From the NCBI GenBank assembly GCA_029552245.1, contig JAKPDW010000084.1, positions 62,001 through 126,000 on the forward strand: a DNA stretch of 64,000 bases. Reading direction: 5' to 3'. Below, in pieces: positions 1 through 64,000 of this stretch. Below the pieces are notes generated by a model that worked only from the letters and a program-made list of their open reading frames with translations, was not told the DNA's origin and did no database searches. Source of the DNA: Deltaproteobacteria bacterium (lineage in GTDB: Bacteria; Desulfobacterota; Desulfomonilia; UBA1062). The position numbers were made by a program, and so were the translations under genes. The stretch's first letter is position 1; every line of letters starts with the position of its first letter.

Positions 1-479
1 AGGGGATCCTGCCTCCCATAGACGTCGGGAAGTCGGTCTCCCGCGTCGGCGGCAAGGCTCAGCTTCCCGCCTACCGGGCGGTGGCCGGGGACCTGAGGAT
101 CGCGTATTCCCAGTTCGAGGAGCTCGAGAGCTTTTCACGGTTCGGTACCCGGCTCGACGAGGACACGAAGAGGAGACTCGAACGCGGGTGGCGGGTGCGT
201 GAGATCCTCAAGCAGCCCCAGTACAGGCCGATACCCGTGGCGGAGCAGATCGCGGCCCTCATGGCGGTCACGAGCGGGGTGTTCGACGATGTGAAGGTCG
301 AGGATGTCGGCAAGGCCGAGATGCTCGTGCGCACCGAGGTGACGAAACGGTTGGAGTCCGTGTGCACGAAGATCTACGAGGGGTCGAAACTCACCATGGA
401 CGACTTCAACCTCATGCTCAGCGTGGCCAAGTCCGCCGTCTCCTCCATGGCAGGGGGGCAGGGCGATGCAAACCCTTGA
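1..479 (+). CDS. atpA: ATP synthase alpha subunit, C-terminal part
   Basis: This is the 3' end of a gene that begins before the window; the reading frame is open from base 3. The product is the non-catalytic alpha subunit of the F1 head, which alternates with beta in the hexamer. The stretch GKSVSRVGGKAQ followed by LKQPQYRPIPVAEQ is the classical alpha C-terminal region. The gene overlaps the start of atpG by 14 bases, so the two are translationally coupled. No beta or epsilon gene follows gamma, unlike the standard alpha-gamma-beta-epsilon order, which suggests an alternative (N-ATPase type) operon in which alpha and gamma come last. Identity is secure; assignment to the N-ATPase type is inferred from gene order and from the gamma sequence. 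Confidence 0.93.
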   Translation, partial: GILPPIDVGKSVSRVGGKAQLPAYRAVAGDLRIAYSQFEELESFSRFGTRLDEDTKRRLERGWRVREILKQPQYRPIPVAEQIAALMAVTSGVFDDVKVEDVGKAEMLVRTEVTKRLESVCTKIYEGSKLTMDDFNLMLSVAKSAVSSMAGGQGDANP

Positions 480-1413
480 GTCGCTGAAACGGCGGATCAA
501 GAGCACCCAGGACCTCCTCTCGGTGGTCAAGACCATGAAGGCCCTGGCCGCCGTGAGCATCAGGCAGTACCAGAGGGCGGTGGAGTCCCTCGCCGATTAC
601 GCCAGGAACGTCGAGATGGGGCTCCAGGTGGTGTTGCAGTCACGTCCCAGGGAGGAGATGCTCACGGGTACGGTCCCTTGTACGCGCGCCGGAGCGGTGG
701 TGTTCGGTTCCGACCAAGGCCTCTGCGGCCAGTTCAACGCGCTGGTGACCTCCCATGCCCTGGACGAGCTGGACAGGCTGGGCCTCAAGCCCCAGGACCG
801 CTACATCCTCACCGTGGGTGAACGCGTGAAGGATCTCGTGACCGCATCCGGCCAGGACATCTACGACAACCTCTCCACGCCGAGCTCCATCGCCGGCATC
901 ACGCCCATGGTCCAGGAAATGGTCCTCATCCTCGAGGAGTGGCACTTCGGGGCACAGATCCAGCACATCTATCTCTATTACAACCACTACGTGTCAGGCG
1001 CCACCTACCACCCGGCGACCCTGAGGCTTCTGCCCGTTGACCAGGAGTGGCTCGAGCAGGTCCGCTCGCGGAAATGGGAGTCCAAGAGCCTGCCGATGTT
1101 CACCCAGGACTGGCAGGGTCTCTTTCTCAGCCTGCTCAGGGAGTATCTCTTCGTGTCGCTCTACCGGGCGTTCACCGAGTCGCTCGCGAGCGAGAACGCG
1201 AGCAGGCTCGCATCCATGCAGAACGCGGAGAAGAACATCCAGGAGCACCTCGAGGAGATCCACGTGGCATACCACCGTCAGCGCCAGATGACCATCACGG
1301 AGGAGCTTTTGGACATCGTGGCCGGCTACGAGGCCATGAAGGGCGACACGAGGCTCGGCAAGGACGAGGAGAAGCAAGGCCGCGGCATGCCGGGTTCGAG
1401 GGCGGCCACGTGA
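466..1413 (+). CDS. atpG: ATP synthase gamma subunit (N-ATPase-like)
   Basis: This 315-residue protein is the central rotor stalk of F1. Its N-terminal helix (LKRRIKSTQDLLSVVKTMKA, then LAAVSIRQYQRAVESL) and its C-terminal helix (SENASRLASMQNAEKNI, then a stretch ending in RQMTITEELLDIVAGYEA) are the two coiled-coil strands that fit inside the alpha/beta hexamer. It is somewhat longer than a typical gamma of about 290 residues, with a charged tail. The KTMKALAAVSIRQY stretch resembles, from memory, gamma subunits of sodium-type N-ATPases, whose operons end in alpha-gamma. Start ATG at 466 lies inside atpA. No terminator is obvious after the stop. The coupling ion cannot be read here because subunit c is outside the window. 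Confidence 0.93.
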   Translation: MQTLESLKRRIKSTQDLLSVVKTMKALAAVSIRQYQRAVESLADYARNVEMGLQVVLQSRPREEMLTGTVPCTRAGAVVFGSDQGLCGQFNALVTSHALDELDRLGLKPQDRYILTVGERVKDLVTASGQDIYDNLSTPSSIAGITPMVQEMVLILEEWHFGAQIQHIYLYYNHYVSGATYHPATLRLLPVDQEWLEQVRSRKWESKSLPMFTQDWQGLFLSLLREYLFVSLYRAFTESLASENASRLASMQNAEKNIQEHLEEIHVAYHRQRQMTITEELLDIVAGYEAMKGDTRLGKDEEKQGRGMPGSRAAT

Positions 1414-2049
1414 TGCACAACCACATCTCCGGTCCTCAGGGGGAAAGGCGGTGAGTGGGGCGGATTTTCCCCGATAGGCAGGGCTCACCTCCCTTTTACG
1501 GTAGGGGGTCGCGTTCAAGGATCCCCTGGGCCACACGGCGCTCGTTCCTTCCATCCCCGTCTTAAGGGGCTTCGAGGTGCTGTCCATGCCGATCGGGCCG
1601 CCCGGTGAGCAGACGCCGTTACCACGTCCACTGCGTCGGTACGGCTTCGCGTTCCTGGGGCCGGGCCGTCTCGTGGGGGGGGGGAAACCCTGTCCCCCAT
1701 GGGCCCCTTCCTTTTCCTCCCGGGTGAGCACGTGAAGAGAGAAAATCCGCGATCGGGCAAGATCCCGGACAACCCGTGATCCCCTGCTCGTCTCGCGTGG
1801 GAGGGTGAACTCTGACTCCCGCGCAGGACCCCCGCCCCGGCAACACGTGAGTCCTCGCTCATCTCGCGTGGCCCACGACACCCCGGCTTGGCAGCGGCCG
1901 AGGGTCAGCCCCTTGTATGCAGGCGCTTCCCAGCCTGCTAGCCCATTGTTGCCGCGTCGTGGTTCTCTCTCATCACTTGGGGGCGCTCACCGGCCCAAGG
2001 CGTGCGTTCGTTCGTCTTCGAACGGTGTCTCAGGGCCTGCACGAGGCCA
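1414..2049. other. Intergenic, no gene seen
   Basis: This stretch of about 640 bases separates atpG from the convergent sensor kinase. Open frames here have no recognisable domain, no good ribosome binding site and shadow-like composition. The only structure seen is an imperfect direct repeat at 1764-1871, described separately. Confidence 0.5.
1764..1871. repeat. Imperfect direct repeat pair, period 71
   Basis: Two copies of a motif of about 37 bases lie at 1764-1800 and 1835-1871. Both contain a CGTGA core followed by a nearly identical 3' part, GCTCGTCTCGCGTGG in copy one and GCTCATCTCGCGTGG in copy two. The 5' halves are diverged and need a small gap to align. Function is unknown; it belongs to a wider set of spaced repeat pairs in this window. 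Confidence 0.5.
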
Positions 2050-4128
2050 TCAGGCGTGGGGCCCGGTGGGGAGGCCCTGCTCGTGGGTGGCGTCGTGCCC
2101 TGGGGAAGGGGATGAGGTGCCGCCCAGCGCCCTTTTCACCGCGCGGGCCATTTCCGACTTGACCACGGGCTTGGTGACGTATTCCCTGATGCCTATCGCC
2201 TTGGCCCTCTCCTCCGAGACGATCTCGCTGAACCCGGTGCACATGACGACCGGGAGGCCCTTCCTCATGTGCATGCACTGTTCCGCGAGCTCTATCCCGG
2301 TCATCTTGGGCATGGTCTGGTCCGTCACGATGAGGTCGTACGAAGACGGGTTCCGCGAGAACTCCGCAAAGGCCTCGATGCTGTCCGTGTACCCCTTGAC
2401 CCTGTACCCGAGCCTCTCGAGCATCTCGGTGAGCATGGTGACGATGTATTCCTCGTCGTCCACGACGAGGATGCTGCCGGTCCCCCTGGGAGAGTCCTCG
2501 CGCCTGCCCTGGGCCGCCCCCTGCCTCGCGGCGACGATGCACGGCAGGTACACGTTCACCGTGGTCCCCTTGCCCACCTCGCTGTATATCTTGATCTCGC
2601 CGTTGTAGCTCTTCACGATCCCGTGGACCACCGAGAGGCCGAGCCCGGTGCCCTCTCCCGGGGGCTTCGTGGTGAAGTACGGGTCGAACACCCTGTCCAG
2701 GATGTTCTTGGGGATCCCGGTCCCGGTGTCGCTCACGCTGAGCCTCACATACCTGCCGGGTTTGATCTTGAGGTTCGTGCGGTCGGTCTCATCGATGGCG
2801 ACCTCGGTCATCTCCACGCCGAGCACGCCGCCCTTGTCCCGCATGGCGTGAAAGGCGTTCGTGCACAGGTTGATGACGATCTGGTGTATCTGGGTCGCAT
2901 CCGCGAGCACCGGCGAACACGAGGTGTCGATCTTCTGCCTGATCTCGATGGTAGAGGGCAGCGAGGCCCTCAGCAGGGTGAGGGATTCCTTCACGATGGG
3001 GTGGAGCTCCATGGGCAGGAGTTCCTGCTCAGTCTGGCGGCTGAAGGTGAGGATGTGCCTGACGAGCTCCTTCGCCCGGGAGGCCGCCATGAGGATCTGC
3101 TCGACCTTCCGCCTGATCGGGCTCGCCTGGTCCTCGTCGTCGAGGATCATCTCCGCGTAGCCGATGATGGGCGAGAGGATGTTGTTGAAGTCGTGAGCTA
3201 TCCCTCCGGCCAGGGTCCCTATGGCCTCCATCTTCTGCGCCTGCCTGAGCTGGTGCTCGAGGCCCCGCTTCTCTTCCTCGGACCTCCTGTGCGCCTCGAT
3301 CTCCTTCACGAGCTCCTCGTTGGAGCGTACGAGCTGGGCGGTCCTCTCCTCCACCCTCCTCTCGAGTTCGAGGTTCGCCGCCCTGACCTTGTCCTGCTCG
3401 ACGGTGAGGAGTTTCACGAGGTAGAAGTCCCTCCTGGAGTGGTACTCCGCCGAGTAGCAGGCGAACATCCCGATCACGTTGGCGCTCAGGAGGAAGAAGT
3501 TGTTGTTGAGGAGGATCTCCATGGGCGTGTTCGTGAGCCAGATGGATGCGGCCTCGTAGAAGGCGACGATGGTCCAGCCCGCGGCGGCGGCCCACACGAA
3601 CCTGATCCGCAAGAACACGTAGCCGAATATGAGCACCAGGATGAGCCCGGCGTAGTAGGAGTAGTTCACGGGCGGTTTCGCTATGAGGATCATGGTGACG
3701 ATGCCGAGCCCCGAGACCGTGATGGCGGTGGCGAGGCAGAGCTGCATGTAGCGCTTGAACCTCTTCGAGAAGGAAAAGGCGATCACCGAGAGGATGCAGG
3801 GTATGACCACGAGGTACCGGATGACCCACAGGGTCCACTTGGCATCCGGGAGGAGCTTCGCGTCGAGAAACCCGAAGATGCCGTAGAAGAGGATACCGGA
3901 CATGAGGATGAGGCGGATCTGGTTCAGGGACTTGAGGTAGAAGTCCTCGAGGTACTCGGACTCGAGCCTGCCGGGGAAGGCCAGGGTGAAGGGGTTGATG
4001 GGGGGGCTGAACCGGTCGGCCCCGGAATGGAAGGACTGCCCTTCCTCGCCTTCCGACACGCCGACCCTGTCGTATCCATCCCCCTCACGGGGAGTGCCCG
4101 TGCATGCCTCTTCCCTGTTCGAGATCAT
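2050..4128 (-). CDS. Hybrid sensor histidine kinase with receiver domain
   Basis: This 692-residue inner-membrane sensor has a hydrophobic N-terminal half with about six membrane segments (residues 72-225), a coiled-coil linker (245-300), a HisKA dimerisation domain with the phospho-accepting His at about 312 (GGIAHDFNNILSP), a HATPase_c domain with N box (NLCTNAFHAM), DTGTGI and GEGTGLGL, and a C-terminal receiver domain with acidic pair VVDDEE and phospho-acceptor Asp at about 603 (VTDQTMP). The layout is that of a hybrid kinase whose output needs another protein. No separate regulator or transfer protein is adjacent, so its partner is unknown. The start is preceded by GAGGAAAGG. The membrane part has no named sensor family that I recognise, so the signal cannot be guessed. 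Confidence 0.9.
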   Translation of the reverse strand: MISNREEACTGTPREGDGYDRVGVSEGEEGQSFHSGADRFSPPINPFTLAFPGRLESEYLEDFYLKSLNQIRLILMSGILFYGIFGFLDAKLLPDAKWTLWVIRYLVVIPCILSVIAFSFSKRFKRYMQLCLATAITVSGLGIVTMILIAKPPVNYSYYAGLILVLIFGYVFLRIRFVWAAAAGWTIVAFYEAASIWLTNTPMEILLNNNFFLLSANVIGMFACYSAEYHSRRDFYLVKLLTVEQDKVRAANLELERRVEERTAQLVRSNEELVKEIEAHRRSEEEKRGLEHQLRQAQKMEAIGTLAGGIAHDFNNILSPIIGYAEMILDDEDQASPIRRKVEQILMAASRAKELVRHILTFSRQTEQELLPMELHPIVKESLTLLRASLPSTIEIRQKIDTSCSPVLADATQIHQIVINLCTNAFHAMRDKGGVLGVEMTEVAIDETDRTNLKIKPGRYVRLSVSDTGTGIPKNILDRVFDPYFTTKPPGEGTGLGLSVVHGIVKSYNGEIKIYSEVGKGTTVNVYLPCIVAARQGAAQGRREDSPRGTGSILVVDDEEYIVTMLTEMLERLGYRVKGYTDSIEAFAEFSRNPSSYDLIVTDQTMPKMTGIELAEQCMHMRKGLPVVMCTGFSEIVSEERAKAIGIREYVTKPVVKSEMARAVKRALGGTSSPSPGHDATHEQGLPTGPHA

Positions 4129-4769
4129 CCTTTCCTCTTCATCGGATCGATTGACCGATGAGTTAACATCCGTGCCGGTTGCCTACCCTGCGGGCTCGGA
4201 TCCTTGTCACGATGCAGCCAAGCGCGCCCGTCTCGGTGCAGGGCGGCTGTGCGGTGCAGGGTTGCCGCGGGCGAGGCGGCAGCGTCTCGTGCACAGGTCC
4301 CGTGGGCCCGGCCGTGATGCCTTGTGGGAAAACGAGGGAGGATCGCCTTGATGTGCAGGACCGCCCGGGGCAGGGGAGGTGTGGCCCCACCTGGCCCTGC
4401 GCCTGTAGCCCGACAACCTGGAGGCGAGGCGCCGGCATGGGCGTGATGCCGGCCTTCGGGGTCGACGCGCACGACTGCAGGCGGGCATGCAGACGGAGCC
4501 GGGGTCGCGCCTGAGAACCTGCCGAATCATGGGACGAACCCTCGTGGGCGTGCGGGGGGAAGCAGGGCAGGGCCCGGCCGGCATGCCTGGGCGACACCCT
4601 GGTGCGGTGGGTGGGTCAGCGTCTTTGCTGCTCGGAACCGGGTCCGGAGGCCGTGCCGGTCAACCCCCTGATGCGTGGCCTCGGTCAACGACCTTCCCAT
4701 CCCGTCCTGCCACCGGAGGTCCCAGCCGGAAGCCCCCTGTTGAGAGGGGCGTCCATGGTTCGTGCCTGC
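4129..4769. other. Intergenic with hairpins, no gene seen
   Basis: About 640 bases without a supportable gene. A perfect 8-bp inverted repeat GCCGGCAT / ATGCCGGC with a 7-base loop lies at 4431-4453, without a T tract, so it is not a standard intrinsic terminator. Another weaker G/C-rich hairpin lies around 4365-4400. These lie downstream of the minus-strand ferredoxin-like gene. Confidence 0.45.
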
Positions 4770-5921
4770 TCAGCGGCCTGGACCGGCCCGCCTGAGCCTT
4801 CTTGCGACGCTCGTGACCACGAGGTTCACCAAGGAGGCGGGCAGGTTCTTGAGCGCGAGGGCGAGCCAGTTCTTCGCCGGCGGCTTGTAGGAAGGGTTCG
4901 GCCTCGTCCGGATGGCCCCTGTGGGACATGCCGGCACGCACAGGCCGCACCCGATGCACCTGTTCTGGTCGAAGACGTGCACCCCCCCTTCCAAGGTATG
5001 GGCGCCGGTGTTGCAGGCGGGGACACACGCGCCGCAGGAGACGCAGGCCCCCTCGTCCACGAAGGCAAAGAACCGGGGAGGGGCGAGCGCCGAGGTCCCC
5101 CCGAACCGGTTGACGGACTCGAGGAAGTGGCAACAGCACGAGCAGCACGTGCAGATGGCGTTCGGGCCCGCATGCGAGACGTTCGCCGTCATGAACACGA
5201 GGTTCTTTTCCCAGCGATCCCGCACGATGGAGCGCATCTCCTCCTTGCTCACGTAGCGGCCGCTCTTGCGTTCGACCACCGTGTCCGCGAAGCTGCCGAA
5301 GACCAGGCAGCCGTCCAGGGGGCTCGAGCGGAGGCATTTCTCGCCCGCGAACGCAAGGGACTGGCGGCATTGGCACACGTTGAGGACCGCCATGCGGTCG
5401 TAGTCTTCGATCATCCTCGACATGGTGACCTCGTCCATGACCTTGCCGTGCACGGCAACCTGCTCGTCCACGGGGATGTTCCTGATCAGGGGGCTCTTGT
5501 TCCTGTAGTACTCCCTCTGGTAGCCGCTCGCGCAGAGGGCGTTGATCAGCCTCGCATACTCCCTGTGCCACGGCGAATCCCTGCCGTCCATGAGCAGGTA
5601 CTCGAACATGCCGGGGATGAGAGGCAGCAGGCAGTACCCCCTCTCGGAAGACCAGATGACCCGCCGCTCTGCCATGGCCTCGAGGAGCACCTTGATCTCC
5701 CCCGGATCTCTTGCCGCCTTCTTGGCTATCTTCTCGAGGGGCGTCGGGATGTACCTGGGTATGTGCAGGGCGACACAGGCCTCCTCCGGGGAGAACAGGT
5801 GGTTGACGAGGGCCAAGAGCGGTTCCCCCATGGGCGGGCCCAACAGCATGGGCGAGCTGAAGACCCTGGCCAGATCGACGATCTCTTTCGGGTACCGAGT
5901 CGGTATGTCGGGCGAAGGCAT
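4770..5921 (-). CDS. 4Fe-4S dicluster ferredoxin-like protein
   Basis: This 383-residue protein has a C-terminal pair of ferredoxin motifs, CVSCGACVPACNTGA and CIGCGLCVPACPTGA, that should hold two 4Fe-4S clusters. A middle region carries further Cys groups, VCQCRQ and the dense CTCCSCCC motif, which could bind an extra cluster or metal. The N-terminal part (about residues 1-130) looks like a helical, winged-helix-like domain without Cys. The tail after the clusters is basic. It is probably a cytoplasmic electron carrier or an electron-transfer subunit. I chose ATG at 5921 because AGAAAGGTGG lies just upstream; a longer start at 6026 has no such site. It stands alone, so its redox partner is unknown. 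Similar stand-alone proteins occur in sulfate reducers and syntrophs (general knowledge, not tested). Confidence 0.82.
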   Translation of the reverse strand: MPSPDIPTRYPKEIVDLARVFSSPMLLGPPMGEPLLALVNHLFSPEEACVALHIPRYIPTPLEKIAKKAARDPGEIKVLLEAMAERRVIWSSERGYCLLPLIPGMFEYLLMDGRDSPWHREYARLINALCASGYQREYYRNKSPLIRNIPVDEQVAVHGKVMDEVTMSRMIEDYDRMAVLNVCQCRQSLAFAGEKCLRSSPLDGCLVFGSFADTVVERKSGRYVSKEEMRSIVRDRWEKNLVFMTANVSHAGPNAICTCCSCCCHFLESVNRFGGTSALAPPRFFAFVDEGACVSCGACVPACNTGAHTLEGGVHVFDQNRCIGCGLCVPACPTGAIRTRPNPSYKPPAKNWLALALKNLPASLVNLVVTSVARRLRRAGPGR

Positions 5922-6474
5922 GGAGGCCACCTTTCTGAACCATATCCGTGTCAACGGCTGAGAATTCTTGTAGCACAAAACGTGTCGCAAAGAACCCCTG
6001 TCAAAACACTCCATGGACGCATGCACGGTTTTCTCCAGAGAGCGGCCTCCCGGATTCGTTGGCGTGCGCTGCAGCGCTTCACGGGCGGAAAGGCCGTGAG
6101 GTCGGCCGGGCGTTCCTTGAGGGTTCGCGGCTCGAGAGGCTCACGCCGGAAGAAGGAAACGCGATCTGTCAAGGGCCTCCCCCATGCGTTCCGCAGCCTC
6201 GATGCAGATGATGCAGATCCGGACGCGCAGTGCGTGCAGGGCGCGTACAGCCCGCAGGACGCCCTGTCGAGTGAGGTCCCTTGAGAAGAGGTCGGAGAGT
6301 GCCTGTGCGGAAGCGACAGGAGTTTTCCTTGAGGGAGAGGGGGGTCTCCCGGCTGAAGGCTGCCGCTCTGGTGCATGTGCACGGTCTGGTCCGGCCACGG
6401 CGAGGGTTGGACAGGCGAAGACAGCCAAGCTGTAGGATGGGTTGTGTACCCGAACGTGTCGCTCGAGCGTCTTC
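5922..6474. other. Intergenic, no gene seen
   Basis: About 550 bases between two minus-strand genes. A TTGACA-like hexamer on the minus strand near 5999-6004 could belong to a promoter of the ferredoxin-like gene, but no convincing -10 box is placed correctly. Overlapping open frames lack domains and ribosome binding sites. Confidence 0.4.
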
Positions 6475-6867
6475 CTACATCCAGCCGATCCTTCGCATCG
6501 CGCTCACCACCAGAGAGACGCCCACCAGCGTGACGAACGCCCCGAAGGCGAGTCTCAGCGTTGGGCCCGAGAGCCTGTTGGCGAGACGGGCGCCTGCCCA
6601 TGCGCCGACTATGAGCGCGAGGGCGATGATGACGCCCGCCTTCACGTCCACGTTTTTGTTCCTGTAGTACTCGATGAAGGCAGCCAGTCCCACCGGCGGC
6701 AGGAGCACGGCGAGCGACGTGCCGGTCGCCTTGTGCTGGGAGAAGCCGAGCAGGTAGATGAGGGCGGGGATGATGACGATGCCCCCGCCGATGCCGAACA
6801 CCCCCGAGAGAAGCCCAGCCGCAAGACCTGTCGCCACGAGGATCCAGAAGGGCTCGATCGGGATCAT
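6475..6867 (-). CDS. TauE/SafE (TSUP) family permease, half-size
   Basis: A 130-residue membrane protein with four predicted membrane segments. The N-terminal GLAAGLLSGVFGIGGGIVII is the diagnostic TSUP motif, and HKATGTSLAVLL also fits. Full-length TauE/SafE proteins have two such repeats in about 250 residues and export or import sulfite, sulfonates or other organic anions. This gene holds a single repeat, so it would have to act as a dimer or with a partner. Half-size members are known in the family, so it need not be truncated. A good site, CGGAGGAACG, precedes the ATG. Substrate unknown; the neighbouring genes do not reveal it. Confidence 0.82.
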   Translation of the reverse strand: MIPIEPFWILVATGLAAGLLSGVFGIGGGIVIIPALIYLLGFSQHKATGTSLAVLLPPVGLAAFIEYYRNKNVDVKAGVIIALALIVGAWAGARLANRLSGPTLRLAFGAFVTLVGVSLVVSAMRRIGWM

Positions 6868-6960
6868 GAGCGTTCCTCCGCAGGCAGCCGATCATGGGCG
6901 GTCTGTTCGTGGGCATGGATACGAAAGCGTCGCTGGAAGGTCATGAGCCTCCACCCCATC

Positions 6961-7482
6961 TCACAACGACCCGTCGAGTTCGTCGGCCACCTTCCTCCCG
7001 CACGAGCGGCAGCGCTGTGCGCCCCTGAACAGGGGGGAATCGCAGGCAGGGCAGTGGTACCGCTCGCACACCCTGCGGGCCCACTCTCTGCTTCCCTCCT
7101 CGTCGCCGAGCCTCGCGACCAGCTCCCTCCAGAGGGGGATGGTCTCGAGCATGACCTTCCTCCCTGTCGCGAGCCCGAAGTTCGTGATCTGGTGGCACGG
7201 CCAGTCGGCGCACTGGTGGCAGGAATAGAACCCCTTCGACTTGACGCACTCCCTGATGGTACACATCGTGCAAAAACCATAGAGCTTCCTCGGCGGGTCG
7301 GGCTGCATACAGCCCAGGCACTCGGTCTCCTCGGGTTTCGTGCCGTAGAGATTCCCCATGGCGGTCTTGAACTTGAGGTTGTCGTCCCTGGTGGCGATGT
7401 ACACCCCGCAGACCCCGCAGTACAGGCCGCAGGGCGCCATGAGTTCCTTGTTGGCGATCTCCTCCTCGGACCATCCTGTCAT
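6961..7482 (-). CDS. DUF3795-like cysteine-rich protein with zinc ribbon
   Basis: This 173-residue soluble protein has an N-terminal APCGLYCGVCGVY motif, then CLGCMQ, CTMCTIRECV and CHQCADWPCHQ, the spacing seen in DUF3795 proteins that are common in anaerobes. The C-terminus adds a second module, CPACDSPLFRGAQRCRSCG, a typical rubredoxin-like zinc ribbon. It probably binds metal; no enzymatic function is known for the family. The chosen ATG at 7482 follows a perfect AAGGAGG seven bases upstream, which rules out the upstream in-frame extension. It is followed after about 90 bases by the TSUP gene on the same strand, so the two may be co-transcribed. Confidence 0.8.
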   Translation of the reverse strand: MTGWSEEEIANKELMAPCGLYCGVCGVYIATRDDNLKFKTAMGNLYGTKPEETECLGCMQPDPPRKLYGFCTMCTIRECVKSKGFYSCHQCADWPCHQITNFGLATGRKVMLETIPLWRELVARLGDEEGSREWARRVCERYHCPACDSPLFRGAQRCRSCGRKVADELDGSL

Positions 7483-7864
7483 CTTGGGCCTCCTTCGGGT
7501 CGGCCGGCCGGGTCCCGGCCGTGTCTTTCCAGCGACACCATGATGACCCAAAAAGGACGCCTGTGTAAAGGGCCGTGCGCTGTGGGCCGGGTGCACGGGC
7601 AAGATGCGACAAGCCCGCTCATGGGAAGGTCGAGACATTGGCCTTCGCGCATCCGGCCTGTGTCTCCTGCGTGCGCTCGTATGCGGCCGGCCGTCGAACC
7701 ATGGCATGGCGCCTGTCTCGGCACCCCGCCGTCATACGTTCCCTCGACGGCGGGACTGGACGGGCACGGCCGCCGGCCCTTTCCCGGCTCTTGGCTGGGC
7801 CGGAGCCCCTCCCTGGCGATGTGTCACGTGTCGGAGAGTGTCTACGGACGAGCAACCGGAGAAC
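7483..7864. other. Intergenic with stem-loop downstream of motB
   Basis: This stretch separates motB from the DUF3795 gene. A perfect 9-bp inverted repeat, CCCGCCGTC (7725-7733) and GACGGCGGG (7746-7754), lies about 110 bases past the motB stop. It lacks a T tract on either strand, so it may slow polymerase or protect the 3' end of the mRNA rather than act as a standard terminator. No gene is seen. Confidence 0.5.
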
Positions 7865-8692
7865 TCACGACCCCAGGCCGAGGGGTGAGTCCGGGAGCGG
7901 GGGCTTCTGCATGATCTGCCCCGGCGACGGCTGGTAGCGGGGGGTCTTGTAGTCCACGACGATGCTCACCCGCCTGTTCTTTGGGTCAGCGGGGTTGCTC
8001 TTGATGAACGGCCTTGTCGAGGCGTACCCGGCGACCATCTCGATCTGGTCCGGCGGTATCCCGTCTCTCTCGAGTTCGAACCTGGCCGAGAGTGCGCGTT
8101 GCGTGGAGATGTCCCAGTTCTTCTCGCGTGACCCGGTCGTGTCGGTGTGCCCCTCTATGATGAGCTTCCGGTCGAGGCCCTTGAAGACCGGGACGAGACC
8201 CTTGAGAAGGGCCTTCCCGTCCTCGTTGAGATCGACGCCGCCTGCGGTGAAGAACGAGGTGCCCACCGTGTCCACGATCTCGATCCTCAGGTTCCCGTCG
8301 TCCTCCACGATGAAGACCCGGTCGCGGTAGCGCTGGAGATTCTGGTCCATGTGCCTCTTGATCTTCTGGGAAAGCTCGCTGGCCATGACCGTCTTCGGCG
8401 GCGCGACCTCCTTGCCCTTTCCCACGTCGAAGAGCCCTTCCCCGGGGGTGTCTTCGATCGTCGCCACCACCGAGCCCCCGCCCTTCTCGAAGATCGAGTA
8501 GTTCTGGAAATAGTGCGACAAGGCGATCTTCTTCTGCTGGGAGGTCATGGTGAGCAGCCACAGGAGCAGGAAGAAGGCCATCATGGCGGTGACGAAGTCG
8601 GCGTAGGCCACCTTCCAGGTACCGCCGTGCCCTTCTTCCCCGCCTTTCTTGTACTTCTTGATGATGATCTGCTGGTCCTTGCCCTCGGACAC
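7865..8692 (-). CDS. motB: Flagellar motor stator protein MotB
   Basis: This 275-residue protein has a short basic N-terminus, one membrane helix (WKVAYADFVTAMMAFFLLLW) containing the essential proton-binding Asp at about residue 32, a linker/plug region, and a C-terminal OmpA-like peptidoglycan-binding domain (LIIEGHTD and NRRVSIVV). With MotA it forms the ion channel that drives flagellar rotation and anchors it to the wall. Translation starts at GTG 8692, six bases after the motA stop, so the pair is coupled. The Lys-rich start and GGTWKVAYADF motif fit the MotB type rather than PomB, but the ion cannot be decided with certainty. No other flagellar genes are in the window. Confidence 0.92.
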   Translation of the reverse strand: MSEGKDQQIIIKKYKKGGEEGHGGTWKVAYADFVTAMMAFFLLLWLLTMTSQQKKIALSHYFQNYSIFEKGGGSVVATIEDTPGEGLFDVGKGKEVAPPKTVMASELSQKIKRHMDQNLQRYRDRVFIVEDDGNLRIEIVDTVGTSFFTAGGVDLNEDGKALLKGLVPVFKGLDRKLIIEGHTDTTGSREKNWDISTQRALSARFELERDGIPPDQIEMVAGYASTRPFIKSNPADPKNRRVSIVVDYKTPRYQPSPGQIMQKPPLPDSPLGLGS

Positions 8693-8698
8693 GTCTTT

Positions 8699-9565
8699 TT
8701 ACTTTCCCTTGCCCTTCATGATCTTTTCCATCTCGGTGAAACTCGGCCGCTCGCTCTCCGGGATGGCCCTGCGCGCGAACTCTATGGCTATCTGCGGTAT
8801 GGAGCGGGCGACGTACGAGACGAGCGCGATGCGGATCACCTGGTAGTAGGACTCCTCTTCCTTGATCTGGTGTTCCATGTTCGTCGCGAGGGGACCGACG
8901 AACCCGTAGCAGCCGAGCACGCCGAGGAACGTCCCGACCAGTGCCGCGCCTATGCTGTGCCCGAGGACTTCGGGCGGCTCGTTGATCTTCCCCATGGTGA
9001 GCACGACGCCGAGGACCGCCGCAACGATACCCAAGCCGGGAAGGGAGTCTGCGATCTTGGCCACCCGGTGGAACGGGTGGCTGGACTCGGCCGTGTTCGC
9101 CTCGATGTCCACCTCGAGGAGGTTGTCGAACTCGTGTGGTGGGATGTCCACCGAGAGCAGGATCTTCAGGCTGTCGCAGATGAAGTCGAGGGTGCGCTTG
9201 TTCTTGAGGATCGCAGGGAACTTCTTGAAGATATCGCTCTTGTCGGGTTCTTCCACGTGCGACTCGATGGCGATGATGCCCTCCTTGCGCATCTTGTTGA
9301 ATATCTCGTAGAGGAGGGAGAGCACCTCGACGTACTTCTTCTTGTCGAAGTGCTTCGGCGAGATCACCCCGGTGATGCCCTTGGCCACTTCCTTCAACAG
9401 CTTGAAAGGGCTCATGATGAGCAGCGCGCCGGTGGCCGCGCCGAAGATGATGAGCACCTCGACGGGCTGGATGATGACGTGGAGGTTTCCCTTCTCCAGG
9501 AGGAAGCCGCCTATGACGGACACGAGTACGACGATTGCACCGATGATCGCGTTCATGGTGATCAT
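8699..9565 (-). CDS. motA: Flagellar motor stator protein MotA
   Basis: This 288-residue inner-membrane protein has four membrane helices: two near residues 5-55 and two near 160-215. The third helix carries the conserved DSLPGLGIVAAVLG motif with the Pro needed for torque generation. The cytoplasmic loop between helices two and three (about residues 60-155) is charged and contacts the rotor protein FliG. Its length and its paired LIIFGAATGALL motif fit the longer E. coli-like MotA family. It is followed directly by motB. Start ATG at 9565 was used; another ATG lies three codons later (9556), and neither has a strong ribosome binding site. Confidence 0.92.
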   Translation of the reverse strand: MITMNAIIGAIVVLVSVIGGFLLEKGNLHVIIQPVEVLIIFGAATGALLIMSPFKLLKEVAKGITGVISPKHFDKKKYVEVLSLLYEIFNKMRKEGIIAIESHVEEPDKSDIFKKFPAILKNKRTLDFICDSLKILLSVDIPPHEFDNLLEVDIEANTAESSHPFHRVAKIADSLPGLGIVAAVLGVVLTMGKINEPPEVLGHSIGAALVGTFLGVLGCYGFVGPLATNMEHQIKEEESYYQVIRIALVSYVARSIPQIAIEFARRAIPESERPSFTEMEKIMKGKGK

Positions 9566-9802
9566 GACATCGGAAGTCCGGGAGAAAAAATTGAGGGCGG
9601 GGCTCGGGGGTCCATGGGGAAGGGTTCGGCCTGTCTCGGGCCTTGGTTGGTAGGCGTACGTGTGGTCGCCCGGTCATGACCGAGCCGCACCCGGTGCACG
9701 GCCGTCGGGTGAGTCTGGCTGTCGTCTCCCCCTGCCCGCCGGGTCTTCCCCGAGGCAGGCGTCAGGTCCCCGTCTGCGTGCGGAGGGGGCAAGGCTTCGG
9801 GG

Positions 9803-11077
9803 TCAGTCTTTCCTTCCCATCTTGATGGCGCAGAACTCTCCGCACATGGTGCAGGTGTCTCCGTCCGCCATCCCGCTCGACTCGCGGAGCGTGCGCGCAT
9901 GGCCCGGGTTGAAGGAGAGCTCGTACTGCCTCTCCCAGTCGAGGTCCCTCCTCGCCTCGGCCATCTCCTTCTCCCGGGCCACGGCGTGAACGAGCCCCCT
10001 TGCGAGGTCCGCCGCCTGTGCGGCTATGCGCGAGGCGATCACGCCCTCCACCACGTGGGCCACGCCGGGGAGCCTCAGATGCTCCCCCGGCGTCACGTAG
10101 CAGAGGAAGTCCGCCCCGAAGAACGCGGCGAGCGCCCCGCCGATGGCGCCCGCTATGTGGTCGTACCCTGCCGCGCAGTCCGTGACCAGGGGGCCGAGCA
10201 CGTAGAAGGGGGCGCCCCGGCAGAGGTCTTTCTCGAGCCGCACGTTCTCCTCGATCCTGTCCAGCGGCACGTGGCCCGGGCCCTCGACGATCACCTGCAC
10301 CCCCTTGTCCCAGGCCCTCTCGGTGAGGGCGCCCAGGGTGACGAGTTCGGTGACCTGCGGCCGGTCGGTCGCGTCCAGCACGGCGCCGGGCCGCAGCCCG
10401 TCGCCCAGCGAGATCGTCACGTCGTATGCAGCGAGGATGTCGAGGATCTCGTCGAAGTGCTCGAACAGCGGGGATTCCTTCCGGTTGTGTCTCATCCACC
10501 TCACGAGCATCGAGCCGCCCCTGCTCACCACGCCCAGTCGACGGCCCGAAGACTCCAGGGCAGAGAGCGCCTGGAGGTTGACCCCGGCGTGAATGGTCAT
10601 GAAGTCGACCCCCTGCTCGGCCTGGGACCGGACGGTCTCGAGGAAGTCGTCGATGGTCATCTCCTCAAGACGCCTCCCGGCCCTGGCGAGCCTGTACACG
10701 GTCTCGTAGACGGGGACCGTGCCGACCATGACCGGCGAGGCCGCGAGGATTTGGGCCCTGACGGCCTCGATGTCTTCGCCGAGGGAGAGGTCCATCACCG
10801 CGTCCGCGCCGTGGTGCACGGCGGCCCGAAGCTTTTCGAGCTCCCGTTCGACGCTGGAGTCTTTGGGCGAAGCCCCTATGTTCGCGTTGATCTTCACGCG
10901 CAGCCCTTTCCCGATGCCCCGGAGGAGTTCGAAGGTGCGCCTTGCGTTCTTGGGGATCACGATCGTGCCCTGGGCGACGCCCCTCCGAATGTATTCCGGG
11001 TCGAGCCCCTCGTACGCAGCCACCCTCACCATCTCGGCGGTGGTGATACCCGATGCCGCACATTGCCTGGTCGTCAT
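9803..11077 (-). CDS. thiC: Phosphomethylpyrimidine synthase
   Basis: ThiC converts 5-aminoimidazole ribotide into hydroxymethylpyrimidine phosphate, using a radical SAM-type 4Fe-4S cluster. The 424-residue protein shows the conserved GLRVKINANIG, MTIHAGVNLQ, SRGGSM, VIVEGPGHVP and YDHIAGAIGGA blocks. The C-terminal CTMCGEFC binds the cluster. It is of the short form (about 430 residues), lacking the N-terminal extension of the enterobacterial enzyme of about 630 residues, as is usual in anaerobes. Its ATG overlaps the stop of the preceding thiE gene (ATGA) and GGAGGG lies upstream. It is the last gene of a TPP riboswitch-controlled operon and should be repressed by TPP. Confidence 0.96.
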   Translation of the reverse strand: MTTRQCAASGITTAEMVRVAAYEGLDPEYIRRGVAQGTIVIPKNARRTFELLRGIGKGLRVKINANIGASPKDSSVERELEKLRAAVHHGADAVMDLSLGEDIEAVRAQILAASPVMVGTVPVYETVYRLARAGRRLEEMTIDDFLETVRSQAEQGVDFMTIHAGVNLQALSALESSGRRLGVVSRGGSMLVRWMRHNRKESPLFEHFDEILDILAAYDVTISLGDGLRPGAVLDATDRPQVTELVTLGALTERAWDKGVQVIVEGPGHVPLDRIEENVRLEKDLCRGAPFYVLGPLVTDCAAGYDHIAGAIGGALAAFFGADFLCYVTPGEHLRLPGVAHVVEGVIASRIAAQAADLARGLVHAVAREKEMAEARRDLDWERQYELSFNPGHARTLRESSGMADGDTCTMCGEFCAIKMGRKD

Positions 11078-12093
11078 GAGCCCTCCAGAAACGCCGTGTT
11101 CATGGCCCTGATCATGCCCCCCGGGTCAGCCGCACGCTCCACCGCCCCGATGGAGGCGATGCCGTGACACCCGGTGGCCCGAAGACGCCTGGCATGTTCC
11201 AGGCCGATACCGCCGATGGCGATTACGGGCACACACGAGACGCGGACAGCCTCCTCGAGGGCCTCGATACCGGTCGGCCTTTCGTGGTCCTGCTTGGAGA
11301 AAGGTTCGAAGACGGGTCCGAACCCGATGTAGTCGACCGGCAGGGTGTTGGCGGTCCTGACCTGCGGTATCGTATGGGTGGAAAGCCCGATGATCGCCCC
11401 GGGCCCCATGAGGTCGCGTGCGCGTGACGCCTCAGCGTCGTCCTGTCCCAGGTGGACACCGTGGGCGCCGCTCATGAGCGCGATGTCCACCCGGTCGTTG
11501 ACGATGAGGAGCGGGCCTTTGTCCCCGATCAGGGATCTCAAGCGACAGGCGGTCTCCAAGAAGACCCGGTCACCGGTCTTCTTGCACCTGAGCTGGATCA
11601 CGCCGACCTTGGCCGAGACCGCCTCGCCGGCGAGTTTCTCGAAGCGCTCGGATGGAGCGTTCAGGATGAGGTAGAGACCCCCGGGCAGCCTCGACGCCCG
11701 GCGTGCGAGCGCGGTTTGCTCCAGGTGGTAGACCTGGTAGCGGAGCTCCTCGAATGCTCGAGCGGCCCCCGGCCGGTGCGGACGCAAGACCTCCGCGAGA
11801 ACCCTGAACGCCTCCTCGGCGCGCTTCAGGTTCGCCTGCACGAGATCCGAGAGGTCTTCCCCCGACCTGGCCCGGCTTGCATCGGCCCCTGCGAGCACGT
11901 CCGTGGAGACGTTCCTTGCCTTCATGCATTCGCCCCGATCCACGATCGAGAAGGCCTTGTGTCTCGCTTCCCGGAGCAAGGATGCAAGCCCCTGGTTGCC
12001 CCATGCATACCTGCACACGTCTTCTGCGACCCTGAGGCCCTCGGTGGCCCTGTTGAGGTTGGCGTCCACGATCCTGAGCACCTGGTGGTTCAT
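11074..12093 (-). CDS. thiE: ThiD2-like domain fused to thiamine phosphate synthase
   Basis: The 339-residue protein has two parts. Residues 1 to about 135 (starting MNHQVLRIVDANLNRATEGL) match the N-terminal domain called ThiD2, reported as a non-canonical hydroxymethylpyrimidine-phosphate handling domain fused to ThiE in several bacteria. Residues about 140-339 are the ThiE barrel, with GVIQLRCKK, LLIVNDRVDIAL, GVHLGQDD and GPVFEPFSK, which joins pyrimidine and thiazole phosphates to make thiamine phosphate. No separate thiD is in this operon, so the N-terminal domain may supply that step; this is inference. The start ATG lies two bases after the thi4 stop and the stop overlaps thiC. Confidence 0.9.
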   Translation of the reverse strand: MNHQVLRIVDANLNRATEGLRVAEDVCRYAWGNQGLASLLREARHKAFSIVDRGECMKARNVSTDVLAGADASRARSGEDLSDLVQANLKRAEEAFRVLAEVLRPHRPGAARAFEELRYQVYHLEQTALARRASRLPGGLYLILNAPSERFEKLAGEAVSAKVGVIQLRCKKTGDRVFLETACRLRSLIGDKGPLLIVNDRVDIALMSGAHGVHLGQDDAEASRARDLMGPGAIIGLSTHTIPQVRTANTLPVDYIGFGPVFEPFSKQDHERPTGIEALEEAVRVSCVPVIAIGGIGLEHARRLRATGCHGIASIGAVERAADPGGMIRAMNTAFLEGS

Positions 12094-12095
12094 GC

Positions 12096-12866
12096 TTAGA
12101 GCCCCTCGAGTATGAGCCGGGCGGCCTTGTGCCCGGACAGGAACATGCCCCCGAAGATCGGCCCCATCCTGTAGCCGCCGAAGACCGCGTTCGCGGCCAT
12201 GCCCGAGACGAACAGCCCCGGGTAGGCCTCCCTCGTGTTCTCGACGGCGTGCCGCTCGCCGAGGTGAGCGTCCATGGACTTCTCGCCCATCATCGAGCCG
12301 GTTTCCGTCAGGAGCCGCACCCCCATCTTGCGCACGAGCCTGGAGACAACGTCCGCTCCGTGACCCGTGGCGTCCAGCACGAAACGCGCGCGCAGGGTGA
12401 GCGGGTCGACGTGGAGCCCCGCGGACTCCACCGGCGACCAGTTGATGACCAGCCCGCACACCCTCGAGTCCTTGAACACGACGTCCTCGACCGAGATGCA
12501 GTTGAACACCTCGAGGCCTGCGTTCGCGGCCCGGTAGACAAGGCAGCCCATGGCCTCCACGGCGTCGGCGGTGTGGTAGCCCGGCTCGAACGCCGTGGTG
12601 CGGATCCCGAGCTCCTCGAGAATGGGGAGGGCCTCGTCCTGCACGACGATCCTGTTGAAGAGCATGCCGCCGCCCAGCATGCCTCCCCCCACGGAGAGCT
12701 TCTTCTCGAAGAGGCCGACCTTCCTGCCCGCCTTGGCGAGGTAGTACCCCGCGGTCAGCCCTGACGGCCCTGCGCCCACGATGGCGACGTCGAGATCGAG
12801 GGCGCGAGAGAACTTCTCGAGATACGTGGTGACTATGGCCCGGGTGATGGTGACCTCGTCGAGCAT
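12096..12866 (-). CDS. thi4: Thi4-type thiazole synthase, sulfide-dependent form
   Basis: This 256-residue FAD/NAD-binding protein has an N-terminal Rossmann motif ([18 protein letters not shown]), the [12 protein letters not shown] loop, and a C-terminal glycine-rich ARM ([20 protein letters not shown]). Thi4 makes the thiazole adenylate precursor of thiamine from NAD and glycine. In yeast the sulfur comes from a sacrificial Cys; in archaeal and some anaerobic bacterial enzymes the equivalent residue is His and free sulfide is used with iron. Here the corresponding position is His152 in SAGLHVDP, which predicts a catalytic, sulfide-using, oxygen-sensitive enzyme. It replaces ThiG/ThiH/ThiS in this operon. 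AGGAGGG precedes the start. First gene after the riboswitch and terminator. Confidence 0.92.
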
Positions 12867-12933
12867 ACATCCCTCCTGTCGGGTGTTACCGGTTTCGGGG
12901 GATGCGCCTGGTACGCTGGGGTCACACGGACCT

Positions 12934-12975
12934 GAAAAAAGCGAAAAGCCGTCTTCTCAACGCTTGAGAGACGGC
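12934..12975 (-). terminator. Intrinsic terminator of the TPP riboswitch
   Basis: On the minus strand a hairpin with arms GCCGTC-T-CTCAA and TTGAG-AA-GACGGC (12948-12975), loop GCG, is followed by a T-rich tract TTTTCGCTTTTTT (12935-12947). It lies about 45 bases after the TPP aptamer and about 70 bases before the thi4 start, where an expression platform is expected. The simplest reading is that TPP binding lets this terminator form and stops transcription of thi4-thiE-thiC. Confidence 0.88.
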
Positions 12976-13019
12976 CCTGAAACACCCGTCGTGGAGGGGG
13001 AAGTGCATCCTCCACGTTC

Positions 13020-13099
13020 TCCCTACGCTGGCATTACCCAGATCAGGTTCAAAGGGTATGATCTCAGGCTCCCAGGAGCCACCCCCGTGGTACCAGGGA
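13020..13099 (-). promoter_or_regulatory. TPP riboswitch (THI element)
   Basis: Read on the minus strand, the stretch begins with UCCCU, contains the core CUGAGA (13062-13067), then ACCC followed by GAACCUGAUCUGG, UAAUGCCAGCG and ends AGGGA. These are the universally conserved parts of the thiamine pyrophosphate aptamer, and the terminal UCCCU (13095-13099) and AGGGA (13020-13024) pair as helix P1. It controls the downstream thiamine operon together with the terminator at 12934-12975. This call rests on near-exact conservation of the motif. Confidence 0.97.
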
Positions 13100-13442
13100 A
13101 TAGTAGACCGGAACCCTCGCCTCGTCAAGTGTCTTGCGTCCATTGCATGCGTGCGAGGGCCGCCGCCGCCCGGTGTGGGTGACCGGCCGCCCCAGGTGGC
13201 ATCTCGAAGGGGGGAACCATGGGATCGCGTGCATCGAACAGTCTGGGCGCCTCGCCCCTTCTCTCATTGGGCAGACCCTGGGGACGTGAGCTGGTGAACC
13301 GGGGCCCGGTCCATGGCCTCGATTCCCGCATGCGCCTGTGGCAGGCGCCCGAGCGCGGCTTGTCGTTCGTCGGTGGCCTCCGTGGGTGCCGGTCCTGCCG
13401 AACGGAGGCGCTACCTCCTTGTCAGGGCTAGAAGCAAGATCC
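13100..13442. other. Intergenic, promoter region of the thi operon
   Basis: About 340 bases between the riboswitch and the repeat pair upstream of the site-2 protease. It must hold the minus-strand promoter of the thi operon, but I cannot place -35 and -10 boxes with confidence. No gene is seen. Confidence 0.4.
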
Positions 13443-13529
13443 GATCCCCCGCGAGAGGGGTGTGAACGATTCTGTCGTCGCCGGAACCGGGGAAGCGCGC
13501 TTTGATCCCCCGCGAGAGGGGTGTGAACG
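13443..13529. repeat. CRISPR-like repeat pair, period 61
   Basis: Two exact 26-base copies (13443-13468 and 13504-13529) share the core GATCCCCCGCGAGAGGGG followed by TGTGAACG. They are separated by a unique 35-base spacer. A CCCC...GGGG palindrome sits in the middle, and the end GTGAACG resembles type I-E repeats, whose usual unit of 29+32 bases also gives a 61-base period. No cas gene is in the window and only two copies exist, so this may be a solo unit or a decayed array. It lies about 40 bases upstream of the site-2 protease gene, so a regulatory role is an alternative. Confidence 0.6.
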
Positions 13530-13569
13530 CTTTGACACGACAAGCCCTCTACGGTATAAGGCTCGGGCA

Positions 13570-14187
13570 ATGGAAAACCTGAACCAGATCGCAAGCCAGC
13601 TGGCCTTGCTCGTCCTGCCCGTCCTGCTCTCGATCACGGTGCACGAGGTGTGTCACGGGTATGCCGCCTATCTCCTCGGCGACCCGACGGCAAAGGCGGC
13701 TGGCAGGCTCACCTTCAACCCCATCAAGCACATAGACCCTGTTGGCATGCTCGTGCTCTTCATCACGAGGATGATCGGCTGGGCGAAACCCGTTCCCGTG
13801 GACCCCCGTTACTTCAAGAAACCGAGGAGGGACATGGTTTGGGTGTCCTTGGCCGGGCCGGCCTCCAACCTCGTGCTCGCGGTCATCGTGGCGGCGGCGC
13901 TCAGGCAGGCCGGGCCCATGCTCGCCGCGACACCCCTGTACCCGTTGGTCATCATGGGCCAGTTGACCGTGATGATCAACGTCGGGCTCGCCGTGTTCAA
14001 CCTCATCCCCATACCCCCGCTGGACGGGAGCCATATCCTCGAGGGCCTCCTGCCCGAGAGGCTCGCGTACTCCTATGCGCAGCTCAGGCCCTACGGCTTC
14101 GTGATCCTCCTCCTGCTGGTCTTCACGAACGTGGTGGACGTGGTTGTCGGGCCTGTCATAGAGGCGATCTACTCAAGGCTCATGTGA
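13570..14187 (+). CDS. Site-2 protease family (M50) membrane metalloprotease
   Basis: This 205-residue integral membrane protein carries the zinc-binding HEVCH motif (residues 25-29) in its first membrane segment, the NPIKHIDPVGML loop, and the second motif NLIPIPPLDGSHIL whose Asp completes the zinc site. It belongs to the short S2P-like peptidases that lack PDZ domains. The substrate is unknown. It is first in a run with trpS, scpA and scpB, a neighbourhood common in deltaproteobacterial genomes. The ATG at 13570 was chosen because the upstream frame runs through the repeat pair and has no conserved content. Upstream ribosome binding site is weak. Confidence 0.9.
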   Translation: MENLNQIASQLALLVLPVLLSITVHEVCHGYAAYLLGDPTAKAAGRLTFNPIKHIDPVGMLVLFITRMIGWAKPVPVDPRYFKKPRRDMVWVSLAGPASNLVLAVIVAAALRQAGPMLAATPLYPLVIMGQLTVMINVGLAVFNLIPIPPLDGSHILEGLLPERLAYSYAQLRPYGFVILLLLVFTNVVDVVVGPVIEAIYSRLM

Positions 14188-14213
14188 GGATGAAGGGAAG
14201 GAAAGACGGGACC

Positions 14214-15203
14214 ATGGACACAAGGCGCATCGTATCGGGCATCAGGCCGACAGGCGAGCTCCATCTGGGGCATTACCTGGGCGTCCTCAAGAACTGGGTG
14301 GAACTGCAGTCCGACTACCAGTGCTTCTACTTCGTCGCGGACTGGCACGCGCTCACCAGCGAATACAAGGACCCCGAGGTGATAGCCCAGAGCACCCGCG
14401 ACATGGTGGGCACCTGGCTGGCCGTGGGGATCGACCCCTCGAGGTCGGTGGTCTTCAGGCAATCGGACATCAAGGAGCACGCCGAGCTCTTCACGCTGCT
14501 GTCGATGATCACGCCCGTGGCCTGGCTCGAGAGGAACCCGACCTACAAGGAGATGAGGGAGGAGCTCAAGGACAAGGACCTGGGGACCTTCGGGTTTCTC
14601 GGCTACCCCGTGCTCCAGGCGGCGGACATCGTCATGTACCATGCCGACAGGGTCCCCATCGGCCAGGACCAGCTCCCCCACCTGGAGCTGACGCGGGAGA
14701 TCGTGAGGAGGTTCTCCTTCCTCTACGGCGGCGGGATCCTGAAGGAACCGAAGGAGATCCTCACCGAGGCGCCCAAGGTGCCGGGTCTCGACGGCAGGAA
14801 GATGTCGAAGTCCTACGGCAACGCCATCTTCATAGCGGAAGACGAAAAGAGCCTCGAGTCCAAGGTGATGCAGATGCTCACGGACATCAAGCGCATGCGC
14901 AGGAACGACCCCGGGGAACCGGACGACTGCAACCTCTACCCCTTCCACGAGCACTTCACGGACGAGAAGGAACGGGAGCGTATAACAGCGGGGTGCAGGG
15001 ACGCGTCGTGGGGGTGTGTCGAGTGCAAGAGGCTCCTCGTCAACAACCTGATCGCCAGGTTCTCCCCGGTATGGGAGAAAATCGCCTACTACAGGTCGAA
15101 CACCGCGATCGTGGACGAGGTGCTGGCCCAAGGCGGGGCAAGGGCGAGGGCCGAGGCCGCGCGTACCATGGAGCGGGTCAGGGCGGCCATGAAGATCTCC
15201 TGA
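14214..15203 (+). CDS. trpS: Tryptophanyl-tRNA synthetase
   Basis: TrpS charges tRNA-Trp. The 329-residue class I enzyme shows the opening IVSGIRPTGELHLGHYLG with the HIGH-type signature HLGH, the specificity region YQCFYFVADWHAL, the dimer core LGYPVLQAADI and the KMSKS loop in DGRKMSKSYGNAI. Length matches the bacterial family. I selected ATG at 14214 because homologues start a few residues before this motif and GGAAAG lies upstream; an in-frame ATG at 14190 is also possible. It follows the protease gene by about 25 bases. Confidence 0.96.
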   Translation: MDTRRIVSGIRPTGELHLGHYLGVLKNWVELQSDYQCFYFVADWHALTSEYKDPEVIAQSTRDMVGTWLAVGIDPSRSVVFRQSDIKEHAELFTLLSMITPVAWLERNPTYKEMREELKDKDLGTFGFLGYPVLQAADIVMYHADRVPIGQDQLPHLELTREIVRRFSFLYGGGILKEPKEILTEAPKVPGLDGRKMSKSYGNAIFIAEDEKSLESKVMQMLTDIKRMRRNDPGEPDDCNLYPFHEHFTDEKERERITAGCRDASWGCVECKRLLVNNLIARFSPVWEKIAYYRSNTAIVDEVLAQGGARARAEAARTMERVRAAMKIS

Positions 15204-15227
15204 CCCGACAGGAGGGGAAGGGGGCGC

Positions 15228-15995
15228 ATGGAAGAACCGGTCGCGGTGTGGGACAGGGGGGAAACCCCCTTCGTGGTCAGCATACAGGCCTTCGAGGGGC
15301 CGCTCGATTTGTTGCTCTACCTCATCGAGAGGAACCGTTTCACCCTTCAAGACGTGCAGGTGAGCCCCATCGTGGACCAGTACCTCGCATACATGGAGCG
15401 TGCGAGGAGACTGGACATATCGCTTGCCGGCGAGTTTCTCGACATGGCCTCGTATCTCATCTGGCTCAAGTCCCGCATCCTCCTGCCGAAACCCGAGGCC
15501 CTTCAGGTGGAGGACGAATCGGACCCGGTCCAGGAACTCAGGGACATGCTCGTCGCTTACCGGGCCGTCAAGGCCGCCGCGGGCTCGCTGGGCGCGAGGC
15601 CCATGCTCTACTGGGACACCTTCCCCAGGGGCGCGGACACAGACGAGAGGGAGATAACCCGCGCGAGCATAGCACCCCTGCTCGAGGCCGTTGCGGCGAT
15701 ACGCCTGAGGACCAGGAAGATGGTCATGGACGTCATGCCCAAGCGCTACAGCTTGAGGGAGATCATGGCGAAGATCCAGTCTCTCTTTGCAAGACGGTCA
15801 AGGATCCGCCTGTTGGAGGCGGTGGAGGGCATGGAGAAGGGGTCGCTCATAGCGGCCTTGATGGCGGCACTCGAGATGTCACGCCTGAACATGGTGCGGA
15901 TAGCACAGAAGGGGCTCTTCGCCCCGATCTTTCTCCTGAAGCGCGCTCCGGTGGTGCATGCCGCGGGTTCACCGGAGCAGGGGGAGGATGAGTGA
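15228..15995 (+). CDS. scpA: Segregation and condensation protein A
   Basis: ScpA is the kleisin subunit of the bacterial condensin, bridging the heads of the Smc dimer. This 255-residue protein has the conserved N-terminal block FEGPLDLLLYLIERNRF followed by the DISLAGEFLDMASYLIWLKSRILLP motif region and a C-terminal winged-helix part. Its stop overlaps the GTG start of scpB by four bases, the usual translational coupling. Smc is not in the window. It follows trpS with a 24-base gap. Confidence 0.95.
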   Translation: MEEPVAVWDRGETPFVVSIQAFEGPLDLLLYLIERNRFTLQDVQVSPIVDQYLAYMERARRLDISLAGEFLDMASYLIWLKSRILLPKPEALQVEDESDPVQELRDMLVAYRAVKAAAGSLGARPMLYWDTFPRGADTDEREITRASIAPLLEAVAAIRLRTRKMVMDVMPKRYSLREIMAKIQSLFARRSRIRLLEAVEGMEKGSLIAALMAALEMSRLNMVRIAQKGLFAPIFLLKRAPVVHAAGSPEQGEDE

Positions 15996-16528
15996 CGAAC
16001 CGGGAGATCGTTGAGGCCCTCGTGTTTTCGTGCAGCGGCGTCTGTCACGTCGACGACATCGAGAGGATCCTGCCCGGACTCGGTGCGGACGAGATCGAGA
16101 AGATCGTGGACGACCTGAACCGCGTGTACGAATCCACCGGCAGGAGCTTCAGGATTCAGCGCGCCGCATCCGGCTACCTCTTCGCCACCAAGCCGGAGTA
16201 CGCACCGTTCGTCAGGCAGCTCGTGAGCCCTGTCAGGCTCTCGAACGCGGCACTGGAGGTGCTCGCCGTGATCGCGTACAAGGGGCCTTGCACGAGGCAG
16301 ACCATCGACCGCATACGGGGGGTGGATTCCTCTTCCAGCCTCAAGCAGCTCATCAGGCACCAGCTCGTGGACGTACGGGGAACGAAGCCCATGACGTACT
16401 CCACATCCAAGAAGTTCCTCGAGGTCTTCGGGCTTGCCTCCCTGTCCGACCTCCCGGACATCACCCAGTTCGAGGAGGTCTTCGGCGACGAGGCCTGCGG
16501 TGGACGGGACGCAAGCGGCGGTCAGTGA
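15992..16528 (+). CDS. scpB: Segregation and condensation protein B
   Basis: ScpB binds ScpA as a dimer and completes the Smc-ScpAB condensin. The 178-residue protein has two winged-helix domains; the conserved block is LSNAALEVLAVIAYKGPCTR then IDRIRGVDSSSSLKQL. GTG start at 15992 overlaps the scpA stop. Its 3' end overlaps the 3' end of the convergent methyltransferase gene by seven bases, with no room for a terminator between them. Confidence 0.95.
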   Translation: MTNREIVEALVFSCSGVCHVDDIERILPGLGADEIEKIVDDLNRVYESTGRSFRIQRAASGYLFATKPEYAPFVRQLVSPVRLSNAALEVLAVIAYKGPCTRQTIDRIRGVDSSSSLKQLIRHQLVDVRGTKPMTYSTSKKFLEVFGLASLSDLPDITQFEEVFGDEACGGRDASGGQ

Positions 16529-17988
16529 CCGGTGTCGTCGGCCCTCCGGATGTTCAAGAACAGGTTGACGCCCTCCGGTTCCTTCTCCACGGCCATGTGC
16601 GGCCTTCCGGGGAGGCCGGAGGCCAGCTCCAGGAGTTCCTTCTCGCCGCGATGGATGAGGAACCACTCGGCGCCGTATTCCATGATGAACCTCTGGGGGT
16701 TGTAGAGACCGAAGTTGCCCACGATGAGGAGGCCTCCCGGCTTGAGGAAACTGTAGAGCTTCGCGATCAGCCTGCTCGAGGCCCTATCCGAGAGGTAGTC
16801 GAACAACCCGGCGGTGTACACGATGTCTGCGCCGTCGTAGACGTCCCTGATGGAGCTCTTCTCCACGATGAGCCGCTTGATGTTGTCCTGCTCGAAGTGC
16901 GCCGTGATGTTCGGGGAGTTCCTGATGAGCGGTTCGATCCTCGAGCGCGCGTCCGCCAGCGCAAGGCCGTCCTGGTCCATGGCGATGAACTCGACCCTGT
17001 AGGGCAGCTGCCTTCCCTCGAGCCCCCTCACGAAGTCCGTGAACTCGTGGGCCGGCCCGCAGGCGATGCTTATGATCTTGAGATCCCTGAGCTCCGTGTT
17101 CTTCTCCACCGCCTCCTTGAGCTTTCTGTGGAGGTATGTCCTGCGGTTGCGGACGGCGCGCGCCGCAGGGCCCTCGCAGTCCACCTTGTTGAGCACCTGG
17201 GCGAACAGGTCCTGCCCCTCGAAGGCGTTGCGGTAGATGATGTTCATCATCTCGAAGTCCCCGGCGTAGCCGAGGGGCTTCGTGATGCTCCTGTTGAACA
17301 GGGCGGACCGCGACAGGTACTCGTTCAGGCGCTTCTGGAAGAACTCGCGGTGGATGAAGTGCTGCTTGGGGTCCGTGAAGCGGCCGGTCACGGCGCTGAA
17401 ACGGTCGTAGAACTTGTTGAGCTCATCGAAGAGGGCGTCGAAGGCGAGCTCCTTCAGCGTGTCCGTGAGCGCCTCCCTCAGTTCCTCTTCCTCCCTCGAT
17501 ATGGCCTCTTCGTCCCGCTTGAGCCGGTCGGAGAATCCCTCCAGCAAGTAGTGGATCTGCGCCGTGAGGTTCACGAACTCCGGGTCCAGGTTGTCCTCGA
17601 TGGCCATGGACTGGACGAAGTCGAGGAAGTCGTTCTGGAGCTTGGTGATCTTGTCGGCGCGGACGACCGAGTAGACGTCCATGGGGTTGTCGTTGTACGA
17701 GCAGCCGATCGTGGATACAACGGCGCCGTCTTCCTCTTCGTCCTCGATGTGGATGACCGTGGCGTCCGCACAGTGGACCTCCGTGCCGGCCGAGAGGAAC
17801 CTGAGCTCGTGGATGACGTCGCCTATGTGGAGGATGAGGCTGCCGTCGTCGAGGCGGAACGAGACGCCTGTCCGCGAGTAGTCCTTAATCCTGCAGGTGA
17901 TCTCGTTTCCCTGGTAATCCCTGAAGGACACGACCTTGCTTGTGTCACCCTTTTCGACCACGTACCGAAGATCACGCTTGAGTCTCAA
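16522..17988 (-). CDS. PilZ-like domain fused to PhcB-type SAM methyltransferase
   Basis: The N-terminal 100 residues contain a KDYSRTGVSFRL motif, which matches the D/NxSxxG signature of PilZ cyclic-di-GMP-binding domains, although the upstream RxxxR motif is not clear. After a helical linker, the C-terminal half contains PLGYAGDFEMMN, a conserved RAVRNRR stretch, and the SAM-binding motif IISIACGPAHEF. This pattern recalls the family annotated as extracellular-factor (3-hydroxypalmitate methyl ester) methyltransferase, like Ralstonia PhcB; the actual substrate here is unknown. Start is uncertain: I chose TTG 17988 because GGAGGGAGG lies eight bases upstream; the frame opens at TTG 18012. 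The stop overlaps scpB from the opposite strand. Confidence 0.75.
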   Translation of the reverse strand: MRLKRDLRYVVEKGDTSKVVSFRDYQGNEITCRIKDYSRTGVSFRLDDGSLILHIGDVIHELRFLSAGTEVHCADATVIHIEDEEEDGAVVSTIGCSYNDNPMDVYSVVRADKITKLQNDFLDFVQSMAIEDNLDPEFVNLTAQIHYLLEGFSDRLKRDEEAISREEEELREALTDTLKELAFDALFDELNKFYDRFSAVTGRFTDPKQHFIHREFFQKRLNEYLSRSALFNRSITKPLGYAGDFEMMNIIYRNAFEGQDLFAQVLNKVDCEGPAARAVRNRRTYLHRKLKEAVEKNTELRDLKIISIACGPAHEFTDFVRGLEGRQLPYRVEFIAMDQDGLALADARSRIEPLIRNSPNITAHFEQDNIKRLIVEKSSIRDVYDGADIVYTAGLFDYLSDRASSRLIAKLYSFLKPGGLLIVGNFGLYNPQRFIMEYGAEWFLIHRGEKELLELASGLPGRPHMAVEKEPEGVNLFLNIRRADDTGH

Positions 17989-18223
17989 GCAGCGTTCCTC
18001 CCTCCATCTCAAACCCGAGCGGGCTTGTTACATCCCCGGTTGAGGGCCCTCTCGGTGGACTCAACGGCAACCTCTCGATAAAACTTTATTCCCGACCGTG
18101 ATCCCTGGGCATCGGCCCTGTGTTCCTGAACTCCCCCGCCACCGGGAAAGACGACGCGAATCCAGCCTGCACCCGCTCGCGGGGCCGGCCACTGCTTCAT
18201 GACGCCTGCGGGCCGTCCGCGCT

Positions 18224-18712
18224 TCAGGCGCCGCAATCGCTCGTGTCGCCTCCCAGCTTGTCGAGGGCGTGCCCGAGCGCAGGGGCGATGACCTCGAGAC
18301 ACTCTCGCGCCGCCTTCGGGCTCCCAGGCAGGTTCACGATCAGGGTGCGGTCTCTCGTCCCCACCACGGCACGCGAGATCATGGCGTGGGGGGTCTTCTT
18401 CATGCTCTCCATCCGCATCGCCTCTTCCATGCCGGGCACTCGCCTGTGTATCACGGCAAGCGTGGCCTCCGGCGTGACGTCCCTGGGCGTGAGCCCCGTG
18501 CCCCCGGTCGTGACCACGAGATCGAGGCCGAGCTCGTCGCACAAGGCCTTCAGCCGGTTCACGATGGTCTCCATGTCATCGGGTATGACCTCGTAGGACT
18601 CGACCGCAATCCCCATGGCCGTGAGCGCCCCGCACACCACGGGCCCGCTCTCGTCCCGTCTCAGCCCCGACGCCCCCTTGTCGCTCAGGGTGAGGACGCC
18701 GGCCCTCTTCAT
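18224..18712 (-). CDS. MogA/MoaB family molybdopterin adenylyltransferase
   Basis: This 162-residue protein acts in molybdenum cofactor synthesis, adenylylating molybdopterin before metal insertion. It shows LTLSDKGASG near the start, DLVVTTGGTGLTPRDVTPEA, and LIVNLPGSPKAARECL, the three signature blocks of the family. MogA and MoaB are hard to separate by sequence alone, so no symbol is given. AGGGAGG precedes the ATG. It overlaps the 3' end of the upstream repeat-protein gene by four bases, so it is in an operon with that gene and the EF-G paralogue. Confidence 0.9.
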   Translation of the reverse strand: MKRAGVLTLSDKGASGLRRDESGPVVCGALTAMGIAVESYEVIPDDMETIVNRLKALCDELGLDLVVTTGGTGLTPRDVTPEATLAVIHRRVPGMEEAMRMESMKKTPHAMISRAVVGTRDRTLIVNLPGSPKAARECLEVIAPALGHALDKLGGDTSDCGA

Positions 18713-19146
18713 CTCTTGACCTCCCTGAGCCTCCCCTCGGCCGCCACCACGACCGGCCTCGGGACGTTCCTGTTCTTTGCAAGCAGCCCGAGATCGCGCT
18801 TGTTGAGGTAGGGGATCTGGGCCAGGGCTATGGAAAGCGGGGTCTTGGGGTTGTTCACGAGGGCGAGCCTCACCTGGTAGTTCTTGAGCCACTCCTTGCT
18901 CATCCCGATTTCCTTGAGAACCTCGTCTGAGACCTGCCGGTTCGCGGCGATGGCCAGGATCTCGCTCTCGGTGATCTTCGGCGACTGCACCACCGCGAGC
19001 TGGACCAGCTTGTTGGAATCCCGGATGAGTATGGTCCTGGCATCCTTGCCGGCCTTGTGCGCGAGATCGATCTTCTCGGCGACGCTCATGGCCTGGATTC
19101 TCTGGAACAGGCTCCTCGTGGTGAACTCATCACCGTTACTTTCCAT
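18709..19146 (-). CDS. Helical-repeat protein of unknown function
   Basis: A 145-residue, Cys-free soluble protein. It is built of short helical units such as LVQLAVVQSPKITESEILAI and VRLALVNNPKTPLSIALAQI, which resemble the leucine-rich-variant/HEAT-like repeats found in many deltaproteobacterial proteins, often next to PilZ domains. I do not recognise a catalytic motif. It overlaps the EF-G paralogue by 11 bases and mogA by four, so all three are tightly coupled. A protein-interaction role is likely but unproved. Confidence 0.7.
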   Translation of the reverse strand: MESNGDEFTTRSLFQRIQAMSVAEKIDLAHKAGKDARTILIRDSNKLVQLAVVQSPKITESEILAIAANRQVSDEVLKEIGMSKEWLKNYQVRLALVNNPKTPLSIALAQIPYLNKRDLGLLAKNRNVPRPVVVAAEGRLREVKR

Positions 19147-21220
19147 CCCGAGCCGCTTTGGCCTCCTCTATGATCTTTTCCTGGAGGTTGTAAGGCACTG
19201 GGTCGAGGTGGCTGAAGCTCATGGTGAACGTTCCCCTGCCCGAGGTGATCGACGTGAGGTTCGCCGCGTAGGTGAGGACCTCGGCGAGGGGGACCTGGGC
19301 CTTGAGCTCCTGGTACTTGCCCCTCGCGGTCATGCCCTCGATCTTGGCCCTGCGGCTGTTGAGGTCTCCCATGACGTCACCCATGCATTCCTCGGGGATC
19401 GTGACGGTGAGGTTCATGATGGGTTCCAGGAGAATGGGCTTGCACACCTCCATGGCCTTCTTGAAGGCCAGCGAGCCGGCGATCTTGAAGGCCATCTCCG
19501 AGGAATCGACCTCGTGGTAGGAACCGAAGTACACCGTCACCTTGACGTCGACCACCGGGTTTCCCGTGAGCGGACCCGACTGCATGGCCTCCAGTACGCC
19601 CTTCTCTATGGCGGGTATGTACTGCTTGGGAATGACGCCGCCGACGATCGCGTTGACGAACTCGAAACCCTTGCCCCTCTCGAGGGGTTCCACCCTGAGC
19701 CAGCAGTCCCCGTACTGTCCGTGGCCGCCCGTCTGCTTCTTGTGCTTGCCCTGGACCTCGGCCATGGCGGTGATGGTCTCCTTGTAGGGGACCTTCGGCG
19801 TCTTGAGGTCGACCTCGACCCCGAAACGCCTCTTGAGCCTGTCGACGGCGATCTCGATGTGGAGCTGCCCGAGGCCGGAAAGGATGAACTCTCCTGTCTG
19901 GTCGTCGCGGAAGACCTTGAGGATCGGGTCCTCGTCCATGATCTTCTGGAAGGCGGGCATGATCTTGTCCACGTCGGCCTTCGTCTTCGGGGTAACGGCC
20001 ATGTTCATGATCGGCTCGGGGAAGACCGGCGCAGGCAGCGTGAACGGGATGTTCTCCGAGAGCAGGGTGTCCCCCGTCTTGGTCTCCTTCAGCTTGGCAA
20101 CGGCGAAGATGTCCCCCGGCCCGACCTGCTCGAGAGGCTTCTGCGCCTTGCCTTCCAGCATGAAGAGGGAACCTACGCGTTCCTTCACGTCGCGCTTCGA
20201 GTTGTAGACGGTCGAGTCGGGGTTGAGCGTGCCGGACAGGCACCGTATGATGCTCAGGGTGCCAGTGTACGGGTCGCTCATGGTCTTGAACACGTACCCG
20301 CTGAACGGCTGGTCCTCGGACGGCTTGTATTCCTTCGTCTCCCCCTTCTCGTTCTTGAGCGGGGGGATGGGGCGTCTGTCGGGCGAGATGAACGAGGTGA
20401 CCATGAAGTCCATGAGGGGCTGCACGCCCATGTTCAGCAGTGCGCTGCCGCAGAACACCGGCAGGAAGAGACCCCTGGCGAGACCCTCGACGAGCGCGTT
20501 CTCGAGTTCCGCACTCGAGAGGTCGCCGCCTTCCAGGTACTTCTCTATGAGGGCGTCGTCCACCTCGGCGAGGTCCTCGACCACCTTGCCGTAGACCTCC
20601 TCGAGGGTCGCCTGCATGTCCTGGGGCACGGGTGCCTCCTTGAAGGATCCCGAGCCGTCTTTCTCGTAGAGGTACGCCTTCTTCTTGAGCACGTCCACCA
20701 CGCCGGAAAAGCTGTCCTCTGCGCCGATGGGGAGCGTCAGGGGCAAGGGTTTCGTCTCGAGGATCTCCGAGATGTCGGACAGCACCTGGTCGAAGTTGGC
20801 GCGCTCCCTGTCCATCTTGTTCACGAAGCACGTGCGGGTGAGGCCCTCTGAAACCGCCATGCGCCAAAGGTTCTCGGTATACGGCTTTATGGAGTCCACC
20901 GCGTCGATCACGAACAGGGCGTTGTCCGCGGACTTGAGGCCGAGGATCACCTCGGAGGTGAAGTTGGTGTCGCCCGGCGTGTCGAGCATGATGACGCCCG
21001 CGTTCTTCCACTTGAAATTGTGCAGCGCGCTGAAGATCGACGACTGGCGCTTTATCTCCTCCGGCTCGAAGTCGAGGACAGAATTGCCTTCGAGGACCTT
21101 GCCGAGCCTCGTTGTGGCCTTCGCGTTGTAGAGCATGGCCTCGCCCAGGGAGGTCTTCCCCGAGCCGGAATGCGACATGATGATGACATCTCTGAGATTT
21201 TCAGTGCGGAACTTCCTCAT
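19136..21220 (-). CDS. Elongation factor G paralogue (EF-G-like GTPase)
   Basis: This 694-residue protein has the full EF-G domain order: GTPase domain with P-loop SHSGSGKTSL, DTPGD and NKMD, then domain II, and C-terminal domains with GGHGQYGDCWLRVEPL and SGRGTFTM. The P-loop reads SGSGKT rather than the canonical translocase AHIDAGKTT, and the usual switch I RGITI is replaced (EIKRQSSIF). This identifies the second EF-G-like subfamily rather than the housekeeping FusA, which normally lies in the str operon. Role may be a specialised translocation, ribosome rescue or recycling function; not known. GGGGAGG precedes the ATG. First gene of a three-gene minus-strand operon. Confidence 0.9.
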   Translation of the reverse strand: MRKFRTENLRDVIIMSHSGSGKTSLGEAMLYNAKATTRLGKVLEGNSVLDFEPEEIKRQSSIFSALHNFKWKNAGVIMLDTPGDTNFTSEVILGLKSADNALFVIDAVDSIKPYTENLWRMAVSEGLTRTCFVNKMDRERANFDQVLSDISEILETKPLPLTLPIGAEDSFSGVVDVLKKKAYLYEKDGSGSFKEAPVPQDMQATLEEVYGKVVEDLAEVDDALIEKYLEGGDLSSAELENALVEGLARGLFLPVFCGSALLNMGVQPLMDFMVTSFISPDRRPIPPLKNEKGETKEYKPSEDQPFSGYVFKTMSDPYTGTLSIIRCLSGTLNPDSTVYNSKRDVKERVGSLFMLEGKAQKPLEQVGPGDIFAVAKLKETKTGDTLLSENIPFTLPAPVFPEPIMNMAVTPKTKADVDKIMPAFQKIMDEDPILKVFRDDQTGEFILSGLGQLHIEIAVDRLKRRFGVEVDLKTPKVPYKETITAMAEVQGKHKKQTGGHGQYGDCWLRVEPLERGKGFEFVNAIVGGVIPKQYIPAIEKGVLEAMQSGPLTGNPVVDVKVTVYFGSYHEVDSSEMAFKIAGSLAFKKAMEVCKPILLEPIMNLTVTIPEECMGDVMGDLNSRRAKIEGMTARGKYQELKAQVPLAEVLTYAANLTSITSGRGTFTMSFSHLDPVPYNLQEKIIEEAKAARDGK

Positions 21221-21569
21221 CGGTCCTCCCCTCGAGCCAAGTATCGAATCTTGGCTTTATCCGAAAAGCCGAGATGAAGTCAAGGAGCGGCTTGTTGACT
21301 CGCGGAGATCCCCCGGAACCAGGCGTGTGGACGTCAAGTGGGTGCATCCTTGACAAGAGCGTGGACGGCAGGGACGGATCCTTCGGGGCGGGACGTCCGA
21401 TCGGCCGAGGAAGGGGCATGAACGGGAGGGTGCTCTCCGCGGGGGCTCGGGGGGCGGTGCGGTGTGTGTCGACCCTCCGGTCGGCCGGTAGCCGTTTTCG
21501 CCTTCGTGCAGTCTGCATGCCCATGAGAGGGCGCCCGGCCGGTTGCACGCTGCGATGGCTTGGCGTAGA
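21221..21569. other. Divergent intergenic region, no gene seen
   Basis: About 350 bases between the divergently transcribed EF-G paralogue and holB. It should contain promoters for both, but I cannot place consensus boxes with confidence. Open frames in it have no recognisable content. Confidence 0.4.
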
Positions 21570-22493
<924 letters not shown>

Positions 22494-22505
22494 GGCCTTT
22501 CGTCC

Positions 22506-23207
22506 CTAGGGTCTCTTCCATCGCGCCCTCTCGGGGCGTCTCCTGAGCAGGACGTAGATGGCGCCCGTGCCCCCGTCGCACGGCCGGGCCGAGCAGAACG
22601 CAAGGACGAGCCTCGACAGCTCGCCCGTGGTGAGCCATTTCACCACCGCCTCCTTGAGCACGGGGCCCGACTCAGACTTGAGACCCCTCCCGTGGATCAC
22701 GAGCAGGCATCTGAGGCCCATGGCGTGACTGTTCTCCACGAAGGCCCTGAGCATGACCTTGGCCTCCTCCCTCAGTGCGCCGTGCAGGTCGAGGTGCGCC
22801 TGGACGGCGTAGTCGCCGGTCTTCAGGCGTTTCATGACCCTCGGGTCGAGGGTGGTCACGTGGCCCTCGAGGTACTCTCCGGTGCAGGTCACGTCGAACC
22901 TCGAGGTTCCCCTGACGAGCGCGCTGAGGGCCTGGATCACCTCCATGTCCTGTCTCAGCTTGTTCTCGCGCACCCTTTTCACGACCTCCGACGTGGTGAG
23001 AGGCTCGGGCTCCACGGTGTCCCTGTGAGACATGGGCCTCACGCCCTCCATCGCGCGTCGGAACAGGGTTGCATCGTCCATCTCCTCCCGGGTCGCGGGA
23101 AGGGGTTCGACACGGGCTTCTTGTCGCGGTGTCTCTCGTGTCCCCCGCTTGACAACGATGCCCTCGAGCTTGGAGAAGGGTCGGTTGAAGGGAGGCCCGT
23201 CCTTCAT
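22506..23207 (-). CDS. Smr domain protein (DNA endonuclease family)
   Basis: This 233-residue protein has a C-terminal Smr domain, as found at the end of MutS2, with the signatures AHLDLHGALREEA, LLVIHGRGLKS and GAIYVLLRRR. Isolated Smr proteins are nucleic-acid endonucleases acting on DNA or on stalled-ribosome mRNAs. The N-terminal 100 residues are charged and probably disordered. The gene has a strong promoter (23309-23337) and an intrinsic terminator in its leader (23222-23261), suggesting attenuation. Function of this member is not known. Confidence 0.9.
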   Translation of the reverse strand: MKDGPPFNRPFSKLEGIVVKRGTRETPRQEARVEPLPATREEMDDATLFRRAMEGVRPMSHRDTVEPEPLTTSEVVKRVRENKLRQDMEVIQALSALVRGTSRFDVTCTGEYLEGHVTTLDPRVMKRLKTGDYAVQAHLDLHGALREEAKVMLRAFVENSHAMGLRCLLVIHGRGLKSESGPVLKEAVVKWLTTGELSRLVLAFCSARPCDGGTGAIYVLLRRRPERARWKRP

Positions 23208-23221
23208 GGGGGTGGTGTAAC

Positions 23222-23261
23222 AAAAAAAAAGGGCCCACTCAAGAAGAGGTGGTAGTGGGCC
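23222..23261 (-). terminator. Leader terminator upstream of the smr gene
   Basis: On the minus strand the arms GGCCCACT (23254-23261) and AGTGGGCC (23232-23239), with a 14-base loop, are followed by a run of nine T residues (23222-23230). It lies downstream of a consensus promoter and 15 bases upstream of the smr ATG, with no gene in between. It therefore acts either as an attenuator of smr or as the end of a short RNA of about 80 bases starting near 23302. Confidence 0.87.
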
Positions 23262-23308
23262 GAAAAAGGAGGTCTATAGCCCTTTGTTGGGTTGTCGTTG
23301 ACGCGTGC

Positions 23309-23337
23309 TGTATACATGCGGTTGTTCATGCTGTCAA
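23309..23337 (-). promoter_or_regulatory. Sigma-70 promoter of the smr leader
   Basis: On the minus strand TTGACA (23332-23337), a 17-base spacer, and TATACA (23309-23314) form a near-consensus housekeeping promoter. Initiation is expected near 23302. It points towards the terminator at 23222-23261 and the smr gene. Confidence 0.75.
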
Positions 23338-23397
23338 ATACAGATATCTTATGGTAGTGTTAAAGAATAGTAAATTATGGTGTAGCAGGGAACGCTC

Positions 23398-24309
23398 ATG
23401 AACATCCATCAGGTCCACATATTCAATGTCGCCGCCAAGACGCTGAGCATCACGAAGACGGCGAAGAAGATGAACCTCTCGCAGCCTTCGGTGAGCATCC
23501 AGATCAAGGACCTCGAGGACTCGCTCGGCGTCCGCCTGTTCGACCGCATCAACCGGAGGATCACCCTGACTGACGCCGGCAAGGTGTTCCTCGACTACTC
23601 GGAAAGGCTCCTGAGACTCATCGAGGAGATAGAGGCCTCGATGAAGGGCTTCAGCTCGGGCGATGCCGGGAGGGTGGTGATCGGCGCATCCAGCACGGTG
23701 GGGGTCTACGTGCTTCCCAGGTTCCTGGGCGAGTTCAAGGAACGCTACCCGAAGGCGGAGATCTCGTTGAACATCATGAACAGGAAAGAAGCCGTCGAAC
23801 AGTGTCTCGCCGGTTCCCTCGATTTCGCCTTCATGCAGGACCCTCCCAGGCATGCAGACCTCGACGTCGAGTTCTTCATGAAGGACGAGCTCCTGATCGT
23901 GTGTTCCCCGAGGCACAGGTGGGCCCAAAACGAGTTCCTCACCATGAAGACCCTCTCCACGGAACCCGAGCCGATCATCCTCAGGGAGGAGGGGTCCGGG
24001 ACTAGGGCCCTCATCGAGTATGTCCTCAAGCGCTACGGCATAGAACGCAAAGTGACCATGGAACTGAGTTCTTCCGAGGGCATCAAGCGGGCCGTCGAGG
24101 CGAACCTCGGGGTGGCTGTCCTCTCCAAGAGCGTCGTCAGCAAGGAGGTGGATGCGGGAACCCTCGTGGCGCTTCCCATACGGGATCTCGACACGGTGCG
24201 CGAGTTCTACATCGTGAGGAACCGGAAAAGGGCCTCCTTGCCACTCGTGGAGAGGTTCGGCGAATTCATCCTCTCGTGCAGGGAGAAGATCGCGCCGATC
24301 CCAGGCTAG
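23398..24309 (+). CDS. LysR family transcriptional regulator
   Basis: This 303-residue regulator has an N-terminal winged helix-turn-helix (ITKTAKKMNLSQPSVSIQIK, then LEDSLGVRLFDRI) and a C-terminal periplasmic-binding-like effector domain (about residues 90-300) with VVIGASSTVGVYVLP and REEGSGTRALIEYVL. The effector domain resembles the CysL/CbbR group, in which the ligand is often a small anion or organic acid; this is weak evidence. The AT-rich upstream region (23290-23397) also contains the smr promoter on the other strand. The closest downstream genes are por (650 bases away), a possible but unproved target. Confidence 0.92.
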   Translation: MNIHQVHIFNVAAKTLSITKTAKKMNLSQPSVSIQIKDLEDSLGVRLFDRINRRITLTDAGKVFLDYSERLLRLIEEIEASMKGFSSGDAGRVVIGASSTVGVYVLPRFLGEFKERYPKAEISLNIMNRKEAVEQCLAGSLDFAFMQDPPRHADLDVEFFMKDELLIVCSPRHRWAQNEFLTMKTLSTEPEPIILREEGSGTRALIEYVLKRYGIERKVTMELSSSEGIKRAVEANLGVAVLSKSVVSKEVDAGTLVALPIRDLDTVREFYIVRNRKRASLPLVERFGEFILSCREKIAPIPG

Positions 24310-24903
24310 AGCTGAACCGGTTCTTTCTCCCACCTCCTACGGGGTTTTCGCCGCACCGGGCGCCGACCCCCGGCCCGGACAGGTTCCCCGGTGTTCGTTC
24401 GTGCCTGGACACGCCCGAACCCCAGGTCATGGTGTCTCGAGCCCCGCATGGACGTATGTGCCGCTCCATGGGGACCGGGTGGGACGACGTGCCCTCGCAG
24501 GGGCCGGGACGATCGTACGCCCCGAGGCCGAACGCGGCTGTACGCCAAAGGCCGGCTTCGACAGGACAGGGAAACGCATGTGCAACGGGTATCGGCTCGC
24601 CGTGCGCTCAAGGCGACGAGGGCGCGACCGGGCCCGGTATCCAAGAAGAGGTCGTCGTGGATATCGGGAGACACGCACGTGCCATGCTTTCACTGAGCCG
24701 GATGGAGGCCCTTCAGGGAGGACCGGTCGTCCGACGACCTGTCAGAGGGGGGCGCCTGGATGTTCATGTGGTGAAGCGTCACCGGCGGGAGGCGCGAGGC
24801 CCACGAGTCCCCCCTGGGACGTGGGTTGCCGCGCCTTGCACGAGGGGCACCTTTCCACCTCCTGGAAGGCCGTACGAAGGGATGATGCGCCCGTTTGTCT
24901 CTG
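24310..24903. other. Intergenic between lysR and por, no gene seen
   Basis: About 590 bases of very GC-rich DNA with overlapping open frames that lack conserved motifs. No terminator with a T run is seen after the LysR gene. The por promoter follows at 24904-24933. Confidence 0.4.
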
Positions 24904-24933
24904 TTGACAGGCAAGAGAACCTGATGGTATGAA
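24904..24933 (+). promoter_or_regulatory. Sigma-70 promoter of the por operon
   Basis: TTGACA (24904-24909), an 18-base spacer and TATGAA (24928-24933) match a housekeeping promoter, with a full consensus -35. It lies about 30 bases before the porG start and points along the operon. The surrounding DNA is less GC-rich than the rest of the intergenic region. Confidence 0.7.
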
Positions 24934-24963
24934 TCGCCATTCAGTTTATCATCGGGGGCACAT

Positions 24964-25515
24964 ATGCTCGAAGTGAGGATCCATGGACGGGGAGGGCAGG
25001 GCGCAGTCACATCCGCCGAGCTCATAGCCATTTCAGCCGTCGACACCGGAAGGTACGCACAGGCCTTCCCGAGCTTCGGCCCGGAGAGGCGGGGTGCGCC
25101 TGTCGTGGCGTTCTGCAGGGTGGACGAGAAAGCGATCAGGATCCGCGCCAAGGTCTACTACCCTGACGTGGTGGTTGTGCTGGACCCGGGGCTGGTGGAC
25201 CTGATCGACCCGACCGAGGGGATGAAGGAGGGCGGGATCCTCATCATGAACTCCCGGAAGAGACCCTCTGAGGTGGCGGCATCCAGGGGCGGGGCCGTAC
25301 GGGTTGCAACGGTCGACGCGGACAGGATCGCGATAGAGGAGCTCGGACGTCCCATCGTGAACACCACCATGATAGGTGCGTTCATCAAGGCGACCGGCAT
25401 CGTGGGCCTCGATGACATCAGGGGGCCCATCCTGGACAGGTTCGGGTCGAAACTCGGGGAACGAAACCTCAAGGCCCTCGAGAGGGCCTATCATGAAGTC
25501 GAGATCGGGGGATAG
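24964..25515 (+). CDS. porG: Pyruvate/2-oxoacid:ferredoxin oxidoreductase gamma subunit
   Basis: This 183-residue protein is the gamma subunit of an anaerobic 2-oxoacid oxidoreductase, which helps bind CoA. The N-terminal EVRIHGRGGQGAVTSAELIA is the signature of the family, with FGPERRGAPVVAF next. It is first in a porGDAB operon, with 4-base to 10-base gaps between genes. The complex decarboxylates a 2-oxoacid, makes acyl-CoA and reduces ferredoxin. By sequence alone I cannot tell pyruvate from other 2-oxoacids such as ketoisovalerate. Confidence 0.93.
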   Translation: MLEVRIHGRGGQGAVTSAELIAISAVDTGRYAQAFPSFGPERRGAPVVAFCRVDEKAIRIRAKVYYPDVVVVLDPGLVDLIDPTEGMKEGGILIMNSRKRPSEVAASRGGAVRVATVDADRIAIEELGRPIVNTTMIGAFIKATGIVGLDDIRGPILDRFGSKLGERNLKALERAYHEVEIGG

Positions 25516-25519
25516 CACC

Positions 25520-25813
25520 ATGGCCAAGCCGATGGAGCAGATCACGTGGCAGGAACTCGAGACCGGCGCCGTCGTCGTCGAGGTCGGGAACTCTGTCCAG
25601 TACGAGACGGGATCCTGGCGGTCCGAGCGGCCGGTCGTCGACAAGGAAAAGTGCATCAAGTGCATGTTCTGCTGGCTGTACTGTCCCGAGGGGTGCATAC
25701 GCCAGGCCGAGGAAGGACACTTCGAGGCCGATCTCACGTACTGCAAGGGGTGCGGGATCTGCGCGGAGGAGTGCCCGGTGAAGTGCATAACGATGGTCAT
25801 CGAGGAGAAGTGA
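25520..25813 (+). CDS. porD: Pyruvate/2-oxoacid:ferredoxin oxidoreductase delta subunit
   Basis: This 97-residue ferredoxin-like subunit carries two 4Fe-4S motifs, CIKCMFCWLYCPEG and CKGCGICAEECPVK, that pass electrons from the TPP site to external ferredoxin. The WRSERPVVDKEKC stretch before the first cluster is typical of PorD. ATG at 25520 lies five bases after the porG stop. It is the electron-transfer subunit of the four-subunit por complex. Confidence 0.93.
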   Translation: MAKPMEQITWQELETGAVVVEVGNSVQYETGSWRSERPVVDKEKCIKCMFCWLYCPEGCIRQAEEGHFEADLTYCKGCGICAEECPVKCITMVIEEK

Positions 25814-25816
25814 ACC

Positions 25817-26998
25817 ATGGCCAAGACACGAAAGGGAGTGGAGGTCTCGATCGCGATAGCTGAGGCCGTCAGGCAGGCGGACGTCGATGTGGTCGCGGCG
25901 TATCCCATAACACCGCAGACCCACATCGTCGAACACCTCTCCGAGCTCGTCGCCGACGGCGAACTCGACGCGGAGTTCGTCCCCGTGGACAGCGAGCACT
26001 CGGCCATGAGCGTGTGCTGTGGTTCAGCGGCGGTGGGGGCGAGGACGTTCACGTCCACGAGTGCTCAGGGGCTCGCCCTCATGAGCGAGATCTACTTCAT
26101 CGCCGCCGCCATGAGGCTCCCCATGGTCATGGCGCTTGCGAACCGGTCGTTGTCGAGCCCGCTGTCCATCTGGAACGACCACTCGGACATCATGATGGTC
26201 AGGGACGCGGGCTGGATCTGCATCTTCGTGGAAAACGGGCAGGAGACGTACGACAACATCCTGTGCGCCTTCAGGATGGCCGAGAACCCCGAGGTCATGT
26301 TGCCCGTGGCGGTGAACCTGGACGGGTTCATCCTCACCCACATGATCGAGCCCATACTCTACGAAGACGATGATCTCGTCCGCAGCTACCTGCCCTGGAA
26401 ACCCATGAAGAACGCGCTCCATCCCGACAGGCCCGTTTCCATGGGCTGCTTCGGCATGCCCGAGATCTACACCGAGGCCCAGATGAACCGCGAGATGGGC
26501 GTGAGAAACTCGTATCCGCACATCCTCGACGCCTGGGAGGAGTGGGGCAGGCTCACCGGCAGGCACTATCGCCCGGTGGAGACATACCGGTGCGAGGACG
26601 CGGAATACTGCATCGTCACCATGGGCTCCTACGGCGAGACGGCCATGGAGGTGGTGGACATGCTCAGGGAAGAGGGCGAGAAGGTCGGGGTCATCAAGAT
26701 CAGGCTCTGGAGACCGTTCCCCCTCGAGGAGTTCCGCAAGGCAGCTCTCGGCAGGAAGTGCCTGATCGTCATGGACCGCGCCATCACCTTCGGGGGGAAC
26801 CAGGGCGGACCCGTGGCCACGGAACTCCGCTCGGCCCTTTACGGCATGGACGGCGCCCCCTCCATCGTCAATTACGTGGCGGGACTGGCGGGCAGGGATG
26901 TGTCGCGCAAGGATTTCAGGAACATCATCCTTGAAGGGAAGGCCAAGGCGGCCAAAGGCGAGGTCGACGGCTTCACCCTATACGGTCTGAGGGGGTAG
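25817..26998 (+). CDS. porA: Pyruvate/2-oxoacid:ferredoxin oxidoreductase alpha subunit
   Basis: This 393-residue subunit binds TPP together with PorB. It shows AAYPITPQTHIVEHL near the N-terminus, the TFTSTSAQGLALMSE motif, a central region and the C-terminal KVGVIKIRLWRPFPLEEFRKA domain. Length is typical of the alpha subunit. It follows porD by three bases. Together the four genes encode the oxygen-sensitive enzyme of anaerobes that uses 2-oxoacid plus CoA to yield acyl-CoA, CO2 and reduced ferredoxin. Confidence 0.94.
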   Translation: MAKTRKGVEVSIAIAEAVRQADVDVVAAYPITPQTHIVEHLSELVADGELDAEFVPVDSEHSAMSVCCGSAAVGARTFTSTSAQGLALMSEIYFIAAAMRLPMVMALANRSLSSPLSIWNDHSDIMMVRDAGWICIFVENGQETYDNILCAFRMAENPEVMLPVAVNLDGFILTHMIEPILYEDDDLVRSYLPWKPMKNALHPDRPVSMGCFGMPEIYTEAQMNREMGVRNSYPHILDAWEEWGRLTGRHYRPVETYRCEDAEYCIVTMGSYGETAMEVVDMLREEGEKVGVIKIRLWRPFPLEEFRKAALGRKCLIVMDRAITFGGNQGGPVATELRSALYGMDGAPSIVNYVAGLAGRDVSRKDFRNIILEGKAKAAKGEVDGFTLYGLRG

Positions 26999-27005
26999 TG
27001 GTCCC

Positions 27006-27938
27006 ATGGCAAAGACAAGCATCTCATCTCCCAAACACGTCGAGAGGGAAGAGTTCTTCGCCCCAGGGCACAGGGCGTGCCAGGGATGCGCGGAGGTCCT
27101 GGCCGTGCGCCTCGTGCTCAAGGCCCTGGGCAAAGACACCATCGTGGCCATGGCCACGGGCTGCATGGAGATCATCTCTTCGCCCCTGCCCATAACATCG
27201 TGGCGCGTGCCGTGGATCCACAACGCCTTCGAGAACGCCGCGGCCGTCATATCGGGCTGCGAATCAGGCATGAAGGCATTGATGCGCAAGGGCAAGATCC
27301 CCGCGAAGAAGATCAACTTCGTGGGCATGGGCGGTGACGGGGCGACGGCGGACATAGGCATGGGACCCCTCTCCGGGGCGCTGGAGAGAGGCCACGACAT
27401 GATCTACGTGTGCTACGACAACGAGGCCTACATGAACACGGGCATCCAGCGCTCCTCGTGTACCCCCTACGGTGCGAGCACCACCACGAGCCCCGCCGGG
27501 AAGAAGAGCATCGGGCAGCACACCCAGAAGAAGAACATGGTCGAGATCGCAGCGGCCCACGGGATCCCGTACGTGGCGACCGCATGCCCCAGCTTCCCCT
27601 TCGACCTCATGGAGAAGGTGAAGAAGGCATCCGAGACCGCGGGGCCCGCGTACATCCACATCCTCTCCGTGTGTCCCACGGGGTGGAGGATCAATCCCTC
27701 GGAAGCCATCAAGTACGGGCGCCTTGCGGTGAACTCCTGCGTTTTCCCGCTGTACGAGGTCGACCACGGGAAGTACCGGCTCACCTACAAGCCTTCGGAC
27801 AAGAAGCTCATCCCGGTCTCGGAGTACCTGAAGGGACAGGGCAGGTTCAGGCACCTGACCGATTCCGACATCGAGACCATCCAGGCCGCAACCATGAAGG
27901 CCTACGAGCGCCTCCTCAGGCTGAGCGAGCAGGAATGA
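27006..27938 (+). CDS. porB: Pyruvate/2-oxoacid:ferredoxin oxidoreductase beta subunit
   Basis: This 310-residue subunit contains the TPP-binding motif GDGATADIGMGPLSGALERG, followed by CYDNEAYMNTG, and Cys residues (ACQGCAE, ATGCME and a later Cys) that ligate a 4Fe-4S cluster near TPP. It ends the por operon. Downstream a 10-bp inverted repeat GCAAGGCCGG / CCGGCCTTGC (27953-27962 and 28020-28029) may form the 3' end of the transcript. The enzyme needs TPP, which links it to the thi operon of the same window. Confidence 0.95.
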   Translation: MAKTSISSPKHVEREEFFAPGHRACQGCAEVLAVRLVLKALGKDTIVAMATGCMEIISSPLPITSWRVPWIHNAFENAAAVISGCESGMKALMRKGKIPAKKINFVGMGGDGATADIGMGPLSGALERGHDMIYVCYDNEAYMNTGIQRSSCTPYGASTTTSPAGKKSIGQHTQKKNMVEIAAAHGIPYVATACPSFPFDLMEKVKKASETAGPAYIHILSVCPTGWRINPSEAIKYGRLAVNSCVFPLYEVDHGKYRLTYKPSDKKLIPVSEYLKGQGRFRHLTDSDIETIQAATMKAYERLLRLSEQE

Positions 27939-28140
27939 GGGAGTCCTGAAGGCAAGGCCGGCAAGGAACAAAGGCGTGCCCGGGACGTGTGCTCAGCCCT
28001 GAATGGACCGGGCTGCCCGGGCCGGCCTTGCGTTCAAGGCTCGAGTGCACGGCCGGCCATGAGCGCCGCCCGGTCTCAGAGCGAAGGGCGATGGACCGCC
28101 TCTGCCGGTACCATCGCCCAGGATTCCGAGCGTCGGAAAG

Positions 28141-28169
28141 TTGACAGCTTTCCCCGATGCGGCTAGCAT
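28141..28169 (+). promoter_or_regulatory. Sigma-70 promoter of ffh
   Basis: TTGACA (28141-28146), a 17-base spacer and TAGCAT (28164-28169) fit a housekeeping promoter. It lies about 30 bases before the ffh ATG. The start is preceded by TTGAGGAGAT, a good ribosome binding site. Confidence 0.72.
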
Positions 28170-28201
28170 ATGGCTCCGCCAAGCTTTGAGGAGATACGAG
28201 T

Positions 28202-29671
28202 ATGCTCGAGCTCATAACCGATGGATTCCGCAAGGCCCAGGACATCATACAGGGCAAGGTCACCATCCAGGAAAAGCACATAGAGGACGCGCTCAGGGAG
28301 ATCCGCCTGTCGCTGCTCGAGGCCGACGTGGAGTTCCACGTGGTCAAGGGCTTCATCGATCACGTCAAGGAAAAGGCCATAGGCGAGATCGTCCTGACAA
28401 GGGTCTCTCACGGCGGCAAGAAACTGAAGGTGACGCCGGAACAGCACTTCGTGAAGATCTGCTACGACGAGCTCGTGAGACTCATGGGTCCGGTGGACAC
28501 CTCGCTTGCCCTGGGTAAGAGGCCTGTGGGGGCGGTCATGATGGTGGGCCTCCAGGGCAGCGGGAAGACGACGACCACGGCGAAGATGGCCCGATACCTC
28601 CAGAAGAAGGGCAAGAGGCCCCTCATGGTCGCCGCCGACATCTACAGGCCGGCTGCAATCGAGCAGCTCAAGGTGCTCGGGTCGAGGCTCGACATACCGG
28701 TGTTCCACGCGCCCGGGAAGACCCCGCCGCAGATCTGTAAAGATGCCATGGAGGCGGCCAGGTTCAAGGGGTGCGACGTGGTCCTCTTCGACACGGCCGG
28801 CCGCACCATCGTGGACGACGCCCTCATGCAGGAACTGGAGGAGATCAAGGCATCGACATCGCCCGAGGACATCCTCCTCGTGGTGGACGCCATGATCGGC
28901 CAGGAATCGGTCAACGTCGCGAAGGAGTTCGACCGCAGGCTCGACCTCTCGGGGTTCGTCATCACCAAGCTCGACGGCGATGCGCGTGGGGGCGCAGCAC
29001 TGTCCATAAAGGAGGTCACGGGCAAGCCCATAAAGTTCATAGGCATGGGCGAGTCGCTGGACCGCATCGAGGAGTTCAGGCCAGAAGGGCTCGCCTCGCG
29101 GATCCTGGGCTACGGGGACATCGTCGGCCTCGTGAAGGACTTCGAGGAGGTCATCGACGAGAAGAAGGCGGAAGAGGACGCGGAAAAGCTCTTGAGGGGC
29201 GAGTTCACCTTCGACGACTTTCTCGCCCAGCTCAAGGTCATGAAGAAAATGGGATCGCTCTCCGATATCATAAGCAAGCTCCCCCTGGGCCAGTTCGGGT
29301 TGCCCCAGGGGATGAAGGTGGACGACCGGGAGCTCGTGAGGGTGGAGGCGATCATCCATTCCATGACCGTATACGAGAGGAACCACCCGGATTGCCTCGA
29401 CGAGAGCCGCATCCAGCGTATAGCCAAGGGGAGCGGCCAGGGTCGCCAGAGGGTGGTGGATCTCATCGCCCGGTTCAGGACCATGCGGCAGGTCATGCAG
29501 GGCCTGGGCGTCGGGAAGAAGAAGGTCCTGGGAAGGCTCGGGATAGACCCCGGGATCGCTGGCGCACTCGAGAAGACGGTCCCCAAGCCGCAGAAGAAGA
29601 GCCTGGTGGACCTGAAAAAACGCAAGGAAAAGAGAAAATCCATCAAGAAGTCCAGAAAGAGAAATCGTTAG
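28202..29671 (+). CDS. ffh: Signal recognition particle protein Ffh
   Basis: Ffh binds signal sequences and the SRP RNA and targets proteins to the membrane with FtsY. The 489-residue protein has the NG GTPase domain with GLQGSGKTTTTAKMA, DTAGRTIVDDALMQ, and TKLDGDARGGAALS, followed by the M domain with its methionine-rich helices and the RNA-binding RIAKGSGQGRQRVV stretch, then a very basic tail. The usual neighbours ramA/rpsP/rimM are not adjacent; instead a sensor kinase follows after 27 bases. Confidence 0.97.
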   Translation: MLELITDGFRKAQDIIQGKVTIQEKHIEDALREIRLSLLEADVEFHVVKGFIDHVKEKAIGEIVLTRVSHGGKKLKVTPEQHFVKICYDELVRLMGPVDTSLALGKRPVGAVMMVGLQGSGKTTTTAKMARYLQKKGKRPLMVAADIYRPAAIEQLKVLGSRLDIPVFHAPGKTPPQICKDAMEAARFKGCDVVLFDTAGRTIVDDALMQELEEIKASTSPEDILLVVDAMIGQESVNVAKEFDRRLDLSGFVITKLDGDARGGAALSIKEVTGKPIKFIGMGESLDRIEEFRPEGLASRILGYGDIVGLVKDFEEVIDEKKAEEDAEKLLRGEFTFDDFLAQLKVMKKMGSLSDIISKLPLGQFGLPQGMKVDDRELVRVEAIIHSMTVYERNHPDCLDESRIQRIAKGSGQGRQRVVDLIARFRTMRQVMQGLGVGKKKVLGRLGIDPGIAGALEKTVPKPQKKSLVDLKKRKEKRKSIKKSRKRNR

Positions 29672-29698
29672 ACCAGCGTGGGGACGGACGGGGCCTCA

Positions 29699-31693
29699 AT
29701 GGCTGTATCACAAGACACGAACGCAGAGCTCGAGGTATTTCGCCGGATCAGCGAGGCGGCCGTCTCGCTCGCCCCTGACGTCGAGGCGGTGGCCCGGGCC
29801 ATTCTCGACATCGTGGTCGACGTCACGCCTGCAGAGAACGCCTCCCTCATGATGCCGAGCGCGGACGGGAAGAGGCTCGAGATCAAGGCGGCCCGGGGGA
29901 GGAACGACAGGAAGGGCAGGTATTCCGAGAGGTCCCTGGGCCAGATCTTCGCGATCGGCGAGGGCATAGCCGGCATGGCGGCCGAGACGTTGACGCCGGT
30001 CATGATCCACGACACCTCCGCAGATCCCCGCTTTCAGGCCAGGAGCCAGTCCGTGAGGATCGGTTCGCTGTTGAGCCTGCCCATCGTCTACAACCGCGAC
30101 GAGCTCGTGGGGGTGCTCAATCTGAGCCACCCGAGGGCCGGCGTGTTCGAGGACGGCCACCTCAGGCTCATGTCGGCGCTTTTGGCAAGCGCTGCCCTGG
30201 CGATCAGGAACGCCAAGCTCATGCGGGAGATAGACGACATGAACCGCGAGCTCAAGGCCGAGCTCTCCCTGACGGACAAGGCGATGAGCGAGTTCGGCAG
30301 GAGCATCCTGAAGGTCTTCAACCAGATGGCGATCGGCATCCTCACCACCGATCCCACGGGCGCCATATCCGCCATCAACAAGAAGGCCCAGGAGATGCTG
30401 GGCAAGCAGGCGGGTGAGACCATCGCCGACGTGGTGCCGGTCGAGATCGTGCACAAGGTGTTCACGGACAAGGAGGGCATGACGCTGGACGTGGAGCGCG
30501 GCGGCAGGTTGTTCTGCTTCGATCTCTCCCCGCTGCCGTTGAAGCCCGTGTGGCAGATCGTCGCGTGTGTCCGTGACGTGACGGTCGAGAGGTTCAAGGA
30601 GCGGGAGCTCGTCCGCATCAAGGACCAGTACAAGGACATGGTGGAGAAGGCCATAGACGCGGTCTACATCATCAGGAACGGGAGGTTCCTCCTCGTCAAC
30701 AGGAAGTTCCAGGAACTCTTCGGCTACAGTGCCGACGAGATCCTGAACCGCCACTTCCGCCACGTCATGTGCAGGGAATCCATACGGGTGATCGCCGGTT
30801 CCCTCCGCTCGGCAACCGGCAACGTGTTCGTGCCGAACCTCGAGATCAGTGCGAGACGAAAGGACGGGCAGAAGATCTACCTGGAGATCAGCATAGGGAA
30901 GATCAAGATCGACCAGGACGACTGCTACGTGGGCGTGGTGCGCGACATCACCGGGAAGAAGGAGCTCCTCGCGATGAAGACGAGGTTCTTGAACGTGGCC
31001 TCCCACGAGATCAGGGTTCCCCTCACGGTGATCCGGGGGTACGGAAGGATGCTCGCCAGGGACAAGGATTGCGCGCTCACGCCCGGGCAGAAGGAGTGCA
31101 TCGACGAGATAGAGAAGCAGTGCGAGAAGCTGCTGAAATTCTCGAACTCCCTGCTCGACTTCGCGAAGATCAACGACGAGGCGTTCTCCTTGAACCGAGA
31201 GTGGGTGGACATGGCGGACTTCATCGCCTCCGTGGTGCGTACCATGCAGGTGAGCGCCGATGCGAAGCGGGTGAAGATCGTGTTCGTGAACGAGGGGGGT
31301 GTCGACAGGCTCTCCGTCGACCCCATGCGTTTCGAACAGGCGCTCACGAACCTCATAGACAACGCGATCAAGCACGCCCCCGAGGGCTCGGAGGTCACCG
31401 TGAGCCTCGGCCGCAACAGGCAGGGCCCGGAGACCCTGCGGATGCTCCTCCACCAGGAGACCGCGGAGATATCGGTGAGGGACCGGGGCCCTGGCATCAA
31501 GACGGAAGAGGCGCGAGAGCTCTTCAACGATTTCTTCGTGGGCGAGAGCGGGAGGGCCAAGGGCGGCATCGGCCTCGGGCTCGCAATCACCCGCGAGATC
31601 GTTCACGCGCACGGCGGCCAGGTCGAGGCGAGGCCGTCGGAGGAGGGAGGCCACTTCGTCATCACAATGCCCTTGAAGTTGAAAGAGGCATAA
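29699..31693 (+). CDS. GAF-PAS-PAS sensor histidine kinase
   Basis: This 664-residue protein has no clear membrane segment. It begins with a GAF domain (about residues 15-175, LLSLPIVYNRDELVGVLNLS), then a PAS domain (200-300), a second PAS domain (315-425, AVYIIRNGRFLLVNRKFQEL), a HisKA domain with phospho-accepting His at 436 (SHEIRVPL), and a HATPase domain (NLIDNAIKHAPEG, DRGPGI and GGIGLGLAI). The cytoplasmic sensor input is unknown. It lies directly before the NtrC-type regulator and the export genes, so it most likely phosphorylates that regulator. ATG 29699 was chosen over GTG 29678, which starts within the ffh stop region. Confidence 0.9.
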   Translation: MAVSQDTNAELEVFRRISEAAVSLAPDVEAVARAILDIVVDVTPAENASLMMPSADGKRLEIKAARGRNDRKGRYSERSLGQIFAIGEGIAGMAAETLTPVMIHDTSADPRFQARSQSVRIGSLLSLPIVYNRDELVGVLNLSHPRAGVFEDGHLRLMSALLASAALAIRNAKLMREIDDMNRELKAELSLTDKAMSEFGRSILKVFNQMAIGILTTDPTGAISAINKKAQEMLGKQAGETIADVVPVEIVHKVFTDKEGMTLDVERGGRLFCFDLSPLPLKPVWQIVACVRDVTVERFKERELVRIKDQYKDMVEKAIDAVYIIRNGRFLLVNRKFQELFGYSADEILNRHFRHVMCRESIRVIAGSLRSATGNVFVPNLEISARRKDGQKIYLEISIGKIKIDQDDCYVGVVRDITGKKELLAMKTRFLNVASHEIRVPLTVIRGYGRMLARDKDCALTPGQKECIDEIEKQCEKLLKFSNSLLDFAKINDEAFSLNREWVDMADFIASVVRTMQVSADAKRVKIVFVNEGGVDRLSVDPMRFEQALTNLIDNAIKHAPEGSEVTVSLGRNRQGPETLRMLLHQETAEISVRDRGPGIKTEEARELFNDFFVGESGRAKGGIGLGLAITREIVHAHGGQVEARPSEEGGHFVITMPLKLKEA

Positions 31694-31731
31694 GGTATTA
31701 AGAGAACGGGAAATTACAGGGTCTGCCGGTG

Positions 31732-33159
31732 ATGAAAGAAGACATAAGAATCCTGGTTGTCGACGACGACGAGAGTATACGGAGATACATCGTCAAGCTC
31801 CTTACCCAGGGCGGTTACAACGTGCAGGCGTTCTCCGGAGGCAAGGAGGCGTTGAGGGAGCTGAGGTCGAACCAGAACTACTCCCTGATCATCCTCGATA
31901 TCCTCATGCCCGACATGGACGGCCTGGAGACGCTCTCCGAGATAAGGAAGATCTCGAAGGACATCCCTGTCCTCATGCTCTCTGCCCTCGGCCAGACGAA
32001 CATCATCGTCAAGGCCATGAAGGCGGGGGCGACCGACTACCTCGTGAAACCCTTCGAGGAAGAGAAACTCGAGGTCGCGATCACCAAGTCCCTCGAGAAG
32101 AGGAGGCTCCTGAACGAGATATCCAGCCTGAGGAGACAGCTGCGCATCGACGAGCTCAAGGGCGAGTTCATCTACAACAGTCCCAAGATGCAGAAGGTGA
32201 AGGAACTCGTCGACCAGGTGGCGGAGACGGACGTGAGCGTCCTCATCGAGGGGGAGAGCGGAACAGGCAAGGAACTCGTTGCCAGGGCCCTCCACTACAA
32301 GTCGCGCCTCAGGGACAAGCCCTTCGTCAAGGTCAACTGCGCCGCCCTGCCCCACGACCTCCTCGAGTCCGAGCTCTTCGGGTACGAGCGGGGCGCCTTC
32401 ACGGGGGCGTACAGGTCGAAGCCCGGCAAGTTCGAGCTCGCGAACAACGGCACCATCTTCCTCGATGAGATCGGCGAGATGGACCTCGCCATCCAGTCGA
32501 AGCTCCTCCAGGTCCTCCAGGAAGGGACCTTCTCCCGCCTGGGCGGGAAACAGGACGTGCAGGTGAACGTCAGGGTCATCGCGGCCACGAACAAGGACCT
32601 CAAGAAGGCCATAGAGCAAGGCACGTTCAGGGAGGACATCTACTACCGGCTCAACGTGGTGAACATCAAGATCCCCCCCCTGACAGAGCGCCGGGAGGAC
32701 ATCACCTACCTGTTCGAATACTTCCTCGACACCTACAACGAGAAATACGGCAAGGCCGTGCAGGTGAGCAAGGAAGAGATCTACCCGCTGCTGCTCGAGT
32801 ACCCCTGGCCGGGCAACGTGAGGGAGCTCAAGAACCAGGTCAAGAGGCTGGTGATCCTCGGCAACGTGGACGAGCTCGTCGGGTACCTCAAGGGGTCGGG
32901 CAAGGGGCTCGTCGTCGAGAGGAGTTTCGTCGATTCCCGGGACCGCGGCCTGGATTCCATGGGTTCGTTCCCGGAGGGCGACGACGAGATCGTGCCTCTC
33001 AAGGTGGCAGCAAAGGAAGCCACCATCAGGGCGGAGAGGAACATGATCCTGAAGGCCCTCAAGGGTACGAACTGGAACAAGAAGAAGGCCGCAAGCCTCC
33101 TCAAGGTGAGCTACAAGGCCCTTCTCTACAAGATCAAAGAGTGCGGGATCGAAAAATAA
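31732..33159 (+). CDS. NtrC-type sigma-54 activator
   Basis: This 475-residue response regulator has a receiver domain with phospho-Asp56 (LIILDILMPDMDG), an AAA+ domain with Walker A GESGTGKE, the sigma-54 contact motif GAFTGA, Walker B IFLDEIGEMD and the R-finger region LNVVNIKIPPL, and a C-terminal Fis-like helix-turn-helix (AASLLKVSYKALLYKIKE). Phosphorylation should switch on sigma-54 promoters, probably of the downstream exopolysaccharide export genes. The sequence starts GTG-ATG; I use the ATG. The gene stands 38 bases after the kinase. Similar paired regulators (PrsK/PrsR) accompany PEP-CTERM exopolysaccharide loci; that link is a comparison, not proof. Confidence 0.93.
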   Translation: MKEDIRILVVDDDESIRRYIVKLLTQGGYNVQAFSGGKEALRELRSNQNYSLIILDILMPDMDGLETLSEIRKISKDIPVLMLSALGQTNIIVKAMKAGATDYLVKPFEEEKLEVAITKSLEKRRLLNEISSLRRQLRIDELKGEFIYNSPKMQKVKELVDQVAETDVSVLIEGESGTGKELVARALHYKSRLRDKPFVKVNCAALPHDLLESELFGYERGAFTGAYRSKPGKFELANNGTIFLDEIGEMDLAIQSKLLQVLQEGTFSRLGGKQDVQVNVRVIAATNKDLKKAIEQGTFREDIYYRLNVVNIKIPPLTERREDITYLFEYFLDTYNEKYGKAVQVSKEEIYPLLLEYPWPGNVRELKNQVKRLVILGNVDELVGYLKGSGKGLVVERSFVDSRDRGLDSMGSFPEGDDEIVPLKVAAKEATIRAERNMILKALKGTNWNKKKAASLLKVSYKALLYKIKECGIEK

Positions 33160-33185
33160 TGAAGACACCGAAAGGGGGGGTCCCC

Positions 33186-33728
33186 ATGAGGCATGTGGTG
33201 TCGCTTGTGCTGGTCTTCCTGGGGGTCTCCCTCGTGGCTTGGGCTCAGGAGCCTGAATACCGCATCGGCCCTTCGGATCTCCTCGAGATCTCCGTCTGGG
33301 GCGAGCAGACCCTTTCCCGACAGGTGACGGTCAGGGCAGACGGGTTCATCTCCATGCCCCTTCTCGGCGATGTGGCCGTGAGCGGCAAGACCACCGCACA
33401 GGTCAAGGAGGAGCTCGAGTCGAGGCTTGCCCGGTTCATCAAGGACCCACGCTGCGCGGTCATCGTCGTGGAACAGAGGAGCAAGCGTTTCTACGTGCAG
33501 GGACAGGTCGCCCGGCCCGGCCAGTACACCCTCGACCAGGGCCTCTCCCTTACCCAGGTGATATCGATCGCCGGCGGTTTCACCCAGTGGGCTGACAAGG
33601 ACGACATCGTCATCCTCAGGGGCGAGACCGACGCCAAGACGAGGATCACCGTGGACTTCGACCGTATCGTCAAGGGCAAGGACCAGGACATCCCCATACA
33701 ACCTGGAGACACCATCATAGTCCCGTGA
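33186..33728 (+). CDS. Polysaccharide export protein (Wza/OPX family)
   Basis: This 180-residue secreted protein has a signal peptide (MRHVVSLVLVFLGVSLVAWA), then a PES domain (YRIGPSDLLEISVWGEQTLS) and an SLBB domain (FYVQGQVARPGQYTLDQGLS). It is the outer-membrane or periplasmic export component that channels exopolysaccharide, but it is short compared with E. coli Wza and lacks a lipobox. I chose ATG 33186, which follows a long G run; an in-frame ATG at 33159 overlaps the regulator stop. Translation of the next gene is coupled by a GTGA overlap. Confidence 0.88.
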   Translation: MRHVVSLVLVFLGVSLVAWAQEPEYRIGPSDLLEISVWGEQTLSRQVTVRADGFISMPLLGDVAVSGKTTAQVKEELESRLARFIKDPRCAVIVVEQRSKRFYVQGQVARPGQYTLDQGLSLTQVISIAGGFTQWADKDDIVILRGETDAKTRITVDFDRIVKGKDQDIPIQPGDTIIVP

Positions 33729-35053
33729 CGTATCGCATACTCCCCGGTATCGTTGTTGCGGCGACCTGCCTGTGGCCGCCCTCGCCGCTCGCGGCGCTTT
33801 CCTTCGAGGTCCATCCAGGGCTGTACCAGTCGTACGAGTACTCGGACAATTACGAGGGGGAGGTCGCAGACGGGCAAAGCGAGGCGACCTACACGGTGGG
33901 GCCGAGCATCACCGTGACCGGGGAGTCGCAGAGGGCGAACCTGGATCTCTCAGGCAGGTACACACGGTCGTATCACCGCCGGAACGAGGAGGACGACAGC
34001 CCGGAGGCGGCGCTCTCGGCGAGGGCGGCCTACCGGCTGGAGAGGGTGGGGGGATCCCTCGCGTACTCGTTCATGAGGACCTTGACGCGCGACACCCTGA
34101 GCTCCCCGTTCGGTGAGCGCAAGGTCCACTCGGGGGATGCAGAGGCCGCCTGGGATGCGAGCCAGGTGGTGACACTGCGCGCGGGGTGCGACATCACGGA
34201 CGAGAGGTGGTCCGGCAGGGCCTCCGACGAGGAAGACGTGCAGTCCAACGGCCTCGACGTGGGCGCCCTGGTGAGGATCGGCCCGCTGAACACCCTGGAC
34301 GTGGTCGCCCGGCGGGCGTACGTCGATTACGAGGTGAGCCGTGACGTCGTGGAGACCTCGGGTTCGGCACGCCTGGAACGATCCTTCACGCCCAGGCTGA
34401 CGGGCGGTCTCGTGGTCTCGTACGCGGACGAGAGACTGAGGAGGCCGGGCGACCGGGCGCCGCTGAGGGTGATCCATAGAGGCGGCCTCGTCCTGACCGT
34501 GGATACGGAGAGGCTGCCCGACTCCGAGAACCGCGCGGACGCGAGGATCACGACGAGGTACGCCGCGAGCGACACGTGGACCTTCCTCGCCGAGGCGGGT
34601 GCGGGGAGGGTGGACGCCGAAGGTGTCGGGGCCGAGTCGACGTTTGCGGGGTCTGCCGCCGTAGAGAAGCAGCTCGCTGAGGACCGCTTCGCCCTGAGGG
34701 CGTCCAAGGCTTACACATCGGAGTTCACGACGAGCCGCTACGGGTCGTACGATACGACCTCCTTTTCTCTTGACTGGGAACGCAGGGTCTCAAGAGGGCT
34801 TACGGCGAGGTCGAATGTGGTGTATGAGAGAAGGAAGCCCGTGAGGGAAGCCGCGCAGGACGAAGAGGAAGAGAGGGACGGATCGGGGACCGTGTCCATC
34901 GAGTGGCTTCCGATGGAGCACCTCCACCTCGACTGGAGGCCCCTGGAACGGATCTCCCTGACCGCTCGCTACACGTATCTCAGGACCGCCTACGAGACTT
35001 CAGGCACGGCGAGGGAAAACCGATACGGACTCATGGCGGAGGTACGGTTTTGA
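33725..35053 (+). CDS. Outer-membrane beta-barrel protein of exopolysaccharide locus
   Basis: This 442-residue protein starts with a signal-like segment (TYRILPGIVVAATCLWPPSPLAA), then repeated short amphipathic beta strands such as YTVGPSITVTGESQRANLDL and ends in Phe (AEVRF), all typical of an outer-membrane beta-barrel. It resembles the PEP-CTERM-locus outer-membrane proteins in general appearance. It overlaps the Wza-like gene (GTGA) and the following Wzz gene (TTGA). It could be the outer-membrane channel for the polysaccharide, complementing the short OPX protein; this is inference. Confidence 0.8.
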   Translation: MTYRILPGIVVAATCLWPPSPLAALSFEVHPGLYQSYEYSDNYEGEVADGQSEATYTVGPSITVTGESQRANLDLSGRYTRSYHRRNEEDDSPEAALSARAAYRLERVGGSLAYSFMRTLTRDTLSSPFGERKVHSGDAEAAWDASQVVTLRAGCDITDERWSGRASDEEDVQSNGLDVGALVRIGPLNTLDVVARRAYVDYEVSRDVVETSGSARLERSFTPRLTGGLVVSYADERLRRPGDRAPLRVIHRGGLVLTVDTERLPDSENRADARITTRYAASDTWTFLAEAGAGRVDAEGVGAESTFAGSAAVEKQLAEDRFALRASKAYTSEFTTSRYGSYDTTSFSLDWERRVSRGLTARSNVVYERRKPVREAAQDEEEERDGSGTVSIEWLPMEHLHLDWRPLERISLTARYTYLRTAYETSGTARENRYGLMAEVRF

Positions 35054-36585
35054 CTGAGCAGCCAAGAAGGGTGGACATCCAGGACCTCTTAGACGCGCTC
35101 GTGAGGAACTGGTACTGGGTGAGCCTGCCGCTCATCTTCTTCACGGTGCTGGGCGGGTGGGTATACGTCGTCCTCCCGAGGATGTACGAGGCGACGACCC
35201 TGATCCTCGTCCAGTCCCAGCAGATCCCCCAGTCCTACGTGGCGCCCACGGTGAGCCAGGACGTGACCGAGCGCGTACGCACACTCTCCCAGGAGGTGCT
35301 CTCCAGGTCCAACCTGGAGGCGATCATCAACGAGTTCAACCTGTTCGCGGACCAGAGGCGCGAGGGGACATCCATGGACATCCTCGTGGCCTCGCTCAGG
35401 AAGAGGATAAAGGTGGATACCAACGTGGGCCACAGGGAACAGACGAGCTCGTTCACCATCACCTTCCGCGGGGGCGACCCCAGGCAGGTGGCGGACGTCA
35501 CGAACAGGCTCGCGTCCTACTTCATCGAGAACAACCTCAAGCTCAGGGCCCGGCAGGCAGCGGAAACCACGCTTTTCTTGCAGAAACAGCTCGAGGAACT
35601 CAAGGCGCTCTTGGACCGCCAGGAGGCGCAGGTCCAGGAGTACAGGAACCGCTTCATCGGCGAGCTGCCTGACCAGCTCCAGAGCAACATCTCCACCATC
35701 AGCAGCCTCCAGATGCGCCTGGAGTCGCTGCAGACCTCCCTGACCGCCGCGATGAACCGGAAGCTCACCATCCAGGGCTGTCTCGCACAGGCCGAGTCCG
35801 GCTCGCCGGGTACGGCCTCGCAACGCGGACAGAGGCTCACGGAGCTGAAGAGCCAGCTCGAGGAGATGAAATCGAGGTACACGCCCGAGCACCCCGAGAT
35901 CAGGAGGATCGAGAACCAGATCGCCGAGCTCGAGAGGCACCCCGACGGCGCATCGACCTCGAGGGTGGACCCCAGGGTCGCGGACCTGAGGACCCAGCTC
36001 GCCAACGTGAACATGGAAGTGGACATGATCAGGCGCGATATCGAGAGGGTCAAGGCCCAGATCGAAGAATACCAGTCCCGCGTGGAGGGCACTCCCAAGA
36101 GGGAGCAGGAACTCGCCGCGCTCACCCGGGACTACAACATCACCCAGCAGAACTACCAGAGGCTTCTCGACAGGTACTACGAGGCGAAGAGGGCCGAGGA
36201 GATGGAGAAACGACAGCAGGGCGAGCAGTTCAGGATCGTGGATTACGCCCAGGTCCCCGAGGTGCCGGTCAGCCCCAACCCGCTCAGGATCGCCCTGGTC
36301 TTCCTCGCCCTCGGCATAGGAACCGGCGCCGGGATCATCCTCCTCATGGAGATGATCGATGCATCCGTCAAGAGCGTCAAGCAGCTCGAGGGGTGGTCGG
36401 GAGGCATCCCCTGCATCACCGTGGTGCCGCTCGCGCTCACGGAGGGCGACAAGCGAAGGCTTCGCGTCAAGAACCTCGCGTTCGTGGGTATCAATACGTC
36501 GGTGCTCGTCCTGGGCGTCGTGATCATCGTGATCTCCAAGGTCATGGGCCTCTCGGTGGACCTCCCGGTGAGGCTGCCGTTCTGA
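35050..36585 (+). CDS. Wzz-type polysaccharide chain-length determinant
   Basis: This 511-residue inner-membrane protein has an N-terminal membrane helix (about residues 22-45), a long periplasmic coiled-coil part (residues 170-330), and a C-terminal membrane helix after the Pro motif PVSPNPLRIALVF. It is in the PCP family that sets polymer length and contacts the BY-kinase. The start is TTG at 35050, overlapping the previous stop and preceded by GGAGG; the frame is open further upstream but without a suitable start. It ends 11 bases before the ATPase gene. A third hydrophobic segment near the C-terminus (about 485-505) suggests a cytoplasmic tail lacking its own kinase domain. Confidence 0.88.
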   Translation: MTEQPRRVDIQDLLDALVRNWYWVSLPLIFFTVLGGWVYVVLPRMYEATTLILVQSQQIPQSYVAPTVSQDVTERVRTLSQEVLSRSNLEAIINEFNLFADQRREGTSMDILVASLRKRIKVDTNVGHREQTSSFTITFRGGDPRQVADVTNRLASYFIENNLKLRARQAAETTLFLQKQLEELKALLDRQEAQVQEYRNRFIGELPDQLQSNISTISSLQMRLESLQTSLTAAMNRKLTIQGCLAQAESGSPGTASQRGQRLTELKSQLEEMKSRYTPEHPEIRRIENQIAELERHPDGASTSRVDPRVADLRTQLANVNMEVDMIRRDIERVKAQIEEYQSRVEGTPKREQELAALTRDYNITQQNYQRLLDRYYEAKRAEEMEKRQQGEQFRIVDYAQVPEVPVSPNPLRIALVFLALGIGTGAGIILLMEMIDASVKSVKQLEGWSGGIPCITVVPLALTEGDKRRLRVKNLAFVGINTSVLVLGVVIIVISKVMGLSVDLPVRLPF

Positions 36586-36596
36586 GGTGACGACCC

Positions 36597-38210
36597 ATGT
36601 ACCGGGAACACTTCGGCCTCAAGCTCAAGCCCTTCTCCATCACCCCCGACCCGAAGTTTCTCTACATGAGCCCGCAGCACAAGGAGGCCCTCGCGCACCT
36701 GCTCTACGGTTTGAAGGAGGGGAGCGGGTTCGTGGTCATCACCGGCGAGGTGGGGACTGGAAAGACGACCATCCTCAACGCCTTCCTCCTCAAGCTGCCG
36801 CCCCGCATACCCAAGGTGGTCATCAAGAACCCCCACATCAAGCCCGAGAACCTGTACTACCTCCTCGGGGAGGCGATCGGCATGCCCGAGGACAAGAGGT
36901 CGAGGGACTTCCTGGGCGAGTTCGAGGAGAGGCTCAAGGCCACCGGCGGGGCGGTGCTCATCTGCGACGAGGCCCAGGGGCTTTCCTTCGAGATGCTCGA
37001 GGAGATCAGGCTCCTGTCGAACCTCGAGACCGTGCACGAGAAACTCGTGCAGATCATGCTCCTGGGACAGCAGGAGCTCAACGACAAGCTGAACAGCCAC
37101 CAGCTCAGGCAGCTCAAGCAGCGCATCGGCGTCAAGTATAACATCCCCCCCCTGGATCTTGGCGAGACCCGCGACTACATCGACCACAGGCTCAGGGTGG
37201 CGGGTTACGAGCCGAAGGAAGACCCCCTCTTCACCCCCTCGGCGATCGGCGAGATCTACCGGTACACCAGGGGGTTCCCCCGCCTCATCAACATCGTGTG
37301 CGACAACGTGTTGCTCGCGGCCTACAGCGACGACCTGCACCAGGTGAGCGCATCGCTGGTGAAGAAGGTGGTCTCGGGCATAGAGAAGACGTACGCACGG
37401 CACGCATCGAAGGTGCCTGCCCACCACATCAGGAGGGAGACCGCGGTTCCCAGGTGGGCGACGGTCACCATGTCCATCCTGCTCGCTGTCACGCTCGCCA
37501 GCGGCATCGCCCTCTTCCTGGTGTCACCGCAGGGGAGGGCCCTGCTGGATGGGGCCGTGTCGTCGATACTGAGCGATGACAAGGTGAAGACCGGGGCACA
37601 CGGAAGCATGGGCGGGGCTGGCCGGCGGGTCACGGTAGCCACCCCAGGGCCGGGTGCCGGGATACAAGCCCCCGGAAACGAGACGGATGGGTCGATGCCC
37701 GCGGGGCTGGAGGCGTCGGATGCCCCGGGATATGGGGAGAGAACTGGGCCGGGTCCGACACCTGCGCCCCAAGCGTGGCGCACGGGTGGGGCCAGGAGCG
37801 TCGTCGTCGGCCCGGGGGACACGCTCGCCAAGATCGCAGCGCGTCACTACGGGAGGGTGGATGCGGGGATCCTGCGTCTCCTGGCCCAGGCGAACAGGGA
37901 CATCCGCGATATCAACCTCGTCTACGAGGGACAGAGAATCATCCTGCCGCCGGTCTCCTCGCAGGCCCGAGAGCTCTACACCGTGAGCGTGGCCGCATAC
38001 CGCCTGATCGACGAGGCCACCCCCGTGTTCCTCGACCTCGTGAAGAGGGGCTACCCGGCAACGATCTACGCCGTGAAAGACGCCGACGGCAAGGTGTGGT
38101 ACAGGGTCTCCATAGGCACGTTCACCTCGGTCGAGGAGGCGAACGGGTACGCAGGCAGGCTCAGGGCCGAGGGTTTCCGGTTCGCGAAGGTCATGGGCGT
38201 TCAAGGATGA
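36597..38210 (+). CDS. ExeA-like AAA+ ATPase with LysM and SPOR domains
   Basis: This 537-residue protein starts with an ExeA/GspA-like AAA+ domain (FGLKLKPFSITPDPKFLYM, then Walker A GEVGTGKTT and Walker B AVLICDEAQ), followed by one membrane helix (WATVTMSILLAVTLASGIAL, about residue 290), a Gly/Pro/Ala-rich spacer, a LysM domain (VVGPGDTLAKIAARHYG) and a SPOR domain (WYRVSIGTFTSVEEANGYA). Cytoplasmic ATPase plus periplasmic peptidoglycan-binding modules would let it connect ATP hydrolysis with the wall, as proposed for ExeA in secretion. In this locus it probably helps build or anchor the export machine. It is typical of PEP-CTERM-type loci. Confidence 0.9.
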   Translation: MYREHFGLKLKPFSITPDPKFLYMSPQHKEALAHLLYGLKEGSGFVVITGEVGTGKTTILNAFLLKLPPRIPKVVIKNPHIKPENLYYLLGEAIGMPEDKRSRDFLGEFEERLKATGGAVLICDEAQGLSFEMLEEIRLLSNLETVHEKLVQIMLLGQQELNDKLNSHQLRQLKQRIGVKYNIPPLDLGETRDYIDHRLRVAGYEPKEDPLFTPSAIGEIYRYTRGFPRLINIVCDNVLLAAYSDDLHQVSASLVKKVVSGIEKTYARHASKVPAHHIRRETAVPRWATVTMSILLAVTLASGIALFLVSPQGRALLDGAVSSILSDDKVKTGAHGSMGGAGRRVTVATPGPGAGIQAPGNETDGSMPAGLEASDAPGYGERTGPGPTPAPQAWRTGGARSVVVGPGDTLAKIAARHYGRVDAGILRLLAQANRDIRDINLVYEGQRIILPPVSSQARELYTVSVAAYRLIDEATPVFLDLVKRGYPATIYAVKDADGKVWYRVSIGTFTSVEEANGYAGRLRAEGFRFAKVMGVQG

Positions 38211-38214
38211 GGTC

Positions 38215-38982
38215 ATGCAGATTCTGAAGGCTTTCGAGAAACAAGAGCGGGAACAGGCGACCCAGGCGGGGGCCCTCGGGCCCCTGGACGACCACCTGTA
38301 CATGTACCACATGCCGTACTCGTACACGGCCGAGCAGATACGCAAGCTCCGCACGCACATCTTCCACCTGCCGGACGGAAGGCCGGCGCCGAGGGTGATC
38401 ATGGTGACGAGCGCGCTGCCCGGCGAAGGGAAGACGCTGATCGCATCGAATCTCGCGGTGGCCATAGCGAAGGGCGAAGACCAGAGGGTCCTGCTCGTGG
38501 ACTGCGACTTGAGGAAACCGTCGCTCAACGATGTATTCAAGTTCAGCCGGAGCAAGGGCGTCAGCGAGATCCTCCAGGGCAGGGCGGAGATCGCGGAGTG
38601 CATCATCTCCACCCCCATCGACAAGCTCGCCATCCTCCCAGCCGCCCGTGAGAACCCGGCGAACCCCTCGGAACTCCTCGAGTCCAAGAGGGCCGCGGCC
38701 CTCGTGAAGGACCTGGCGGCCCTCGGTGAGGATTGGTTCATCATCATCGACACCCCGCCCTTGTAGGCCACGGTCGACCCCAGGATCATCTCCACGGTCG
38801 TGGACGCCATCATCATGGTGGCGAGGTACCGGTACACGAGGGAGGCCGAGTTCAAGATGTCCTTCGAGGCGTTGCCCAAGGAGAAGGTTCTCGGAACGGT
38901 GCTCAACGCCGTGGACGAGTTGCCGGTGAAGAAGTACACGTACCGCAAGTACAAGTACTACAAGGACTACTACAACCGCTGA
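38215..38982 (+). pseudogene. BY-type tyrosine kinase with in-frame amber codon
   Basis: The frame encodes a CpsD/BY-kinase: Walker A ALPGEGKT (residues 67-74), Walker A' VLLVDCDLRKP and Walker B FIIIDTPP. Codon 184 at 38764-38766 is TAG immediately after DTPPL. The same frame continues for 72 sense codons (ATVDPRIISTVVDAIIMVARY and on) and ends in a Tyr-rich tail, YTYRKYKYYKDYYNR, as expected of these autokinases. Without the TAG the protein would be about 256 residues, the normal size. The break could be a true nonsense mutation, a sequencing error or readthrough. It follows the ExeA-like gene by four bases and completes the export cluster as its regulator. Confidence 0.85.
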
Positions 38983-39356
38983 GAAAGACCTGCCGTCACT
39001 CGCGATCGGCGCGTCACGACCCCTTCCCTGACCTCCCGGCGGGCATGGGCCGTCTCCTGAGGGCCGCATGCAAGCGGCCGGATGCACGGCCACCCACACG
39101 CAAGGCGTCTCCGGGCGGTTTCGGAAGGCCCGGCGGGAAGCCGAACACCGTCGTGGAGAAGCTCGGGCGATGGGGGAAAAAGCCGGAAGATCCGGAGACG
39201 ATCGCTACCCGGTGAGGCGGCGAGGACGGGACGGTCTCTTGTGCCTGGCGTTCGATCCCTGTCCCCGTCATTCATGAGGCGGGAAGAAGGCGACCTGGCG
39301 CCTTCGGGTTCGGCCTGTTTGTTGTCGTGCGTGCCTGCCTGTGGTATGTTCGAGCA
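38983..39356. other. Intergenic, no gene seen
   Basis: About 375 bases between the BY-kinase frame and comF. Open frames overlap on both strands but have no motif. A short palindromic stretch GGCCGCATGCAAGCGGCC is seen near 39060 with no T run. No promoter could be assigned with confidence. Confidence 0.4.
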
Positions 39357-40043
39357 ATGCTCTCCCGGATACTCCCGTACGTCTTCCCACCCAGGTGCGT
39401 CGTGTGCGGAAGAAGGGTGGACGGTCAGACGTGCGGGGTGGGTGCGTGCTGCACCTCTTCGGTGAGACCCTTGCCCGTACCCGCGTGCCGGGTATGCGGG
39501 AGGCCCCTCGGCATTGATGGTGTATGCATGGGGTGCGCGGAGGATCCCCCCCCGTTCGACAGGCTTCTCGTGGCGGCGTGCTACGAGGGGGATCTCAGGG
39601 ACATGATCCATGCATTCAAGTACAGGCGGTGCACCCACCTGAAGGGTTACCTGGGGTCCCTCCTCTACGAGGCCGTCAAAGACGAGCTGAAGGAGTGCGA
39701 CCTGGTGACCGCCGTACCGCTGCACTGGAGCAGGGTCCTTGCGAGGGGGTACAACCAGTCGATGCTCCTGGCACGCGAGGTGTCCAGGAGATCAGGGGTG
39801 AGGCTGGCACCCGGCGTGCTGAGGAGGACCCGGCCCACGAAAGCCCAGGTGGGTCTCAACCCTTCGGAGAGAAAGAAGAACCTCAAGGGGGTGTTCTCCG
39901 CCCGTGACGTGGAAGGGCTGTCGGTGTGCGTGGTGGATGACGTGGTCACCACGGCGAGCACGGCGTACGAGGTAGGCCTGGCCCTCAGGCGAGCGGGCGC
40001 CTCGCGGGTGATCTTCTCCGGGGTGGCGAGGAGCATGGCATGA
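39357..40043 (+). CDS. ComF family phosphoribosyltransferase-like protein
   Basis: This 228-residue protein has an N-terminal zinc-binding region (CVVCGRRVDGQTC, CRVCGRPLGIDGVCMGC) and a C-terminal phosphoribosyltransferase fold with the PRPP motif VCVVDDVVTTAST. LVTAVPLHWSRVLARGYNQS is typical of ComF. In transformable bacteria ComF helps DNA uptake; in others its function is unknown. A separate comEA lies 7 kb away. The ATG at 39357 is chosen because the protein's conserved part starts there. It overlaps the next gene by four bases, so the two are coupled. Confidence 0.9.
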   Translation: MLSRILPYVFPPRCVVCGRRVDGQTCGVGACCTSSVRPLPVPACRVCGRPLGIDGVCMGCAEDPPPFDRLLVAACYEGDLRDMIHAFKYRRCTHLKGYLGSLLYEAVKDELKECDLVTAVPLHWSRVLARGYNQSMLLAREVSRRSGVRLAPGVLRRTRPTKAQVGLNPSERKKNLKGVFSARDVEGLSVCVVDDVVTTASTAYEVGLALRRAGASRVIFSGVARSMA

Positions 40044-40951
40044 GCCCGGTCAGGCGCAGGCACAAGAAGTCGCCGAGGTACCTGGAAGACCTCACGTACT
40101 CGGTCGCAGAGGGTGGGATCGCGCCGGAGAACCCCTTCGTCGCGCAAGACCTGTTCCTCGGGAGGTACAACGAAAGCCAGGTGATGGAGAAGCTCGCCGG
40201 GGTGGGCATGATCGACCTGCTGAAGAGCCGGGGCTACAACGACCTCGTCGTCCAGATCTTCAGGCAGGACGGATTCACCTCGCGTTTCTACGTGAACTTC
40301 GGCTCACCCGGCTCATCCACGCGCCTCATCGAGCTCGTCGTGAGGGAAGGCGTGTTCAGGCCGACCGAGACCTTCATCCCCGGATACGATTTCTCTGACG
40401 GTCTTGCCATGCTGCTCATCGAGTGGATGGCCCTGCAGGACCCGAGGGCCTCCTTCAGCAGGGAGAGGCCGAGGTTGCCAGGGCAGCAGTACCCCGGGCT
40501 CGGGGGGCTCAAGAAGATGCAGGCGCTCCTGTATGAGCTCGGGAAGGAGACCGGCAAGGAGGCCATCGTCGACGTGCCCGAGTACTTCCACGCGGCAGCC
40601 ATCTATTCCAGGCTCTACACAGAGATATACGACCGCAAGTACGCGTTCTTTTCGCCCATCGACGCCGGCATCATGAACGCCATCCTGAGGGACGTGTGCG
40701 TCGAGCCGAGGGGGCTGGCGGATGTGTCGTTCGCCATAGCCTTCGACTGCCTCCTCGACGGGAAGACCTTGAAACCCGTGACCTGGAGATCCTCGGAACA
40801 GGTGTACCCCATATCGAACAGGCTTCAGCGCTACATCGACGACGAGCGCTACAAGCGCATCGTGCACAAGACCATGGAGGAGCGCTCGTTCGCCATGGAC
40901 TGGGAGCGCTACGACAAGATCAAGGAGAGGGGATTGCTCGATGCACTGTAG
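40040..40951 (+). CDS. Conserved-looking protein of unknown function
   Basis: This 303-residue, mostly hydrophilic, apparently cytoplasmic protein is not recognised. Visible features: a basic start (RRRHKKSPRY), a GFTSRFYVNFGSPGSSTRLI segment, a proline-glycine motif LPGQQYPGLGGLKKMQALLY, and an acidic/aromatic C-terminal half (FHAAAIYSRLYTEIYDRKYA). No signal peptide or membrane helix. It is tightly placed between comF (4-base overlap) and the DUF2520-RfaE2 fusion (11-base overlap), so it is probably co-translated with both. Function cannot be assigned; a role in the same pathway as its neighbours is possible. Confidence 0.75.
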   Translation: MSPVRRRHKKSPRYLEDLTYSVAEGGIAPENPFVAQDLFLGRYNESQVMEKLAGVGMIDLLKSRGYNDLVVQIFRQDGFTSRFYVNFGSPGSSTRLIELVVREGVFRPTETFIPGYDFSDGLAMLLIEWMALQDPRASFSRERPRLPGQQYPGLGGLKKMQALLYELGKETGKEAIVDVPEYFHAAAIYSRLYTEIYDRKYAFFSPIDAGIMNAILRDVCVEPRGLADVSFAIAFDCLLDGKTLKPVTWRSSEQVYPISNRLQRYIDDERYKRIVHKTMEERSFAMDWERYDKIKERGLLDAL

Positions 40952-42215
40952 GTTCGGCGTCATAGGCCTCGGCAGGGTAGGGGGTGCCATGCTCGAGCTC
41001 CTGCGTTCCTCCGGGCATGTCTGTGCCTGGGCCGTCTCATCGAGCAGCGACAGGAAAGACGTCGCCGTCCACCGCAGCCTCCCCCCCGGGCCGTCAGGTG
41101 TGGAGCTCGTGCTCCTTGCGGTTCCGGACAAGCGGATCGAGCCGGTTGCCGAAGAGATAGCCGGGAAGTGGTCCGGAGGGTGTTCGGGCGTCGTCTTCCT
41201 CCACTTCAGCGGCCTGCTCACCTCGTCCGTACTGCAGCCCCTGGCGTCTCTGGGGGCTCACACGGGGAGCCTCCACCCGCTCCAGTCCATCGTCGACGCC
41301 CAGGGTGCACGGCAGGCCCTCGCCGAGAGCGTGTTCACCTTCGAGGGTTCGCCGGTGGCCCGCAAGGCGGCGCAGTCGGTGGCCGACTCGCTGGGTGTCC
41401 GCATGGTGGATATCAGGCCCGAGGACAAGCTCCTCTACCACACCTCCGCGGTGATCGCCTCCAACTACCTCGTGGCGCTTTTGGACGAGGCCTCGGCGGT
41501 GGCGGGCAGGATCGGCCTCGACCGTGCCCACCTCATGGGGCTCGTGCGGGGGACCCTCGCGAACATCGAGCGCCTGGGCGGGGCCGCCTTGACGGGCCCC
41601 GTGTCCCGCGGCGACTGGGACACGGTGAGGATGCACGTGGATGCGCTCGAGAGATGCTTCCCCGACATCCTTCCCTCCTATCTCGCGCTCGGGTGGTACA
41701 CCTCCCGCATGGCGAGGAGGGGTTTCCCCCCCGAGATCGGGCAACGCCCTTGCCCCATAGGCATCGAGGACCTGGCCGGGCGGATCGACGCCATGAGGGA
41801 CAGGGGTATGAAGATCGTCTTTACCAACGGGTGTTTCGATATCCTGCACAAGGGGCACGTCTCCTACCTCGAGGGGGCGCGCCGCCTCGGCGACTGCCTC
41901 GTGGTGGGCCTCAACTCGGACGCCTCGGTCAGGAGGCTCAAGGGTCCCTCGATGCCCGTAAACCCCGTCGACGCCAGGTGCCGAGTGCTGGGTGCCCTGG
42001 CATGCGTTGATTACGTCGTCGTGTTCGAGGAGGACACGCCCTACGAGCTCATCAGCCGGATAAGGCCGGACGTCCTCGTCAAGGGAGGCGACTGGTCGGG
42101 CAGGGATATCGTGGGCTCGGACGTGGTCCAGTCGTACGGGGGCCGGGTCGTCACCCTGGCCTTCGAGGAGGGGTACTCGACCTCTTGGATCATCGAGCGG
42201 ATCAGGAAGGATTGA
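40941..42215 (+). CDS. DUF2520-type Rossmann oxidoreductase fused to RfaE2-type nucleotidyltransferase
   Basis: Residues 1 to about 270 form a Rossmann-type NADP oxidoreductase with DUF2520, beginning CRFGVIGLGRVGGAML and containing the GSLHPLQSIVD block. From about residue 285 a cytidylyltransferase-like domain begins (MKIVFTNGCFDILHKGHVSY) with the HxGH signature, VGLNSDASVRRLKGP and VLVKGGDW, as in RfaE2/HldE C-terminal domains that transfer AMP to heptose-1-phosphate. The gene has one continuous frame of 424 residues, so it is a true fusion and not two overlapping genes. Each half is usually separate. The first half is often found beside pantothenate genes, the second in LPS heptose synthesis. 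Confidence 0.88.
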   Translation: MHCRFGVIGLGRVGGAMLELLRSSGHVCAWAVSSSSDRKDVAVHRSLPPGPSGVELVLLAVPDKRIEPVAEEIAGKWSGGCSGVVFLHFSGLLTSSVLQPLASLGAHTGSLHPLQSIVDAQGARQALAESVFTFEGSPVARKAAQSVADSLGVRMVDIRPEDKLLYHTSAVIASNYLVALLDEASAVAGRIGLDRAHLMGLVRGTLANIERLGGAALTGPVSRGDWDTVRMHVDALERCFPDILPSYLALGWYTSRMARRGFPPEIGQRPCPIGIEDLAGRIDAMRDRGMKIVFTNGCFDILHKGHVSYLEGARRLGDCLVVGLNSDASVRRLKGPSMPVNPVDARCRVLGALACVDYVVVFEEDTPYELISRIRPDVLVKGGDWSGRDIVGSDVVQSYGGRVVTLAFEEGYSTSWIIERIRKD

Positions 42216-42323
42216 GCCTCGCCTCCGGGTGCGTCCGCCTCGAGGGGGCATCGTTCACCCAAGGCGGCGCGAGGGGATCCGGGGGGCGAGACGGGCGCCG
42301 GCCCTCGTGCGCCCCCAAGGCGA

Positions 42324-43388
42324 TCAGAGCCCGAAGTCGAGGCTGACGGTGTAGCGTCTGTCCGAACGCTGTCCCGCGTACGCGCCGAGTTCCTCTGCAT
42401 AGGTGAGGGCGTCGATGCGCACGACCCATGCATCGATCGTTGCCCCGCAGGTGAAGTAGCCCTGGTGGAACCCGGCCCGCACACTGGCGATGGCCGGGAA
42501 CTTCCACTCGGCGCCCACCCTGATCCTCTTTGCGAGATCGTCGTCTCCCGAGTACTGGGAGAACAGGTCCACGTAGTCCGCGCCGAGGGTCATCTTCCCG
42601 ATGCCGAGGTCCATCACGTAGGCCAGGCCGAGGTCCACGTGGCTCTTCATGTCCTCGGCATCCCCCAGCTTGGACCCGACGAGGTTGCTCGCCGACACAC
42701 CCGCCCTCAGCCCCGGGAGCAGGACGTTATCGAGCTTGTAGATCATCCCCAGGTCCACGAGGATCCCGCTGCCGTCCTTCAGGTCGTCCCGTATGGTCTC
42801 GTCGAAATCCTCCGACGCGATGTCCACGGCCGAATACTCCTCCATGATGCTCTGCCGCCTTATGAACTTGGCGCTCGCGCCCAGGAGGAGCGTCTCGTCC
42901 AGCAGGGGGTGGGCGTAGCCGGCGCCGATACCCAGGTCGTTCACGCCGTGGATGACGGCCTTGGGGTATTGCCTGTCATGGATCTCCGTGTCCGCGCGCA
43001 CGGTGCCGAGCACGCCGAAGGCGAAGCGGGGCATCGAGTAATGGGGGAAGAGGTTGACGGCGAGGCGGGCCCGGTCCCCCATGTGTGACCGGAGGAACTC
43101 GGCCACTTCCTGCTCGCTGTCCGAGTCCACGTCCATGGCGTCTCCGTAGAGGTCGAGGGTGTTCTCGGAGATCTCGAACTCGAGGGGGAAGAAGGACACG
43201 GAGACCTTCTCGATGGATGCCAGCCCCGCGGGGTTGTAGAACAGCGCGTTCGCGTCGTCGGAGACCGCGGTGAACGCACCGCCCATGCCCAGGGGGCGCA
43301 TGCCCCGGTACACGTACGGGTACTCGGCGGCCCCCACGGCCCCTGCCATCATGACCATGCACGCAAGCACAAAGAGACTGGTCTTCAT
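42324..43388 (-). CDS. Outer-membrane beta-barrel protein (FadL/PorV-like)
   Basis: This 354-residue exported protein starts with a signal peptide (MKTSLFVLACMVMMAGAVGA) and a mature N-terminus with the motif RPLGMGGAFTAVSDDANALF, then YNPAGLASIEK, common in PorV/PorQ and FadL-like barrels. Beta-rich sequence continues to the C-terminus, which ends FGL. It may be a long-chain substrate channel or an outer-membrane scaffold. ATG 43388 follows GAGGGAG; longer open frame upstream runs through the repeat region. It has no operon neighbour except the lipoprotein gene 350 bases upstream on the same strand. Confidence 0.82.
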   Translation of the reverse strand: MKTSLFVLACMVMMAGAVGAAEYPYVYRGMRPLGMGGAFTAVSDDANALFYNPAGLASIEKVSVSFFPLEFEISENTLDLYGDAMDVDSDSEQEVAEFLRSHMGDRARLAVNLFPHYSMPRFAFGVLGTVRADTEIHDRQYPKAVIHGVNDLGIGAGYAHPLLDETLLLGASAKFIRRQSIMEEYSAVDIASEDFDETIRDDLKDGSGILVDLGMIYKLDNVLLPGLRAGVSASNLVGSKLGDAEDMKSHVDLGLAYVMDLGIGKMTLGADYVDLFSQYSGDDDLAKRIRVGAEWKFPAIASVRAGFHQGYFTCGATIDAWVVRIDALTYAEELGAYAGQRSDRRYTVSLDFGL

Positions 43389-43473
43389 ACACGCTCCCTC
43401 GAAGAAAGATCGATCACCGCCTGCAGCCTCCCCCCCCAAAGATCGAGAGAGCCGTCTGCAGCACCCCTGCAAG

Positions 43474-43581
43474 GCCCGTGTCCCGACGGGCTTTCGTGGT
43501 TTTTTCCCGCGCCAGCACCCGGGGTACCACCCGGAAAGTGCCGCCCGAGCCCGTGTCCCGACGGGCTGCCGTGGTTTTTTC
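43474..43581 (+). repeat. Pair of terminator-like hairpin repeats, period 75
   Basis: Two 33-base copies at 43474-43506 and 43549-43581 differ at two positions. Each has the 6-bp stem GCCCGT-GTCCCG-ACGGGC followed by TTTCGTGG (or TGCCGTGG) and a run of six T. The T run is on the plus strand, so they would stop plus-strand transcription, but no plus-strand gene ends here. The neighbouring genes are on the minus strand. They may be terminators of antisense transcription, remnants of a mobile repeat, or repeats of a lost array. Confidence 0.6.
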
Positions 43582-43734
43582 TCCCCTGTCCGTTCATCCA
43601 CCCCACGAGGGGGTCGAGGTTCGCACCCGGCAACGGCACGGGCCATGCTACGATCTCGGGGCCTCCACGGGTGATCTCCAGGGACGTACCCATGCGCACG
43701 AGGGTATCCTGCATGGTCGTATGTCCATGCGAAT

Positions 43735-44625
43735 CTACAAGATGCCCAAGAACTCGCCCCTGATGTATGCCGGAAGCCTCTCGGCATCGAACGACGCCCT
43801 CACGTCCTGCTCGGTGAGCTTGCCCGAACCGCTCAAGCCGAGGATGCCCCTCAGGAACCCGCCTAGGTCTTCCGTCATGTCCTCGTCTGCGCCTATCCGG
43901 TCGATGAGCGCGTTCACCGCGTCGTTCACGTTGACGAGATCGCGCCTCATTCCTTCCAGGATCTCGGTCCGCCTCGCGAGGGCCGCTGCCAGCCCGTCGA
44001 GGTATGCCTCACGCTCTGCGGCATCGGCGAAGTACAGGCGGTAGGCCTGGCCGTTGACAGGCGCGAGTCCCTGGAGACCGGCCGAGGACGGGGGCACGGT
44101 TGATTCCACGAAGGACCCGGCCAGTGCCACGAAGTGGAGCGCCGATGCGAGGCCGCGCTGGACGGCGTGGTCATAGTCACCCGTGGAAGACCACAGGGAG
44201 TCCATGACGGCGACCGCCTGCTCGAGATCGTCCAGCATGTCGTCGATTTCCTCCCCCGTCGACAGGAACCGTGCACCGTCCATGGAGACGATGCGCATCG
44301 CGAGCGCGGAAGCCACGACGTCGAAGTCTGAGTCCAGGCCGTCGTCGTCTATGTTCTCTATGAGGTAGGTGACGTCGAGCCCCGCCCTGCCCATGTATGC
44401 GGATGCGAGCGGCTCGGCGACGCGTGCGTCGGGGTCGGTGGCCGAGAGGTGGGGGAGCAGGATAGCGATGGCCTCGTCATAGTCGCCGTCGTCTATGGCC
44501 ATGCGCGCCTCTTCGATGTCAGCCTCCCTCGTGTCGTCCTTGGCCACGGGGCCGAGCACGTTGGAGTCGCACCCCGCTGCGCAGAGGGCGAGCACGACGG
44601 CGAGCACGAAAACGATTCTCCTCAT
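43735..44625 (-). CDS. Lipoprotein of unknown function
   Basis: This 296-residue protein begins MRRIVFVLAVVLALCAAGC, a lipoprotein signal with lipobox LCAAGC and the lipidated Cys at about residue 19. The mature part is acidic and helical, with a tetratricopeptide-like segment (ARMAIDDGDYDEAIAILLPHL). No further recognised domain. It is probably anchored in the outer membrane facing the periplasm. The next minus-strand gene is the outer-membrane barrel, so a link between the two is possible. Confidence 0.78.
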   Translation of the reverse strand: MRRIVFVLAVVLALCAAGCDSNVLGPVAKDDTREADIEEARMAIDDGDYDEAIAILLPHLSATDPDARVAEPLASAYMGRAGLDVTYLIENIDDDGLDSDFDVVASALAMRIVSMDGARFLSTGEEIDDMLDDLEQAVAVMDSLWSSTGDYDHAVQRGLASALHFVALAGSFVESTVPPSSAGLQGLAPVNGQAYRLYFADAAEREAYLDGLAAALARRTEILEGMRRDLVNVNDAVNALIDRIGADEDMTEDLGGFLRGILGLSGSGKLTEQDVRASFDAERLPAYIRGEFLGIL

Positions 44626-44787
44626 GAGACCTCCTGCCGATCGTCAAACATGGCCTCCGGGATGGGTCCCGTGGCCGACGGTCCTTCATGGTGTTTGTCT
44701 TTCAAGGTCGACCGTGCCATCTATACCATGTTTCTGGACGGCTGACAAAGAGGTGCGGACAGGAGACCCAGGGGATGGCTCCATGCG

Positions 44788-45753
44788 ATGAAGGCGTTGC
44801 CACGGGCTCTACCGTCTGTTATAGCTCAGTTCGTGGAGAAGGATTTCGAGCAGAACCTCAGGAAGATCATCGCGAGCTCTTCCACGTACACGGACCTGAT
44901 AGGGGGCTACATCCTCGAGTCCGGCGGCAAGAGGATCAGGCCGAGGATCGTCTCGCTCGTCGGCGAGGCCCTGGGCCTCTCCCACGATTACTACATGCCG
45001 TTCGCCTACACGGTGGAACTCATGCACACGGCGAGCCTGCTCCACGACGACGTCGTGGACGGGACCGAGATCCGCAGGTCCAGGCCGACGGCGAACCAGG
45101 TCTTCGGCGACAAGCCTGCCCTGCTCGCGGGGGACTTCATCTCGGCCACCGCCATAGAGACCATGTGTGCCATCGGCAACATGAGGCTGGCCCTTGCGAT
45201 GGTACAGACGATCAAGAAGATGGCCGAGGGCGAGCTCAAGGAACTCGAGCACGCCGGGTCCTTCCACGACGACCTCGATGTCTACCTGGAGATCATCTAC
45301 CTCAAGACCGCGAGCCTCTTCGAACTCTGCAGCCTGGGGCCCGGCCTCATAGCGGAGGTGGACGAGCCGTTGCTCGCCCGCCTGTCCTCGTACGGCAGGG
45401 GGGTGGGCATGGCCTTCCAGATCGTGGACGACATCATCAACCTCTGCCCGGACGCCTCGGACAACAAGGACGCCTACAACGATATCGTCGAGGGCAAGTC
45501 CACCCTGCCGCTCGTGCTCCTCTTCAGGGAGAGACCTGAGGTGCTGAAAACGGTGGGAAGCCTCTCCGGGCCCGAGGAGCATCGTGAGTACCTCGTGGCC
45601 GAGCTGGAGCCGTCCATCTTCCGGCAGTGCAAGGACATGGCAGCGGACTACCTCGAGCGCGCCGTGAACGAGATCCGCATGGCAGGTCTCTTCTCTGACG
45701 CCTTGGCGGACATCCCGAAGCAGATCATGGCACAGATCGACGGCAGGTTCTGA
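44788..45753 (+). CDS. Polyprenyl diphosphate synthase
   Basis: This 321-residue enzyme extends allylic diphosphates with isopentenyl diphosphate to make a long-chain prenyl tail for quinones. It has GGKRIRPRIV, the first aspartate-rich motif LLHDDVVDG, and the second region GMAFQIVDDIINL. In the second motif the usual DDxxD reads DDIIN, so the last Asp is replaced by Asn; how this affects chain length or activity is unknown. Family-wise it resembles octaprenyl/heptaprenyl synthases. It stands alone, about 160 bases downstream of the divergent lipoprotein gene. Confidence 0.92.
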   Translation: MKALPRALPSVIAQFVEKDFEQNLRKIIASSSTYTDLIGGYILESGGKRIRPRIVSLVGEALGLSHDYYMPFAYTVELMHTASLLHDDVVDGTEIRRSRPTANQVFGDKPALLAGDFISATAIETMCAIGNMRLALAMVQTIKKMAEGELKELEHAGSFHDDLDVYLEIIYLKTASLFELCSLGPGLIAEVDEPLLARLSSYGRGVGMAFQIVDDIINLCPDASDNKDAYNDIVEGKSTLPLVLLFRERPEVLKTVGSLSGPEEHREYLVAELEPSIFRQCKDMAADYLERAVNEIRMAGLFSDALADIPKQIMAQIDGRF

Positions 45754-45837
45754 GAACACGGCCCTTGATCCTCGTCCCTTGATTTACAGGCTTGGTATCA
45801 CTACGTTTACCTTGGGAACGCGAGTGAGAGGTGGTCT

Positions 45838-46779
45838 GTGGAGTACAAGGATTATTACAAGGTCCTCGGTGTGGACCGGGGCGCGACGCAGGAAGAGATC
45901 AAGAAACGATACCGGAAGCTCGCGCGGGATTGCCACCCGGACATGTGCAAGAACGATCCCCAGGCGGAGAAGCGCTTCAAGGAGATCAACGAGGCGTACG
46001 AGGTCCTCGGTGACCCCGAGAAACGCAGGCGGTACGACGCCCTGGGGAGTTCCTGGCAGGACGGGCAGAGCTTCAGGCCCCCGCCGAACTTCGAGGACAT
46101 CTTTCAAGGGGAGTTCTTCAGGACGGGCTCGAAGCCCGGCTCACGGGGGTTCACCTTCGAGTTCGGGACCGGCTCCGCGGGTGATGCGGGCGGGTTCTCG
46201 GACTTCTTCGAGTCACTCTTCGGGGACCTGGGCGTGGGCAGGCGACGTGACAGGAAGTCCCAGTCCGTTCGGGGAAGGGACCTCGAGTCTGAGATCACGG
46301 TCACGCTCGCGGACGTCCACAAGGGCGCAACCAAGGAGATCGTCATCTCTGGCCCGAACGGGGAGAAAAGGCTCAACGTGAGGATCCCCCAGGGCGCCCG
46401 CGACGGAACGAAGATACGGCTCGCCCGCCAAGGCTCGAGCGGCCCCGGCGGGCCGGGGGACCTCTACCTCACCATACGCGTCGCACCGGACGACAGGTTC
46501 CGCCTCGAGGGGGACGACATCGTGGTGGATCTCCCACTGCCTCCGTGGGATGCCGCACTCGGTACCACGGCGGAGCTCGAGACCCTCGACGGCAGGATCA
46601 AGCTCAAGGTGCCCTCCGGCGTGTCCTCGGGCCAGAGGCTCAGGGTGAGGGGCCGTGGGCTTGCAGGCAGGGGGGATCTCTATGCCCAGGTGCGCGTCGT
46701 TGTCCCACAGACGCTCTCCCCCGAAGAGAAGAGATTGTTCTCAGAGCTCAGGCGGGTATCCTCCTTCAGGCCGTCATAA
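45838..46779 (+). CDS. DnaJ/CbpA-type co-chaperone without zinc finger
   Basis: This 313-residue protein has an N-terminal J domain ([20 protein letters not shown]) with the Hsp70-contact HPD (CHPDM), a Gly/Phe-rich linker with DIFQGEFF, and two C-terminal substrate-binding domains ([19 protein letters not shown] and [15 protein letters not shown]). The cysteine-rich zinc finger of DnaJ is absent, so it is the CbpA-type (class II) co-chaperone. Translation starts at GTG 45838 after a GAGAGGTGG site. No dnaK is adjacent. Confidence 0.92.
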
Positions 46780-47328
46780 CTGACCGCCTGAACCCCCTCC
46801 CGCTTCCCTGTGGGTTCACACATCATATACCCACCCCCACGCCGGAGCAGGGCAGAGATGGTCGAGCCCCCTGCCGCTTCCCTGTTGGTTCGCACGGGCA
46901 TTCTCCGCCTTTGCGCCCTCAGGGCTCCCCTCCATCCCCTAGAATGCCCCCGGGACAAGGGCGCATATGCTCGAGGATCTCGTGAGGCGGCCCTCTTGCT
47001 CGAAAGCGACCCCGGCGGTCCTATATGCGCCCCCTCGAAGGAAAGCTTGGCTTCGTCGGTGCCGGCGGACACCTAGAAGGCGTGGCCGGCGCCGAATCGC
47101 CTCGGCCATGACGCCCGGTTCGGCGTCACCTCACCCTCGATGCACCTCCGCGCGTTCTTGAACGGCGCTGAACCTGTTCCAGCACCCTCGATACCAAGAG
47201 CAGGGTATGCTGGATGCCCATCCGCCTAATCTCGAAGGGGGGCGAGCCCCTCGGTCGTGACCCACGGCAGGCCTTATCACCAGGTGCCCCTTTCCCGCCG
47301 GTCTCCCCGGCAGGGGCCGGGGCGCGAT
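46780..47328. other. Intergenic with repeat pair and inverted repeat
   Basis: About 550 bases without a supportable gene. It contains a 29-base direct repeat pair (46793-46821 and 46867-46895, 26 of 29 identical, period 74, core CCGCTTCCCTGTGGGTTC or with T for the second G of GGG). It also contains a long-range inverted repeat GGGCGCATAT (46959-46968) and ATATGCGCCC (47023-47032), separated by 54 bases. Neither has a T tract. Confidence 0.5.
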
Positions 47329-47670
47329 CTACGACCCCGTGGTCTTGGCGCCGGACTGCGCCCTCTTCTGACCGGCCGCATCCGGAACGTAGGTGTTCTG
47401 ACCCTGGACCGCGAGGTTCGGCCTGAGGGCGTTGACCTTCTTCATGCCTATGCCCTTGACCCTGGCGAGGTCGTCCACGGTCTTGAACTGGCCGTGGGCC
47501 TGGCGATACGAAACGATGGCCTTGGCCGTCTTCTCCCCGATCCCGGGCAACATCATGAGCTGCTCGACGGTGGCGGTGTTCACGTTGATCACACCCTGTG
47601 CGGCAAAGAGGTGGGCGGCCAACAGGAACACGAAGAGAGACGCGCAAACGATCATACACCTTGATTTCAT
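47329..47670 (-). CDS. ComEA-like helix-hairpin-helix protein
   Basis: This 113-residue exported protein has a signal peptide (MKSRCMIVCASLFVFLLAAHLFA) and a ComEA-type helix-hairpin-helix unit: INVNTATVEQLMMLPGIGEKTAKAI followed by RVKGIGMKKVNAL. In competent bacteria ComEA binds incoming DNA in the periplasm; many non-competent bacteria have short versions with unclear roles. AAAGGAGGT immediately precedes the ATG. The C-terminal 20 residues are polar and probably disordered. Confidence 0.9.
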   Translation of the reverse strand: MKSRCMIVCASLFVFLLAAHLFAAQGVINVNTATVEQLMMLPGIGEKTAKAIVSYRQAHGQFKTVDDLARVKGIGMKKVNALRPNLAVQGQNTYVPDAAGQKRAQSGAKTTGS

Positions 47671-47878
47671 GGGAACAGACCTCCTTTCAAAGGGATCTCA
47701 AGAAACCGCATGGGTATGATCCCATTGTGAAATGCCGTGGACGTCGAGTCAACGGTTCTGAGTGACAGGAAAGTTGCAGGAAATCGTTAGGTCTGCCCTT
47801 TTTTCGTTTTTGAACTTGATTTATGGGCCATGTGAGAATAGCCGTATAGGTGGGTATCGCACGAGCATGGGAGGCCTC

Positions 47879-48901
47879 ATGGAACGAAGAAAGAGGAGAT
47901 CGCTCGCGGCCGTGATCGCGCTGTCGGTGCTTGCGGCCTGCCTCGTTTCGGGTTGCGGGAGCGAGAGCGGGTCCGGATCGAGCTCGGTTGCGCCGGGTAC
48001 ACCGCTCGAGCTCTTCTCCGAGGACGTGGAGGCGTGCACCCCGCTCCTCGAGGAGGCGAGCCCCGATGAGGGGACGTACGACATCAGCTCGTGGGAGGGG
48101 TGGGACCCTGAGGCCGACAAGTCGGTCTTCGGCACCCTCTTCGACCCCGGAATCGGACGCATAGCCTGCATCCACAAGGTGGCCGAGATCCTGGACACCC
48201 ATATAGGGCTGGTAAACACCTTCTCCGATGAGTGGTCCTCTTCGGGCACCTACACCTCCGCCGGGATGACGGCGGAGGTCGATACGACCGTGCCGCAGTT
48301 CGTCCTGCCCTTCCTGGGGTTCGACTCGAGGCTGATCGCTCTCGAGAAGATGGTCACGCTCAGGGTGCCCTCGGACAACCTGACGCTGCACATGGCCTTT
48401 TCCCAGTCGGGAGAAGGAAACCAGATCGTCATCGAGCAGTATTCCAAGGGGCAGACGGAAGCAGGGGTGTTCATCGCCCAGAGACAGGCATCGAAGACGC
48501 GGATCTGGTATGCGGGTGTCTCTGCAGGGGACAAGGTCCAGCTCATGTGGGAGGGGGACACCTCCGGGCTTTCCTTCATGATCTCCGTGTGTACGAATGC
48601 AGGCGGAGGAAACTGGGAGGCGATGGGTGGCGGGTTCACGTCATCCGGCGGCGACGACATCGCCGTCATGGCCCGAAACAACGTGGCAGTCCAGCTCGAG
48701 GACGAGTACTACGTACACCTCACCCTGAACGCGCTCGAGGAGGGGGCTGCAGGGCAGGTCCTGCTCGCTTCCGACAACCCCCCGGGCACGAGTGGGGCCC
48801 TGGCGTACATCAATGTGGACATGGACGGGTATCCAGGCCTCGGGTACTTAGGCCCGGACGCGTATCCCGAGGATGCGGACGCACTCGCCTGGGAGGATTG
48901 A
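47879..48901 (+). CDS. Lipoprotein of unknown function
   Basis: This 340-residue protein begins MERRKRRSLAAVIALSVLAA and a lipobox LVSGC with Cys26, followed by a Ser/Gly-rich linker. The mature region is beta-rich and acidic (DEWSSSGTYTSAGMTAEVDT), without a recognised domain, and ends in DADALAWED. I chose ATG 47879; an in-frame ATG 47867 is also possible. It is followed about 95 bases later by a terminator hairpin, so it looks like a single-gene transcript. Probable surface or periplasmic lipoprotein. Confidence 0.72.
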   Translation: MERRKRRSLAAVIALSVLAACLVSGCGSESGSGSSSVAPGTPLELFSEDVEACTPLLEEASPDEGTYDISSWEGWDPEADKSVFGTLFDPGIGRIACIHKVAEILDTHIGLVNTFSDEWSSSGTYTSAGMTAEVDTTVPQFVLPFLGFDSRLIALEKMVTLRVPSDNLTLHMAFSQSGEGNQIVIEQYSKGQTEAGVFIAQRQASKTRIWYAGVSAGDKVQLMWEGDTSGLSFMISVCTNAGGGNWEAMGGGFTSSGGDDIAVMARNNVAVQLEDEYYVHLTLNALEEGAAGQVLLASDNPPGTSGALAYINVDMDGYPGLGYLGPDAYPEDADALAWED

Positions 48902-49319
48902 GGCGCATACCCTGCCTGAGCCAGGCCACGACCGGGGCGCCCTACACCCCATGCGCTCGTAGGACATATGCAGGGATCCCCACCTCCACAGCCTGAGAAG
49001 AGGCCTGGGGCCGGCCTCTTTTCTATCCCACGCATCGCCGTTTTCTACCATGGGCATGTCTCGGCCGGGGTCCCGGCGGCGCCGCGAGATTCTTCTCTCC
49101 CAGGCGCCCTCGCCTAAGCGTTTACGGGACGGAAAGACAGGGTGTGGGCGGGACCCCGGTGACGGGTTCTCTCCTTCAAGAACACGACAGGCTTTGTGGC
49201 ACCGGTGCGTGCGACGGGATGACGCTTTCAGCCATGCCCGGGCGCCAGACCCCCACGATGCGGCCTGCCCCCGTATCGTGCCGAGGTGCCGATGAGGAGG
49301 CAGGCCGCACGGGGCGGCG
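48902..49319. other. Intergenic with terminator and 3' inverted repeat
   Basis: This region lies between the plus-strand lipoprotein gene and the minus-strand binding-protein gene. It contains the terminator at 48995-49024 and, close to the binding-protein stop, a 10-bp inverted repeat GCGGCCTGCC (49260-49269) and GGCAGGCCGC (49299-49308) with a 29-base loop and no T tract. No gene is seen. Confidence 0.5.
48995..49024 (+). terminator. Intrinsic terminator after the lipoprotein gene
   Basis: Arms AAGAGGCC (48998-49005) and GGCCTCTT (49013-49020) form an 8-bp stem with loop TGGGGCC and are followed by TTCTATC. The T tract is short, so strength is moderate. It lies about 95 bases past the lipoprotein stop. 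Confidence 0.7.
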
Positions 49320-50090
49320 TCACTTCACGAGACCGGTAGCGCGCATGATGGCCTTGACCGTCCCGTCCTTATCCATCGACTCGAAGGCCTTGTTGAACTC
49401 GGTCGCGAGTTTCTTGGAAGCCGGGTTCTTCGACTTGGGGAAGATGACGAAGAGGTTGTGGATGGTCAGCGGGGGTTCCAAGGGGGCAAGCTTGCCCTTG
49501 GCCTCGGGGATCTTCGTGTCGATGAGGTACTGGGCCACGAGCTTGTCTATCACGATGAGATCGACCTCCCCCTTGAGGAGCTTTCTCAGGTTATCCTCGT
49601 CGCTTTCGCATTCCACTTTCTTCAGGTAGGTGGCGTTGTCGAACTCGTCGGTGTTGATGTACCCCTTCACCACGCCTATCCGGTATGTCGCCAGGTCTCG
49701 GAGATTCTTGTAGGTGATGTTCGCCTGGGCCTTCTTGTAGAAGACGAGGAGGCTGTTCGAGAAGAAGTAGGAGTACTCGAAGTCTTGCGCGCGTTCCTTC
49801 GAGTAGTATTCGGGATAGACGGCGTCGTACGCGCCTTTCTTTGCCTCTTCTATGGCCTTGTCCCAAGGCAGGAAGTCGATCTTCACCTGGTAGCCGGCCC
49901 TCCTGAAGGCCTCGGTGACGATCGCCGTGTTGAACCCCTTGTCCTTGAGCGTCTGGCCCACGTAGGGTTCCCAGTCGAGGGTGGCGAGCCTGAGGGTCTG
50001 GGCAGCGGACGCGTCCGATCCGGACGTCGATACACACAGCGAGACGAACAGCAGGACGAACACGGACAACCAAGGTGACCTATCCTTCAT
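49320..50090 (-). CDS. Amino-acid-type periplasmic binding protein (SBP family 3)
   Basis: This 256-residue protein has a signal peptide (MKDRSPWLSVFVLLFVSLCV) and a mature family 3 solute-binding fold (LRLATLDWEPYVGQ, VKIDFLPWDKAIEEAKKGAYDA, and LATYRIGVVKGY). It probably binds a polar amino acid or similar small molecule outside the inner membrane. It lacks an adjacent ABC permease or ATPase gene, so it may act as a stand-alone sensor or work with a distant transporter. ATG 50090 is chosen because of AAGGAGGG upstream. Confidence 0.87.
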   Translation of the reverse strand: MKDRSPWLSVFVLLFVSLCVSTSGSDASAAQTLRLATLDWEPYVGQTLKDKGFNTAIVTEAFRRAGYQVKIDFLPWDKAIEEAKKGAYDAVYPEYYSKERAQDFEYSYFFSNSLLVFYKKAQANITYKNLRDLATYRIGVVKGYINTDEFDNATYLKKVECESDEDNLRKLLKGEVDLIVIDKLVAQYLIDTKIPEAKGKLAPLEPPLTIHNLFVIFPKSKNPASKKLATEFNKAFESMDKDGTVKAIMRATGLVK

Positions 50091-50358
50091 GCGAACCCTC
50101 CTTTTGTTTTTTCGGGCGCAGAACGGACTGTCCCGTCCCGACGCCATCGTTCTCATCACGTATCATCCCGCTCGGCGCGGGAAAGACCTCGTGGCGATGA
50201 ACCCATCACACCCTCTCACCCTATGCCCCCCTCGAGAGGTTTTGCAATCCCCTGTGTCGCCCCGGTCCTCATTAGACCTCGACCGATGAGCCGAAACGGT
50301 GTTTCTTTCGGATGGGGCTTGGTGTATAGAATAATGCTCCACGAGAAAGGATCAAGCC

Positions 50359-51282
50359 ATGATGTTCGCAAGCGTCGACGATGTCCAGGTCTCCCTCGAA
50401 AGGGTCGGGTACATAACATCCAGGGAGATAGCCACCATCATCTTCCTCGCCAACGTGACGGGCAAACCCCTGCTTGTCGAGGGGCCCGCGGGCGTCGGCA
50501 AGACCGAGCTGGCCAAGGCGGTCTCGAGGGCCGTCCCATGCGAGCTCATCCGTCTCCAGTGCTACGAGGGGTTGGACGAGGCCAAGGCGCTCTACGAGTG
50601 GGAGTACGCCAAGCAGCTCCTGTACACCCAGATGGTCAAGGAGAAGATCGGCGACGTGATCGACGGCGCAGGCAGCCTCGCAGAGGCGGTGGACCGCATA
50701 GCGGAGCAGGAGGACGCCTTCTTCTCCGAGCGTTTCATCCAGCCGAGGCCGCTCCTCAGGGCGATCACCTCGAACGACCCGGTGGTCCTTCTCATCGACG
50801 AGGTGGACAAGTCAGACCCGGAGTTCGAGGCCTTCCTCCTCGAGCTCTTGAGCGATTTCCAGGTCTCCATACCGGAGATAGGGACGAAGCGGGCCAGCGT
50901 GATCCCCTTCGTGGTGCTCACCTCGAACAACTACCGGGACATGAGCGACGCCCTGAAGAGGCGCTGTGTGCACATCTACATCGACTACCCGGACAGGGAC
51001 CTCGAGAGGCGCATCGTGACCGTGAAGATACCGGGTATACCCGATCGGCTGGCCGACAAGGTGGTGGATGCGGTCAGGAGGATCAGGGAGGTGGACCTCA
51101 AGAAGAAGCCCTGCATCTCCGAGACGATCGATTGGGCGCGCTCGCTGCTTGCGCTCAGCGTCGAGGACATCACCCCGGAGATCCTCGTGGAGACCGTTGG
51201 GGTCCTCTGCAAGTACCGCTCGGACGCGGACACCGTACGTGCCCGGGCCGCCGAGCTCCTCGGGCAAGGCTGCACCGCATGA
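50359..51282 (+). CDS. MoxR-family AAA+ ATPase
   Basis: This 307-residue ATPase has Walker A EGPAGVGKTELAKA and Walker B VVLLIDEVDKSDPEFEAFLL, then the SNNYRDMSDALKRRC sensor region. MoxR-type ATPases act as chaperones that insert metals or assemble enzyme complexes and are usually paired with a von Willebrand factor type A protein. Here the VWA gene follows with a four-base overlap. Which enzyme complex is matured is not visible. Confidence 0.93.
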   Translation: MMFASVDDVQVSLERVGYITSREIATIIFLANVTGKPLLVEGPAGVGKTELAKAVSRAVPCELIRLQCYEGLDEAKALYEWEYAKQLLYTQMVKEKIGDVIDGAGSLAEAVDRIAEQEDAFFSERFIQPRPLLRAITSNDPVVLLIDEVDKSDPEFEAFLLELLSDFQVSIPEIGTKRASVIPFVVLTSNNYRDMSDALKRRCVHIYIDYPDRDLERRIVTVKIPGIPDRLADKVVDAVRRIREVDLKKKPCISETIDWARSLLALSVEDITPEILVETVGVLCKYRSDADTVRARAAELLGQGCTA

Positions 51283-52655
51283 TGAGCCCGCTGCTCAAGT
51301 TCGTGGCCTGCTGCAGGGCCGCGGGATACCGCATCTCCACATCCGAGGTGATCGACTGCGCTTCCCAGCTCGAGCACGTAGACGTGCTGGACGAGGACGA
51401 GTTCAGGGCGGTTTTGAGGGCGAACTTCGCCAAGAGCAGAAACGAGCAGCTTCGGTTCGACCGCCTGTACAGGCTCTTCTTCAGCGAGCTCAAGGGGGAT
51501 TTCTCCGAGGAGGAGGGCCTTTCGAAGGGGGTCTCGGAGATCATCGACTCCCTGAGGGAGGCGATGAACGGCGACGAGGCCTACCGGGCGATCGTGGAGT
51601 TCCTCTCGGGAGACCCCTACCGCTTCCTCGACCTCATACGGCAGATCCACTCCGAGAGCGACAGCGCTAACCTGGGCTCGAAATTCAGCCTCGGCCCCCT
51701 GAGTTCGAAGCTGAGGGTCCTCTTGAACCTCAACAGGGTACGGGAGGAGGTGGCCGCCGCCATAGACGGCAACAGGCTTCGCTATGACCCGGGGATGAGG
51801 GCCGAGCTCTCGAGGCACCTGGCGGACCGCATCGACAGCGCCCAGGCCCTTCTCCTCAGGGAGCCGAGGAGTTACGCGGACGACGCGCTCGGTTACAGGA
51901 CGCACGAGAAGAGGCTCATGGAGCTCGGCGAGAGGTCGTTCAGCGCGCTGAGCGCGCGGGAGCTCGAAGAGGTCCGCGCGGCGTTGGACCGGCTCGTGAG
52001 GAAGCTCAAGGACATCGTGTCCAGGAGGTACGCCGCGAGCAGCAGGGGGGTGCTCGACGTGAAGAAGACCCTGAGGCGGGCCGAGCGGTACCATGGGGTC
52101 CCCCTCGAGATCGTCTACAGGAAGAGACCGCCCAAGAAGGCGAAGATCGTCGTCCTGTGCGACATATCGTCGTCGGTGTGGGCGGCAGCCCGTTTCATGC
52201 TCAACGTGCTGTACTCCCTCCACGAGTGCTTCGAGCGGGTCAACAGCTTCGTGTTCGTATCGGGGGTGCGCGAGGTCACGGAAGCGTTCGAGAACAACGA
52301 CCCGGATGTCGCCATCAACCTCATCCTCAAGGACCCGGAGTTCAACTACTATGTCCCCACCGACTACGGGGAGACCTTCCGCCAGTTCAAGCTCAGGCAC
52401 ATGGACATGCTCACGAAGCGCACCACGCTCATCATCATGGGCGACGCACGGACCAATTACCTCCACCCCGAGGACGGGATCCTCGAGGAGATGAGGGAGA
52501 GGTCGAGGAGGGTCATATGGCTGAACCCCGAGCCGCGTTCGAGCTGGAACACCGGTGACAGCGAGATGTACGCATACGGCAAATTCTGTAACGAGGTGAG
52601 GCAGTGCAGGAACCTCAACGAGCTCGTGGCCTTCATTGAGGAGCTCGTGATCTAG
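51279..52655 (+). CDS. VWA domain protein (CoxE-like) paired with MoxR
   Basis: This 458-residue protein has an N-terminal helical part, a central charged region, and a C-terminal VWA domain with the metal-binding MIDAS motif VVLCDISSSVWAAARF and a later IIMGDART stretch. CoxE-like proteins work with MoxR ATPases; CoxD/CoxE assemble the CO dehydrogenase active site, but similar pairs act on other enzymes. The start ATG overlaps the moxR stop. No CO dehydrogenase or other obvious target is in the window. Its large N-terminal extension may recognise the target. Confidence 0.88.
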   Translation: MMSPLLKFVACCRAAGYRISTSEVIDCASQLEHVDVLDEDEFRAVLRANFAKSRNEQLRFDRLYRLFFSELKGDFSEEEGLSKGVSEIIDSLREAMNGDEAYRAIVEFLSGDPYRFLDLIRQIHSESDSANLGSKFSLGPLSSKLRVLLNLNRVREEVAAAIDGNRLRYDPGMRAELSRHLADRIDSAQALLLREPRSYADDALGYRTHEKRLMELGERSFSALSARELEEVRAALDRLVRKLKDIVSRRYAASSRGVLDVKKTLRRAERYHGVPLEIVYRKRPPKKAKIVVLCDISSSVWAAARFMLNVLYSLHECFERVNSFVFVSGVREVTEAFENNDPDVAINLILKDPEFNYYVPTDYGETFRQFKLRHMDMLTKRTTLIIMGDARTNYLHPEDGILEEMRERSRRVIWLNPEPRSSWNTGDSEMYAYGKFCNEVRQCRNLNELVAFIEELVI

Positions 52656-52665
52656 GAAGAGGGCC

Positions 52666-53814
52666 GTGGGAGAGCACACAGGCGCGTTTCAGGACATGCT
52701 CGAAGCCCTCGAGAGGTTCGCGTCGGAGAACATAGCCCCGCGTGAAGACCTGGGATCGAGCACGGAGTTCCCCTTCGACCTGTGGAAGCGGATGGGTGAG
52801 GAGGGGCTCCTCGGCGCATCGGTGCCCGAGGAGTACGGGGGCTCGGGCCTCGGGTACGGCGCCATAAGCCGGCTCGCCATGGCGCTTGCCCGAAGGGGCG
52901 GGTGCCTGGGTATCGTCCTGAGCTGGCTCATGCACCAGATCGCCTGCCGCTTCGTCATGGCCGGCATGGCCAGCAAGGACCTCATGGATACGTACCTCCC
53001 CGGGCTTGCCGCAGGGGAGGCGACGGTCTCGATCGCGATCAGCGAGCCGAAAACGGGCGCCCACCCCAGGCACATGGAGACGCGTGCCGAGAAGACGGCT
53101 CGAGGCTACCTCGTGAGCGGCGAGAAGGCCTTCCTCACGAACGGGCCCATTGCGTCCCTGTTTGTGGTCGTCGCCGTCACCAAGACCGAAGGCGGGCTCA
53201 AGAGCTTCAGCTCGATGGTGGTCAGGAGGGAGACCGAGGGGCTCGAGGTGCTGCCCCCCCTCGATGTCGGTTTCCTTCACCCGTGCCCCCATGGGGCGAT
53301 CACGATGGACCGGTGCGCGGTGGGGGAGGACCATGTCCTGGGTAGGCCCCACAAAGCTTACGAGGACCTGGTGGTGCCGTTCCGCCTCGTCGAGGACGTC
53401 TGCCTGATGGGCATGCTCATAGGCTCCGCCCGCTCGAGGCTCGACGACATCGTGTCGAAGCTCAGGGACAGGGGGACAGCTCCCGGGGAAGAGGTGGTCT
53501 TCTCCCTGGGGGGGCTGGAATCCTCGCTCAGGGCGATCGAGGTCTTGGCATCGGAGGCGGCCCGCATCCTGGACGCAGACGGGCCTGCGGCGGATATCAG
53601 GCCGCTCGTCCTGGCCTTTCGGTCCCTGTTCTCGGAGATACACAAAGGGACAGGTCTTCTCTACGGTGTCGCAGGCGTGACGCCGTCTCAGCAGGCACTC
53701 ACCATGGGGAAGGATCTCGATGCCTTGGGGGGGTTCGCCTCACGCGTCGCGAGGCGCACGCAGGTGAAGATCGGCTCGGGGATGCTCGGGGGGGTATCTC
53801 GTGTTGACATTTGA
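52666..53814 (+). CDS. Acyl-CoA dehydrogenase family protein
   Basis: This 382-residue protein shows the acyl-CoA dehydrogenase N-terminal and middle folds (GEEGLLGASVPEEYGGSGLG, AISEPKTGAHP, and GEKAFLTNGPIASLF). The C-terminal third lacks the familiar family pattern with the catalytic Glu; it ends VSRVDI. It may be a divergent dehydrogenase, act on an unusual substrate, or be inactive. GTG 52666 start is used, about ten bases after the VWA stop. It could be a target of the MoxR/VWA pair, but nothing shows this directly. A TetR regulator follows, possibly its repressor. Confidence 0.8.
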   Translation: MGEHTGAFQDMLEALERFASENIAPREDLGSSTEFPFDLWKRMGEEGLLGASVPEEYGGSGLGYGAISRLAMALARRGGCLGIVLSWLMHQIACRFVMAGMASKDLMDTYLPGLAAGEATVSIAISEPKTGAHPRHMETRAEKTARGYLVSGEKAFLTNGPIASLFVVVAVTKTEGGLKSFSSMVVRRETEGLEVLPPLDVGFLHPCPHGAITMDRCAVGEDHVLGRPHKAYEDLVVPFRLVEDVCLMGMLIGSARSRLDDIVSKLRDRGTAPGEEVVFSLGGLESSLRAIEVLASEAARILDADGPAADIRPLVLAFRSLFSEIHKGTGLLYGVAGVTPSQQALTMGKDLDALGGFASRVARRTQVKIGSGMLGGVSRVDI

Positions 53815-53841
53815 GGCCGTTGCGGTTAAGGCTTGGTGCTC

Positions 53842-54471
53842 ATGAGGAGGCCCAGGACCAGCGAGGAGCTCGAGCGCGCAAAAGACCGGATCATAGACGC
53901 CGCGCTCGCCATCATCGTGGAGGAGGGTTTCCCCTGCCTCACCATGAGGAGGCTCGCGTCCCGGCTTCACATGAGCGCCCCGAACCTCTACAACTTCTTC
54001 GCGAGCAAGGACGAGATCTACATAACCATCGTGATCAAGGGGTTCAGGATGCTCCAGGAGGAGCTCGAGCGGGCCGCGTCAGGCGCATCCACGCCCGAGG
54101 AGAAGGCGAGGGCGATGATCGAGGCCTACGTGGACTTCGGGACGAAGAACAGCCCCTACTACGACATCATGTTCACCATGCCCACGCCCAAGTACAAGGC
54201 TTACCAGGGGACGCCCTACGAGAAGCTCTCGGAGGTGGAGTACAGGATCTCGATGGACATCGCCGGTCTCGCCGCACAGACCCTCAGGGAGCTCTCGAGG
54301 GGAGGCGTCCAGAAGGACGAAGACCTCACCCACGACCTGGTCCATATCTGGTGCCTGGTGCACGGGATGGTCTCCCTGGCCAACAGCAACATCATCGGCT
54401 ACGTGGCAAGCGACGTCAAGGCGGCCTACCAGCGTATCGTGGACGACATCGTGGAGCGATACAGGGGATAG
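53842..54471 (+). CDS. TetR family transcriptional regulator
   Basis: This 209-residue repressor has an N-terminal helix-turn-helix (LTMRRLASRLHMSAPNLYNFF) and a helical C-terminal ligand domain with a TetR_C-like MFTMPTPKYKAYQGTPYEKL part. It probably controls its own operon in response to a small molecule, perhaps an acyl-CoA, given its neighbour; this is inference. I use the ATG at 53842 rather than the TTG nine bases upstream. It ends about 110 bases before the integron integrase relic. Confidence 0.9.
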   Translation: MRRPRTSEELERAKDRIIDAALAIIVEEGFPCLTMRRLASRLHMSAPNLYNFFASKDEIYITIVIKGFRMLQEELERAASGASTPEEKARAMIEAYVDFGTKNSPYYDIMFTMPTPKYKAYQGTPYEKLSEVEYRISMDIAGLAAQTLRELSRGGVQKDEDLTHDLVHIWCLVHGMVSLANSNIIGYVASDVKAAYQRIVDDIVERYRG

Positions 54472-54581
54472 AACCCGCTTCGAGCGGACAGGCGGCCTTG
54501 TTCGAGGATCCCCGGTGCCTGCCGGGAAGAGAACGTCCCCCAGGAAGAAAGCTGGGCAGAGAACAGGTGAGAAGGCTTTCC

Positions 54582-54930
54582 CGCCCGCCCAAGCCGCTTG
54601 ACCGGGTGCGCGAAGCCTTGCGTTCCCGCCACTACAACCCCCGCACGGAGCAGACCTCTTGCCATTGATTCAGACGCCACAACCGCTTTCACAATGTGCT
54701 CCATCCCGCCGAAATGGCCGGGCCGGGAATCAACGCCTTGTTGACCCACCTGCCACGCATTCCGTCATTCCTTCGCCACGCAACTCCTTGAACGCGGCTA
54801 CGACCATCAGGACCGTTCAAGAACTCCTCGGTCACAAGGACATCAAAACTCCGATGATTCACACCCATGTCCTGAACCGGGGCTGCAAGGGCGTCAAAAG
54901 TCCGGTGGACAATTGGGAGAGGAGAAGCCA
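54582..54930 (+). pseudogene. Decayed integron integrase (intI)
   Basis: Fragments of an integron-type tyrosine recombinase lie in order on the plus strand. At about 54587 the frame reads [20 protein letters not shown], then TEQTSCH, a TGA stop, and [18 protein letters not shown], matching IntI N-termini. In a second frame from 54751 comes [18 protein letters not shown], the catalytic HxxR box. A frameshift then gives [20 protein letters not shown], then [13 protein letters not shown]. The central part, about 200 residues, is missing. The catalytic Tyr normally in MIYTHV is His here. It is therefore inactive. It lies on the same strand as the following gene cassettes, unlike class 1 integrons. 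Confidence 0.88.
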
Positions 54931-55106
54931 AGGTGTTTTATTTAGAAGCCATATATCCCCCTGCGATCATTGCAGAACATGGCCTAGCTTCTGCAAGTGC
55001 TGGAGTTACGGCAGAACTGCAGGAGGGGTCTTATGCATCGACGTCGCGGCCCGAAGGTGTTATGAAGAAACCATATAACCATTGTTATACAAAAGATTAA
55101 TAGGTT

Positions 55107-55880
55107 ATGACTTACGAATTTGACGGTAGAGAATATGAAAAAGCTTCGGCTCATCAGCAGGAATGGGGCAATAGATTAATCTCTGAATTAAATCTCACCG
55201 GTAATGAGAGAATACTTGATTTAGGCTGTGGAGATGGAAAATTAACCGAGAGTCTTTCCATCCTCGTGCCAAATGGATGTGTTTTAGGCATTGACGCTTC
55301 TCAGGGGATGATTGATGTCGCAAAACAGAAAGAAAAAGATAACTTAAAATTCAAGTTGATGGATATCGATACATTAGAATTACACGATAAATATGACGTT
55401 ATTTTTTCCAATGCAGCCTTGCACTGGGTAAAAGACCACCAAAGATTGTGGCAAAATCTTAAAACAATATTATCCGAGAAAGGAATTGTACGATTTAATT
55501 TTGCAGCAGATGGAAATTGTGTGCATTTCTTGAAAATCATTCGCGAGGCGATAACAATGGATGAATATAAAAAATATTTTGTTAATTTTGAATGGCCCTG
55601 GTATATGCCAACTATTGAGGAGTATAAGAAAATAGTTGAACCATTATCTTTTTCAGAACTAAAAATATGGGGTGAAAATGCTGATCGGCTCTTTCCTGAT
55701 AAAGAATCAATAATCGGATGGATAAATCAGCCAAGCATCGTTCCCTTTCTGAAATGTATAGAAGAATCAAAAAGGGACAAAATTAGGAATTATGTTATTG
55801 ACCGCATGCTTCAAAGTACATCCCAAAAAGACGGATATTATGAAACATTCAGAAGAATAAATGTATATGCAAAATATTAA
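55107..55880 (+). CDS. Cassette-borne SAM-dependent methyltransferase
   Basis: This 257-residue protein has a class I methyltransferase fold with SAM motif ILDLGCGDGKLTESL, the acidic loop GIDASQGMIDVAKQ, and the post-motif IFSNAALHWVKDH. This pattern resembles trans-aconitate methyltransferase (Tam) and related small-molecule enzymes; substrate is unknown. The A+T content is far above the neighbouring chromosome, indicating transfer. It is the first cassette after the integrase relic and is followed by an attC-like site. No ribosome binding site is strong, as is common for cassettes. Confidence 0.88.
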   Translation: MTYEFDGREYEKASAHQQEWGNRLISELNLTGNERILDLGCGDGKLTESLSILVPNGCVLGIDASQGMIDVAKQKEKDNLKFKLMDIDTLELHDKYDVIFSNAALHWVKDHQRLWQNLKTILSEKGIVRFNFAADGNCVHFLKIIREAITMDEYKKYFVNFEWPWYMPTIEEYKKIVEPLSFSELKIWGENADRLFPDKESIIGWINQPSIVPFLKCIEESKRDKIRNYVIDRMLQSTSQKDGYYETFRRINVYAKY

Positions 55881-55935
55881 AATAACAAAACATTACAGAG
55901 GACGGCATTCCGCCGCCGCTGGTTTTTGTGTACGG
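55881..55935 (+). repeat. attC-like site 1 (degenerate)
   Basis: Downstream of the methyltransferase stop lies AATAACAAAACATTACAG, GAGGACGGC, a five-base loop ATTCC, and GCCGCCG with the reverse complement arm GGTTTTTGTGTAC. This inverted, imperfect arm layout is that of attC recombination sites; the canonical terminal GTTRRRY box is not clear, so the site is decayed or its end was altered. Confidence 0.55.
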
Positions 55936-55945
55936 TTCTTTAGAT

Positions 55946-56470
55946 ATGATCTTAACACATAGACCTGTCAACGAGAAGGATATCCCGATCGTATGTGGTT
56001 TTCCACAGAGCGAAGAGGAACTATTTTTTCTTTTCCCAAAAGCCACATACCCGTTAACGCCTGCACAGTTGAAGGATGCAATCGAACAGCGATCTGACTC
56101 AACCATAGTGGAAGTAGATGGTGTCGTGGCAGGGTTTGCTAACTTCTACAAATGGGAACTGGGCGGAAGATGTTCCATAGGGAATGTCATTGTATCCCCA
56201 TCCTCACGAGGTCAGGGTGTAGGGCGCTATCTTATTGAGTGCATGATTGAACTCGCCATTTCAAAGCATCAAGCAAAAGAGGTCAGCATTTCTTGCTTTC
56301 ATAAGAATGTAATCGGCTTGTTGCTGTATTCCAAGCTTGGATTCAAGCCATTCGAAGTTGAAGAGCGACGAGATAATTATGGAAACCGCGTCGCCCTTAT
56401 CCACATGCTGCTCCAGCTAAATACAACCGAACAAGGGCGACCAGGCCGACGCGCTGATTTGCGAGGCTGA
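55946..56470 (+). CDS. Cassette-borne GNAT acetyltransferase
   Basis: This 174-residue protein is a GNAT family acetyltransferase with acetyl-CoA loop PSSRGQGVGRYLIE and a typical C-terminal SISCFHKNVIGLLLYSKLGF motif. The substrate is unknown. I use ATG 55946; an upstream in-frame GTG (55928) lies within the preceding recombination site. The C-terminal tail is encoded inside the next attC site, as often happens in cassettes. GC content is intermediate but below the chromosome. Confidence 0.87.
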   Translation: MILTHRPVNEKDIPIVCGFPQSEEELFFLFPKATYPLTPAQLKDAIEQRSDSTIVEVDGVVAGFANFYKWELGGRCSIGNVIVSPSSRGQGVGRYLIECMIELAISKHQAKEVSISCFHKNVIGLLLYSKLGFKPFEVEERRDNYGNRVALIHMLLQLNTTEQGRPGRRADLRG

Positions 56471-56485
56471 TGCCCAGCGTTGGGC
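56426..56485 (+). repeat. attC site 2
   Basis: A 60-base site starts ACCGAACAAGGGCG, contains CGACGCGCTGATTTGCG, and ends GCCCAGCGTTGGGC. The end matches the R' box GTTRRRY (GTTGGGC) and the start is an approximate complement. It overlaps the last 45 bases of the GNAT gene. Confidence 0.8.
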
Positions 56486-56501
56486 TGAAAGGGGAAAACG
56501 T

Positions 56502-56954
56502 ATGACCATGAGTGAACAAGCGGCTTCGAAATTTTTGGAGGGCTATAATTGTGCACAGTCGGTATTTTATACTTTCTGTGAAGATCTGGGGATTGAAAAG
56601 AGGAGTGCATTGAAAATCGCATGTGGCTTCGGAGCTGGAATGGGCCGGAAAGAAGAAGTTTGTGGTGCTGTGACTGGGGGCATAATGGTCATTGGTGCAC
56701 GGTTTGGCAGAGTAGAAAGGGATGATGCGACAGCTCAAGAGACAACTTACAAAAAAACACGAGAGTTCATGGACAAATTTGCAGAAAAGCATGGTACCTA
56801 TATCTGTCGTGAATTATTGAATGGTTGCGAATTAACAACTGAAGAAGGCCAGAAGATCTTCATGGAAAATGATATGCTAAACAAAATATGTGTTCAATGC
56901 GTTAAGAGCGTTGTGAGCATTCTTGAAGAGATCATAAAAAATGCCCAACCATAG
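56502..56954 (+). CDS. Cassette-borne C_GCAxxG_C_C family protein
   Basis: This 150-residue protein carries the pattern for which the family is named: YNCAQSVF near the start, then IACGFGAGMGRKEEVCGAVTGG, and two later Cys groups. Members are probable redox or metal-binding proteins with no settled function. It is common in anaerobes. The last codons run into the attC site. Composition is AT-rich relative to the chromosome. Confidence 0.85.
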   Translation: MTMSEQAASKFLEGYNCAQSVFYTFCEDLGIEKRSALKIACGFGAGMGRKEEVCGAVTGGIMVIGARFGRVERDDATAQETTYKKTREFMDKFAEKHGTYICRELLNGCELTTEEGQKIFMENDMLNKICVQCVKSVVSILEEIIKNAQP

Positions 56955-56999
56955 AATCCACCGGACGGCCTGCAGCCGCCGGTGACCCTTGCGTTCGAC
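56943..56999 (+). repeat. attC site 3
   Basis: The 57-base site begins GCCCAAC, contains GGACGGCCTGCAGCCGCCGG, which folds as a perfect inner stem, and ends GCGTTCGAC. The start and end are inverted complements as required for attC; the GTTRRRY box reads GTTCGAC, with one mismatch. It follows the C_GCAxxG_C_C gene, whose last codons it overlaps. Confidence 0.8.
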
Positions 57000-57015
57000 A
57001 AAGAGAAACAAAGAC

Positions 57016-57201
57016 ATGAACACACCCTGGCAATACGATGAAACGGCTCAGGTTGGAACTGACTACCGCAACGAGAGCGAGGTCGCTGCGTATGACGAGC
57101 GGATATACGTGAACCCTTCATGGACTGTACCAGTGATAAGCGGTAACATCACGCAATGGGGGCATTACACGCTTTCATTCTCCCAGGTTCGACAGTGGTA
57201 A
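57016..57201 (+). pseudogene. Truncated methyltransferase-like cassette ORF
   Basis: A 61-residue frame starts MNTPWQYDETAQVGTDYRNE and SEVAAYDERI, resembling the N-terminus of small SAM methyltransferases. After about 35 residues the sequence changes to unrelated residues (VNPSWTVPVISGNITQWG) and stops, so it is a 5' remnant. It follows attC site 3. No attC site was found after it, so it marks the end of recognisable cassettes. Confidence 0.6.
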
Positions 57202-57519
57202 TCACGCGAGATCGATAAAGCATGGAAGATTAGGTGGATAGGAGTGGCGAGGGTTTCGCATGTACCTGCGATCTCAGAGATTAAACGCATGTAATGAGTC
57301 CTCGGCGGCGCAGGTGTCTTAAGTGTTTTCAGCATCTATTGACTTGGTCGTGTGATAGCCATGTGATCACGATTCGTGGTGAAAGTTACCGGCTGAGAGA
57401 GAAGCGGCGTTCCGGGTTGCTGCTGCAGAAACCCGGAACCCCCCTTCAACGAACAGTCATGAGCAACATTGACGGAATGACAGAACGGGGGGCAAGTCTA
57501 CATGTCGCCAGGGGGTCAA
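57202..57519. other. Intergenic, junction of cassettes and IS relic
   Basis: About 320 bases with no gene. It links the last cassette fragment with the transposase relic and has intermediate GC. I see no clear terminal inverted repeat or target-site duplication. Confidence 0.4.
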
Positions 57520-57914
57520 TTCCTGGTGTCGCTTGACATGCAAGTTCAGTTCGCTGAAGTGCATGCCCGTTTTTGAAAACATGCTCCCAGATGCATACGC
57601 TCCATGATCGACCGGATCTGATCCCAGGTTCGGCCGGTCTTCCGATCAGCAATACGCACCAGGAGCAGGGCGAGAAAGCAGATGAAGACAAGGGGTTAAA
57701 TGCGATCGTCTTTCCGGCGATAAACGGGCCGGAACTCAAGAGTGGTCTTGAGCGTCCTGAATGCCCGCTCCACTTCCAAGAGCTGCGTGTCTCCCAGGGC
57801 ATCATCCTCGGCAATGAGCGTGTCATAGAAAGAGACGCCGGGCAGGGTATCTTGAGCCTCACCTTCCGATGCGTGCCAGGGGTCGAGAGGGTCGAGAGGC
57901 ATTCGCCCTTGCAA
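57520..57914 (-). pseudogene. IS1634-type (IS4-related) transposase relic
   Basis: On the minus strand one frame reads EVERAFRTLKTTLEFRPVYR and RKDDRI, then a TAA stop, then ICFLALLLVRIADRKTGRTW and DQIRSIMERMHLG; a shift gives GHALQRTEL. These are the conserved C-terminal blocks of IS1634-family DDE transposases, including the Glu of the catalytic triad (EVERAFR). A full protein is about 550 residues, so only about a quarter remains, with at least one stop and one frameshift. Confidence 0.75.
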
Positions 57915-58034
57915 GGAACTCTCTCTGTCCCTGCGAAAGCCTCACAGGCACACCTCGGAGGCCAGGCTTGATGCCGCTGTCTGGGTGGTGACGGATAAGT
58001 GCACGGGGTTACGGTCTCCACCCAGGACGAGCGC

Positions 58035-58063
58035 TTGACAGGGAACCAAAACTGAACTAAGTT
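58035..58063 (+). promoter_or_regulatory. Possible promoter of the saccharopine dehydrogenase gene
   Basis: A full-consensus -35 box TTGACA (58035-58040) with a 17-base spacer is followed by TAAGTT (58058-58063), a weak -10 box, in AT-rich DNA just before the gene. It lies close to the transposase relic, so the promoter may have come with that element. The -10 assignment is uncertain; TAATAT slightly downstream is too far away. Confidence 0.45.
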
Positions 58064-58092
58064 AATATAAAAAAATGACCGGGGGAGATCCC

Positions 58093-59319
58093 ATGGCACG
58101 GGTAGTGGTTCTCGGCGGGTGCGGGGTGGTGGGAAGCGTCGCGGTCCAGGTCCTGGCTGCGCAGGATGTGATCGGGGAGGTCGTCATTGCCGACAGGGCC
58201 CACGAGAAGGCGTCGATGCTCGCATCGCGCCTGGGGTCGAAGAAGGTGAGGCCTTTGCGCGTGGACGTGTCCAGCCCCGAGGAGACGAGATCCGCGATCA
58301 GGGGGGCCGACATCGTCCTCAACTGCGTCGGTCCTTTCTTCTCGACCGTGGAGGGGATCCTCGACGCCGCGATAGACGAGCGGGTGAACTATGTCGACAT
58401 CTGCGATGACGTGGATGCGACCCTGAAGATCCTCGAGAAGGACGAGAAGGCGAGGCGCGAGGGGGTGACGGCCCTGATCGGGATGGGGAGTTCCCCCGGG
58501 GCGACGAACCTGCTCGCCAGGCTGGCACACGACATGCTGCTCGACACGACCTCCTCGGTGGACATCTTCCACACGCACGGCGGGGAGCCGGTGGAGGGTG
58601 AGGGCGTCATCGGCCACCGTTTCCACTGCATGAGCATCGACATCCCCATGTACCTGGACGGCAGGTTCACCACGGTGAAGTTCTTCGGGCAGGACGGCAT
58701 CGCCCTCAGGCAAACCTTCGACTTCCCCATGGTGGGAAAGGGCATTCCCATCTTCCCATACCCGCACCCGGAACAGGTCACCCTGCCCAGGCACCTCAAG
58801 CTCTCGAGGGTGACCAACAAGGGGTCTGTCCTGCCGATCGAGTACTTCAACCTCATCATGGCCATGGTGGAACTCGATCTGGCCTCCACCGACCCGGTGA
58901 CCGTGAACGGCGTGCCTGTCGTGCCGCGCGATTTCGCGATTTCCTTCATCCTCAGGGAACGGGGCCGCATCCTCGAGAAGACCGGGTTCACGAAGCCCTG
59001 CGGCTGCTGCTCGGTCGTCGTCAGGGGGACCAAGGACTCGTCCCCGCTGGAATACCGCTTCCACATGGCATCGCGCACCCAGGCCTTGGGCGAGGGGACG
59101 GGCGTGCCGGCAGCCATCGCCGTGATGCTCATGGCCATGGGGAAGGTGAAGGGTCCCGGGGTGCTCCCGCCCGAGGCGTGCGTGAATCCCATGGACTTCG
59201 TGGACCTCGTCCCCAAGGTCATGCGGCTCGACCATGCCGCGCGTGACCCCGACTCCTTCGGCGGGGTGATCGTGGAGAGGGTGGATGCCGAGGGCGTCGT
59301 GACGAGGGTGGACATCTGA
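58093..59319 (+). CDS. Saccharopine dehydrogenase family oxidoreductase
   Basis: This 408-residue NAD(P)-dependent protein has an N-terminal Rossmann fold (VVVLGGCGVVGSVAVQVLA), the VDVSSPEETRSAIRGAD region and the GMGSSPGATNLLA loop typical of the saccharopine dehydrogenase/carboxynorspermidine dehydrogenase superfamily. Its exact substrate is not clear; lysine metabolism or polyamine-type reactions are possibilities. ATG 58093 follows a GGGGGAG site. It is followed by an FGGY kinase gene after 20 bases, so both belong to one operon and may act on a common carbon substrate. Confidence 0.85.
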   Translation: MARVVVLGGCGVVGSVAVQVLAAQDVIGEVVIADRAHEKASMLASRLGSKKVRPLRVDVSSPEETRSAIRGADIVLNCVGPFFSTVEGILDAAIDERVNYVDICDDVDATLKILEKDEKARREGVTALIGMGSSPGATNLLARLAHDMLLDTTSSVDIFHTHGGEPVEGEGVIGHRFHCMSIDIPMYLDGRFTTVKFFGQDGIALRQTFDFPMVGKGIPIFPYPHPEQVTLPRHLKLSRVTNKGSVLPIEYFNLIMAMVELDLASTDPVTVNGVPVVPRDFAISFILRERGRILEKTGFTKPCGCCSVVVRGTKDSSPLEYRFHMASRTQALGEGTGVPAAIAVMLMAMGKVKGPGVLPPEACVNPMDFVDLVPKVMRLDHAARDPDSFGGVIVERVDAEGVVTRVDI

Positions 59320-59339
59320 GGAGACCGTAGGGGGTTCGC

Positions 59340-60914
59340 ATGGGGAAGAGGCGTGTGATCCTGGCCGTTGATCACGGAACCTCTGGGGTCAAGGCCTCGC
59401 TCGTGACCACCCAAGGCCGTGTGCTGGCCTCGGATGCCGAGAAGACCGAGGTGATCTTCCTTCCCGGGGGCGGGGCGGAGCAGGACCCGAGGTCATGGTG
59501 GGACGCCCTGGTCAGGGTGTCGAGGCGGCTCGTGCAGTCCCAAGCCTCAGGGTGCGACGAGATCGAGGCGGTCTGTGTCTCCAGCACCTTCTCGACCACG
59601 GTCGCCATCGACGAGAAGGGCGATCCCGTGATGAACGCGCTTACGTGGATGGACTCGAGGGGCGCGCCGCACGTGCGGAGACTCATGGGCGGCTTCCCTT
59701 CCTTCATGGGGTACTCCATCCCCAAGGCCCTGAGGTGGGTCAGCAGGACCTCGGGCGCACCCAGCCTCTCCGGGAAGGACGACATCGGCCACGTCCTGTT
59801 CGTGATGAACGAGATGCCCCGTGTCTACGAGAAGACCCGCCTCTTCCTCCCGAGCAAGGATTACCTGAACATGAGGCTCACGGGAGAGCGGGCAGCCACC
59901 TTCGACTCGGTCCACCTCTTCTGGCTCACCGACGTGAGGGATCTCGCCCGCATCCGCTACGACAAGGACCTCGTGCGCGAAAGCGGGATCGACCCTTCCA
60001 AGCTGCCCCCCCTGGTGGCCTCCACGGACGTGCTCGGGCACATCGCGCCAGGGGTCGCAGACGAGATGGGCCTGAGGCAGGGGGTCAAAGTGGTTGCCGG
60101 CTCGCCGGACCACCAGTGCGCGTGTATCGGCTCGGCGGCGGTGGAGGATTACCAGGGGCACCTCTACGTTGGCACCTCGTCGTGGGTGCAGTGCCTCGTC
60201 CCTTTCAAGAAGACGGACGTGTTGCATTCCATCGCGTCCTTCCCCACGGCGGTGGGCGACAGGTACCAGGCAGTGAACGAGCAGGACATGGCGGGAGGGG
60301 CCCTCGGGTTCCTCGCCGGTCTCGTGAACGGTTTCAGCGCGATGTCTGCCGGCGCCGCAGGGCAGGGGATCTCCTACAACGCGCTCGACGAGATCGCGAA
60401 AGGCGTCCCCCCGGGCAGCCGGGGCGTCGTCGTGACGCCGTGGCTCAACGGTGAGCGCACCCCCGTGGACGACATGCACGTGCGCGCGGGCATACACAAC
60501 CTCAGCACGACGACGACAGCCGAGGACATCGTCCGGGCCTTCCTCGAGGGCGTGGCCCTGAACACGCGCTGGAGCCTGAAGTATGTCGAGCGCTTCGTGG
60601 GCCGCAGGCTGGACCCCCTCACCATCGTGGGGGGCGGCGCATCGTCGGACGTGTGGTGCCGGATATTCGCCGACTGTCTCGGACGGGGCCTGAGGAGGCC
60701 GCCGGAGCCCATACGCGCCAACGCCCGCGGCGCCGCCTTCATCGCCGCCGTGGCGCTCAAGGACATCACGTTTTCGGACATCCCCTCGCTCATGGAGTAC
60801 GAGAGGGTCTTCGAGCCCGGGCGAGAGGCATCCCGCATCTACGACGAGCTCTTCGACGCGTTCGTGGACATCTACCGGCAAAACCGGGGGCTGTACCGGG
60901 CGCTCAACGGGTAG
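59340..60914 (+). CDS. FGGY family carbohydrate kinase (xylulokinase-like)
   Basis: This 524-residue sugar kinase has the ATP-binding start ILAVDHGTSGVKASLVTTQG, the substrate loop TWMDSRGAPHV, and the C-terminal motif LTIVGGGASSDVWCRIFADC, followed by RANARGAAFIAAV. It belongs to the xylulokinase/gluconokinase side of the FGGY superfamily; the sugar or polyol substrate cannot be read from sequence. It follows the saccharopine dehydrogenase-like gene by 20 bases, an unusual pairing that points to a shared pathway. Confidence 0.9.
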   Translation: MGKRRVILAVDHGTSGVKASLVTTQGRVLASDAEKTEVIFLPGGGAEQDPRSWWDALVRVSRRLVQSQASGCDEIEAVCVSSTFSTTVAIDEKGDPVMNALTWMDSRGAPHVRRLMGGFPSFMGYSIPKALRWVSRTSGAPSLSGKDDIGHVLFVMNEMPRVYEKTRLFLPSKDYLNMRLTGERAATFDSVHLFWLTDVRDLARIRYDKDLVRESGIDPSKLPPLVASTDVLGHIAPGVADEMGLRQGVKVVAGSPDHQCACIGSAAVEDYQGHLYVGTSSWVQCLVPFKKTDVLHSIASFPTAVGDRYQAVNEQDMAGGALGFLAGLVNGFSAMSAGAAGQGISYNALDEIAKGVPPGSRGVVVTPWLNGERTPVDDMHVRAGIHNLSTTTTAEDIVRAFLEGVALNTRWSLKYVERFVGRRLDPLTIVGGGASSDVWCRIFADCLGRGLRRPPEPIRANARGAAFIAAVALKDITFSDIPSLMEYERVFEPGREASRIYDELFDAFVDIYRQNRGLYRALNG

Positions 60915-61028
60915 CCTCACCCCGGTAGCCGACGAGCCGATGCGTCTTGGGGCTGCGTACGGGGAGGGTCGCATGTCCGGCAAAAGAGCGGCTCCTCAGG
61001 CGCCAGGCGTCGTGCACGCAAGGAAGAG

Positions 61029-61237
61029 GAATCTTCCCCGCACCCAGGGGTCATGGGCGCACCATGTGCGCATCGAGAAGGCATGCGCTCGAGTTTTCCC
61101 CGCACCCAGGGGTCAATGGCCGGGTTCGTGAATCCGGCGCGCGGTGATCTTGAGTTTTCCCCGCACCCAGGGGTCAGTGGTTGGCGTTGACGGTGACGAG
61201 GTACCAGGCGATGAGTTTTCCCCGCACCCAGGGGTCA
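61029..61237 (+). CRISPR. Orphan type I-E-like mini-CRISPR array
   Basis: Four copies of a 25-base unit lie at 61029-61053, 61091-61115, 61152-61176 and 61213-61237. Three are identical (GAGTTTTCCCCGCACCC followed by AGGGGTCA) and the first has two changes near its 5' end. Periods are 62, 61 and 61. Three spacers of 36-37 bases are all different. The CCCC...GGGG stem and the GAGTT start resemble type I-E repeats, which also have a 61-base period. No cas gene is present. The third spacer, read on the minus strand, has an open frame (IAWYLVTVNAN), consistent with foreign coding DNA; that is only suggestive. Confidence 0.72.
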
Positions 61238-61289
61238 GTGCCTCTCGCACCCCTCTCGGGCTCCTCGGCAAGACATCACCTTCAGGGGA

Positions 61290-61382
61290 GAGGCCTGCAA
61301 CCCATGGACACCCGGGACGAAGGGGGCTGGACTGGTCTCCATGATAGTCGAGGCCTGCAGCCCGTGGACGCCTCGGACGAAG
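61290..61382. repeat. Imperfect direct repeat pair, period 60
   Basis: Copies at 61290-61322 and 61350-61382 match at 28 of 33 positions, with the common frame GAGGCCTGCA, CCC, TGGAC and CGGACGAAG, separated by 27 unique bases. It lies 50 bases after the CRISPR-like array and has almost the same period, but the unit sequence is unrelated. Coding is unlikely: frames through it show a short peptide repeated (GVHGLQAS) with no homology that I recognise. Confidence 0.55.
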
Positions 61383-61532
61383 ACCTTCCTGTGGAGAGAG
61401 GCATTGAGGCCATCGGGCGGTGCGCCCGAGGCCCCTTTCCTCGGACCACGCCGAAGGCCTTGTTCATTGCAGGGGCCCTCGAGCCATGGCCGCGTCCGCC
61501 GGAGCCCCTCCTCGAGGGAGAGGCCCGCGGGG

Positions 61533-62141
61533 TCAGGTGTCCCAGCATCTCGCCCCGGACGCCTTCTGCAGGGCGCCGAGAGCGTGGTAGATCGCATGCG
61601 GCACGGGCAGCCTCAGGCCGAGGTACTTCATGGTGATGAACTCGATGATGATCCCGGCCTTGTCCACCGTGTCCATGTAGGCGAACTCTGCGGTCACCGG
61701 GAACTCCCTGATCGTCCCCCTGACCCAGGTGGGGCAGCCCTCCCGGTTCAGGGCGAGCGCCTCTTTGTCGACGTCACCGACCAGAAAGCCGAGGTGATGC
61801 ACCACCATGCGGCCCTGGGGATCCAGGTGCGAGGAGTAGAAGAGGGCGTCATCCAGGGGCTCTATGAGCTCGATCTGTACCCCCCTGAAAAAGGCGACCC
61901 CGAGCTTCACGGTGGGCTTCCCGAGCCTGCCCCGCTCGTTCCAGAACACCGGGCTCCCCTTGGCTATGAAGAAAGGTCCTATCCCCTTGTCCTCGAGCCG
62001 TGAGGCGCAGTCCTCGATCCCCGTCACCACGACGCCGAGCTGGTAGAGGAGGGGGAGTCGGTGTTCCTCCCTGAATCTCCCCGCTATCTTCGTCGCCTCG
62101 ATGGTGAAGTTGTCTGCCTCGAGCAGATCTTCCAGATACAC
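61533..62141 (-). CDS. VOC/glyoxalase-family protein
   Basis: This 202-residue protein looks like a vicinal-oxygen-chelate fold protein: the first module starts LLYQLGVVVTGIEDCASRLE and the second contains MVVHHLGFLVGDVDKEALAL. This pattern is seen in glyoxalases, dioxygenases and methylmalonyl-CoA epimerases. The actual reaction is unknown. The start is GTG 62141, preceded by GGGGGTGAG. It stands alone between the repeat region and the small Cys protein. Confidence 0.78.
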   Translation of the reverse strand: MYLEDLLEADNFTIEATKIAGRFREEHRLPLLYQLGVVVTGIEDCASRLEDKGIGPFFIAKGSPVFWNERGRLGKPTVKLGVAFFRGVQIELIEPLDDALFYSSHLDPQGRMVVHHLGFLVGDVDKEALALNREGCPTWVRGTIREFPVTAEFAYMDTVDKAGIIIEFITMKYLGLRLPVPHAIYHALGALQKASGARCWDT

Positions 62142-62311
62142 GTCTCACCCCCTTGAAGGTCTTTCTTGGTTTGTCTCCTTCCCCCTGCACGGTACGTGCG
62201 CCCCTCTGTCCGCCCTGGGGCTTCGAGCCCCCGGCTCCCCGGCACGGGCGGATCCCCTCTCCGGCCCGCAGGCACACCACAGGTGCACGTCCGTGGGGCC
62301 AGGCCGAGATC

Positions 62312-62503
62312 TCACCCCTCGTGCGCCTTCCTGCCGTAGACCCGCTCGTAGGCCATGCAGAAGGGGCAGATCCTCGACTCGATGCCCCTGACGAAGGCGA
62401 AGAGCGCCCCCTTTTGGGTCTTTCTGGCATAGGTGCACACCGGGCAATGCACGCAGACCCATGCGAGCGCCCGGTCCAGGGTGCCGGCCGTCCTGTTTCC
62501 CAT
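62312..62503 (-). CDS. Small cysteine-rich protein
   Basis: This 63-residue protein has two Cys pairs, WVCVHCPVCTY and ICPFCMAYERVYG, which could form a zinc-binding site. The predicted start is ATG 62503, with a G-rich stretch upstream; a longer version from 62611 has no better support. It has an arrangement typical of small metal-binding proteins in anaerobes. No function is known and the coding call is tentative. Confidence 0.55.
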   Translation of the reverse strand: MGNRTAGTLDRALAWVCVHCPVCTYARKTQKGALFAFVRGIESRICPFCMAYERVYGRKAHEG

Positions 62504-62892
62504 GGTTCGCCCCCCCACGACGGCCACTGCCCCAGGATACGGCGTCCCCTGCACAGGTGCTTGGCGGTCCGCCACTGCCTGGGGCCGTGGTCCGAGATCA
62601 CGCTGCTCCATGAACCATCCTCAATAACTATAAGTATTCTCGGCGCGCGCGCAAGAGCGGGGTCGGCGCGGCGAGCGCCCCAAGCATGTCGAGGGGCCTC
62701 GCAAACGGTCAGCCCCGCTCGACCGGTGCGGTGCAGGGGGCCAAGATCTTGGGCCATCAGCCCGCCGGGTTTTCAGACGCCCGAGCCTGTGAGGGGGTGA
62801 CGCCTGGCCCGTAATGGTGTTCGACGAGGTCCCCTGACGCCCTAGCCTGAGAGGTGGTGATGCCGGGGTCCACGGCGGTCCCGGAGGCTGCA
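62504..62892. other. Intergenic with repeat pair, period 60
   Basis: About 390 bases between the small Cys protein and the YbaK gene. It holds an imperfect 29-base direct repeat pair (62776-62804 and 62836-62864, 25 of 29 identical, core GACGCCC, AGCCTG, GAGG and GGTGA) with a 31-base spacer and period 60. An AT-rich patch at 62622-62640 may be the promoter of the small Cys gene. No other gene is seen. Confidence 0.5.
62776..62864. repeat. Imperfect direct repeat pair, period 60
   Basis: Copies at 62776-62804 and 62836-62864 agree at 25 of 29 positions (GACGCCCGAGCCTGTGAG then GGGGTGACGCC in the first). The 31-base spacer is unique. The geometry is close to the CRISPR-like arrays at 61.0 and 13.4 kb, but the repeat sequence differs and the copies are diverged. 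Confidence 0.5.
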
Positions 62893-63363
62893 TCACCGGT
62901 TCTCGACTGCCGCGTAGACCCTCGTGACCTTCAAGGCCTTCTCCAGGTGGGCTGGGTCTATCTCCACCATGAAGCCGCGCTTGCCGCCGTTGATGAAGAT
63001 GCGGTCCATGTCGAAGATGCCCGCCTCTGCATAGACGGGCAGCTCCGTCTTCGTGCCGAAGGGGCTGATGCCCCCCACCAGGTAGCCGGTCAGGCGCTGG
63101 GCGTCACGCTCGCTGCACGGCTCGACGTGCCTGAGGCCGAGCTGGCGGGCGAGACTCCTGGTCGAGACCTCTCTATCCCCGTGCATGAGCACGATGAACG
63201 GTCTCGATTCCTCGTCCTTCATGACGAGCGTCTTGATCACGCGGTGCTCGGGTATGTGGAGGCTGAGCGCCACCTGGTGTGTGCCGCCGTTCTCCACGTA
63301 CGGGTAGGAATGGGGTGCGAAAGGGATCCCCTTCTCCCTGAGCACCCTCACCGCCGGTGTCAC
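62893..63363 (-). CDS. YbaK/EbsC family Cys-tRNA(Pro) deacylase-like protein
   Basis: This 156-residue protein has the YbaK fold: TPAVRVLREKGIPFAPHSYP at the N-terminus, HRVIKTLVMKDEESRPFIVL, then GYLVGGISPFGTKTELPVYAEA. Such proteins remove wrongly attached Cys from tRNA-Pro. The start is uncertain: GTG 63363 gives the family's usual MTPA opening and length; the frame also allows ATG 63408. It is likely monocistronic. Confidence 0.87.
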   Translation of the reverse strand: MTPAVRVLREKGIPFAPHSYPYVENGGTHQVALSLHIPEHRVIKTLVMKDEESRPFIVLMHGDREVSTRSLARQLGLRHVEPCSERDAQRLTGYLVGGISPFGTKTELPVYAEAGIFDMDRIFINGGKRGFMVEIDPAHLEKALKVTRVYAAVENR

Positions 63364-63544
63364 CGGGTAGACCTGCCTCTTCAAGCGGGCCCCCTCTCGC
63401 ACAGGCATGCCCTGTCTCGCCCATGCCCGCGCACGAACCTCGAAGGCCCGTGCATGCCCCGGGGGTCTTGACACGGGGCGGGGGAGGTACTACGAAGATC
63501 CTTGGGCCGCCTCACGCGGCCTAGCGTCTGGCAAAGGAGTCGAC

Positions 63545-63754
63545 ATGCCCATCTATGAGTACAAGTGCAACGCATGCGGCCACGAGTTCGAGGCCCTCGT
63601 GCCCATGAGCGCGAAGAAGGCACCTTCCTGCCCGGGTTGCGGCAGCGCGAAGGTGAAGAAGCTGATATCCGTGATCGCTTCGAACACTTCGGGATGTTCC
63701 TCGTGCACGTCATCGTCGTGCTCTTCGTGTTCGCCCAAGGGTGGCTTTTCCTGA
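63545..63754 (+). CDS. FmdB-type zinc ribbon protein
   Basis: This 69-residue protein has the standard [16 protein letters not shown] zinc ribbon with CNAC and CPGC pairs, then a Cys- and Ser-rich tail ([14 protein letters not shown]). FmdB-family proteins are found with amide-utilisation or regulator genes, but their function is not settled. AAAGGAG precedes the ATG. It is divergent from ybaK and convergent with purA. Confidence 0.9.
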
Positions 63755-63813
63755 GGGTAGGCCTCCAGAGGCCCGGTCCGAGCCTTTCACACCCCTTTCG
63801 ATCGTGACTGCAG

Positions 63814-64000
63814 TCAGGAGGGGAAGATGTCCTCGAGCACGATCGTCTCTTCCCGTCTCGGCCCCACGGATACGATGGCGGTCTTGACGCCAAGACGGTC
63901 CTCCAGGTACGAGATGTAGTCCCTGCACCTCTTCGGCAGCGCGTCCAGGGACCTGATGTCGCTCAGGGGTTCCTCCCAGCCGGGAAGCTCGTCGTAGAGC
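63814..64000 (-). CDS. purA: Adenylosuccinate synthetase, C-terminal part
   Basis: The last 61 residues are seen on the minus strand, starting LYDELPGWEEPLSDIRSLDA and reading SVGPRREETIVLEDIFPS to the TGA at 63814-63816. The LPGW and SVGPxRExTI motifs are typical of PurA, which commits IMP to AMP synthesis. The gene extends beyond the window. It converges with fmdB. Confidence 0.9.
   Translation of the reverse strand, partial: LYDELPGWEEPLSDIRSLDALPKRCRDYISYLEDRLGVKTAIVSVGPRREETIVLEDIFPS

Follow-up and report, generated by a model that had tools for sequence, protein, structure and literature searches.

The array at 61029-61240 of the window (the whole 64,000-nucleotide stretch analysed here) raises the question of what a short CRISPR-like array with type I-E geometry represents where I-E cas genes are not found. 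The first-pass annotation left three options, namely an array served in trans, a relic, or another kind of spaced repeat that only looks like CRISPR. We favour the relic, given a spacer copied from the own chromosome and the failure to find I-E cas genes: the locus is probably a true CRISPR array of type I-E style that is inert today, its cas genes having been lost. The earlier reading had neither the self-targeting spacer nor an unlinked type III-A locus, both of which were found in this study. The genome (G000) is a draft of 3.27 Mb in 95 contigs with 99.3% completeness, and the array is located on contig C95 (203,734 bases).

The array consists of four direct repeats with start-to-start distances of 62, 61 and 61 bases. 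Four copies of a 25-base repeat with a 61-62 base period had been described; the copy number and the spacing stand, but with the copies aligned in register the unit is 28 nt (GAGTTTTCCCCGCACCCAGGGGTCAGTG) and the array ends at 61240. The features of the array and its flanking genes are as follows.

59340-60914, plus strand: FGGY-family carbohydrate kinase gene, upstream and outside the array; sequence partly recognisable in three of the four congeners
61029-61056, plus strand: repeat copy 1 (GAATCTTCCCCGCACCCAGGGGTCATGG), the most degenerate copy, altered at both ends
61057-61090, plus strand: spacer 1, 34 nt, with a short inverted repeat inside; protospacer not found, best viral match 24/34
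61091-61118, plus strand: repeat copy 2, one base different from copies 3 and 4
61119-61151, plus strand: spacer 2, 33 nt, with a short inverted repeat inside; protospacer not found, best viral matches 24-25/33
61152-61179, plus strand: repeat copy 3
61180-61212, plus strand: spacer 3, 33 nt, self-targeting; 34/34 match (61180-61213) to G000:C63:108779-108812(-)
61213-61240, plus strand: repeat copy 4, the same as copy 3 over 28 nt
61533-62141, minus strand: glyoxalase/VOC-family protein gene, downstream and outside the array

In a CRISPR array, direct repeats of 23-47 nt that are almost the same recur at regular intervals, and the spacers between them are unique and nearly constant in length; the locus shows both properties. 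The three spacers (34, 33 and 33 nt), already called unique, have no similarity to each other. The 22-nt repeat core TTTTCCCCGCACCCAGGGGTCA occurs four times, three times exactly and once with one mismatch, versus 0 occurrences in 100 dinucleotide-preserving shuffles.

Other elements were also observed in the window. A pair of 33-nt repeats, 85% identical and 60 bases apart (61290-61322 and 61350-61382), begins 50 bases past the last CRISPR repeat; its copies agree at 28/33 positions, and the best of 300 shuffles reached 24. A TPP riboswitch aptamer (RF00059, 64.9 bits) is located at 13002-13096 on the minus strand, and a short tandem repeat with 1.9 copies of a 31-base unit at 24450-24508.

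The source of spacer 3 was found in the own genome. Of the 1,901 bases around the array that were compared with the genome, 1.65 kb of them flank, only 61180-61213 had a second match there. These bases, which are spacer 3 and one repeat base, match the minus strand of contig C63 (E 1.2e-10) from the first base after repeat 3 to one base into repeat 4. Spacer 3 thus has a source outside the array and ends at the repeat edges, as expected of at least one spacer in a CRISPR array. We know of no process but spacer acquisition that yields an exact 34-base chromosomal copy cut at repeat edges. This bounded match, combined with a geometry and a repeat that resemble I-E, identifies the locus as a true CRISPR array and all but excludes the look-alike option. 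Judging by the match, spacer 3 is self-derived, captured from the own chromosome.

The matching sequence is part of an intact ORF of 335 codons whose product has AIRS and AIRS_C domains. This product is AIR-synthase-related, belongs to the HypE/ThiL/SelD superfamily and reaches the cut-off of no named NCBIfam equivalog; the gene just before it is, as we take it from its sequence, FolE2-like. Spacer 3 on the plus strand is antisense to the AIR-synthase-related gene. Each of the four congeners has orthologous sequence, 89-95% identical, and lacks the array. Spacers conserved among strains, which had been named as grounds against CRISPR, were thus not seen, since the congeners share the target gene and not the array.

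It is scarcely credible that the locus arose by chance or as an assembly artefact. The assembly is a draft of metagenome type, which could be suspected of such errors, but the repeats appeared in 0/100 shuffles and the E value of the spacer 3 match is far from chance. Moreover, the array lies within a 204-kb contig, and the composition of the target contig C63 matches (r 0.95).

Spacers 1 and 2 gave no match above chance in the own genome and no significant match among phages and plasmids, the databases in which a spacer search had been advised. An exact 20-mer scan of IMG/VR returned one-sided matches of 20-21 bases, which fell to 24/34, 24/33 and 25/33 over the full spacer; a viral origin based on them was rejected and the matches were taken as chance. 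The candidate that spacer 2 is a tRNA T-arm was also rejected, as a tRNA was absent near the viral match. Both spacers open with an inverted repeat (GCGCACCATGTGCGC at 61057-61076 and GCCGGGTTCGTGAATCCGGC at 61119-61138), which is odd for two of three spacers.

Within the genome and the family, the repeat was found at this locus only. A search for the same repeat beside cas genes elsewhere in the genome, as had been proposed, found the core in this array only, and so the repeat is not the scattered isolated motif that would have spoken against CRISPR. With up to 3 mismatches allowed, the core was not found in the four congeners and 19 other family members (23 genomes). Four distant phylum mates have single isolated core sites (L005-L008); no arrays of at least 3 copies were found around L006-L008, and these pattern matches were rejected as same-repeat arrays because they are single sites. 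When one genome per species was scanned for the 15-nt core occurring twice in succession, only one myxobacterial element (L009) was detected. This element, at L009:4470-4655, is a tandem unit of 62 bases; it has a CCCCGCACCCAGGGG core and mimics I-E geometry. It was rejected as the same repeat since its 'spacer' is copied too, which makes it a different kind of element and a likely false positive for CRISPR finders.

The resemblance to I-E arrays noted from the geometry is borne out by the repeat itself. Like I-E arrays, the locus has a repeat of 28-29 nt and a period of about 61 nt. Shuffle comparison places the repeat sequence in the I-E class: in plus orientation, 0/2000 shuffles scored as high as the repeat does when compared with the I-E repeat of G055, a phylum mate that shares the stretch TTCCCCGCACCC. 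The I-E repeats of G010, G014/G020 and G115 gave p values of 0.0025-0.02, and those of G028 and G068 were weaker (p 0.08 and 0.13). No similarity was found to three type III repeats of the family. Some I-C-like repeats likewise score at p 0.005-0.02, so the I-E class call rests on the G055 match, the 28-nt unit and the 61-nt period. The stable 6-7 bp hairpin of I-E repeats is not present; the stem here is 4 bp with -6.9 kcal/mol, compared with -12.9 to -15.1 kcal/mol for the canonical I-E repeat hairpins tested. An AT-rich leader was not found beside either end, where the flanks have 67-68% GC like their surroundings, and no promoter-like site was recognisable in the flanks. A leader is required for the activity of an array, not for its being counted as an array or a relic. 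The evidence on orientation is conflicting, with the repeat similarity favouring plus and the degenerate left end copy favouring minus.

These features also bear on whether the locus is a spaced repeat independent of Cas proteins, with a third interval that by coincidence is an antisense RNA to the AIR-synthase-related gene or works as one. Such an element would fit the plus-strand antisense orientation of spacer 3 and the inverted repeats in spacers 1 and 2. However, the match stops at the repeat edges, as spacer capture and not antisense evolution predicts, no promoter-like site was found, and the repeat is I-E-like. We therefore give this explanation very little credence.

We then consider whether I-E proteins could serve the array. 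Profile searches of the whole genome did not find Cas1, Cas7e or Cse1 in the own genome or the four congeners, and the same family searches gave matches in control genomes and relatives. Cas3 was not found in the own genome either; the Cas3_HD matches were the HD domain of Csm1 and one below-cut-off HD match. A weak Cas3_HD match on contig C52, tried as Cas3, turned out to be Csm1. The earlier statement that no cas gene is present in 64 kb thus holds for Cas1, Cas7e, Cse1 and the Cas3 HD domain, but it does not extend to the genome, which has a csm1-5 operon on C52. Among family members, G010, G014, G018 and G020 have I-E systems, and 4 of the 19 family genomes listed from outside this genus have I-E operons with long arrays.

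Such an operon may be in the cell and serve the array, either missed by the draft assembly or carried on a plasmid, with the flank of the protospacer acting as a non-working PAM. The PAM of E. coli I-E is AAG or ATG. Here the 5' flank of the protospacer is ATC in plus orientation and GAC in minus orientation, and this difference, like the 95 contigs and the I-E operons with long arrays in related genomes, suits a missed operon. We nevertheless consider it unlikely, as completeness is 99.3%, Cas1, Cas7e and Cse1 are all absent from five genomes of the genus (the own genome and four congeners), and the I-E repeats of the family are canonical, unlike this one.

The only cas locus found in the own genome is a type III-A csm1-csm2-csm3-csm4-csm5 operon at G000:C52:278-6437 (L101), on a contig of 6,622 bases unlinked to the array. 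Csm1 scored 627 bits with its NCBIfam model, and the models for Csm2, Csm3, Csm4 and Csm5 exceeded their cut-offs. An apparent start of a further CRISPR-associated gene is seen at the contig end. Cas6 was not found with PF10040, a model that matches only 2/14 controls, and the own genome yielded no array with type III repeats of the class seen in the family. The tetranucleotide profile of C52 is atypical (r 0.70, while 6.6-kb pieces of the window score at least 0.78), and the contig may therefore be mis-binned or recently acquired. The array has neither the type III repeat class of the lineage nor linkage to csm or cas6, and is not the type III-A array of this locus by these measures.

The array could still supply guides to the C52 Csm complex. 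Read in plus direction, the spacer-3 guide would be antisense to the AIR-synthase-related mRNA and would silence an own gene. A complete csm1-5 set in the same bin, where no array with the family's class of type III repeats was found, makes this conceivable, as do the antisense orientation of spacer 3 and a protospacer flank without pairing to the repeat-derived tag. But an antisense orientation has a 50% probability by chance, the repeat is I-E-like and unlike the family's type III repeats, Cas6 was not found by the PF10040 search, and the composition of C52 leaves its place in this genome in doubt. We judge this use of the array highly improbable. More doubtful still is the extended proposal that the complex takes guides from an orphan array of I-E type, including one antisense to an own metabolic-type gene, which would turn a relic into a gene regulator.

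A relic remains the likely explanation. The array would once have been extended by the adaptation machinery of an I-E system that was later lost, and one insertion captured 33 bp of the own chromosome, as shown by the 34/34 match that ends at the repeat edges. Self-targeting may then have selected for the loss of the cas operon. We infer this last step with less strength than the lost I-E system and the inertness of the array, although a loss caused by self-targeting is plausible. The array is most likely inert today, as I-E effector and adaptation genes were not found, the hairpin is weak, and an AT-rich leader and a recognisable promoter are absent; this inertness would explain how the cell tolerates a perfect match to an intact gene of its own. 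Were cognate I-E proteins to return, the AIR-synthase-related gene might be cleaved under the guidance of spacer 3, given a flank that works as a PAM; since ATC and GAC differ from AAG/ATG, even a returned effector might not cut. Several observations weigh against a relic. The draft has 95 contigs and could lack a cas operon that stands next to a long array. The core, weak stem included, is common to all four repeats, so it was an active system that copied the variant repeat. No protospacer was found for either spacer 1 or spacer 2, and the orientation evidence is conflicting.

Like the type I-E arrays beside cas operons in G010, G014, G020, G028 and G055, the array has a 28-29 nt repeat with a CCCC...GGGG core, spacers of 32-34 nt and a 61-nt period. 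It differs from them in that I-E cas genes were not found, an AT-rich leader is absent and there are only three spacers. The hairpin is 4 bp here and 7 in the known repeats, whose 3' end is ATGAACCG instead of TCAGTG. Spacer 1 of Pelobacter carbinolicus likewise matches a conserved own gene, hisS, and is expressed and inhibits growth in a transgenic relative (PMC2923632); the spacer described here lies in a genome where I-E cas genes were not found. Orphan I-F arrays of E. coli, as summarised in PMC8616872 from Almendros et al. 2016, remain after cas loss and have spacers that match I-F cas genes. Like the present locus, they are described there as small arrays that outlive their cas genes with spacers indicating self-directed events, whereas the target here is a chromosomal metabolic-type gene.

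According to the surveys as quoted in PMC6990116 and PMC8616872, about 7-18% of genomes have self-targeting spacers. The usual reasons for tolerance are lacking cas genes, a missing PAM or mutated repeats (PMC6990116; PMC8616872). The locus offers a clean natural case in which a self-targeting spacer perfectly matches an intact gene that is conserved and non-mobile, in a lineage that yielded no I-E cas genes, a pattern expected if CRISPR autoimmunity drives system loss. The unlinked csm1-5 genes in the bin raise the question of whether a type III effector can use guides of a relic I-E array. Like the self-targeting spacers of Stern et al. 2010 and later surveys, as presented in PMC6990116, spacer 3 perfectly matches a non-mobile chromosomal gene. 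Nothing about it is fundamentally different from the spacers reviewed there, and as one further example the array with its self-targeting spacer adds a case to a documented class and opens no new one.
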